Of a stretch of 35,144 nt of DNA, positions 1-35,144 are shown one piece after another. The first letter of the stretch is position 1, and every line of letters starts with the position of its first letter. Position numbers and translations under genes: made by a program. The notes beneath the pieces are model-generated. The model did no database searches. It was given only the letters and a program-made list of their open reading frames with translations, and had not been told where the DNA came from. Origin of the DNA: an uncultured Bacteroidia bacterium (GTDB lineage: Bacteria; Bacteroidota; Bacteroidia; JANWVE01); NCBI GenBank assembly GCA_938028625.1, contig CALIZB010000022.1:1-35144 (forward strand), in the 5' to 3' direction.

Positions 1-116
1 GTATCAGCATTTACAACATAGAATAAATAGAGAAATTGCACGTGCAGGTTGTAAATTGGCTACATTTTCTTATTTTTGTATCAGCATTTACAACATACTC
101 TGTTTGTAAGTGCTGA
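1..116. repeat. 20-bp direct repeat with an inverted partial copy
   Basis: The 20-mer GTATCAGCATTTACAACATA occurs at 1-20 and again, identically, at 78-97. An imperfect inverted copy (TGTTTGTAAGTGCTGA, 101-116) follows the second copy at once, so 81-116 could fold into a stem-loop. The first copy sits on the window edge, so the array may continue to the left. The 57-base gap between copies is too long for a usual CRISPR spacer, and only two copies are visible. Confidence 0.55.
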
Positions 117-362
117 TTTTCAATTAGTTAAGCCCAAAAAAATGCGAAAATAGAAATAAAAAAATCGCTTTTAAAACGCCAAGTTGTAAAAGTAAAATCC
201 ATTTTTTTTATCGCTACGTAATTCGTACTTTTCATAAAAAAAAGCAAAAACTGCCATAACACACTCAAAAATCTGGCATTTCTAAATCAATGACAGTGGT
301 CTAGAATTTAGCTTTTTGTATAAAAATAAAATTATTCTACACTTTTGTACAGCACTGCTTAA
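117..362. other. Non-coding AT-rich stretch
   Basis: No open reading frame of convincing length, no tRNA-like fold and no strong terminator could be seen here. The segment around 296-311 (GTGGTCTAGAATTTAG) loosely resembles the reverse complement of sequence near 35080-35095 at the other end of the window. That could reflect old transposon ends but is too weak to call. Confidence 0.4.
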
Positions 363-488
363 TTTGACTTATGGAATGAAGTTATTACAGGCATAGAAAC
401 CGCTACTGAAAGTGTATATCCTGAAAATGTTTCACAAGAAGCATTTCAAGTATTAAAAACTATACAGAATTTTTTCTCCCAAAAGTAA
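363..488 (+). pseudogene. Short coding remnant, C-terminal end of an unknown protein
   Basis: A plus-strand frame opens after a stop at 360-362 and reads about 41 codons to TAA at 486-488. The peptide has normal-looking composition (it includes WNEVITGIETATE and ends TIQNFFSQK), unlike the junk translations nearby. It has no plausible start codon and overlaps the 3' end of the convergent transporter gene by about 29 bases. I read it as the tail of a gene whose 5' part has been lost. It could also be a chance frame. I do not recognise the family. Confidence 0.25.
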
Positions 489-1326
489 ATTTCCATTTAA
501 CCATAGCACTCATCAATACGCCTGCTAATACCATACACATACCCAGAACCGCCCAAAAAGAATACGTTTCTTGAAAAATAAAAAATCCAAAACCTGATGC
601 GTATATAATTCCAACATAACTGAAAATAACTACCTTATTGGCTTCCTCATGTTGATAAGATAAGGTTAAAAATATTTGTCCTATCTGTGTAGTTACTCCA
701 ATAAGTATTAACCATAATAACTCTACCCAAGTAGGTATCTGCCAATATCCTAATAAACATATCACCAATACCACAGGAAACGTAAGTAATGGAAAATATA
801 AAACTGTAACAATAGGTCGCTCCGTTTTACCTAACTGCCGTACAAAATTGTAACTTAACCCTGAAATTACTGCCCCTGTTATACCTACCATAAACTGAAA
901 ATTCTCTATGCGAACATCAAAACCCTTTACCATAATAATACCTGCAAAAGATAAAGCAAAAAACAGCCATTGAATAGGCAAAAGATGTTCTCTATAAATG
1001 TACTTGGCAAGAATAGCCGTCATGATAGGTGCTAAATAATATAACGTCATGGCACTGGCTAATGGCATAGTTTGTAAGGTATATACATAGCAGAATAAAG
1101 CTAATGTACCTGTTATTCCTCTGGCGAATAAAAGTTTTGTGTTATTACCAAATATATTTAATCTTTGTTGATACATAACAGGCACGGAAAGCAATAGCTG
1201 AATGCCTGCCCTAAACAACATTACTTCGGGAACAGGTAAATGTTTAACAAATTTTATACACACATTCATTATGGCAAACATAAAAGAAGCCGAAAGCATA
1301 TAAACAATGCCTTTATTGAAGTTCAT
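460..1326 (-). CDS. DMT-superfamily (EamA) transporter
   Basis: Inner-membrane permease of the drug/metabolite transporter superfamily. The 288-residue length and about ten hydrophobic segments in two homologous halves (roughly residues 8-140 and 148-280) fit the EamA family. A charged AKYIYREHL loop lies after the fourth helix, and the C-terminus is short and basic. Members export or import small metabolites, and sequence alone does not give the substrate. The ATG at 1326 lies 23 bases downstream of the stop of the PfkB-family kinase, so the two genes are probably cotranscribed. The 3' end overlaps a small coding remnant on the other strand. Confidence 0.88.
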   Translation of the reverse strand: MNFNKGIVYMLSASFMFAIMNVCIKFVKHLPVPEVMLFRAGIQLLLSVPVMYQQRLNIFGNNTKLLFARGITGTLALFCYVYTLQTMPLASAMTLYYLAPIMTAILAKYIYREHLLPIQWLFFALSFAGIIMVKGFDVRIENFQFMVGITGAVISGLSYNFVRQLGKTERPIVTVLYFPLLTFPVVLVICLLGYWQIPTWVELLWLILIGVTTQIGQIFLTLSYQHEEANKVVIFSYVGIIYASGFGFFIFQETYSFWAVLGMCMVLAGVLMSAMVKWKFTFGRKNSV

Positions 1327-1349
1327 TTATTGGCAAAACTTTTATTAAG

Positions 1350-2261
1350 TTATACTTGTGTGGTTTTAAGCAAATATTGATATCGTTCTTGTATTTTATC
1401 CTGGGTTAAGTACATAATGCCATTTGTGCCAAATTCTTCTACGCAAAAGCTTGCCATTACACTGCCGTATAATATAGCATGCTTCATAGCATCAAATGAA
1501 ATATAATGCTGTTGAGAAAGATAACTGAGAAATCCTGCGGCAAAGCAATCTCCTGCACCTGTTGGGTCTATCACGCGGTCAAGTAAAAGTGCTGGGCTAT
1601 TGAAAAATTCACCTGTTTTAGCAAATAACATAGCGCCATGCTCACCTTTTTTAATCACCAATACCTTAGGTCCTAATTTAAGAATAGCCTCTGCGGCATG
1701 CTTTAAATTTTTAACACCACTTAATTGTCTTGCTTCCTCGTCATTGATAACTAATACATCAGTTAGTTTTATGGTTTCTAATAAACTTCTACGTGCAATC
1801 TCCATCCAAAAGTTCATAGTATCCATAACTACAAGTTTTGGGCGTCTACCAAGTTTTTGCAGCACTCCCCGCTGAATATCAGGGGCTAAATTACCAAGCA
1901 TTAGAAATTCTGCTTGCTGATGTATAGGTAATATTTTAGGTTCAAAATTGGCAAGTACATTCAATTCTGTAATGAGTGTATCACGGCTGTTCATATCCTC
2001 ATGATACTTTCCTGACCAAAAAAAAGACTTTTCATTTTGTTTGATTTCTAACCCATCTACATTGATGTTTCTTTGCTTAAAATCTTCTATCACAGACATA
2101 GGAAAATCTCCACCAACTACCCCAACAAGATATACTTGTTTAGAAAAATAACTACTTACAATAGCTATGTAAGTAGCCGCCCCCCCAATAATTTTATCGG
2201 TTTTACCAAAAGGTGTTTCAATAGCGTCAAAAGCTACCGAACCTACAACTAAAATACTCAT
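1350..2261 (-). CDS. PfkB-family carbohydrate kinase
   Basis: Cytosolic ATP-dependent sugar or nucleoside kinase of the ribokinase fold. The N-terminus (SILVVGSVAFDAIETPFG) carries the substrate-side strand, GGAATYIA forms the di-glycine hinge near residue 28, and DPTGAGDCFAAGF near the C-terminus is the PfkB signature with the catalytic Asp and anion hole. The substrate cannot be assigned. The ORF track extends the start to 2372, but those extra 37 residues are translated from a GC-rich repeat and from the -7 promoter element. The ATG at 2261 gives 303 residues, normal for the family, and begins right at the conserved fold. It probably forms an operon with the downstream transporter. Confidence 0.9.
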   Translation of the reverse strand: MSILVVGSVAFDAIETPFGKTDKIIGGAATYIAIVSSYFSKQVYLVGVVGGDFPMSVIEDFKQRNINVDGLEIKQNEKSFFWSGKYHEDMNSRDTLITELNVLANFEPKILPIHQQAEFLMLGNLAPDIQRGVLQKLGRRPKLVVMDTMNFWMEIARRSLLETIKLTDVLVINDEEARQLSGVKNLKHAAEAILKLGPKVLVIKKGEHGAMLFAKTGEFFNSPALLLDRVIDPTGAGDCFAAGFLSYLSQQHYISFDAMKHAILYGSVMASFCVEEFGTNGIMYLTQDKIQERYQYLLKTTQV

Positions 2262-2265
2262 TTTG

Positions 2266-2273
2266 CAAAAGTA
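2266..2273 (-). promoter_or_regulatory. -7 promoter element of the PfkB-kinase gene
   Basis: On the minus strand this reads TACTTTTG, a perfect match to the Bacteroidota -7 consensus TAnnTTTG. Only four bases separate it from the ATG at 2261, so transcription would start at or next to the start codon. No clear -33 box was found at the usual 19-21 base spacing. Confidence 0.45.
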
Positions 2274-2313
2274 GAAATTTATTTGATTAACTGCTATTGT
2301 ATAGCAAGATTTT

Positions 2314-2436
2314 AGGCTTGCGTGAGGCATGCGAAGGGTGTGCGTTAGCACAGTGCGTAGCACCGTAACCAAGTGAAGCCCGTAGCACGCCGACCTGAAC
2401 CCTGAGCTTGCCGAAGGGTGAAGGACACGCCCAAAA
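2314..2436 (-). repeat. GC-richer interspersed repeat, copy 1
   Basis: This stretch is clearly richer in G+C than its surroundings. Read on the minus strand it starts with TTTTGGGCGTGTCCTTCAC and continues with CTTCGGCAAGCTCAGG, GTTCAGGTCGGCGTGCT and two near-copies of GTGCGTAGCAC/GTGCGTTAGCAC. A related sequence (TTTTGGGCGTGTCTTTCAC, then GTTCAGGTCAGCATGAT) lies at 34523-34560. Both copies begin just after the stop codon of the upstream gene, in the same orientation relative to it. It is probably a dispersed non-coding repeat family of this genome. Confidence 0.6.
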
Positions 2437-2442
2437 AATATA

Positions 2443-3360
2443 TTAAAGCCATTTTTTACGCTTGAATATAAACAAGGTTAAAGCAGATGAAAGTACCATA
2501 AGTAATAATGCAAAAGGATATCCTAGCACCCATTTGAGTTCAGGCATTATATCAAAGTTCATTCCGTATATGCTGGCAATAAGTGTAGGCGGCATAAAAA
2601 TGACAGAAACTACCGTAAATATCTTAATGACCTTGTTTTGTTCAAGGTTAATTAAACCCAGAACGGTGTTTTGTAAGTATTCTAGACGCTCAAAGTTAAA
2701 CCTTGCGTGGTCTAACAGCGAACCTATATCTTTTATCATAATCCGTAATTTAGGATATACCTCATCAGGAAAATCATCACTTTTAAGAATAGCAGAAATC
2801 ACCCGCTGTTTGTCAATGATATTTTCCCGCATAACCATAGTGTTCTCTTGAAACTGTGCAATCTGAAAGAGAGTATCTTCTGCCGCTTGCTGTTGTATAT
2901 TGATATTCTTGGTAAGATTAGCTACTTCTTTGGCTAGAAGCTCGGTTAAATCAGCATCTAAATCTATACGGAGTTCAAATATGCTTACTAAAACATGATA
3001 CCCTGTACTATACCAGCGTACCGCACTTTGCATGCGTTTGTAAAGTTCAGCAAAAGTACGAAGTTCGCTGTTTCGGTAAGAAATAAGTACCTGATGCTTA
3101 AGAATAAAAGCAACCGTTTCACTAAAATACGTACCATTAGCATTGATAGTCAAAAAGTTACTGATACAAGTAATTTCGGAATCTGTTTCTTCATACCTTG
3201 CACTACTCTGAATCTCTTCGGTTTCTTGGCGAGAGTGGAGTTTGGTTTCAAACTTTTGTTCTACCAATAACTGCTCTTCGGGTGTAGGGCGATACAAATC
3301 TACCCATATCATATCGGAAAAGGAAATTGTTTGCAAAGCACTAAGCGCAGTACTCTGCAT
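2443..3360 (-). CDS. corA: CorA-family Mg2+/Co2+ channel
   Basis: Homopentameric divalent-cation channel of the inner membrane. The protein has a soluble, mainly helical N-terminal domain (residues 1-240), then two C-terminal transmembrane helices joined by the selectivity motif YGMN with MPE shortly after, and a basic KRKKWL tail. The track begins at 3546, but the 62 extra residues overlap the intergenic promoter region of fabI and have no family counterpart. The ATG at 3360 (MQSTALSAL..., then MIWVDLYRPTPEEQ, the usual CorA opening) gives 305 residues. A TATTTTTG -7 element lies on this strand at 3440-3447, consistent with that start. The stop is followed within seven bases by the repeat. 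Confidence 0.92.
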   Translation of the reverse strand: MQSTALSALQTISFSDMIWVDLYRPTPEEQLLVEQKFETKLHSRQETEEIQSSARYEETDSEITCISNFLTINANGTYFSETVAFILKHQVLISYRNSELRTFAELYKRMQSAVRWYSTGYHVLVSIFELRIDLDADLTELLAKEVANLTKNINIQQQAAEDTLFQIAQFQENTMVMRENIIDKQRVISAILKSDDFPDEVYPKLRIMIKDIGSLLDHARFNFERLEYLQNTVLGLINLEQNKVIKIFTVVSVIFMPPTLIASIYGMNFDIMPELKWVLGYPFALLLMVLSSALTLFIFKRKKWL

Positions 3361-3565
3361 AATTTTATCTCCGTTTTTGTAAGATATGATAATCACAAGA
3401 AAGTAAAAAATAAGGTTTGCAAACTTACTAAAAGTCGTGCAAAAATAGGCATTCATTACAAAAAATGATATTAAAACAATGTAAAGAAACCCAACACTGT
3501 GTGATACGGTCATTGAGTAGAATAAAGTTCGTACCGAAATGACCATTTTTTTGATAATTTTTATT

Positions 3566-3573
3566 TACTTTTG
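3566..3573 (+). promoter_or_regulatory. -7 promoter element upstream of fabI
   Basis: TACTTTTG matches the Bacteroidota -7 consensus and lies 20 bases before the fabI ATG. A TTTG is present at 3550-3553, but the 12-base gap is shorter than the usual 19-21, so the -33 assignment is open. Confidence 0.4.
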
Positions 3574-3593
3574 CGATACTATAACATAAAAAT

Positions 3594-4412
3594 ATGACTT
3601 ACGGACTATTAAAAGGCAAAAAAGGAATTATTTTTGGTGCATTAGACGAGAGTTCTATTGCATGGAAAGTGGCGGAAAAAGCGTACGCGGAAGGAGCAGA
3701 AATTTTACTTACTAACGCTCCTGTAGCCATGCGTTTAGGAAGTATTAAAAATCTTGCAGAGAAGTGCAATACAGAAATAATTCCCGCTGATGCTACGAAT
3801 TTAGAAGACCTTAAAAAACTTATGGAAAGAGCCAAAGAAAAATTTGGCAAAATTGATTTTATGCTACATTCTATTGGAATGTCCCCGAATATTCGCAAAA
3901 ATAAGCCTTACAATGATTTAGACTACGATTTTTACAACAAAACCCTTGATGTTTCAGCTATATCCTTACATAAAATGTTGCATGTAGCCGAAAAAACAGA
4001 AATCTTAAATCGTGGGGCAAGTATAGTAGCACTTACCTATATTGCGGCACAGCGTATTTTCTCTAAATATTCGGATATGGCAGATGCCAAAGCGCTTTTA
4101 GAGTCTATTACTCGTAGCTATGGATACAGATTAGGAAACAGCCTTGGGGTAAGAGTAAATACAGTTTCTCAATCTCCTACTAAAACTACGGCAGGTTCAG
4201 GTATTGCAGGTTTTGAAGAGATGTTTAATTATGCGGATAAAATGTCCCCGCTTGGTAACGCTACCGCAGAAGATTGTGCAGATTTTTGTATCATGCTGTT
4301 CAGCGACCTTACTCGTAAAGTTACTATGCAAAATCTCTATCATGATGGAGGTTTTAGCATGGTGGGTATTAGTGATGCCATTATAGAAGAGTACATTAAA
4401 AACAACAAATAA
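3594..4412 (+). CDS. fabI: Enoyl-[acyl-carrier-protein] reductase (NADH), FabI
   Basis: Catalyses the last step of each fatty-acid elongation cycle, reducing trans-2-enoyl-ACP with NAD(P)H in the cytosol. It is a short-chain dehydrogenase fold of 272 residues. The N-terminal nucleotide site has the FabI-type spacing (GIIFGALDESSIAWKVA) rather than the classical GxxxGxG. The catalytic Tyr-x6-Lys is in KYSDMADAK, preceded by ALTYIAAQR. The substrate-binding loop is QSPTKTTAGSGI. The sequence closely follows Bacteroidota FabI as I know it. The ATG at 3594 is 20 bases after a -7 element, and a strong terminator follows the stop, so it is probably transcribed alone. FabI is the target class of triclosan-type inhibitors. 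Confidence 0.96.
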   Translation: MTYGLLKGKKGIIFGALDESSIAWKVAEKAYAEGAEILLTNAPVAMRLGSIKNLAEKCNTEIIPADATNLEDLKKLMERAKEKFGKIDFMLHSIGMSPNIRKNKPYNDLDYDFYNKTLDVSAISLHKMLHVAEKTEILNRGASIVALTYIAAQRIFSKYSDMADAKALLESITRSYGYRLGNSLGVRVNTVSQSPTKTTAGSGIAGFEEMFNYADKMSPLGNATAEDCADFCIMLFSDLTRKVTMQNLYHDGGFSMVGISDAIIEEYIKNNK

Positions 4413-4438
4413 AATACTTTACCTTATTTTGTAGAGAA

Positions 4439-4468
4439 ACGTCATACCAAAAAGTATGGCGTTTTTTT
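4439..4468 (+). terminator. Intrinsic terminator after fabI
   Basis: ACGTCATAC, a six-base A-rich loop and GTATGGCGT form a nine-pair stem with one G-U pair, followed directly by a run of T. It sits 27 bases after the fabI stop. Confidence 0.85.
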
Positions 4469-4524
4469 ATGTGTAACTTTATTTACTGTTCATATATTGC
4501 GTTCAATATATCTTTGTTATTAAA

Positions 4525-5256
4525 ATGAAGTCCAAGTATTTACTACTAATAGCCTTTTTATTTTTTATGACAACAAAAATACTTGATGCCCAAAACTCCC
4601 CTAAACTGAATAATTTGGCATGGTATAGTTTTATTTCTATCGTATCTCACAAAAAATGGTATTGGCAAGCAGAAGTACATGAACGACATTTATTACAACC
4701 CATAATACAACACCAGTTTGTAGCAAGATATGCCCTATATAGAGAATTAGGAAATAATTTTTCACTCTGCGCAGGAGTAACCTATCTAGCGCACAACACA
4801 TTAAAAAACAACATTTTACAAGGTATATTCCCACATACAGAACTTGAACACAGAGAAAAAATAAATAAACTCAATATCACACATAATTACAGATTAGAAA
4901 TGCGTTTTTTTGATGATAGCAATACATTGAATATAACCACAAATACACAACAAACATTTTATTATCATAATTTGCGCGTCAGGTATAAATTACAGTTGGC
5001 TTATCCTATATTGAATATAGACAAAAATAACAAAATATATTTCCGAATATTTGATGAAATTCACTTAAACGCACGGAGCAAACTATCTAATAACGGCTTT
5101 AATCATAATCGTTTATACGTAGGATTGAATATAAACACTATAAAAAGTCTAAATACGAATATTGGATTTATGTATTGGATACAACAGTCAGGCAATCAAA
5201 TTTTTACATACAGAAACATATACTGGATAGGTTTTACACACAGAATAAGTAAATAA
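4525..5256 (+). CDS. DUF2490 family protein, probable outer-membrane beta-barrel
   Basis: A 243-residue exported protein. Residues 1-22 form a signal peptide (basic MKSK, hydrophobic core, cleavage near DAQ). The mature part alternates polar and aromatic residues in short strands (SHKKWYWQAEVHERH, RLEMRFFDD) and ends in an aromatic-rich strand (YWIGFTHRISK), as expected for an outer-membrane barrel. The pattern fits DUF2490, whose function is not established. A TATCTTTG -7 element lies eight bases before the ATG. The stop is followed by a weak hairpin (AATAAC-AAG-GTTATT plus Ts) that may terminate it. Confidence 0.75.
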   Translation: MKSKYLLLIAFLFFMTTKILDAQNSPKLNNLAWYSFISIVSHKKWYWQAEVHERHLLQPIIQHQFVARYALYRELGNNFSLCAGVTYLAHNTLKNNILQGIFPHTELEHREKINKLNITHNYRLEMRFFDDSNTLNITTNTQQTFYYHNLRVRYKLQLAYPILNIDKNNKIYFRIFDEIHLNARSKLSNNGFNHNRLYVGLNINTIKSLNTNIGFMYWIQQSGNQIFTYRNIYWIGFTHRISK

Positions 5257-5266
5257 CAAGGTTATT

Positions 5267-5298
5267 TTTGTTCATATTTCAAAAGAAATTTACCTTTG
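5267..5298 (+). promoter_or_regulatory. Promoter for the small membrane protein / PstS-like pair
   Basis: TTTG at 5267-5270, a 20-base gap and TACCTTTG at 5291-5298 match the Bacteroidota -33/-7 promoter at its normal spacing. The predicted start of transcription is about 20 bases before the ATG at 5323. The -33 box overlaps the T-run of a weak hairpin after the preceding gene. Confidence 0.6.
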
Positions 5299-5322
5299 TA
5301 ACTAAAACAGAATACAGCAAGC

Positions 5323-5505
5323 ATGAATGCCAAACTCATTTTTAATTATTTTATGTCTGTACTATATACCGCATGCGGCGTGATACTGATATTTTTGCCT
5401 TCACAGCGTACAGATTTGCCTTCTATGTATCAAAATATCCTTGCTTTTATTCTGATAATTTATGGTATTTACAGATTTATCAAAACAAGATATGAAAGCC
5501 GTTAA
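5323..5505 (+). CDS. Small two-helix membrane protein
   Basis: A 60-residue protein with two hydrophobic segments (about residues 5-24 and 38-52) linked by a short polar turn (PSQRTDLPSMYQN), and a basic C-terminus (RFIKTRYESR). The ATG at 5323 lies behind a well-spaced promoter. The last 14 bases overlap the start of the PstS-like lipoprotein gene, which implies translational coupling. I do not know its function. Its position suggests it works with, or regulates expression of, the lipoprotein. The overlap and promoter argue that it is a real gene despite its size. Confidence 0.65.
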   Translation: MNAKLIFNYFMSVLYTACGVILIFLPSQRTDLPSMYQNILAFILIIYGIYRFIKTRYESR

Positions 5506-6430
5506 ATATATTGTACTATTTTATTTTACATTGTTTTTAGCAAGTTGCGGTAACAACAGTGCTAAAAATAAGGTTCAAAAAGATACTCCTACGTCAGGAT
5601 TTATTAAAATTGCCGCAGATGAAAGTCTTGCGCCTATTGTCAATGCAGAATTAGAAGTGTTTTTAGCTACTTATTTAGAAGCTCATATTCAGCCTATTTT
5701 TAAGGGAGAAACCGAAGTAATCAAAAAAATGGTATCTGATAGCGTACATTCGGTTATTTTAGCCCGAAGTCTATACAAAGAAGAGAAAGATTTTTTTACC
5801 CAAAAAAGCCTTATTCCAAAGGAAACTAAAATTGCCACAGATGCTATTGCATTTATTGTACACAAAGAAAACCCTGATTCTGAATTTACGTCTGTTCAGA
5901 TGCAAGAAATTATGAGTGGCAAAATAACAAAATGGAAACAAATTAACTCAAAAAACCCGTCAGATAGCATTCGTATAGTATTTGATAATCCAAATTCTAG
6001 CACCGCAAGATATGTAAAAGAAAAGTTTAACGAGAATAAAGAACTACCCAAAAACTGTTTTGCTGTAAATACAAATGAAGAAGTAATGAATTACATAGAA
6101 CAGCATAAAAATGCCATTGGTGTAATTGGAGTGAATTGGATAAGTGATATAGATGATACTCAAATACAAAAATTTAGAAAGCGTTTTCATGTAGTAGGTA
6201 TTATTTCAGAAAAAGACAAAATTGCTTATCAGCCGTATCAGTCTTATATCGCTGATGGTAATTATCCTTATACGCGTGAAGTATATTTTATTTCCACAGA
6301 ACCGCACAGAGGGCTTGGAACAGGGCTTGGTGCTTTTATTGCCAGCCACAGAGGGCAGAAAGTTGTTCAGAAAGCAGGATTAGTACCTGCTACTATGCCT
6401 GTAAGAGTAGTAGAAATAAAAAAGAAATAA
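5492..6430 (+). CDS. PstS-like substrate-binding lipoprotein
   Basis: A periplasmic binding-protein-fold lipoprotein of 312 residues. The N-terminus is basic (MKAVK), followed by a hydrophobic stretch and the lipobox LASC, then a polar linker. The body resembles the phosphate-binding (PBP-like) family: IKIAADESLAPIVNAEL, a helix with GETEVIKKM, VQMQEIMSGKITKW, FDNPNSSTARYVKEK and the late GLGAFIASHRGQKV helix. The track starts at 5462, but the ATG at 5492 gives a clean lipoprotein signal. No permease or ATPase genes (pstCAB) are next to it, so a transport role is uncertain. Binding of phosphate or another anion, or an envelope role, are both possible. Confidence 0.82.
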   Translation: MKAVKYIVLFYFTLFLASCGNNSAKNKVQKDTPTSGFIKIAADESLAPIVNAELEVFLATYLEAHIQPIFKGETEVIKKMVSDSVHSVILARSLYKEEKDFFTQKSLIPKETKIATDAIAFIVHKENPDSEFTSVQMQEIMSGKITKWKQINSKNPSDSIRIVFDNPNSSTARYVKEKFNENKELPKNCFAVNTNEEVMNYIEQHKNAIGVIGVNWISDIDDTQIQKFRKRFHVVGIISEKDKIAYQPYQSYIADGNYPYTREVYFISTEPHRGLGTGLGAFIASHRGQKVVQKAGLVPATMPVRVVEIKKK

Positions 6431-6459
6431 AAAAAACTTACAGTATTAAAACTGTAAGT
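6430..6459 (-). terminator. Intrinsic terminator of the atpG transcript
   Basis: A perfect nine-pair inverted repeat (ACTTACAGT / ACTGTAAGT, six-base loop) lies between two converging genes. On the minus strand it is followed by a run of seven T, so it should end transcription of the atpG unit. On the plus strand the T-run is missing. Confidence 0.75.
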
Positions 6460-6506
6460 AACGCTAATCCAGATCTATGACGACCTAGTATTCAAGGAGG
6501 TTTATA

Positions 6507-7406
6507 TTATTCTCCGGAAGCAAGCGCTTCTGCACCACTAACAATTTCTGTAAGTTCAGTAGTAATAGCGGCTTGTCTTGCACGGTTATAGTTCAGGTTA
6601 AGTTGATTAAGCAGTTCAGTAGCATTTTCAGTAGCGGTATCCATAGCGGTCATACGAGAACCTTGTTCTGCCGCGTTAGAGTCCAATAATGCTTTGTAGA
6701 ACTTTATTTTGAGAGATTTTGGAATTAAATCTTTGATAATTACTTCGGGAGAGGGTTCAAAAATATAGTCTGTATTTGCATTTTGTTTAGTTGTATTTTG
6801 AACGACTACTTGTTCTGCTTTGACAGGCAAAAAGGGTTCTACTACACGGAGTTGAGTAACTACGTTTTTAAATTGATTGTATACAATATCCACTACGTCA
6901 TATTTTTCGTCAGTAAAATACTGCATAATCTCTTCTGCAATACTTACAGTGCTGTCAAAAGAAAGTTTTTGAAAAATACCAGGGTATTGAGCAATTACTT
7001 TGTAATTTCTGCGAGTAAAGTAATCTAGACCTTTTTTACCTACACATATCAGGTGAAGATTACCTTTTTCGTACTGTGTTTTATATTTTTCCTGAATAGT
7101 CTGCAGGGTAAGTTTGATAATAGCAGAATTAAATGCACCGCACAAGCCTCTGTCTGCGGTTACTACCACTAATAGTACGTTATTTACAGGTCTTTGGGCA
7201 AGATAAGGACTTCCTTCTATGGCATCTGCATTTTGGGACAAATTAGCAAGAATTTCCTGCAATTTACTCACATAAGGGCGAATTTTTGTAATATTATCCT
7301 GTGCTTTTTTAAACTTGGAAGCGGCAACCATTTTCATGGCTTTGGTAATTTGTTGTGTACTTTTTACCGCTTTAATCCGATTACGAATTTCTTTCAGGTT
7401 ACCCAT
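6507..7406 (-). CDS. atpG: F1Fo ATP synthase gamma subunit
   Basis: The central rotating shaft of F1, coupling proton flow through the c-ring to ATP synthesis. The length of 299 residues is usual. The N-terminal helix (LKEIRNRIKAVKSTQQITKAMKMVAASK) and C-terminal helix (SRMTAMDTATENATELL ... ITTELTEIVSGAEAL) that form the coiled-coil shaft are both intact, as is the Rossmann-like middle (VVVTADRGLCGAFNSAI). The gene starts 20 bases after the zinc-ribbon gene, so the two are probably cotranscribed. The other F1 genes (atpA, atpD) are not next to it. Confidence 0.97.
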   Translation of the reverse strand: MGNLKEIRNRIKAVKSTQQITKAMKMVAASKFKKAQDNITKIRPYVSKLQEILANLSQNADAIEGSPYLAQRPVNNVLLVVVTADRGLCGAFNSAIIKLTLQTIQEKYKTQYEKGNLHLICVGKKGLDYFTRRNYKVIAQYPGIFQKLSFDSTVSIAEEIMQYFTDEKYDVVDIVYNQFKNVVTQLRVVEPFLPVKAEQVVVQNTTKQNANTDYIFEPSPEVIIKDLIPKSLKIKFYKALLDSNAAEQGSRMTAMDTATENATELLNQLNLNYNRARQAAITTELTEIVSGAEALASGE

Positions 7407-7426
7407 GGTGCGAAATAAATAAAAAA

Positions 7427-8179
7427 TTACTGAACTACGATACTTTCAATTAAACTTTGATCTACAAGAATTCTTCCGCAATGTTCACAGAATATAATCT
7501 GTTTCATGAGACGTACTTCACTGCGACGCTGAGGAGGTACGGCATTAAAGCATCCACCGCAGGAATCCCGCTGAATAGGTACAACCACTAATCCGTTGCG
7601 CATATTTTCGCGTATGCGTTTGTAGCCATTAAGCAGGCGTGGCTCTACTTTTTCCTCAGCTTTTTTTCGGATTTCCATGTAATGGTTTTCTTCTTTTCTT
7701 GTACTTTCCAAAATCTGGCTTAATTCATTCTTTTTGACATTGAGTTCAGATTTTTTGGCTGAAATAAGTTTTTTGGTTTCATCTAAAAGTTTTTTATTCT
7801 CTTCTGCAGGAATTTTGCTATCTTTAATATGTTTTTCACAAACTTCTATCTCTAATTTCTGTAAATCTATTTCTTTACTGAGAGCATCATATTCACGGTT
7901 ATTTTTAACGTTAGATTGCTGTTTGGTGTATTTTTCTATTTTAGCCTTTGCTTCCTTGATAGTAATTTCATAATTTTTAACATCACTTTGCAGTTTGTGA
8001 AGGTTTTCTTCAATTTTTCTGAATCGGTTTTCTAACCCAATCAGTTCGTCTTCTAAATCTTTTACTTCATTAGGCAAATCTCCGCGGATTTTCTGAATTT
8101 CATCAATTTTAGTATCTATGGCTTGCAAATAAGCTAAATGTATGAGTTTTTGCTCTATGGGATTAACAGTTGTTTCCAT
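7427..8179 (-). CDS. Coiled-coil protein with C-terminal C4 zinc ribbon
   Basis: A 250-residue cytosolic protein. Residues 15-175 are rich in Lys/Glu heptads and should form a long antiparallel coiled coil. The C-terminus has a four-cysteine zinc ribbon (SCGGC ... FCEHCGRIL, about residues 207-236). This is the architecture of the CT398/DUF164 (zf-RING_7) family, for which RNA- or secretion-related roles have been suggested but not settled. A TAATTTTG -7 element lies on this strand at 8199-8206. The gene sits 38 bases after ispG and 20 bases before atpG. Confidence 0.85.
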   Translation of the reverse strand: METTVNPIEQKLIHLAYLQAIDTKIDEIQKIRGDLPNEVKDLEDELIGLENRFRKIEENLHKLQSDVKNYEITIKEAKAKIEKYTKQQSNVKNNREYDALSKEIDLQKLEIEVCEKHIKDSKIPAEENKKLLDETKKLISAKKSELNVKKNELSQILESTRKEENHYMEIRKKAEEKVEPRLLNGYKRIRENMRNGLVVVPIQRDSCGGCFNAVPPQRRSEVRLMKQIIFCEHCGRILVDQSLIESIVVQ

Positions 8180-8217
8180 TGTTTTACTGTAAGAAATGCA
8201 AAATTAGAAATATTTTT

Positions 8218-10218
8218 TTAACTACACAAATCTGCTTCTTGCCATCTTCCGTCCTCTTTGATAAGGTTAATCAATTCATCTAAGGCTTCATGTTCTAGCA
8301 CTCCTTTTTTTATCATTTCTTTACCTCTCCAGAGGGAAACTACGCCTATTCCTGTGCCTACATAACCATAATCTGCATCTGCCATTTCACCTGGTCCATT
8401 GACAATACAACCCATAACAGCAATTTTTACTCCTTTAAGGTGTTCCGTTTTAGCACGTATTTTTGCGGTTACTTCTTGTAAATTAAATAAGGTTCTACCA
8501 CAGGAAGGACAGGAAATATATTCTGTTTTAGTAATGCGGGTTCGCGCCGCCTGTAATACGTTAAAGGTAGTTTTTACACTATTTTTATTTACTGTTCCTG
8601 TAATAAAAATACCATCACATAAGCCGTCGGCTAATAAAGCACCGAGTTCACTGCCTATTTTTACTTGAAAAGTTTCTCTGTCTGTGTTGTCTTCATAGAT
8701 ATACCCAAATATAATAGGATTTTTTAATTCCAATTCCATTAACCTATGTACTACGCGGTGATAATATCTTGCATAATGATTAGATGTATCCTGCAAAAGT
8801 AAAACAGCATTGGGATAGTGTGATAGGATTGTAGTATATTCATTGTTCCAAAATATTTTACAATCAGTTATATTAAGAAAGAATATAGGATTTTTAAGCG
8901 GAGATATAGGTAAAACATGTTCATTTTCAGGAATAAATGGCAGTGGAGTGTTGAGAGATAAAAATTCATTCCATTGCAGTAAAGGATAACTGTTTTCCTG
9001 TTTCAGTCTGCGCCATGTAGAGTAATCATAAATAAATTTTACAGCCATAGGTGGAGTAAAAGTAAGAGGTTTTGTTCCAAGATAAACATAATCTACTGCC
9101 ATGTCTGCGGTGTTCCATTTATCTGAATTTTCATTATAGGTGTACCCTAATTCTTGCATTAAGACATGATTAAGAATAGATTGTGAAGTATCTGCTATTA
9201 CACGTGGAACATGAGCGTTCCCTATATTTTCTAATTCTGTAGTTTTTCTACGATTATAGGAATATGGAGTAATAAGGTATTTTTCAGGATATTGGGGGAT
9301 ACTTTTTTGCGGAGGATTATCTTGCAGAGATTTTGCAAACTGTACTAACTTTTTAGCAACAGGCATTTCAAATTCGGGGTCTTCTGTAAGCGATACACGA
9401 ATGGTGTCCCCGATACCTTCACTAAGCAATGTGCCTATACCTACGGCAGATTTTATTCTTCCGTCATCACCATCACCAGCTTCGGTAACGCCAAGGTGAA
9501 GCGGATAATTCCAACCTAATTCATCTATACGTTTAACCAGCAACCGATAGGCTTGTATCATTATCCAAGTATTGCTTGCTTTCATGGAAAGCACTACATT
9601 ATGGTAGTTATGGTCTACACATACTTGTAAAAATTCCATAGCAGATTCTACCATTCCTTCGGGAGTATCCCCATAGCGGCTTAAAATTCTATCTGATAAA
9701 GAACCATGATTTGTACCTATACGCATGGCTGTACCGTATTCTTTGCATATTTTTACCAAAGGCGAAAAACGTTGATAGATACGCTCTATTTCTGCCTGAT
9801 ATTCAGCATCTGTATATTCCAGAACCTCAAATTTTTTCTTGTCTGCATAATTTCCGGGATTAATGCGTACTTTTTCCACAATTCTTGCGGCAAGTTCAGC
9901 GGCATTTGGAGTAAAGTGAATATCTGCAATAAGCGGGGTGTTGTACCCGCGTTTTTTTAATTCGGATTTGATATTTTTAAGATTTTCAGCTTCTTTAAGA
10001 CTTGGTGCTGTAATGCGAACATATTCACATCCTGCTTCAATCATACGAATACTTTGTTCTACGGTAGCTTGGGTATCCATAGTATCTGTGGTAGTCATAG
10101 ATTGTACGCGTATGGGATATTCTCCCCCGAGAGGAACATCACCAATGTACACTACACGAGATTTTCTACGCTTATATTGGGTTGAAGCCGCATGCGGAAG
10201 GGAATTTGCGTTTGTCAT
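8218..10218 (-). CDS. ispG: (E)-4-hydroxy-3-methylbut-2-enyl-diphosphate synthase, long form
   Basis: The penultimate enzyme of the MEP isoprenoid pathway, reducing MEcPP to HMBPP with a 4Fe-4S cluster. The N-terminal TIM barrel begins at VYIGDVPLGGEYPIRVQSM. The C-terminal cluster domain has Cys570 and Cys573 (CPSCGR), Cys604 (MGCIVNGPGE) and Glu611. At 666 residues it has the extra domain (about residues 290-540) found in Bacteroidota, chlamydial and plant enzymes; shorter bacterial forms lack it. The track begins at a GTG at 10236, but that codon lies inside a TACTTTTG -7 element, so the ATG at 10218 is the better start. Confidence 0.96.
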   Translation of the reverse strand: MTNANSLPHAASTQYKRRKSRVVYIGDVPLGGEYPIRVQSMTTTDTMDTQATVEQSIRMIEAGCEYVRITAPSLKEAENLKNIKSELKKRGYNTPLIADIHFTPNAAELAARIVEKVRINPGNYADKKKFEVLEYTDAEYQAEIERIYQRFSPLVKICKEYGTAMRIGTNHGSLSDRILSRYGDTPEGMVESAMEFLQVCVDHNYHNVVLSMKASNTWIMIQAYRLLVKRIDELGWNYPLHLGVTEAGDGDDGRIKSAVGIGTLLSEGIGDTIRVSLTEDPEFEMPVAKKLVQFAKSLQDNPPQKSIPQYPEKYLITPYSYNRRKTTELENIGNAHVPRVIADTSQSILNHVLMQELGYTYNENSDKWNTADMAVDYVYLGTKPLTFTPPMAVKFIYDYSTWRRLKQENSYPLLQWNEFLSLNTPLPFIPENEHVLPISPLKNPIFFLNITDCKIFWNNEYTTILSHYPNAVLLLQDTSNHYARYYHRVVHRLMELELKNPIIFGYIYEDNTDRETFQVKIGSELGALLADGLCDGIFITGTVNKNSVKTTFNVLQAARTRITKTEYISCPSCGRTLFNLQEVTAKIRAKTEHLKGVKIAVMGCIVNGPGEMADADYGYVGTGIGVVSLWRGKEMIKKGVLEHEALDELINLIKEDGRWQEADLCS

Positions 10219-10235
10219 ACTACACGTTTGAAACA

Positions 10236-10243
10236 CAAAAGTA
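10236..10243 (-). promoter_or_regulatory. -7 promoter element of ispG
   Basis: The minus strand reads TACTTTTG, a consensus -7 box, 17 bases before the ATG at 10218. It overlaps the upstream GTG and therefore decides the start. A TTG lies 12 bases further upstream, which is not the usual spacing. Confidence 0.5.
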
Positions 10244-10310
10244 CATTTGAAAGTGCAATATCAGGTATATTTTATGAAAATTTACAATTTTATCATGGAT
10301 TAGAATAACA

Positions 10311-10351
10311 AAAAAAATTATCGGCTGATTTTGTAGTAAAACCAGCCGATA
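10311..10351 (-). terminator. Intrinsic terminator of the respiratory operon
   Basis: TATCGGCTG and CAGCCGATA form a perfect nine-pair stem around a 15-base loop. On the minus strand the stem is followed by ATTTTTTT. It lies 24 bases past the last gene of the respiratory operon, exactly where that transcript should end. Confidence 0.85.
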
Positions 10352-10374
10352 GTATTAAAAAGAGCATTCAAGAG

Positions 10375-12360
10375 CTATTTTTTAGGTTCTTCCTTTTTAG
10401 GTTCTTCATTTTCGTTAGGTTTAACGGCTTCTTTTTTGCCTTTACCTTTCAAAAACTCTTCTTTTTTCTTTTTCTCCATTTCTCTATCACGTACATACAG
10501 TCTGTATAGACGTTCTCTTTCATTGAAGTTGGTATAGTCAGGGTTTATGCCTATCATACCGTCATAGTTGTAATGTAGAGTGTTGGCAGAATTCTTTTCT
10601 GCAAGGGACTGCACATAATGAATAAGATACCATTTGTATAGCTGTGCGCGGTTTGTCTTTTCGTATTCAGGAAGAGAGTCAAACTGTTTTTTAGTGGGGA
10701 GTTTTTCTAAAAATCCTTTGACAAGTTCTACATCTTCTTTGGAGAACATTGCTTTACCTTGATTATTCACTGCAGTTGCAAAAGAGTTCAGGAACTCATC
10801 AGAAAGAATACTCTTTGTAATTACCATGAAGTTTGCATCAGCATATACAGGCATAGGGCCACCTGCGATACCTGCGGTTAAATGTCTATACAATGACCAT
10901 GAGTCTCCACCACCTTTGAATATACCATTGTTATAGTTAGCGATTTTGAGTTTTCCGCCCCATGCATCTAAACTTGCATGAAAGCTATATTGGTCTGCGG
11001 CTGAACCGTCTGCATGTCCTGCACCGCCATGACACTGCCAGCACTGCTGAATGATATACACGGCACGTCCCATTTTTTCAGTTTCGCGTGTGCGAGCAGG
11101 TTCATTTTCAGGTACAATAACCTTTTTACCTGGTTTTTCTTTGGCATAACGGGGTGAGAAAGTTTTAATATAATCAATTACATACCATTTGTCTACATCT
11201 GTCATTTTGTAGCCTACGGTATGGTCATGCCATGAAGGCATAGATGAACCTGCAAGACCTTTAACCAAACTGCGATAAATATCCCAATCTAATGGTAAAG
11301 AAGAGGCATCAGTAGAGCGAAATTTATAGATACCTTGTTCAAAATAGCGAGCTTTGGGTTTTAAGAATGGGTCTGCGGGTCCGTTAAAGTAAACCATGAA
11401 TTCGCCTTTACTTTTGTTTTTCTTCATTTGAAGCGTATCCCACCATTCTTTTGGTCTTGGAAGCATACCACGATATTTGAAATAAATGTTTTCTACATTA
11501 GGCATGAATATAGCCTGCTTAAACCATGAAAAATCAAACTTCTGGATATTCACTTCTAATTGTTTTAACTTAGTTTCACTCACATACATATCTATATCGC
11601 GGAGATAGTATTGTGCATCTAACTTGCGCCCTTTGTTGTTAGGGTCTGGTTCTACATCAGCTACTTTATCTGCAATTACCATTCTGCCATGACAACCTGA
11701 GCATTTGTTTTCAAAGATAACTTTACCTTTCGCAATTCTTACGCTGATAGGTTCGGAAGTAATAGCTGTGGGAGTAGCTATTTCTGTACCTGTGGGGACA
11801 TTGTAGTTTCTCCACTCACCGATGTCTTTACCTAATCTTTGCATGTAGGCAAGCAACGCCGCACCGTCGGCGTTCATTTTAGGCACACGTTCTCCGTCTG
11901 CATTAAGTTCTGTACCTTCAAACAGCCATGTAAAAGAAGGCATTAAACTTTGAGGTACAGTATAACGAGGATTATAGAAGTGTGCAATATGCCAATCATC
12001 AGTTCTTTTGCCGCCTTCACGTGTCAAATCTGGTCCGATACGGCGAGTACCAAACGTATGAGGTCTATCAAAAGCATACTCCCCTTCTTGCGATACAGGT
12101 CCGTAGTAGGCATTTTCATTGATAGTAGGGCGTACAAACTGAGAATGACAGTACCAACATCCTTCCCGCAGATAGACCTTACGACCTCTTGCTTCTAATT
12201 CTGTATAAGGATGAGCATAGACCTTTTCACCTTTGTAGTTAATAAGTTCATCAGTTTGAGTACCTTTTAAAAACATAGGTAAAATCAACTGTATTCCTAC
12301 TGCAAGCAAGAAAAAGCCTACGCCACCTACTAATGCTATTGTTTTAAGTCTTTCTAACAT
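10375..12360 (-). CDS. ccoO: CcoO-like cbb3 oxidase subunit fused to two further cytochrome c domains
   Basis: Membrane-anchored c-type cytochrome that should pass electrons to the oxidase catalytic subunit. Residues 8-31 are a transmembrane anchor. Residues 55-180 match CcoO/FixO: REGCWYCHSQFVRPT (haem motif 68-72), RRIGPDLTREGG, and the Met ligand in QSLMPSF. Two extra class-I cytochrome c domains follow, with CSGCH at 220-224 (later SSMPSW) and CWQCH at 440-444 (later GGPMPV). The middle domain has an insertion of about 100 residues without recognised motifs. The tail is very rich in Lys and Glu. There is no second membrane anchor. Three haems in one chain equals the CcoO plus CcoP total, and no separate ccoP is present. 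It is the last gene of the operon, 29 bases after ccoN. Confidence 0.88.
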   Translation of the reverse strand: MLERLKTIALVGGVGFFLLAVGIQLILPMFLKGTQTDELINYKGEKVYAHPYTELEARGRKVYLREGCWYCHSQFVRPTINENAYYGPVSQEGEYAFDRPHTFGTRRIGPDLTREGGKRTDDWHIAHFYNPRYTVPQSLMPSFTWLFEGTELNADGERVPKMNADGAALLAYMQRLGKDIGEWRNYNVPTGTEIATPTAITSEPISVRIAKGKVIFENKCSGCHGRMVIADKVADVEPDPNNKGRKLDAQYYLRDIDMYVSETKLKQLEVNIQKFDFSWFKQAIFMPNVENIYFKYRGMLPRPKEWWDTLQMKKNKSKGEFMVYFNGPADPFLKPKARYFEQGIYKFRSTDASSLPLDWDIYRSLVKGLAGSSMPSWHDHTVGYKMTDVDKWYVIDYIKTFSPRYAKEKPGKKVIVPENEPARTRETEKMGRAVYIIQQCWQCHGGAGHADGSAADQYSFHASLDAWGGKLKIANYNNGIFKGGGDSWSLYRHLTAGIAGGPMPVYADANFMVITKSILSDEFLNSFATAVNNQGKAMFSKEDVELVKGFLEKLPTKKQFDSLPEYEKTNRAQLYKWYLIHYVQSLAEKNSANTLHYNYDGMIGINPDYTNFNERERLYRLYVRDREMEKKKKEEFLKGKGKKEAVKPNENEEPKKEEPKK

Positions 12361-12389
12361 AAATCTTTTCTATTTAGCTTTTATTTACC

Positions 12390-13907
12390 TTATTTTTGTA
12401 TAGTTTGTTTTAGTTCAAGTAAATCTTCTATCTCCTTGGTACGTTGTTTAGGCTCTATGAAGTCATCAGTAGGATTAGAAACTTTCTGACCTTTAACAAC
12501 TGTGAGCACAATATTAATAGCATAAAGTATCTGACTAACATCAGAAAGCCAACCAAAGAAAGTTCTCATTTCCCAGAAATGAACCATAGCAAACATAGAG
12601 TCTACAAAATCAATACCTGATGCCCACATCTGACCTTGTAAAGGACCTTGGAAAGTAAGTACTGCAAGCATACCTGTTAAGCCAATTACAGTAAGCCACC
12701 AGTGCCAATCTGCAAGTGCTTTGCTGTATAAGCGTCTGCCTGTAATACGAGGAATAACATAGTATCCTCCTGCGGAGATAAATAGAATAAAAGCACCGTA
12801 GGTAGCCATGTGTGCATGCCCTACCACAAAGTCTGTAAAGTGTGTTAAATCTTGCACAGCACGAAAAGCCTCTAATGAACCTTGTAGAGAACCTAAGAAG
12901 TACCAAAACGCGCCGAGCAATAGAAATCTAACTGCATGATTTTGATTGAATCTTTTCCAGTTACCTGTCATAGTACCGTAGAAATTTTGCGTTACAGTAA
13001 GTACAGGCACCATAAGTAACCATGAGGTGGCAATTGCCACGTCTTGTACCCAAATAGGAAGGGGTGCATATAAATAGTGATGCGCACCTACAAATGGATA
13101 TACTAATGCAATTGTCCAAAATCCTATCAGAGAAAGTTTATGACTATACAGTGGTCTTTGTGCTGTAAGAGGTAGAAAATAATAAATAGTAGCAATACCA
13201 CCAGGAGTAATAAGAAGCCCTACGGTATAATGTAAATAAGCACCATGCAGGTTCATGTTATCTATACCTGTAGTAAAATTTGGAATAATCACATAACCTA
13301 GCACAAGGTTCATAGATGCCCATATCACACACACGGATAGATACCATAGCGTTACATACATTTTCTCTTCTTTACGAGTAATAATAGTAGTTAATACTGT
13401 TACAGCAAACATTACAAATGCTACAAATAGAGGAATAGATGCGTAAGGACCTAAATCTGCTACTTCAATGCCTGTGTTATCTCCTATCATTACAGAAATA
13501 AAACCAACAATTAAAGCTAAATTCCATAGGATAAAAATACCCCAGCCCATTCTTGGTCCGAATGCCATACGTCTCCCTGTGAGTTTGGGTACCATGTAGT
13601 AAGCTAAACCCATAAGGAACGTACCAAAGCCTGCTAGTGCCATACCAGAGGTATGTACAGCACGAAATCTGCCAAAGTGCGTCCACATAGAGTGTCCGAA
13701 CCAAGGCGCATGAAACTTCATAGCTAAGAACCAGCCCGCCGCTTGCACAATTCCCAGCCATACTGCGGCAGTAACCACAAAAGCAAGCACTATAGGTCCG
13801 TCTATCAGTTTTACCTGAGGTAAATCCGCAAATACTGACGAGAGTGTGCCTGAGTTTGTTTTCTGCTCTTTGATATCTGTTTTAATAAATGCTTTTACTG
13901 TACTCAT
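12390..13907 (-). CDS. ccoN: C-family (cbb3-type) haem-copper oxidase catalytic subunit
   Basis: Reduces O2 to water at a haem b3-CuB centre and pumps protons. The 505 residues form about twelve membrane helices. Ligands can be placed: His85 (low-spin haem, AVHTSG), His226 and His276-His277 (CuB, YLHYTVG and VGAHHYLY), His364 and His366 (VGHAHMATYG) for the two b haems. Tyr270, six residues before the His pair (ALVYPFVGAHH), matches the cross-linked tyrosine of C-family oxygen reductases, and nitric oxide reductases lack it. Around His226 the usual WWYGHNAVG is replaced by GAYLHYTVG, so this is a divergent member. The partner subunit gene is immediately downstream. Confidence 0.92.
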   Translation of the reverse strand: MSTVKAFIKTDIKEQKTNSGTLSSVFADLPQVKLIDGPIVLAFVVTAAVWLGIVQAAGWFLAMKFHAPWFGHSMWTHFGRFRAVHTSGMALAGFGTFLMGLAYYMVPKLTGRRMAFGPRMGWGIFILWNLALIVGFISVMIGDNTGIEVADLGPYASIPLFVAFVMFAVTVLTTIITRKEEKMYVTLWYLSVCVIWASMNLVLGYVIIPNFTTGIDNMNLHGAYLHYTVGLLITPGGIATIYYFLPLTAQRPLYSHKLSLIGFWTIALVYPFVGAHHYLYAPLPIWVQDVAIATSWLLMVPVLTVTQNFYGTMTGNWKRFNQNHAVRFLLLGAFWYFLGSLQGSLEAFRAVQDLTHFTDFVVGHAHMATYGAFILFISAGGYYVIPRITGRRLYSKALADWHWWLTVIGLTGMLAVLTFQGPLQGQMWASGIDFVDSMFAMVHFWEMRTFFGWLSDVSQILYAINIVLTVVKGQKVSNPTDDFIEPKQRTKEIEDLLELKQTIQK

Positions 13908-13931
13908 AATGAAATAATAAATTTTTGTTTC

Positions 13932-14852
13932 TTATCTGCCTGCAATTTCAAAGTTTAACTCTGTTTTAGCGCCTGGTTTAATTTCAATTTCTTTCTCTAC
14001 TACATAAGGAGGCTCAAAAGTATAAGAATAATCTCCATTATCTTTTTTCTCTTTACTAGCAATTTTATAGCCTTCATGCCATGCACGAATTTTATATTTA
14101 CCAGGAGGAATATCTTTGATTTCAAAGTTTCCGTTATTGTCTGTAAGTGCATTGTAAGGGTGATTTACACCAATAAAATAAGCATTCATCCAAGTGTGTC
14201 CTGCATCACATACCATAGGGAAAATACCAGTTTGAGTAATTTCTTTTACAATTTCCTGGTCTTTCAAAGGCATAGCTTCATTAAATAAGTTATTGGACTT
14301 TCCTTCGTCTGAATAGGCATGTACGTTATGTAGAATAGGGTCGCTATTTTTAAGTTTAGCTTTTGCACCTACAGTTACCAACTGAATGTGAGGATTGTAA
14401 AAACAACCTTTCTGGTCAAGCACAACGTCTTTTTTCTCAGGCGCTTTACCTTTGGAAATATTCACGATAGAAATCCATGTATTTGCTAGACCGTTGCCAG
14501 GACCTACCACAATTCTGTCTGATTTAATTTTTCCACCTTTGACACCACATTTGTCTGCGTCTTTAACTACTACAAAATCTTCTACAGAAGGATCACCCTT
14601 AAAGGTAACTTTACCCGAGAGTGAACCACCATTTTTAACTTCTTCAATGGTATAGTCCCCAGCTACAATTTCAGTAGTACCTCCATCGCCGCCTGTATTT
14701 TCTGAACCACCTTTTTTCTCACCCTTATTTTCTAATGCTGTTTTAAGAGAATCTGCGTTACCTGTAACCAGAGGTTCTCTTACTGTTTTGCTTTTACAAG
14801 CAACAAGACTAACTAAACTAACTGCGATTGCGAAATTGATTATATTTTTCAT
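13932..14852 (-). CDS. Lipoprotein cupredoxin with carboxypeptidase-regulatory-like domain
   Basis: A secreted 306-residue lipoprotein (lipobox SLVAC, Cys19) with a Gly/Glu-rich linker. The central domain looks like a type-1 copper fold: a His in SDPILHNVHAYS, and Cys, His and Met closely spaced in PMVCDAGHTWMNAYF, the classical ligand order His...Cys...His...Met. The last 100 residues hold a beta-sandwich of the carboxypeptidase-regulatory type (NNGNFEIKDIPPGKYKIRAWHEG). Lying between the octahaem cytochrome and the oxidase genes, it is a good candidate for a copper electron carrier or a periplasmic link; this is inference. The ATG at 14852 is chosen over the TTG at 14864. Gaps to its neighbours are 85 and 24 bases. 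Confidence 0.8.
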   Translation of the reverse strand: MKNIINFAIAVSLVSLVACKSKTVREPLVTGNADSLKTALENKGEKKGGSENTGGDGGTTEIVAGDYTIEEVKNGGSLSGKVTFKGDPSVEDFVVVKDADKCGVKGGKIKSDRIVVGPGNGLANTWISIVNISKGKAPEKKDVVLDQKGCFYNPHIQLVTVGAKAKLKNSDPILHNVHAYSDEGKSNNLFNEAMPLKDQEIVKEITQTGIFPMVCDAGHTWMNAYFIGVNHPYNALTDNNGNFEIKDIPPGKYKIRAWHEGYKIASKEKKDNGDYSYTFEPPYVVEKEIEIKPGAKTELNFEIAGR

Positions 14853-14937
14853 GTTTAATAACAAAAATTGATTTTACATTGCTTCATTTATGTTTCACTG
14901 AACGGGCAGAAGCGTACCCGCTCAGTGCTTTTATATA

Positions 14938-17900
14938 CTATCGGTTACGTTTATTCGGTTGTTTTTTAGGCTGAGAATTTTTATCATTAGCTTTAGCCAT
15001 ATCAGCGTTATTCATATAGAACAAATAGTCTCTGATAGCTTCACCTTGATATCTTGCCATAGCTTTTTGGTCCATTCCGAGTTTTGCGAGATTACTGTCT
15101 GGTACAGCTGTCATGGTATACCCTTCGCCGAAATAATTAGGCATATTTACACCAGGCATGAGACTTGCGGGCCAACCTATCCATTCGTAGATATATTGTG
15201 GCTTTAAGCGTTCGTAAGCCATGCCTAAGTTAGGGGCAAGTTTTCCTGCTTTGGTTTGTTCTTCCATAGAAGGTCCGTTGATGTAATGACAACTTACACA
15301 CTGGAATTTCTCAAAGAGCGCTTTACCCATAGCGACTTTCTCAGGAGTAGTCTGTACATTTTTGTAGTTTTCATAGTTTACGTGTTTTTTCTTGATAGCA
15401 AGGAAGTAGCGAAGCGCGTAACCCCATTCTTCGTCAGAGTGTTGGAAAGAAGGCATACGTACCTTAATCCAGGGTCTTATCCCATGTCCATCAAGTTTTG
15501 GATTATTAAAGAATTTGAGCAACCAGTCTTCCTGTGTTTTGATACCTTGATGCGTTAATAGAGGAGGTCTGTTAGCGGGTTCAGTGATTTGTTGGTGAAT
15601 ATAAGCTCCTTTGTAATCCTCAATCTGATGACAGCCGATACAGTTGTTATCTCTTACGAAATACTGACCTGCATCATAATTGGCAGTAAGGTCATCATAA
15701 TGAGGCTGGTACTGTGGGCTAACCTTACGGTTTGTCCAACCCTTGATAGCCACAGCAATAGCTTCTACTTCTGTTTCATTAAGACCAAAGTTAGGCATCA
15801 TAAGTGGAATACGGTTTGTAGAATACTGTCTTGGGTCACGTATTTTACCTTTAATCCAGCCTTCCCAAGTGTGTCCTACATTATAGTGGTCTCCACGTAC
15901 TGTGTTTCCAAAGTCAAACTCGTGAGAAGTTTTATCTGCTTCTTCGGTTAGAGATACGCTTACGTTAGTGAGCTTGTTAATGTCTTCACGGATATTGTGG
16001 CATCCATAACAACCCAGCATTTTAACCATTTTCTCGCCGTTAGCAATGTTGTTAGCGTCTTTTAATGCCGCCATATCCACAGGCTTGAATTTTTGTTTAT
16101 CAGACTTTTTGAGCGTCATTAAATACGCTGTAATATCTGATGCTTCTTGCTCTGTTAAGCGCAAACTTGGCATTTTAGTTTCAGAATAATAATGTTTTGG
16201 ATTGATTAACCAATCAAATAACCAGTCCTCATTTACTTTTGTACCCACTTTGTTTAGGTTAGGTCCAAAGCCTGCACCTTCACGTAAAGCAGGAGTTTTG
16301 GAGATAGCCGCCCAGTCCACTTTGTCTACACTGTGGCAACCTGTACAACCAATTTGAAGCGTTAGAGATTTTCCGTTAGCTACATCGCCTTTACCAGGAT
16401 ATTTAAGCGGTTTGTAAGTGGTGTCTTTATCTGTTAAACTGCTAAGAAATGCGGTGATATTACGTGCATCTATTTCTTCCAGATAGAAATTAGGCATTTT
16501 GGTGTGGGGATAAAAATCCTTCGGATTAAGTAACCAGTTGTACACAAATTCAGGGTTATCTTTTTTCATTACATAGGCAAGGCTTGGACCCACTTTGCGT
16601 ACAGGATATTTTTCCTGATTAGGAAGTGCATGGCATCCGTTACAACCAAGGTCAAATACGAGTTTTTTACCAAGGGAAACCGTTTCACCCATAGGTAGGT
16701 TAATTGCTGTGCTATGACAGCTCTGACACCCTGATTCTACAAATTTACCTTGTACCAAAGGTCTTTCCCAATGATGGTCATAGTCAGGTTCTCCGTGGCG
16801 AGAGTGTGCATGAGAGGCTTTCAAAGCTCTACCCTGACCTGCATGGCAGCTGGTACAACCTATTTTCTCAATATTGTGTACCTTCATAATTTCAGGACTG
16901 TGATATTGCAAGGGGTCTTTACGGATAGCGAGTTTATTACCGGATACTTTCACTTTACCTTTGTTATGTTTAGCTACTTCTTCAAGGATTTTTTTCTGTT
17001 CTTCGGGTTTTTTGGCTTTGTATTCATCTGAACTTACTTCTGTGTGGAACTTCCAGTGCATTTCGGCAAACTCTTCATAAGTAACTTCCTTAAATTGACC
17101 TTTATAGTATTTTTCGCTGAATAAAGAGTCATTCCAAGCGGCATGACAACTTTGGCAACGGTCTACGTCCATGTTGTACTCTCCGAAGTTATTGGTGCTG
17201 TAGTTACGCATAATTACCTGATGCACCTTTACTTTTTTCTCATTATAGGCTTTTTTGGCAGTTTCTATGGCTACTAATTTGCCTTTCAGGCTTTCAATCT
17301 TGGCGTCAAGTTCATTGATGATTTTTTCGTACTTATCTAACTCTGCTTTTTTTTCATCACGTTTTTTGCGTGTTTCTTCTACCTGTTTGGTCTTGCCTTC
17401 TATCTGAACTTTATAGTTATCTAATTTAGCCTTAATTTTATTGGCTGTACCAAAATCATTCTTTTTAAGCGCTTCGGTATATACGTAGTAATCCTGAGAG
17501 TCATAAGCCTTGATATCTGCCAGTTCTTTGCTAAATTCACGCAACTGGGTAGCTAATTTGAAATAGTCATCTGAAAGTTTTACATACGCAGGATATTTGC
17601 GCAAAGAGTCTTTAGCACGGGCTTTTGCACTTTCTAACTCTGCTAATCTTTTACGAAATGCTTCACCGTTTTTGATTTCTACAGCGTTACGAAGAGAGTC
17701 TGCAATTTTTAATCCTGTGGCTTTGTATTCGTTTGTCCACTTTTTCCATGGACGACGTTCTCTACCTGAAAATTCATTAAAAGCCGCGTAAACAGTAGAT
17801 AAAAAAAGTAAACCTGAGAAAAGCATGTATACTGTAGCATAATTACGCGTTTCTACAGGGTCCTTGGCAAGTCCACGGATATTACGCCAGCTCATTTCCT

Positions 17901-17982
17901 TCATAGCAATCTTGACATCAGTACCTAACTGAGCAAGACTTTCGCGAATGTTGTTTCCGATATTTTTGAAAAATGTCTTCAT
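14938..17982 (-). CDS. Membrane-anchored octahaem cytochrome c with long coiled coil
   Basis: A 1014-residue protein, transmembrane near residues 48-68, followed by a coiled coil of about 160 residues (90-252, Lys/Glu-rich) that would hold the haem part away from the membrane. Eight CxxCH motifs follow, at about 276, 376, 419, 447, 546, 658, 781 and 895. The first three lie in a His-rich region (HAHSRHGEPDYDHHW) and probably have bis-His haems. Each of the last five is followed by an MP motif (KMPNF, KMPSL, MMPNF, RMPSF, NMPNY), the mark of class-I His/Met domains. It probably collects electrons from the Rieske/cytochrome b complex and hands them to the oxidase. I know no standard name for this architecture. 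Confidence 0.88.
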   Translation of the reverse strand: MKTFFKNIGNNIRESLAQLGTDVKIAMKEMSWRNIRGLAKDPVETRNYATVYMLFSGLLFLSTVYAAFNEFSGRERRPWKKWTNEYKATGLKIADSLRNAVEIKNGEAFRKRLAELESAKARAKDSLRKYPAYVKLSDDYFKLATQLREFSKELADIKAYDSQDYYVYTEALKKNDFGTANKIKAKLDNYKVQIEGKTKQVEETRKKRDEKKAELDKYEKIINELDAKIESLKGKLVAIETAKKAYNEKKVKVHQVIMRNYSTNNFGEYNMDVDRCQSCHAAWNDSLFSEKYYKGQFKEVTYEEFAEMHWKFHTEVSSDEYKAKKPEEQKKILEEVAKHNKGKVKVSGNKLAIRKDPLQYHSPEIMKVHNIEKIGCTSCHAGQGRALKASHAHSRHGEPDYDHHWERPLVQGKFVESGCQSCHSTAINLPMGETVSLGKKLVFDLGCNGCHALPNQEKYPVRKVGPSLAYVMKKDNPEFVYNWLLNPKDFYPHTKMPNFYLEEIDARNITAFLSSLTDKDTTYKPLKYPGKGDVANGKSLTLQIGCTGCHSVDKVDWAAISKTPALREGAGFGPNLNKVGTKVNEDWLFDWLINPKHYYSETKMPSLRLTEQEASDITAYLMTLKKSDKQKFKPVDMAALKDANNIANGEKMVKMLGCYGCHNIREDINKLTNVSVSLTEEADKTSHEFDFGNTVRGDHYNVGHTWEGWIKGKIRDPRQYSTNRIPLMMPNFGLNETEVEAIAVAIKGWTNRKVSPQYQPHYDDLTANYDAGQYFVRDNNCIGCHQIEDYKGAYIHQQITEPANRPPLLTHQGIKTQEDWLLKFFNNPKLDGHGIRPWIKVRMPSFQHSDEEWGYALRYFLAIKKKHVNYENYKNVQTTPEKVAMGKALFEKFQCVSCHYINGPSMEEQTKAGKLAPNLGMAYERLKPQYIYEWIGWPASLMPGVNMPNYFGEGYTMTAVPDSNLAKLGMDQKAMARYQGEAIRDYLFYMNNADMAKANDKNSQPKKQPNKRNR

Positions 17983-18006
17983 ATTACTGTTTTGTTCTCC
18001 TTTCTG

Positions 18007-18924
18007 TTAAAAGTTAATCCATGGGGTTGAAAGCACATATTTTACATCTAATGAAAGTCGTAAAATAATTTTGATAGGCATTGTCATACAGGTAAGCACA
18101 AAAAACGAAACTGTACCGTAACGAAGTGGTCCTAATTTTTTAACAATATCTTTGTCTTTTGTAGCACGAGGAAGCACTACTTTTCTCAAGAGAATATCAC
18201 CACCAACATAATAACCCACAATGGAAGCCAAACCAATAACCACATGCCCTATATTCATAGAACCGTCTACGTTCTTGGCAGGAAACTTGCCAAAAAGTTC
18301 AGGCCAGTCCCTGCTGTTTGCCGCAACCACTTTATGAGCGTCCCACTCTTCCCAAGGGAAAAAGAAGTTCCATCCTGGTCCTCGTAACAACGTACCCAAA
18401 ATTATCAGAAATACCCACAAGATTAAGAAACCGAACAGGAAAAAACCAATAGCAAAACGGCGTTCTTTCCATGTATAGTACCCGTTTCCTTTTGGATTTA
18501 TATCCACGTAAGGAATAGCCATCAGACCTGCTTGGATTAAAAACGGAAATACTATTCCTGCTAACCATGGGTCAAAATATACCAACATTTCCTGCAAACC
18601 AAGGAAGTACCAGGGGGCTTTTGACGGGTTAGGTGTCCTGCCCGGATTAGCGGGTTCTTCCAACGGTGCATCAATACCTACACTCCAAACTGTAAGAATA
18701 AGAATAACTACAACAGAGGTAAGAAACTCGATTCTTACCAGATATGGCCATACTTGTACACGGTCAGTCATACTGGCTTCAATAGGCGTACCTAAACGGT
18801 CATTACGCGTAGCTTTACGCATAGACTGCCATGTATAGAATATTACTAGCCCTAACATACCAATAATAGGTACATTGTCAGGTAATGAAACTAAATGCCA
18901 AAAATTCTTTAAACCTTCTTGCAT
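18007..18924 (-). CDS. Cytochrome b C-terminal subunit (subunit IV-like, extended)
   Basis: Second half of a split cytochrome b, completing the quinol-oxidising site with the b6-like subunit. The protein has 305 residues with about six hydrophobic segments. The Qo-site loop reads KAPWYFLGLQEML, where mitochondrial cytochromes b have PEWY; the APWY form resembles that of several menaquinol-oxidising bc complexes. A soluble loop (WEEWDAHKVVAANSRDWPELFGKF) and extra C-terminal helices make it longer than plant subunit IV (about 160 residues). It lies 41 bases after the cytochrome b gene and 24 bases before the octahaem gene. Confidence 0.9.
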   Translation of the reverse strand: MQEGLKNFWHLVSLPDNVPIIGMLGLVIFYTWQSMRKATRNDRLGTPIEASMTDRVQVWPYLVRIEFLTSVVVILILTVWSVGIDAPLEEPANPGRTPNPSKAPWYFLGLQEMLVYFDPWLAGIVFPFLIQAGLMAIPYVDINPKGNGYYTWKERRFAIGFFLFGFLILWVFLIILGTLLRGPGWNFFFPWEEWDAHKVVAANSRDWPELFGKFPAKNVDGSMNIGHVVIGLASIVGYYVGGDILLRKVVLPRATKDKDIVKKLGPLRYGTVSFFVLTCMTMPIKIILRLSLDVKYVLSTPWINF

Positions 18925-18965
18925 AATAAAATTAGTTTGATTTTATGATTAGATGATAAATGATT

Positions 18966-20111
18966 TTAATGATGATGGTCGTTATTGTTATGATTGTTGT
19001 TATGGTCAGGATTGTCATGATGCTCATCATGAGAATGAGAGTCGTCCCCACCTTTGATATTTTGCTCAGCCGCCTGGTCAATAGCGTTAATCAGATTAGA
19101 AAGTTTCTTACTTGTTTTTTGTTTAAGAGTATCCAAGTCTTTTTTAACTACTTCCTTAAAACTTTCCTCTCCTTCTACTTGCTTAAAGCCTTCAACGTAT
19201 TCATATTTAGGTAAATGCTCTACCACCGAAACTTTAAGTTTGCTTGCGTCTGTAACAGCTTTATTAAATTCAATCATTGGGGGACCTGATATACCGCCAT
19301 CTTTACGAATACGCCAGAAATGTACCGCCAAAAGTACTGCGGTTACAATGGGTAAAAATACAGTATGTAATACATAGAAACGTAATAGTGTAGGTGCGCC
19401 TACTTCTGTACCACCAAGTAAAATAAAGCGAACGTCTGCATCAGGAGCACCACCAAAACCTACCAACTGATGAAATTCAGGTGCAAAAGGTCCTGCGTGT
19501 CCTAAGAAAGGTACGGCACGTGCCATGTTAGAACCTACGGTAATAGCCCATATTGCTAACTGGTCCCAAGGTAAAAGATAACCTGTAAATGATAACGCAA
19601 GCGTTAAAACCAGCAGGTTAACACCAATTACCCAATTAAATTCACGGGGAGGTTTATATGAACCTGTTAAAAACACTCTATACATGTGTAGCATTACACA
19701 AATAACCATAGAGTGTGCCGCCCAGCGGTGCATATTACGTATGAAAGCACCGAAAGGAACATCATGCATAAGTTGTTTCATGTCATTATAGGCGTACTCA
19801 GAGGTAGGTCTATAATAGAACATAAGCAATATACCAGTCACAGCAGTTACGATAAAAAGTAATAACGTAATTCCACCCATGCCCCATGTATAGCCCACGT
19901 CTATGGCGTGCCTGCTTACACGTGTAGGGTGCAAGTGAAGAAACACATTATTAACAATTTGTAAAGCACGATTGCGTTTGTTGTCTTTGTAGTCATGGCG
20001 GAATATAGAAGTATAGATTTGTCCTTCATAAAACTGCTGTGCCAAATCTTTTTTACCTCCGTCTGCCTTAACTACTTGTCTTTTATTAGGTACTTTAATG
20101 ATGTCTGACAT
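18966..20111 (-). CDS. Cytochrome b6-like subunit with His/Asn-rich tail
   Basis: Haem-b-carrying core of the quinol:cytochrome c oxidoreductase. Four membrane helices contain the two bis-His pairs: MHRWAAHSM with VMLHMYR, and YVLHTVFLP with AVHFWRIRK. The [16 protein letters not shown] loop and [14 protein letters not shown] are typical of the b6 type. The Cys that binds the extra c-type haem in b6f (FYCLGGITL) is replaced here (WGMGGITL), so no such haem is expected. After the fourth helix comes about 100 residues of charged extension, ending in a low-complexity tail rich in His, Asn and Asp ([11 protein letters not shown], then NNDHHH). The role of the tail is unknown; metal binding is possible. 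Confidence 0.93.
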
Positions 20112-20157
20112 ATTTTTTTTAGTTATTGTTAAAAGTTTTTAATTAAATGATTTCAGA

Positions 20158-20748
20158 TTATCCTTTATATGGTAAAAATGCGCCTGGTTGATCCCATTGT
20201 CCTTTTTCTCCAAGAAAAACAATAGCTTTATTGATACTGATTTGCCCGTCGCTTTCCAAAGTAATTTTAAATCTTTCCAAAGGTCTTGGTGCAGGTCCTT
20301 CAAAATTTACAGCTGTTTCCTTAGGGTCAGCCATAATTCCATAGAAGCCGCTTCCGTGACAAGGACATTTAAACTTGTTTTCAGCAGGAAGCCATCTTGG
20401 TGTACAACCCAAATGCGTACATACAGTACTTTGTGCAATAAACCCATCTTTGGTACGGATAATCCATACTTTTTGAGTGGATTTAAACCGCTCATCTACT
20501 GTACCAGGTGTGTACTCACTTGGAAAACCCGCTTTAAACGATTTTGAAGGCTCATAAATAGCACGGTTAAACAAGCCTCTTACAGAACCGAAAACAAACA
20601 AACCAAAGTAACCAAAAAATGCACCCCAAGCTATTTTGCTCAAGAAACTTCTCCGATTACCAAAGTATAAATGTTTGTCTTCTTCCACCACTTTTTTTGT
20701 AGATGCAGAATTTTCTGCTTTTACTACTTCCTGTGTATTTCCTGCCAT
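20158..20748 (-). CDS. Rieske 2Fe-2S subunit
   Basis: High-potential iron-sulphur protein that takes the first electron from quinol at the Qo site. Both cluster boxes are complete: CTHLGC (110-115) and CPCHGSGF (128-135), with His112 and His131 as nitrogen ligands. The N-terminus has a twin-arginine motif (NRRSFLSK) before a single hydrophobic segment (about 38-57), as expected for Tat-dependent membrane insertion with an uncleaved anchor. Length 196 is usual. The gene starts 23 bases after the 4Fe-4S gene and ends 46 bases before cytochrome b. Confidence 0.95.
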   Translation of the reverse strand: MAGNTQEVVKAENSASTKKVVEEDKHLYFGNRRSFLSKIAWGAFFGYFGLFVFGSVRGLFNRAIYEPSKSFKAGFPSEYTPGTVDERFKSTQKVWIIRTKDGFIAQSTVCTHLGCTPRWLPAENKFKCPCHGSGFYGIMADPKETAVNFEGPAPRPLERFKITLESDGQISINKAIVFLGEKGQWDQPGAFLPYKG

Positions 20749-20771
20749 ATTATATTTTATTTTTATGTTGA

Positions 20772-21095
20772 TTATTCTCCGCTTAAATTACCTGCTGTTA
20801 ATAAAACCCCACGCTCCGCAATCTCTTCATCTTCCAGAATCGCTTCTTCAGGCACTAATTCTCTATTAAACATCTGAATTACGTCCCAAGGGCAAGGCTT
20901 GGCACACCATGCACAGCCCGTACACTGCAACAAATCTACCTGACAAATAGATGACACCATGGGGTCATCTGAAAACGGATTAGGTACTTTGATGATTGCA
21001 TCAAATTCGCAGAATTCCATGCACACCATACAGCCTGTACAACCCGTAGCGTCTATTACTGCTACTCTTTTTGATAATCTGTCTATTTTACTCAT
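20772..21095 (-). CDS. Two-cluster 4Fe-4S ferredoxin-type protein
   Basis: A 107-residue protein with two complete 4Fe-4S motifs, CTGCMVCMEFC and CTGCAWCAKPCPWD, each followed by an acidic or aromatic turn. It has no signal peptide or membrane helix, so it should be cytoplasmic or attached to the inner face of the membrane. It is the first gene of the respiratory operon. A bc complex needs no such subunit, so its job is unclear. It might feed electrons into or out of the complex, or assist assembly. The ATG at 21095 is preferred to the TTG at 21101. The C-terminal 30 residues are acidic. Confidence 0.85.
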   Translation of the reverse strand: MSKIDRLSKRVAVIDATGCTGCMVCMEFCEFDAIIKVPNPFSDDPMVSSICQVDLLQCTGCAWCAKPCPWDVIQMFNRELVPEEAILEDEEIAERGVLLTAGNLSGE

Positions 21096-21234
21096 AATCA
21101 ATAAATTTAAATTGTTTTGAAACTTTTTGCTTATTCTAAAATCTTCCTACTCATGCAAATTACTATATCATTTTTCAAATATCAAAACTTACTTTACATT
21201 TTATATAACATTTTTTGTGTGTTAGAGTTCTCTA

Positions 21235-21297
21235 TTTTCAATAAAAATTGAAAATTGATGCAGGTGCGAAAATACAAAAAATATGATACTTGTCAAA
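21235..21297 (-). promoter_or_regulatory. Promoter and palindromic operator candidate of the respiratory operon
   Basis: On the minus strand TTTG (21294-21297), a 19-base gap and TATTTTCG (21267-21274, one mismatch to TAnnTTTG) form a promoter of canonical spacing, giving a start near 21260 and a leader of about 165 bases. From about +6 to +25 lies the perfect palindrome TTTTCAAT-AAAA-ATTGAAAA (21235-21254). That is a position where a repressor or a redox regulator could bind. The AT-rich setting means chance cannot be excluded. Confidence 0.45.
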
Positions 21298-21542
21298 TTA
21301 TTTTTTATTTTCTTAATAAATAAACATAGTTCTTAATTAAAGTAAGCACTTACATAACAATAATAGTCAAATAAAAACACTAAATAACAGTACAATCCGC
21401 GCATTGTGAGATTGCACCTTATTACACGAGAAACTTTATTAAAGCCAACACTGGGTTTTACATAAAATATAATTATGATATGTATATTTTTTTTTAATGT
21501 TAGAACATTTGTTTGGTGATAAATTTTTTTTTTATTTGCATT
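21298..21542. other. AT-rich intergenic region between divergent units
   Basis: No gene is supported here. The minus-strand 72-codon frame in the ORF track (21333-21551) has no family features and runs into the start of the next gene. Short inverted bits such as CAATC...GATTG near 21395-21415 are too weak to call. Confidence 0.4.
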
Positions 21543-21953
21543 ATGAAACATCTTAAAATCTTGTTAGTCATTGTACTAACCTTCATGGCATTGAACACCA
21601 ACTATGCGGCATCTGTGGTAAATACCACCTCTCCAACCTCCGAAGTTTGGCACACTATTCCAAAAAATGAGGTAAAAAAAGAAAAACTGCACAAAAAAGA
21701 TAAAAAGCAGGCTTTTAAAAAACTGCTAGAGACTGGTGATGGAAGTGGATATAACATTGCTGGTTTCGTATTAGGTTTAGTAGGATTATCTCTTTGCTGG
21801 GTACCATACTTGGGTTTAGCCTTATGTATAGGAGCTATTGTATTCGGAGGCATAGGTCTTAAAAAGAAATTGAGAGGACTTGGTATTGCAGGACTTGTCA
21901 TGGGAATTATAGGAATAATTCCTGCTATAATTATTACGTTATTATTTGCATAA
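21543..21953 (+). CDS. Exported small membrane protein with DUF4190-like domain
   Basis: A 136-residue protein. Residues 1-23 form a signal peptide (MKHLKILLVIVLTF ... YAAS), then comes a linker (SVVNTTSPTSEVWHTIPKNEV) and a Lys-rich stretch. The C-terminus is a glycine-rich two-helix membrane domain (AGFVLGLVGLSLCW ... GLGIAGLVMGIIGII) of the DUF4190 type. The function is unknown. The ATG at 21543 is chosen because the homologous gene 500 bases downstream starts at the same residue; the track's earlier start adds ten residues from the leader. The first half of the gene is nearly identical to that neighbour and the second half is unrelated to it. Confidence 0.78.
   Translation: MKHLKILLVIVLTFMALNTNYAASVVNTTSPTSEVWHTIPKNEVKKEKLHKKDKKQAFKKLLETGDGSGYNIAGFVLGLVGLSLCWVPYLGLALCIGAIVFGGIGLKKKLRGLGIAGLVMGIIGIIPAIIITLLFA
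21600..21686 (+). repeat. 87-bp identical block, copy 1 (within the DUF4190 gene)
   Basis: This block is identical base for base to 22113-22199. It covers the end of the signal peptide, the linker and the first Lys codons. Identity at synonymous sites points to a recent duplication or gene conversion. Confidence 0.85.
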
Positions 21954-22055
21954 AGTGTTTGTTTCTAACAAATTGTGTTAGCAAATGAAACCTTAACATA
22001 AAAAATAAAGTCAAAAATATTTTTGTAGAAACAAAATCATTCTTAATTTTAGAAC

Positions 22056-22445
22056 ATGAAACATCTTAAAATCTTGTTAGCCCTCGTACTAACTTTGGTG
22101 TCATTGAACATCAACTATGCGGCATCTGTGGTAAATACCACCTCTCCAACCTCCGAAGTTTGGCACACTATTCCAAAAAATGAGGTAAAAAAAGAAAAAT
22201 CAACAAAAAAAATCCAAAAGAAAAATCTGTCTAAAAAACAACTACTGAAAAAAATGCTGGGTAGCGGTGGTATGTCTTCTTTATTAGCTATTCTATTGTG
22301 TATATTTCTCGCACCACTTTCTTTCTTATGGGTAGGAATATATACAGGTTGGGAAGGTTCTGCATGGCTTATCACACTCATACTCACACTTCTATTTATA
22401 ATACCCGCAGTTATTTACGGAATAATTGTTATTCTATCTAAATAA
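22056..22445 (+). CDS. Exported small membrane protein with YqaE/Pmp3-like domain
   Basis: A 129-residue protein that shares its signal peptide and linker with the gene before it, then diverges. After a Lys-rich segment come two helices resembling the YqaE/Pmp3 (UPF0057) proteolipid family: LLAILLCIFLAPLSFLWVG, a short loop, and WLITLILTLLFIIPAVIYG. Bacteroidota members of that family often carry such an added signal peptide and basic linker. Pmp3 proteins influence membrane potential and salt tolerance in yeast; the role here is not known. A TATTTTTG -7 element lies at 22018-22025. The stop is followed by a hairpin. Confidence 0.72.
   Translation: MKHLKILLALVLTLVSLNINYAASVVNTTSPTSEVWHTIPKNEVKKEKSTKKIQKKNLSKKQLLKKMLGSGGMSSLLAILLCIFLAPLSFLWVGIYTGWEGSAWLITLILTLLFIIPAVIYGIIVILSK
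22113..22199 (+). repeat. 87-bp identical block, copy 2 (within the YqaE-like gene)
   Basis: Second copy of the block at 21600-21686. Identity stops sharply after GAAAAA, where the two proteins change to different membrane domains. Confidence 0.85.
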
Positions 22446-22474
22446 ACAACTCTTTCACCCTTCTTCTTAATCAG

Positions 22475-22511
22475 ATAAAGCTATAAACTAACTACATGTT
22501 TATAGCTTTAT
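22475..22511 (+). terminator. Hairpin after the YqaE-like gene
   Basis: ATAAAGCTATAAAC and GTTTATAGCTTTAT form a perfect 14-pair stem with a nine-base loop, 29 bases after the stop. The 3' arm is U-rich but a pure T-run is missing, so termination is likely but not certain. Confidence 0.6.
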
Positions 22512-22562
22512 TACTTATAAGGATAGCTACATATCTTATTTTGTCGTTACTTTGCACGGCTT

Positions 22563-23951
22563 ATGCTACCCAATCACCCGATATTTAAGATTATTCAAGA
22601 ATCTGCATCAGAATTACATCAGCGCGTATATGTAGTAGGCGGTTATGTAAGAGATTTGCTATTAAAAAGAGAAAAAAAAGACATGGATTTTGTTACCATA
22701 GGAAGTGGAATAGAATTAGCCAAAAAAGTAGCCAAAAAACTAAACGTTCAGGTTAATATATTCAAAAACTTCGGTACGGCTATGCTCAAATATCAGGATT
22801 TAGAACTGGAATTTGTAGGTGCAAGAAAAGAAAGCTACCGAACAGAATCCCGAAAACCTATTATAGAAAACGGCACATTAGAAGAGGATTTAACCCGCAG
22901 AGATTTTACTATTAATGCATTAGCTATTGACCTTAAAAGTCACGAACTTATTGACCTATTTGACGGCAAAAACCATTTAGAACAAAAAATTCTCAAAACC
23001 CCCACAGATGCTAATATCACTTTTTCTGATGACCCTCTCCGTATGATGCGCGCTGCACGTTTTGCCACTCAACTTGAATTTGAAATAGATGAAACCGCAT
23101 TACAAGCAATGAAAAACAATGCAGAACGCATTCATATTGTTTCTATGGAACGCATCATTGTAGAGCTTAATAAAATAATAGAAGCACAAAAACCCTCCAT
23201 AGGATTTAAGCATCTATTTAATACAGGCATTTTACATCATATTTTTCCTGAACTAGTACGCTTACATGGCGTGGAAAAAATAGAAAATAACTCTCATAAA
23301 GATAATTTTTATCACACTTTGCAAGTATTAGACAACGTAGCAAAAGTAAGCAATAACTTATGGCTACGATGGGTGGCTTTGCTACATGATATTGCCAAAC
23401 CTGATACCAAAAAATTCATAGAAGAACAAGGCTGGACCTTTCACGGACACGAAGAACTCAGTGCAAGAAAAGTCCCTAAAATATTCAAACGCCTAAAACT
23501 CCCGCTTGACGAACGTATGCAATATGTACAAAAATTAGTGCGTCTGCATGCACGACCTATTGCATTAGTAGAAGAAAACGTTACAGATAGCGCTGTAAGA
23601 AGGTTATTATTTGAAGCAGGAAATGACATAGATGACCTTATTACTTTTTGTAAATGTGATATTACTACCCGCGACAAACGCAAATTAGGAAAGTACCTTA
23701 AAAACTTTGAATATGTAGAAAAACGAATACAGGAAGTAGAACAAGCAGATAAACTCCGTAATTGGCAACCTCCCATTTCAGGAGATATTATTATGCAAAC
23801 CTTCGGACTTAAACCCTGCGCACATATAGGAACTATCAAAAATGCTATCCGAGAAGCTATTTTAGAAGGTACTATTAAAAATGACTATAACGAAGCCTAT
23901 AACTTTATGCTTGAATTTGCCAAAAAAGAACTTAACTTACTACCTACTTAA
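22563..23951 (+). CDS. cca: CCA tRNA nucleotidyltransferase with HD domain
   Basis: Adds or repairs the 3' CCA end of tRNAs; class II nucleotidyltransferase/poly(A) polymerase family. The head domain has VVGGYVRDLLL and the catalytic DMDF carboxylates (about residues 23-42), then EDLTRRDFTINALAIDL and DDPLRMMRAARFA for nucleotide selection. A C-terminal HD-type domain shows WVALLHDIAKPDTKKF and later HARP. The length of 462 residues is normal for HD-bearing bacterial forms. The true enzyme could in principle be a poly(A) polymerase, but Bacteroidota proteins of this form are usually the CCA enzyme. The 3' end overlaps the convergent TM2 gene by eight bases. Confidence 0.92.
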   Translation: MLPNHPIFKIIQESASELHQRVYVVGGYVRDLLLKREKKDMDFVTIGSGIELAKKVAKKLNVQVNIFKNFGTAMLKYQDLELEFVGARKESYRTESRKPIIENGTLEEDLTRRDFTINALAIDLKSHELIDLFDGKNHLEQKILKTPTDANITFSDDPLRMMRAARFATQLEFEIDETALQAMKNNAERIHIVSMERIIVELNKIIEAQKPSIGFKHLFNTGILHHIFPELVRLHGVEKIENNSHKDNFYHTLQVLDNVAKVSNNLWLRWVALLHDIAKPDTKKFIEEQGWTFHGHEELSARKVPKIFKRLKLPLDERMQYVQKLVRLHARPIALVEENVTDSAVRRLLFEAGNDIDDLITFCKCDITTRDKRKLGKYLKNFEYVEKRIQEVEQADKLRNWQPPISGDIIMQTFGLKPCAHIGTIKNAIREAILEGTIKNDYNEAYNFMLEFAKKELNLLPT

Positions 23952-24339
23952 AGAATATCATTGCCCAAATAAAAATACCGGGGTTATCTAAATAAAAATC
24001 CATTTTTCCAAATAGAATGCAGAAAAAATCTAGTATTATATGGATATACAGAAAAAAAGCTAATACAAAATATAGCAGACTTAACAAAAAACCTGACCTG
24101 TCACTTGTTCCAAGATACCATCTATGTACAGCAAACCACCCTAGAAAAAGACACAATAACAAAGCTACAACACGGCTTTTTTCACCCAAACGCTTATGAG
24201 TTTTTTTTATTTTATCTTGTTTTTTTATCTCTTTTTTAGGTACAAACGATGTATGTGTAGATACAGTAAAGTTTCCACCTGCCATAGATAGTGAATACAT
24301 CATCATTATGCTTATAATCAATAAAAACAAACGCTTCAT
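23944..24339 (-). CDS. Exported TM2-domain protein
   Basis: A 131-residue protein with a signal peptide (MKRLFLLIISIMMMYSLSMAG), a linker (FTVSTHTSFVPKKEIKKQDKIKK) and a TM2 domain: VVALLLCLFLGWFAVHRWYLGT, then a helix pair with the typical ILDFFCILFG motif near the end. TM2 proteins are widespread and poorly understood. The plan of signal peptide, short polar linker, Lys-rich stretch and two-helix membrane module is the same as in the two small proteins upstream, although the modules are different families. It converges on cca with an eight-base overlap. Confidence 0.78.
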   Translation of the reverse strand: MKRLFLLIISIMMMYSLSMAGGNFTVSTHTSFVPKKEIKKQDKIKKTHKRLGEKSRVVALLLCLFLGWFAVHRWYLGTSDRSGFLLSLLYFVLAFFLYIHIILDFFCILFGKMDFYLDNPGIFIWAMIFFK

Positions 24340-24382
24340 GCAACAAAATTAACATAAATTCAAAAATAAACCTAATAAAACC

Positions 24383-27300
24383 CTATACTTCTTCTATTTC
24401 TCTCAAATCCACAGGGACAACCTTACTTACCCCAAGTTCTGCCATAGTTACCCCGTATATTACAGGTATATAAGACATAGTGCGTTTATTGTGCGTTACA
24501 ATAATAAACTGCGAATTATGACTGAATTTTTTAATCAGTTGATTAAACTTATCTACATTAGTATCATCAAGGGGGGCGTCTACTTCGTCAAAAATACAGA
24601 ATGGCGCAGGTTTAAGCAGATAAATAGCAAACAATAATGCTGTAGCAGTAAGCGTTTTTTCTCCCCCCGAAAGTTGATTTACACTTTGTGGTTTTTTACC
24701 TTTGGGTTTGGCAATCACGTTAATACGGCTTTCCAAAGGAAATAAAGGGTCTTCCAAAACTAAATCGCAATCATCTCCCTCAGCAAAAAGACTTCTGAAT
24801 ACCTGAATAAAATTATCCCGAATACGATTAAAACATTCTAAAAACTGCGTTTTTGCGGCTTCATCTATCTCTTCAATCGTTTTAAGTAAGTCTTGTTTAG
24901 CTTGAATAAGGTCATCACGTTGCTGTGAAATAAAATCATATCTTTTTTTAACTTCTTCATAGGCTTCCATAGCCGCATGGTTAATATCTGATGTGCGGGA
25001 AAGACGTTCTTTGAGTTGTTGTAGTTCTAGTTCTAATTTAGCTTTCATAGCATCATCATCTATGGAACGATAGCGTTCAGGGGGTAATTGCATAATGTTA
25101 TTTGCCGCAAGTTTCATATTTTCATACTCTTGCATAATTTCAATATCAAATTCTATTTTCATGCGTTCTTTTACATTGTTGATATTCGTCTGAATTTCTA
25201 CAATACGTTGTTGAAACTCACTTTTAATTTTTGCGGCAATATCTTTCTGATTACGTTTTTCACGGATAACTTTTTCCTGTTCTAAAATAGCATTTTTTTC
25301 TGTAAAAAAGATACGCTCCTGTTCGTTCAGGTCATTTTCTATCGTATCTCGCTCAATGTACAGTGTTTTAAGGTCTTCCTCTCCTTCCATGCTGGTATTT
25401 TGCATGAGTTCTATCTGAACTTGTATTTCCTGTACAAACTCTTCATTTTTTTGAATATTCTGCGTCAAATTCTGAATTTGTAGGGTTAAGTTTTGAATAT
25501 CCTTTTCTTTACTTTCTATAAGATGTTTTTGCTGTAAATGTTCTATGTGCAAGTTATTATAGACTTGTAAAGCTTCATTGTGCTTTTTTTGAATTTGCTC
25601 ATACTCTTGTTGGGCTTCTTGATAGGCATCTATGGCAATATCCATAGCAATTTTGAGTTCAGGTAAGGTGTTTTGTAATTCTTGTATTTCTTGCTCAATA
25701 CCTTTTTTCTGGTTTTGAACAGCTGTTTTTCTATCTTGATTTTGCGTAATGATATTCAAAAACTCCTCATGGCGCGTTTTGAAACGGTTCATTTCATTGA
25801 GTTTATGTTGATATTCCTGATTAGCATTCCGAATCTCGTGTCCATAGTTAATTTGTTGAAGTTGTTTAAGTTTATCTTGTAAAGTGTTAATTTCTTGTTG
25901 TACAAAATCTACTTCTGCTTGCAAGCCCTGAATTTCTATAGCAAGATTTTTTACTTCTTGTTCTCTGCCAATTCTTTTACCTTCTAATACGCTTACTGCG
26001 CCCCCGCGCACATGAAAGGTTCTTTGAATAATTTTACCTGATATAGTTACAAAAACTTGTTTAGATTGCTGAATAACTTCATCATACAACATCTCGTCAG
26101 CAATGATATACACATCTTTAAGCAAATAATACAACAAATCTTGATAGATAGGTTCAGTAGTTTGTACTATGCTAAACGCAGAAACAGCACTTTCTATTGG
26201 TTCAATCTTGTAATCTGTATTTTTAGGTAAATCTTTGAGAGAAAAAAAACCTGCTTTACCTTGTTCTTTCTCTTGTAATAAATTGATAGATTGCCATATT
26301 ACAGATTTATTTGGCACAATATAATAATTCAAATACTGCGCAAGTACGTTTTCTAATGCCGCTTTATAGGGTTCTTCTACACGGATAACTTCACTAAGCA
26401 AAGGCGAAGGCGCAAGATGTGTTGCATTTTTTTTAAGGAATTTTACACTTTCAGGAAAACCTTCTAAATTATCTACCATGCTTTTAAGCAGGTGATATTC
26501 GCTAGTTTTGGCATCTAACTCCCGCTGTTTCTGATAAGCAGACTGTTGTTTTTGATAAATATCTTGTTGTAGTTTGGCTTTCTGAGCATTAAGTTCATCT
26601 TCTTTTTTATAGAGTTCTTGAATCGTGTTTTTACAAATATCCAATTCCTGTTCTAATTGAATAAGTTTTTCGGTAAAAGAGGATATTTCATCTTCTTTCT
26701 CAGACGTAGACATTTCTAACCGCTGAATTTCAGCATCTATAGTTTTGAGCTCTACTTCGGCAATTTCTATTCGTTTTTCTAAACCCTGAATTTCGTTACG
26801 GGCAGTTTCTTGTGCTTTATGGGTATCATTTACTTTATTTTTAAGGGCATCTGTTTGTAATTTTATCTCAATGGTATGTTGTTGTTGTTGAGAAAGTTCT
26901 TCGGTAAGTTCATCAAATTGTAAGTTAAGTGAGATAAGTTCTTCTTGCGCAGTAGCCAACTGTTCTTGTGCAGTGTTTAATTGATGTTTATATTCATCAT
27001 TTTGAAGCAAATAGCGTCTTTGGTCAATATGAAGTTGATTTAATCTTTGTTGGTCTAATTTGCGCTCGCTTTCTTTATGAATAATGATATTGCGCAGGTC
27101 TGCAAGATGTTTGCGTATAACAGTAAGACTTTGTTCTTTATCTAATAATTCAAGTTTTTGCTGTTCTGACTGTGCTTCCAACTGTGCGATTTCGGTTTCT
27201 ATGACCGTAATTTTATCATCTTCGGTATCTTGTTTTTTAAGAATCTCAGCTAATTTTGCATCTAACTGAATAAATTTATGCAAAGCTAAACGAATACTGA

Positions 27301-27973
27301 GTTCCTTATAACGCTCTTTCTGTTCGTAGTATTGTTTAGTTTTAGCCGCCTGACGTTCCAACTGTTTCATATTTTGCTCAATTTCAGCAAGAATGTCCTC
27401 TACGCGGGTAAGGTCTTGTTCTGTATCCGATATTTTTTTCAGCGTTTCTTTACGGCGGACTTTATATTTGGCTACTCCTGCGGCTTCCTCAAACATGGTT
27501 TTACGAGCATTTTCTTTGTCTTCCAGAATATCCTTGACCATGTTCAGTTCAATAATAGAATAGCTATCTGTGCCTATACCTGTATCTAAAAAAAGATGGT
27601 GAATATCCTTTAAACGGCAGGGAACACCATTGAGATAATATTCACTTTCACCTGAACGGTACAGCTTGCGGGTAATGGCAACCGTAGTGTATTCCATAGG
27701 TAACAGCCCACGGTTGTTTTCAAAAGTAATGGTAGCTTCTGCCAAAGAAACCATTTTACGGTTTTTTGTACCGTTGAATATAACGTCTGTCATGCTTTCT
27801 ACGCGTAAGACACGAGTGCGTTGCTCTCCCAGTACCCAGCGTATAGCATCTATCACATTGGACTTTCCACAACCATTAGGGCCTACAATGCCCGTAACGC
27901 CTTGGTCAAAGTTAATCGTTAATTTATCAGCAAAGGTTTTAAATCCTTGAACCTGCAAACTCTTTAATAACAC
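24383..27973 (-). CDS. smc: Chromosome segregation ATPase SMC
   Basis: Forms the condensin ring that compacts and separates daughter chromosomes. It is about 1196 residues. The N-terminal head opens LLKSLQVQGFKTFADK and has Walker A GPNGCGKSN. Two long coiled-coil arms flank a hinge at about residues 500-640 (LLSEVIRVEEPYKAALENVL). The C-terminal head has the signature LSGGEKTLTATALLFA and Walker B PFCIFDEVDAPLDD. The track begins at a TTG at 28000. The GTG at 27973 starts where SMC proteins normally start and lies only four bases after a TATTTTTG promoter element, so it is the better start. scpA and scpB are not in the window. Confidence 0.96.
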   Translation of the reverse strand: MLLKSLQVQGFKTFADKLTINFDQGVTGIVGPNGCGKSNVIDAIRWVLGEQRTRVLRVESMTDVIFNGTKNRKMVSLAEATITFENNRGLLPMEYTTVAITRKLYRSGESEYYLNGVPCRLKDIHHLFLDTGIGTDSYSIIELNMVKDILEDKENARKTMFEEAAGVAKYKVRRKETLKKISDTEQDLTRVEDILAEIEQNMKQLERQAAKTKQYYEQKERYKELSIRLALHKFIQLDAKLAEILKKQDTEDDKITVIETEIAQLEAQSEQQKLELLDKEQSLTVIRKHLADLRNIIIHKESERKLDQQRLNQLHIDQRRYLLQNDEYKHQLNTAQEQLATAQEELISLNLQFDELTEELSQQQQHTIEIKLQTDALKNKVNDTHKAQETARNEIQGLEKRIEIAEVELKTIDAEIQRLEMSTSEKEDEISSFTEKLIQLEQELDICKNTIQELYKKEDELNAQKAKLQQDIYQKQQSAYQKQRELDAKTSEYHLLKSMVDNLEGFPESVKFLKKNATHLAPSPLLSEVIRVEEPYKAALENVLAQYLNYYIVPNKSVIWQSINLLQEKEQGKAGFFSLKDLPKNTDYKIEPIESAVSAFSIVQTTEPIYQDLLYYLLKDVYIIADEMLYDEVIQQSKQVFVTISGKIIQRTFHVRGGAVSVLEGKRIGREQEVKNLAIEIQGLQAEVDFVQQEINTLQDKLKQLQQINYGHEIRNANQEYQHKLNEMNRFKTRHEEFLNIITQNQDRKTAVQNQKKGIEQEIQELQNTLPELKIAMDIAIDAYQEAQQEYEQIQKKHNEALQVYNNLHIEHLQQKHLIESKEKDIQNLTLQIQNLTQNIQKNEEFVQEIQVQIELMQNTSMEGEEDLKTLYIERDTIENDLNEQERIFFTEKNAILEQEKVIREKRNQKDIAAKIKSEFQQRIVEIQTNINNVKERMKIEFDIEIMQEYENMKLAANNIMQLPPERYRSIDDDAMKAKLELELQQLKERLSRTSDINHAAMEAYEEVKKRYDFISQQRDDLIQAKQDLLKTIEEIDEAAKTQFLECFNRIRDNFIQVFRSLFAEGDDCDLVLEDPLFPLESRINVIAKPKGKKPQSVNQLSGGEKTLTATALLFAIYLLKPAPFCIFDEVDAPLDDTNVDKFNQLIKKFSHNSQFIIVTHNKRTMSYIPVIYGVTMAELGVSKVVPVDLREIEEV

Positions 27974-27977
27974 AGTG

Positions 27978-27985
27978 CAAAAATA
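27978..27985 (-). promoter_or_regulatory. -7 promoter element of smc
   Basis: Minus strand TATTTTTG, a full consensus match, four bases before the GTG at 27973. This argues against the upstream TTG start and suggests a very short or absent leader. Confidence 0.45.
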
Positions 27986-28000
27986 AAACGAATTTTGCAA

Positions 28001-28276
28001 ATGATGTGCGTTCTATACTGTGATAAATAAAAGTTTTGTACTTAACCAAAAATAATTTTAGTATGAAAAATATCAAAAAACCTTATTCGTTCATTGAGCG
28101 TGGTTCGGCTATATGCTTACCAACCGAAGCCGAAATGCAAATAATGTTAAGTACATACATTTGAGTTACACACCAACCTTATGCATAACAGTGTAAGCAA
28201 AACATGGAAAAAACGCCTAAAAATTACCTACCAGAACCTAAAAAGTTACAAAATATCAAAAAATGTTGCTTTATGC
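28001..28276. other. Intergenic region upstream of smc; short frames only
   Basis: No established gene. Two plus-strand frames of 33 codons (28063-28161, start MKNIKKPYSF) and 37 codons (28204-28314, start MEKTPKNYLPEP) exist, without visible family features. The first contains a stretch (TCATTGAGCGTGGTTCGGC, 28091-28109) resembling repeat sequence at 34595-34613, so it is probably repeat debris. Confidence 0.35.
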
Positions 28277-28306
28277 TTGACAGTTCAAGTATGTTTTATA
28301 TTTTTG
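28277..28306 (+). promoter_or_regulatory. Promoter candidate for a small transcript
   Basis: TTG (28277-28279), a 19-base gap and TATTTTTG (28299-28306) match the Bacteroidota promoter at normal spacing. Transcription would start near 28313, just before two stem-loops. Confidence 0.45.
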
Positions 28307-28324
28307 CAAAAAGTTAAAATAAAA

Positions 28325-28346
28325 ACGCTGTACTAATGTACAGCGT
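28325..28346 (-). terminator. Hairpin with T-run on the minus strand
   Basis: ACGCTGTAC-TAAT-GTACAGCGT is a perfect palindrome. On the minus strand it is followed by TTTTTATTTT, the form of an intrinsic terminator. No minus-strand gene lies upstream, so it may insulate smc from antisense transcription or act as a 5' hairpin of the plus-strand RNA. Confidence 0.5.
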
Positions 28347-28380
28347 AACCACCAAATCAAATCATAAAACCAATGAAACT

Positions 28381-28444
28381 ACCTACTTCATTGAATAACA
28401 AAGTTTATGCCATTTAGTTCAATGTTGTAGGTGCTTTTTGTTTT
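28381..28444 (+). terminator. Terminator-like hairpin upstream of the efflux operon
   Basis: ACCTAC-TTC-ATTGAA pairs with TTCAAT-GTT-GTAGGT around a 22-base loop, with an internal three-base mismatch. It is followed by GCTTTTTGTTTT. It would end plus-strand transcripts before the efflux promoter, or act as a conditional attenuator. Confidence 0.5.
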
Positions 28445-28457
28445 CAATAAGTTTATA

Positions 28458-28487
28458 TTGTTTTTTCAGGGATAAAACCTATTTTTG
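28458..28487 (+). promoter_or_regulatory. Promoter of the heavy-metal efflux operon
   Basis: TTG (28458-28460), a 19-base gap and TATTTTTG (28480-28487) form a promoter of canonical spacing. The predicted start falls at or next to the GTG at 28493. Confidence 0.55.
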
Positions 28488-28492
28488 CAAAA

Positions 28493-28864
28493 GTGAAAGC
28501 AATAACCCTGTTTTTGTTAGGCTGTTTTATGATGGTGCATACCGAATTGCACGAACTTTTTACTGTTCCTGCATTGGTTATTCATTATATCAGTCATAAA
28601 AAAGAAAACCCTAAACAAAATATTTTTGATTTCTTGGCAGAACACTATTCCACAGAAGCAGACCATTCTCACCCCGAAGAACATAAAAAACTCCCTTTCA
28701 AACATGACAAAATCATAAACAATATCTTGCTGACTGTTTTACATAATTTTAACCTTGCCTTTAATTACTATCTTACAGCAAAAATAGCCATTTTTATTAT
28801 TCATACAGCTAATTTACCTAATTTCATGGTGGGTAAAGGAATATGGCAACCCCCAAAAATGTAG
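28493..28864 (+). CDS. Small His-rich membrane protein of a metal-efflux operon
   Basis: A 123-residue protein with an N-terminal hydrophobic segment, a His/Glu-rich middle (EADHSHPEEHKKLPFKH, about residues 58-74) and a second hydrophobic segment (NAFNYYLTAK region to IIHTANL). Small proteins with a similar HxxLPFK motif occur directly before CzcA/CusA genes in Bacteroidota, as I recall; they have no agreed name. The His cluster suggests metal binding at the periplasmic face, perhaps sensing or delivering ions to the pump. The start is a GTG five bases after the -7 box; in-frame ATGs at codons 13 and 14 are alternatives. The CzcA gene starts 144 bases after the stop. Confidence 0.65.
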   Translation: MKAITLFLLGCFMMVHTELHELFTVPALVIHYISHKKENPKQNIFDFLAEHYSTEADHSHPEEHKKLPFKHDKIINNILLTVLHNFNLAFNYYLTAKIAIFIIHTANLPNFMVGKGIWQPPKM

Positions 28865-29008
28865 TGTATTTTTTAAGACCCTTGTAATACATGCTCGCAT
28901 TCATGCGTCTGTAAAAATATTCATGTTTTATCTTTCTTAGTTCTTATAACCTTGCAAAAGGATTATCTAATCTGCCAATTCCTAAATTGTAAAATACTAA
29001 TTCCCATC

Positions 29009-32000
29009 ATGTTATCCAAAATCATAGAATTTTCTGTAAAAAACAAATTGTTAGTTATTGTAGGAGTACTTGGACTGATTCTGTACGGAAGCTACGAACT
29101 GACCAAACTCCCCATAGATGCTGTACCTGATATTACTAATAATCAAGTACAGATAATTACGGTAGCCCCCGCTTTTGGCGCCCCAGACATAGAACGTTTA
29201 ATTACTTTTCCCGTAGAACAAAACTGCCGCAATATCCCGAATATTGTAGAAATGCGAAGTTTCTCACGTTTTGGTTTATCTTTGGTTACTATTGTATTCA
29301 GTGATGATACAGATATTTACTGGGCAAGGCAACAAGTTAATGAAAGATTAAAATCTGCTCAAAAAGAAATTCCTGACGGCATAGGTACGCCTGAACTCGC
29401 ACCCGTAACTACAGGATTAGGCGAAATTTATCAATATCTTGTAAAACCCAAAAAGGGTTATGAAAACAAATACTCTCTCACAGATTTGCGTACTGTTCAA
29501 GATTGGATAGTCAAAAGACAATTAGCAGGTATAAAAGGTGTAGCTGATGTGAGTAGTTTTGGTGGTTTAGTCAAACAATACGAAATTGCTATTGAACCCC
29601 AAAAATTAAATGCTTATCAACTCTCTATCAGTGATATTTTTGAAGCATTGCATAAAAATAACGAAAACACTGGTGGTGCATACATAGAAAAAAATAACAC
29701 GGTTTTATTTATCAGAACAGAAGGTTTAGTAAAGTCTGTAGATGAAATAAAGCAAATTGTAATCAAAAATACGCAAGAAGGAATACCTGTTTTAATTAGA
29801 GATGTTGCAGAAGTAAAAATAGAAAATGCTATACGATATGGTGCATTATCTTACAACAATGAGAGTGAAGTAGCAGGTGGCATTGTGATGATGCTCAAAG
29901 GAGAAAATAGCAGTCAAGTAATCAAAAATGTAAAAAAACGCATAAACGAAATACAAAATAATCTGCCTAAAGGTTTAGAAATTGTACCTTACTTGGACAG
30001 AACAAAAATGGTTAACGCCGCTATTCATACGGTATCCACAAATTTAATGGAAGGCGCATTGATTGTAGTATTTGTACTAGTATTGTTTCTAGGCAATTTA
30101 AGGGCAGGGATAATTGTAGCTTCGGTCATACCGCTTTCTATGCTTTTTGCCATAATAATGATGAATACTTTTGGTGTAAGTGGTAATTTAATGAGTTTAG
30201 GTGCATTAGACTTTGGATTGATTGTAGATGGTGCTGTGATTATTGTAGAAGCTGTTTTACATGGTTTAACCCATAACAAAATTTTTACACAGCTTACTAA
30301 AATCACTCAGCAAGATATGGATAATGAAGTAAAACATACTTCTACACGTATGATGAACGTAGCTGTATTCGGACAGATGATTATTCTCATTGTGTATTTA
30401 CCTATATTCACTTTGCAAGGTATAGAAGGCAAAATGTTCAAACCGATGGCACAAACTGTAATATTTTGCCTTATAGGCGCATTTATTTTGTCTTTAACCT
30501 ATATTCCTGTAATAACTTCTTTACTCATTTCCAAAAAGATACAAAGTAAAATCACTTTTTCAGACCGTATGATTGCATGGATAAGTAAACAACATCAAAA
30601 ACTATTACGGGCTTGCTTACGATTTTCTGTGCTTTCTGTGAGTGTAGTATTTACTTTATTTGTTTTTTCTGTGTTTTTACTTACTCGTTTGGGGGGAGAG
30701 TTTATTCCACAAATTCCCGAAGGCGATTTTGCCGTAGAAACTCGCTTGCTTAAAGGAAGTAACCTAAATACTTCGGTACAAACTTGCCAGCAGTCTGCCA
30801 AAGTATTATTAGAACATTTTCCTGAAATTGAAAGAATTGTGAGCAAAACAGGAAGCGGCGAAATTCCCACAGACCCTATGCCAATGGAAAATTCAGATAT
30901 GATGGTTATCTTGAAAGACAGACGAGAATGGAAATCTGCAAAAACATGGGAAGAACTTTCTGAAAAAATGCACCAAACTTTACAAAATAATATACCTGGT
31001 GTATCTTACAGTTTTCAGTATCCCGTAGCTATGCGATTTAATGAACTAATGACAGGCGCAAAACAAGATGTAGTCTGTAAAATATTCGGTGAAAATTTGG
31101 ATACTCTCTCTAAATACGCAAAAAAACTTGGGCATATCGTATCAGACATCAAAGGAGTAGAAGATATTTATGTAGAACCCATAGACGGCTTACCACAATT
31201 GATTATTACCTATAAACGTGAAGAACTCGCCAAATATGGTATTGCTGTTCAGCAGGTCAATCAAATTATCAATACAGCTTTGGCAGGACAGAGTGCAGGT
31301 ATGTTATATCAAGATGAAAAACGGTTTGATATTGTAGTACGCTTAGCCAAAGAACAAAAACAAAATATAGAGCAGATTAAGAACTTACTTGTTAATACTC
31401 CAAACGGCACACAAATTCCTTTATACCAAATTGCTGACATAGCAATTAAAGAAAGTGTTAATCAAATTCAGCGGGAAGAAGCTAAACGCAGAATTATTGT
31501 GGGCTTTAATGTAAAAAACCGCGATGTACAAAGTGTAGTACAGGAAGTTCAGCAGGATGTACAACAAAAATTAAAACTGCCCTCAGGCTATCATATTACT
31601 TACGGTGGTGCATTTGAAAATTTAGAAAGTGCTAAAAAACGGCTTATGTTAGCTGTTCCTGTGGCTTTATTACTGATATTCTTTTTGTTATACATGACTT
31701 TTAATTCGGTAAAACAAGCAATTTTAGTGTATTCAGCTATACCGCTTTCGGCTATTGGAGGGATATTCTTTTTATACATGCGAGGTATGCCGTTTAGTGT
31801 AAGCGCAGGAGTAGGTTTTATTGCACTTTTTGGAGTAGCTGTACTTAATGGTATTGTTTTGATTAGTGAATTTAACCGTTTGAAGAACAGTGGTATACAA
31901 GATATTTATACCATTGTTCAGGAAGGTACACACATACGCCTGCGCCCCGTACTTATGACGGCTTTTGTAGCTTCGTTAGGTTTTTTACCTATGGCAATCA

Positions 32001-33358
32001 GCAAAGGTGCAGGGGCAGAAGTCCAAAAACCATTAGCTACCGTAGTTATTGGAGGTTTGCTTACCGCAACATTTTTAACTTTAGTTATTTTACCTGTACT
32101 CTATATATGGGCAGAGAAATTTACACTCAAAAAGCACGCAAAAACTGCATCTATATTCATTATAGGACTATTATTTTCACAAAACACAAACGCCCAAACC
32201 CCTATCTCACTCAAAAATGCCATAGATACTGCTCTAAAACATAATCCTCTAATACAAGCTCAAAATTTGCAAACCGAATATCAAAAATCTTTGCTTAAAG
32301 CCAGCTATGATATTCCTAAAACTAATTTTTCTTTTGAATATGGGCAGATAAACTCCATTTATCAGGATAATCGGCTTTCGGTTATGCAAAGTACGGCTTT
32401 TCCTACCTTGTACAGCAAACAAAAAAATCTTGAAAAGATACAGACCCAAGAGCAAGCCCTAAAAACCGAAGTTGTCAAAAAAGAAATTACACGCAAAATA
32501 AGCGAAGTATTTTATCAGCTCGCGTACCTGTATCAAAAACGGATTTTATTACAAAAAATAGATACTTTACTCAATGAAGCCAATCAAAGAATACAGCTCA
32601 AATTTACCAAAGGCGATGCGAATACATTAGAAAAAACTACCGCAGAACTACAAAAATACACAATACAAATGCAATTACAGGACGTTGAAAACGAAATTCA
32701 GAACACTCAAAAAACTTTTCAGTATTGGCTGAATAGCTCACAAAACTATATTCCTGAACCTGTTTCCTGGGCAAATACTCCTATTTTAAGCCCGCAGGAT
32801 ACAGCAAAATTACACACACACGCACAAATACAAGTATTACAACAATCTCTGCGTACCGCACAGGCTAAAATCAAAATAGAAAAACACAAGTTTTTACCTG
32901 ACTTCTACGCGGGGTTTTTCAATCAGACTTTGCAAGGTATGGGTGCAGATGATAAATTCTATACGCGCAGCACACGTTTCACTTCATTTCAGATAGGAAT
33001 AGGTATTCCTCTTTTTTATACTGCTCAAAAAGCAAAGCTTAATGCGGCAAAAATACAATACCGTATTACACAGCAAAAATACAGTATCGGCATAAAAGTA
33101 TTTCAAAATGAATACAATATAGCATTCAATACATATCAACGAACTCTGCAAAAAGTACGCACCTGGAACGAAAATATCCTGCCCAAAACAAAAATCATGC
33201 TCAGCCAAGCTAATCAGCAATTAAATGCAGGAGCAGTAAATTATACAGAATGGGTTATATTAGTACAACAAGCTACTCAAATGCAGTTAAACTATTTAGA
33301 GGATGTCAGAACATTATACTTTTCTTTAACCGAATTACAATACTATCAAACGAATTAA
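29009..33358 (+). CDS. czcA: CzcA/CusA-type heavy-metal RND pump fused to a TolC-like outer-membrane channel
   Basis: Proton-driven efflux of divalent or monovalent metal ions across the envelope. Residues 1 to about 1040 are a full HME-RND pump: opening SKIIEFSVKNKLLVIVGV, LPIDAVPDITNNQVQ, and helix-4 acidic residues in LDFGLIVDGAVIIVE that carry protons. After the last helix comes a signal-peptide-like segment (about 1043-1063, ending NTNAQ), then a TolC/CzcC-like region of about 385 residues with long helices (NAIDTALKHNPLIQAQNL) and repeats. The ATG at 29009 is used because the pump begins there; the track's earlier start adds 19 odd residues. The metal cannot be assigned with certainty. 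The adaptor gene follows after four bases. Confidence 0.93.
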   Translation: MLSKIIEFSVKNKLLVIVGVLGLILYGSYELTKLPIDAVPDITNNQVQIITVAPAFGAPDIERLITFPVEQNCRNIPNIVEMRSFSRFGLSLVTIVFSDDTDIYWARQQVNERLKSAQKEIPDGIGTPELAPVTTGLGEIYQYLVKPKKGYENKYSLTDLRTVQDWIVKRQLAGIKGVADVSSFGGLVKQYEIAIEPQKLNAYQLSISDIFEALHKNNENTGGAYIEKNNTVLFIRTEGLVKSVDEIKQIVIKNTQEGIPVLIRDVAEVKIENAIRYGALSYNNESEVAGGIVMMLKGENSSQVIKNVKKRINEIQNNLPKGLEIVPYLDRTKMVNAAIHTVSTNLMEGALIVVFVLVLFLGNLRAGIIVASVIPLSMLFAIIMMNTFGVSGNLMSLGALDFGLIVDGAVIIVEAVLHGLTHNKIFTQLTKITQQDMDNEVKHTSTRMMNVAVFGQMIILIVYLPIFTLQGIEGKMFKPMAQTVIFCLIGAFILSLTYIPVITSLLISKKIQSKITFSDRMIAWISKQHQKLLRACLRFSVLSVSVVFTLFVFSVFLLTRLGGEFIPQIPEGDFAVETRLLKGSNLNTSVQTCQQSAKVLLEHFPEIERIVSKTGSGEIPTDPMPMENSDMMVILKDRREWKSAKTWEELSEKMHQTLQNNIPGVSYSFQYPVAMRFNELMTGAKQDVVCKIFGENLDTLSKYAKKLGHIVSDIKGVEDIYVEPIDGLPQLIITYKREELAKYGIAVQQVNQIINTALAGQSAGMLYQDEKRFDIVVRLAKEQKQNIEQIKNLLVNTPNGTQIPLYQIADIAIKESVNQIQREEAKRRIIVGFNVKNRDVQSVVQEVQQDVQQKLKLPSGYHITYGGAFENLESAKKRLMLAVPVALLLIFFLLYMTFNSVKQAILVYSAIPLSAIGGIFFLYMRGMPFSVSAGVGFIALFGVAVLNGIVLISEFNRLKNSGIQDIYTIVQEGTHIRLRPVLMTAFVASLGFLPMAISKGAGAEVQKPLATVVIGGLLTATFLTLVILPVLYIWAEKFTLKKHAKTASIFIIGLLFSQNTNAQTPISLKNAIDTALKHNPLIQAQNLQTEYQKSLLKASYDIPKTNFSFEYGQINSIYQDNRLSVMQSTAFPTLYSKQKNLEKIQTQEQALKTEVVKKEITRKISEVFYQLAYLYQKRILLQKIDTLLNEANQRIQLKFTKGDANTLEKTTAELQKYTIQMQLQDVENEIQNTQKTFQYWLNSSQNYIPEPVSWANTPILSPQDTAKLHTHAQIQVLQQSLRTAQAKIKIEKHKFLPDFYAGFFNQTLQGMGADDKFYTRSTRFTSFQIGIGIPLFYTAQKAKLNAAKIQYRITQQKYSIGIKVFQNEYNIAFNTYQRTLQKVRTWNENILPKTKIMLSQANQQLNAGAVNYTEWVILVQQATQMQLNYLEDVRTLYFSLTELQYYQTN

Positions 33359-33362
33359 ATCT

Positions 33363-34499
33363 ATGAAAATAACATATTTTATTTGCGGCTTAATGTTGTT
33401 TATAGCTTGTCGCGGCAATCAGAAAACAGAAAAAAAACCTATAAAACAAGCCGAAGAAAATACCTTATTTGTAGAACTGAATGAAAATGAGTTCAAAAAT
33501 GCTAAAATTAAAATAGCCAATCCTGAGAAAAAAGAATTAAATGCACTGCTTAAAGTCAATGGTTATACAGATGTCCCTCCACAGAATTTAATCAGTATAA
33601 GTGCTGTCATGGGGGGATATTTGAAATATACACATCTTATCCCAGGTATGAAAGTACGCAAAGGAGAAAAATTAGCTACTTTGGAAGATGCAAAATTCGT
33701 GGTATTACAAGAAAACTATCTTACAGCCAAAGTAAAGCTAGCACAATTAGAAAAAGAATTTGCACGTCAGACTGAACTTAATCAAAGTAAAGCTACCAGT
33801 GATAAGATATTAGAACAGGTCAGAAGCGAGTATTTTACTCAAAAAATCATAGTACAGTCTTTAAATGAACAATTAAAATTACTTAATGTTAATCCTGAAC
33901 AACTTACAGAAAACAATATTTCACGTGAAGTGTATCTATACGCCCCCGCAAATGGCTACGTAACCAAAGTAAACGTCAATATCGGTAAATATGTACAACC
34001 TTCAGAAGTACTGTTTGAACTTGTTGACCCGACTGATATTCATATTCGTTTAGCTGTTTTTGAAAAAGACATAGACAAAATTTATATTGGACAGAAATTT
34101 ATCGCTTATACAAACAAAAACAACAAATCTTACCCGTGTGATATTGTATTTATTGGTAAAGAACTCAATAAAGACCGCAGTTTAGATGTACATTGTCATT
34201 GTGAAGATTTAGATAAAAATATCATTCCTGGTGAATATATCACAGCAGAAATTGCTGTAAAAACTACAATTTCAGGAATGGCATTACCTGAAGAAGCTGT
34301 ACTACATTTTGAGGGAAAAGAGTATGTTTTTATTGAAACTGCAAAATACAAATACGAAATGACCGAAGTAGAAACAGGTTTGCAACAAGGCGGATATACA
34401 GAAGTGAAGTTAAATGAAAAATTGAAGGAAAACAGTTTAGTTGTTGTCAGGGGAGCGTATAGTTTGCTCATGAAGTTAAAAAATACGGAGGAGGAGTAA
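33363..34499 (+). CDS. RND efflux periplasmic adaptor, CzcB/CusB type
   Basis: Membrane-fusion protein joining the inner-membrane pump to the outer-membrane channel. It is a lipoprotein (MKITYFICGLMLFIAC, Cys17) of 378 residues. Visible parts are the first lipoyl half (GGYLKYTHLIPGMKVRKGEK), a helical hairpin of about 80 residues (LTAKVKLAQLEKEFARQTEL onwards), the second lipoyl half (LYAPANGYVTKVNVNIGKYV), a beta-barrel domain (IHIRLAVFEKDIDKIYIG) and a membrane-proximal C-terminal domain. Together with the CzcA-TolC fusion it supplies all three parts of a tripartite efflux system. No transcription terminator is evident; a repeat starts about 24 bases after the stop. Confidence 0.93.
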   Translation: MKITYFICGLMLFIACRGNQKTEKKPIKQAEENTLFVELNENEFKNAKIKIANPEKKELNALLKVNGYTDVPPQNLISISAVMGGYLKYTHLIPGMKVRKGEKLATLEDAKFVVLQENYLTAKVKLAQLEKEFARQTELNQSKATSDKILEQVRSEYFTQKIIVQSLNEQLKLLNVNPEQLTENNISREVYLYAPANGYVTKVNVNIGKYVQPSEVLFELVDPTDIHIRLAVFEKDIDKIYIGQKFIAYTNKNNKSYPCDIVFIGKELNKDRSLDVHCHCEDLDKNIIPGEYITAEIAVKTTISGMALPEEAVLHFEGKEYVFIETAKYKYEMTEVETGLQQGGYTEVKLNEKLKENSLVVVRGAYSLLMKLKNTEEE

Positions 34500-34522
34500 T
34501 TTTTTTATTTTACTTTTCAATT

Positions 34523-34644
34523 TTTGGGCGTGTCTTTCACTGCGTTCAGGTCAGCATGATGAGTGCCACATAACGCGGTGATTGAGCAACACCGTCATTG
34601 AGTGGTTTCGGCATAGTTCGGTAAGCTCACTAAATGTATGCGAA
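34523..34644 (+). repeat. GC-richer interspersed repeat, copy 2
   Basis: Starts TTTTGGGCGTGTCTTTCAC, 18 of 19 bases identical to the repeat copy after corA, and continues GTTCAGGTCAGCATGAT (closely matching GTTCAGGTCGGCGTGCT there), with the CTTCGGCAAGCTCAGG section missing. The rest (GCGGTGATTGAGCAACACCG, TCATTGAGTGGTTTCGGC) is related to fragments elsewhere in the window. It directly borders the transposase remnant. Confidence 0.55.
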
Positions 34645-34653
34645 GTATTAACA

Positions 34654-34999
34654 AAAATAACCTGCTTTCATTGTCATAGTACGAAAGTAGTTAAAAATGG
34701 TCATAAAAAAGATGGGACACAAAATTTTTTGTGTAAATCTTGTCATAAACGGTTCAAAAGCTATACAAAATGCTTAAAAATCTTCAAATTGATGAGTATT
34801 GTAACGGATAACAGGACTGTTTTTACTTCAAGTATTTGCAAAGGAAAATTACCAAGTGGCAAAACATCTTACTCGTGCTATTGAAGGGGTCAATAATGCT
34901 TTAAGGATAAGAAATAGACGCCTTGTACGAAAAACTACTTGCTTTTCTAGAAAAGATGAGTGCCACGAAGCCACTATGGTTCGGCAGGTGATACAGTGA
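34654..34999 (+). pseudogene. Decayed IS1-family transposase
   Basis: Two pieces of one transposase in different frames. The 5' piece (about 34654-34761) encodes an InsA-like zinc ribbon, CFHCHSTKVVKNGHKKDG followed by FLCKSCHKRFKS. The 3' piece (about 34829-34999, frame shifted) encodes an InsB-like C-terminus, AIEGVNNALRIRNRRLVRKT followed by TCFSRKDE. The catalytic middle of the protein is missing, so it cannot transpose. The track's 100-codon ORF from 34582 joins the zinc ribbon to unrelated repeat sequence and is not a real gene. A 12-base direct repeat (GATGAGTGCCAC) occurs at 34558-34569 and 34955-34966. Confidence 0.7.
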
Positions 35000-35144
35000 G
35001 CTTGTCGAACTGCTCACCAAGCAAGCTCACCAACCATCAAAATCATGTTTCAAGAACATAATTATGCCTGTCATATATTCTAAACTACCACCAAAATTGT
35101 CAGGACAGGGTAATTATTTATTCCAGTAGTTCAAAAAAATAAAT
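35000..35144. other. Repeat debris at the window end
   Basis: Contains AGCTTGTCGAACTGC and GCAAGCTCACC, fragments of the same GC-richer repeat type seen elsewhere, then AT-rich sequence with no gene. The stretch at 35075-35095 may include an old transposon end, but this cannot be confirmed within the window. Confidence 0.35.

Follow-up and report, generated by a model that had tools for sequence, protein, structure and literature searches.

An octahaem cytochrome c as probable counterpart of cytochrome c1/f in a b6f-like complex of Bacteroidota and green sulfur bacteria

The 35,144-nucleotide stretch of DNA analysed here (the window), from an uncultured Bacteroidia bacterium, encodes an intact octahaem c-type cytochrome of 1014 aa (14938..17982, minus strand). 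This protein is very probably the c-type subunit of a b6f-like complex III, standing at the position of cytochrome c1 or f, feeding a copper protein and/or the oxidase subunit CcoO, and carrying long helices folded as a hairpin. Its gene lies in a minus-strand operon with the order ferredoxin, Rieske protein, cytochrome b, subunit IV, octahaem cytochrome, copper lipoprotein, CcoN and CcoO. Because of this gene context, and because no other cytochrome b complex of this family, no NrfD-type gene and no other haem-copper oxidase were found in the genome, the octahaem protein is best read as the proposed counterpart of cytochrome c1/f.

The operon was headed by a dicluster 2[4Fe-4S] ferredoxin of 109 aa (20772..21101), followed by a Rieske [2Fe-2S] protein (20158..20748), a cytochrome b6-like subunit (18966..20111) and a PetD-like subunit IV of 305 aa (18007..18924). 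The Pfam matches to Rieske, Cytochrome_B and Cytochrom_B_C were all above their cut-offs, as in a Rieske/cytochrome b complex. The canonical motif of subunit IV is PEWY; APWY replaces it here. In a phmmer alignment Gly 77 of the window cytochrome b fell on Cys35 of spinach b6, and Gly was found at this position in nine of nine aligned relatives; judged from this alignment, the haem-cN cysteine of canonical b6f is missing. In place of the mono-haem cytochrome f or c1 of canonical b6f/bc1 complexes there was a protein with eight CxxCH motifs. The cytochrome b also had a His-rich C-terminal tail (23 residues) that its aligned relatives were without.

Downstream of the octahaem gene were a type-1 copper (cupredoxin-like) lipoprotein with a His-Cys-His-Met pattern and a CarboxypepD_reg domain (13932..14864), CcoN (12390..13907) and a CcoO-like subunit with three CxxCH motifs, assigned by Pfam and motif scan (10375..12360), again all on the minus strand. 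The copper ligands were kept in 11 neighbouring copper proteins. CcoN was assigned from Pfam, a COX1 search and PDB matches; it scored below the curated ccoN cut-off (229.8 vs 583 bits), and its PDB matches at E <= 1e-10 were five, all cbb3 subunit I, so that by sequence it is a divergent cbb3-like subunit. Between the octahaem and copper-protein genes a stem-loop was observed (14896-14927; window intergenic, -22.6 kcal/mol). In the two other genomes of the genus this gap also contained stems, but their sequences differed; an Rfam search of the stem-loop gave no match.

The hydropathy profile of the octahaem protein contained a sole hydrophobic segment, a single transmembrane helix at about residues 48-68 (17779..17841). 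Residues 1-47 hold nine Lys/Arg and five Asp/Glu by charge count, and the N terminus is predicted to lie on the cytoplasmic side. By motif scan and alignment, the haem motifs are CQSCH at residue 276 (haem 1, 17143..17157), CTSCH at 376 (haem 2, 16843..16857), CQSCH at 419 (haem 3, 16714..16728), CNGCH at 447 (haem 4, 16630..16644), CTGCH at 546 (haem 5, 16333..16347; within a Pfam Cytochrom_C match at 534-625), CYGCH at 658 (haem 6, 15997..16011), CIGCH at 781 (haem 7, 15628..15642) and CVSCH at 895 (haem 8, 15286..15300). All 16 Cys of the protein are used by these eight motifs. In 2000 shuffles of the protein the mean number of CxxCH was 0.0055 and the maximum one. The eight motifs and one membrane helix described in the earlier note were thus confirmed, and the Cys and His of all eight motifs were invariant in 28 of 28 homologues, drawn from Bacteroidota and from green sulfur bacteria. 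Pfam recognised cytochrome c domains and gave weak multihaem matches besides; the search of a plasmid collection returned a short class-I cytochrome match alone.

Three further His residues, 361 (16900..16902), 369 (16876..16878) and 393 (16804..16806), were invariant in the alignment of 28 homologues and are candidate distal ligands. The Met residues of four MP motifs (496, 604, 729 and 843) were also invariant. A scheme of three bis-His and five His/Met haems agrees with the three extra His, assigned to haems 1-3, and with the MP Met of haems 4-7. This scheme, proposed in the earlier note, holds for the window protein, which has a fifth MP Met (947) for haem 8; it does not hold family-wide, as Chlorobi-type sequences have another residue at position 947. 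Both the ligation and the stoichiometry of the haems are inferred here from sequence. The same ligands bear on the idea that the protein is a multihaem reductase or oxidase of the nitrite, hydroxylamine or tetrathionate type, a role known for octahaem cytochromes from other families. Each of the eight motifs is an ordinary CxxCH, the protein is linked to a quinol-oxidising complex, and at least seven haems have a candidate distal ligand that is invariant or nearly so, which makes a haem with a free catalytic site improbable. With these candidate ligands conserved, the enzyme reading was rejected as most improbable.

Between the membrane helix and haem 1 lies a helical region of about 180 residues that ends shortly before haem 1 (residues 79-259, 17206..17748). 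The coiled coil expected from the first inspection of the sequence, at 160 residues, was borne out, as these residues were helical in AlphaFold2 (AF2) models. An AF2 run on the fragment 40-300 with three sequences placed one helix at fragment positions 92-134 and another at 138-224; pLDDT was 92-95 in fragment blocks 101 to 170, which flank the three-residue break; the full-length model, also from three sequences, had a mean pLDDT of 36 and was uninformative. Across the 28 homologues, arm 2 (K184-Q255) was exactly 71 residues in every one, arm 1 (W79-Y166) was 83-91 residues, and the tip between the arms was 11 to 18 residues. Insertions and deletions gathered at this tip, and residues 174-184 (17431..17463) were the site of most length change. 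Sequence identity in the arms was only 23-26%. When averaged over an alignment of ten representatives, the hydrophobicity of arm 2 had a heptad period of 3.50 residues, reached by none of 2000 permutations; the same test on the single octahaem sequence was not significant. The best Foldseek matches were for the most part to long coiled coils, SMC arms and chemoreceptors among them (best E 0.011, none significant at 0.001).

The fixed length of arm 2 and the indels at the tip point to an antiparallel hairpin rather than an outward stalk. The helical region is most likely such a hairpin, with the chain returning to its base, as read from a fragment model used without inspection of its coordinates, indel statistics, weak Foldseek matches and the heptad period. 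A hairpin that folds back would keep haem 1 close to the membrane. The linear stalk was rejected on the indel pattern, and the earlier suggestion that the haems are set far into the periplasm is not supported. An insertion of 63 to 90 residues between haem 1 and His 361 was specific, among the 28 homologues, to the window's lineage and one further locus (L003).

A wire towards the outer membrane had also been suggested, and eight haems on one chain can cover a long distance. The Ext system of Geobacter sulfurreducens (PMC5877670) offers a model for such extracellular electron transfer: the window has a related cytochrome b, a related subunit IV and a related four-haem segment (haems 2-5 of the octahaem protein). 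In NCBIfam searches cytochrome b matched ExtP (279.5 vs a cut-off of 290 bits), subunit IV matched ExtQ (54.7 vs 150 bits) and residues 367-619 of the octahaem protein matched ExtS (63.4 vs 100 bits). All three fell below the curated cut-offs, and by this measure the proteins are not members of the Ext families. ExtS is a four-haem lipoprotein, whereas the window protein is an octahaem cytochrome. An outer-membrane porin and separate cytochromes with 5, 10 and 12 haems belong to the ext cluster (PMC5877670); a search of nine genomes, that of the window included, detected no MtrB/PioB porin, and a porin-cytochrome conduit was accordingly not recognised in them. A genome-wide codon scan for CxxCH gave 268 matches vs 190 in the reversed control and was noisy; among the matches listed (100 of 268), clusters of three or more were found on the window contig only. 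With oxidase genes within the operon itself and a hairpin that would lead the chain back to where it started, it is very unlikely that the protein serves as a wire to the outer membrane or to acceptors outside the cell.

Homologues of the octahaem protein (E <= 1e-20) were found in 24 of 198 sampled genomes of the phylum. The window's order consists of one genus with three genomes, all three of which contained the gene, and two further named records carried it: the MAG 'Bacteroidia bacterium isolate SKYG108' (90%) and 'Bacteroidetes bacterium RIFCSPLOWO2_12_FULL_37_12' (46%). It was also present in 33 of the 86 genomes sampled from a family with a gene for the FMO protein (FmoA), a family taken for that reason as Chlorobiaceae. 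In the open-access literature searched, no description was found of an octahaem complex in this FmoA-encoding family.

In total, 14 loci were examined for gene context. Rieske, cytochrome b and subunit IV genes clustered with the octahaem gene in 13 of them. The exception was genome G222, in which ferredoxin, Rieske, cytochrome b and petD genes were on contig C8 and the octahaem gene on contig C17, with one of each found; this separation from the complex III genes is a point against the c1/f reading. The ferredoxin gene was likewise present in 13 of 14 loci (absent from L035), and a copper protein was near the octahaem gene in 13 of 14. Pairwise distances of octahaem and cytochrome b sequences were correlated across 14 taxa (r = 0.90, a figure that ignores shared ancestry). 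In three other genomes (G055, G004 and G120) an A-type (COX1) oxidase followed the same operon, while the Chlorobi-type loci had a mono-haem cytochrome gene after the octahaem gene and no adjacent oxidase. One octahaem-bearing Chlorobiaceae genome (G010) was searched for a further cytochrome b of a different type, and one was found. There it was part of another Rieske-cytochrome b pair (L059:8733-9970, cytochrome b ORF of 426 aa), which indicates that two different complexes coexist in this genome. Genome G055 also had a second Rieske/cytochrome b operon (L060:6847-11972), with a 5-haem ORF. Just upstream of its Rieske gene was a 639-aa ORF resembling a GltD-type FAD oxidoreductase, an arrangement that recalls the anammox complexes.

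The window's genome is a 99% complete draft in 170 contigs, in which absence is no proof. Within it a single match to the window cytochrome b was obtained, no NrfD-type (alternative complex III) gene was found, and the one COX1 family match was located in the octahaem operon. From these counts the operon appears to hold the only complex III and the only haem-copper oxidase of the genome. The octahaem gene lies between the genes of complex III and those of the oxidase, and together with the COX1 oxidase after the operon in three other genomes this placement lends gene-context support to the earlier proposal that the protein bridges two complexes.

In its most direct form such a bridge would be a III-IV supercomplex in which the octahaem protein passes electrons straight to CcoO and replaces both cytochrome c1 and mobile cytochrome c, with the copper lipoprotein as an accessory. 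The shared operon of complex III, octahaem cytochrome and the only haem-copper oxidase found agrees with this arrangement. Besides the operon proteins, moreover, the genome gave one Pfam CBB3-type match, which covered a mono-haem domain and lay in a predicted membrane protein, so that a mobile c-type carrier may be missing (as judged by the CBB3-type profile). Against it, the copper gene directly follows the octahaem gene, 13 of 14 loci keep it nearby with intact copper ligands, and the Chlorobi-type loci have a mono-haem cytochrome gene and no oxidase in the corresponding place. Direct transfer within a supercomplex is possible on this evidence but doubtful. Judged from the gene order, the acceptor from the octahaem protein is most likely the copper protein and/or CcoO.

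Octahaem-bc operons of a similar kind are already published for Nitrospina, Kuenenia and Methylomirabilis. In Nitrospina gracilis an 'atypical octaheme cytochrome c' lies beside a split b6f-like operon, and the same was stated for Kuenenia and Methylomirabilis (PMC3578206). The split cytochrome b operon of the window matches this published anatomy, with the octahaem protein compared by description only. Compared in the same way, Nitrospina and the window have in common a Rieske protein, a split cytochrome b and an octahaem cytochrome as the only c-type subunit by operon. Nitrospina differs in belonging to another phylum and in being a nitrite oxidiser, whose complex was discussed for reverse electron transport (PMC3578206).

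In the complexes of Kuenenia, cytochrome f is replaced by 'a hexa- or octaheme cytochrome c' (PMC12954380). The Kuenenia complex Kustd1480-1485 and the window operon share a split b6-like cytochrome b, a subunit IV with extra helices and a large multihaem cytochrome c (PMC12954380). The closest solved relative of the window Rieske protein in a PDB search was Kustd1480 (9rk3, E 2.6e-40, vs 2e-20 for Kuste4569), and a Ser/Phe pair near the cluster was common to the two. By analogy, Kustd1485, which has long helices wrapping around the complex in the AlphaFold3 model of its authors (PMC12954380), may be the Kuenenia counterpart of the window octahaem protein. Where the window has the 109-aa dicluster ferredoxin, the Kuenenia complex possesses an additional NAD(P) oxidoreductase that carries Fe-S clusters. 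Haem cN was included in the Kuenenia model, but at the Cys35 position the cytochrome b of the window, like that of its relatives, has Gly. A cupredoxin is present in the window operon but is not mentioned in the Kuenenia paper (PMC12954380). The b6f complex of cyanobacteria and plants is alike in its b6-type cytochrome b with subunit IV and its Rieske protein; in contrast to it, the window operon has no cytochrome f, no haem-cN Cys35, an octahaem cytochrome c instead, and a subunit IV of 305 aa. New here are the distribution in Bacteroidota and Chlorobi, the linkage to ferredoxin, copper protein and oxidase genes, and the absence of the haem-cN cysteine.

With the octahaem protein as the c1/f counterpart, quinol would be oxidised at the Qo site in a Q-cycle, one electron passing to the Rieske cluster and the other through the b haems. 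The Rieske cluster would reduce an octahaem haem near the membrane, and the electron would move along the haem chain through three putative bis-His haems and then five class-I-like haems. From there it would pass to the type-1 copper lipoprotein and/or the three-haem CcoO, and the cbb3-type oxidase would reduce O2. The hairpin probably lies along or around the complex and may help to hold it together. On this reading the complex III of the window's Bacteroidia order would be identified, an order in which no NrfD-type alternative complex III was detected, and a path from quinol to O2 would be packed into one operon.

The conserved ferredoxin may be a cytoplasmic-side subunit, in which case electrons would be exchanged among quinol, a high-potential octahaem branch and a low-potential ferredoxin. 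The complex would then bifurcate electrons to ferredoxin, or ferredoxin would reduce quinone. This proposal is tentative and rather unlikely. It draws on the presence of the gene in 13 of 14 loci, on the weak similarity of its product to the ferredoxin tail found in a GltD-like NAD(P)-binding protein, and on the FAD-oxidoreductase-like ORF beside the second operon of G055, and it parallels the NAD(P) proposal for the anammox complexes. If it were true, green sulfur bacteria could use the complex to return electrons from ferredoxin to menaquinone in a cyclic flow. The homologues assembled here allow comparative work on why a mono-haem c1/f gave way to eight haems and a long hairpin, and on whether the complex, with its linked ferredoxin, does more than run a Q-cycle.

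Elsewhere in the window, a single reading frame of 1468 aa (28952-33358) joined an AcrB-type efflux pump to an outer-membrane efflux (OEP) domain. A 100-aa ORF with two CxxCH codon patterns (34582-34884) was noted as a putative gene.

Follow-up and report, generated by a model that had tools for sequence, protein, structure and literature searches.

A probable genus-restricted small RNA gene next to a metal-efflux operon in an uncultured Bacteroidia bacterium

The intergenic element at positions 28277–28444 of the window (the whole stretch of DNA analyzed, 35,144 nucleotides, which is contig 22 of a 2.9-Mb genome) is probably a separate, trans-encoded non-coding small RNA (sRNA) gene on the + strand, with a transcript of ~120–130 nt that would act by base-pairing and that appears, so far, to be restricted to its genus. 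The original prediction had offered two readings, a leader-peptide attenuator of the metal-efflux (czc) operon downstream and a separate sRNA. A conserved first stem, a promoter of its own and a different neighbor in the two other genomes of the genus used for comparison (G001 and G002) support the second, and on this evidence the czc operon is a neighbor of the sRNA and not its partner. The parts of the element and the adjacent promoter are as follows.

28277..28306, + strand: putative sRNA promoter TTG-N19-TATTTTTG, Bacteroidota −33/−7 type, perfect match
28325..28346, + strand: hairpin 1, ACGCTGTAC-TAAT-GTACAGCGT, perfect 9 bp, −13.9 kcal/mol
28349..28374, + strand: linker CCACCAAATCAAATCATAAAACCAAT, 26 bases with no G on this strand, 24 of them invariant across the three genomes
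28373..28417, + strand: 14-codon frame MKLPTSLNNKVYAI, from ATG at 28373 to TAG at 28417, judged not to be a gene
28398..28413, + strand: second conserved block ACAAAGTTTATGCCAT, 16 bases within the loop of hairpin 2, 14 of them invariant across the three genomes
28379..28444, + strand: hairpin 2 (28379–28433) with the T-rich tail CTTTTTGTTTT, −18.2 kcal/mol, z = −4.7
28458..28487, + strand: czc operon promoter TTG-N19-TATTTTTG, perfect match, 3' of the terminator

The anatomy proposed in the original prediction is borne out in its positions: the promoter, the perfect hairpin, the terminator-like hairpin with its tail and the second promoter just downstream are found as listed, and the main 3' arm of hairpin 2 starts at 28418, immediately 3' of the short frame's stop codon. 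The frame itself is present as described but is nothing special. The promoter at 28277 is better described as a Bacteroidota −33/−7 promoter than as a plain sigma-70 site; TTG-N19-TAnnTTTG is the −33/−7 consensus reported for Bacteroides (PMC7366714), and two perfect copies are present here against a chance expectation of 0.08 per 500 nt (+ strand, this composition). A plain sigma-70 scan alone gave sites not above shuffles (4 vs. 5.2). Transcription of the sRNA would be expected to start near 28312–28314, and in this genome hairpin 2 with its tail is likely its intrinsic terminator. The segment from 28312 to 28444 folds at −35.8 kcal/mol, compared with −17.0 ± 2.9 kcal/mol for shuffled sequences (z = −6.5, with 0 of 200 shuffles as good).

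A DNA search of the genus found the element once in each relative (E = 1e-15 and 4e-9), and with a covariance model built from all three sequences the homologs score 106–110 bits. In both G001 and G002, hairpin 1, the 26-base linker and the 16-base block recur directly 3' of nadB (L-aspartate oxidase; named by eye from the protein sequence). These three are the conserved parts in the alignment of the three genomes, in which the linker is near-invariant and the flanks diverge. In stem 1, G001 has both bases exchanged at three pairs and an A-C mismatch at one, and 96% of cells are paired across the three genomes; among these three sequences the two-sided changes are equaled by 17 of 500 shuffles. 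The conservation check of the two stems proposed with the original prediction came out in part, stem 1 being kept with two-sided changes and stem 2 not being kept: the stem of hairpin 2 was not found in G001 or G002, where its arms are not conserved, nor was a good + sense terminator found at the element in either genome. The ATG of the 14-codon frame is ATA in both relatives and the sequence downstream of it diverges, and no reading frame is conserved across the three genomes. The homologous promoter of G001, TTG-N19-TATATTTG, is perfect and stands at nearly the same spacing to the stem as here, while G002 has no recognizable promoter at the homologous place. What has been conserved appears to be a transcription unit.

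Comparison of NadB makes G001 and G002 sisters and this genome the outgroup, and since the promoter is perfect both here and in G001 it was probably ancestral and lost in G002. In G002 any RNA of the element would belong to the 3' end of the nadB message and would have to be processed out of it. One could extend this to the ancestor and suppose a regulatory RNA derived from the nadB 3' UTR that moved in this genome, as nadB adjoins the element in both relatives and G002 has no separate promoter for it. The perfect promoter in G001 and here speaks against such an origin, and the nadB locus of this genome offers no comparison, the gene being cut by a contig end (L054) after ~190 codons; because its 3' end is absent from the assembly, the missing part may hold another copy of the element. 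We regard a nadB-derived ancestor as improbable.

The change of neighbors between species, together with dispersed repeats close by in all three genomes, could also be taken to mean that the conserved sequence is a DNA element, for example the end of a small mobile repeat, and not an RNA. There is very little chance of this, given that the element is single-copy in each genome (the nadB 3' end of this genome lying outside the assembly), that the two-sided changes in the stem go together with a conserved promoter, and that a search of plasmids and phages for the element returned no copies. Among the repeats themselves, the one at 28034–28148 is ~115 bases long, contains GGTTCGGC...GCCGAAGCC and recurs, in whole or in part, on contigs 76, 114, 64, and 3, with 81–96% identity over the matched pieces. 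G+C-rich repeats of the GGGCGTGCCCCT type adjoin the element in both relatives (L030, 1100–1480; L031, after 1650), and another Bacteroidia genome (L084, 400–1400) has tandem repeat units with TGTCCCGTTAGGGACA palindromes. At 34582–34884 of the window, an InsA-type zinc ribbon is encoded by a short frame that is likely a transposase remnant.

The case for a leader-peptide attenuator, or for another cis-acting leader of czc, comes from the order of the parts in this genome, where the frame's stop directly adjoins the 3' arm of hairpin 2 and a competing hairpin of lower stability (CAATGAA/TTCATTG, −5.1 kcal/mol) can form first. A short frame just 5' of a terminator hairpin is also what the element has in common with trp-type leader-peptide attenuators; here, however, neither the frame nor the terminator stem is conserved, the peptide contains neither Cys nor His nor any single-residue run, and in the relatives the element is not ahead of the regulated operon but beside nadB. 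G002 has a czc locus opening with the same gene; a nuoE-like gene precedes it there and the element is missing, and in this genome czc has its own perfect promoter 3' of the terminator. The linker also lacks special complementarity to the czc start regions. With the ATG lost, hairpin 2 unconserved, the element positioned at nadB and the G002 czc locus free of it, neither the leader peptide nor the metal-efflux link survives, so that the attenuator reading appears largely refuted and a cis-acting czc leader of any kind highly doubtful. A reading that is plausible from a single genome thus dissolves on comparing two relatives.

Within the czc operon, the −7 box of the promoter ends 5 bases 5' of the GTG of the first gene (28480–28495), so the czc mRNA may be leaderless, or the first gene may start further in. 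A 123-aa protein is encoded before czcA at 28493–28864; it has no Pfam match, has homologs in 19 of 60 genomes searched and, like the one in G002, carries the motif VHTELHE close to the start. The frame at 29009–33358 combines a CzcA-type efflux pump with an outer-membrane efflux protein domain (ACR_tran + OEP).

The strand of the element deserves separate consideration, as an RNA read from the − strand would cross the conserved blocks and end at stem 1 and a T-run serving as its intrinsic terminator. In all three genomes a T-run follows stem 1 on that strand, and a terminator scan flags the site here. The odd pair of G001 is G-U on the − strand and A-C on the + strand, so the G001 stem is fully paired only when read in the − direction, at −14.3 vs. 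−9.0 kcal/mol on the + strand, and this weaker stem counts against a + strand sRNA. No perfect − strand promoter occurs, however, at 28076–32833 of the window or near the element in the relatives, whereas the + strand promoter just 5' of the stem is conserved here and in G001, and only on the + strand does the linker lack G. G-free sequence is typical of exposed sRNA regions. A − strand transcript therefore seems to us unlikely, and the + strand is favored several times over, though not proved. A perfect − strand promoter at 28047–28076 probably serves smc.

As a small RNA on the + strand, the element would be transcribed from its own promoter of the Bacteroidota housekeeping type and, in this genome, would have its 3' end at hairpin 2. 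The stable 5' hairpin would shield the RNA, leaving the G-free linker, and perhaps the second block, exposed so as to pair with target mRNAs or bind a protein. The linker is unpaired in most folds and is proposed as the pairing or protein-binding region, with base-pairing through this unstructured stretch the likeliest mechanism; we infer the transcription, strand, ends and base-pairing action from sequence. Complementarity of linker and loop to the start regions of genes in the window gave no special czc match and, elsewhere, weak values uncorrected for multiple testing, and no near-exact complement of the linker (up to 3 mismatches) was found in this genome. In all three genomes the linker core AAATCATAAAACCAAT does match, in the same sense and with 1 mismatch, the bases just 5' of a gldL-like gene's start codon (gene identified by eye from the protein sequence, not by family search). 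The sequence AAAATCATAAAATCAAT directly 5' of that start codon is itself conserved in all three (L098, L099, and L100, around 1501). This lead is weak, since overall counts of such 16-mers are not clearly above a reversed control. That the linker is a decoy for mRNA start regions, through which the RNA could vie with mRNAs for ribosomes or a protein, is in our view highly improbable.

In Bacteroides thetaiotaomicron, intergenic sRNAs were counted as high-confidence when they had a promoter of their own and an intrinsic terminator (PMC7366714). The element has such a promoter in two of the three genomes, a good terminator in this genome and no clear one in G001 or G002, no conserved coding frame, the start codon being lost in both relatives, and a conserved RNA structure in the two-sided changes of stem 1 among three sequences. 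Points that weigh against an sRNA are the promoter absent from G002, the lack of good + strand terminators found in the two relatives and a comparison of three sequences only.

Beyond the genus, Rfam gave no match at the gathering score and E ≤ 5, with only chance-level matches below gathering, and the exact linker pattern, searched in 84,980 species genomes and viral contigs, gave besides G001 only unrelated, apparently chance matches. When 395 genomes of the class were searched with the covariance model, nothing credible turned up beyond the genus; 18 genomes outside it had matches at E ≤ 0.05, about the chance expectation for 395 genomes, and of the matches inspected one was a convergent-gene stem read backwards, one a tandem repeat and the others without a matching stem. 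Stem 1 was also considered as a common terminator of the genome and rejected, most other GTACAGCGTTTT sites being apparently coding and without the stem; one similar hairpin lies on contig 111.

Few trans-acting RNAs have been characterized in Bacteroidota, and Hfq is often absent; it was not found in the three genomes of this genus. If the sRNA reading is true, the element is a compact conserved example from an uncultured lineage outside the gut groups. Among known RNAs it would come closest in way of working to FopS and GibS, two Bacteroides thetaiotaomicron sRNAs that base-pair with the start regions of mRNAs (PMC11697453). The element has no sequence or Rfam match to either, so that membership of these families is not shown, and unlike them it opens with a hairpin; it also occurs once per genome, compared with 14 copies of FopS. 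The likeness would be that of a short intergenic Bacteroidota RNA with a housekeeping-type promoter, in which a conserved single-stranded region is followed by an intrinsic terminator, a likely one in this genome (PMC11697453, PMC7366714).
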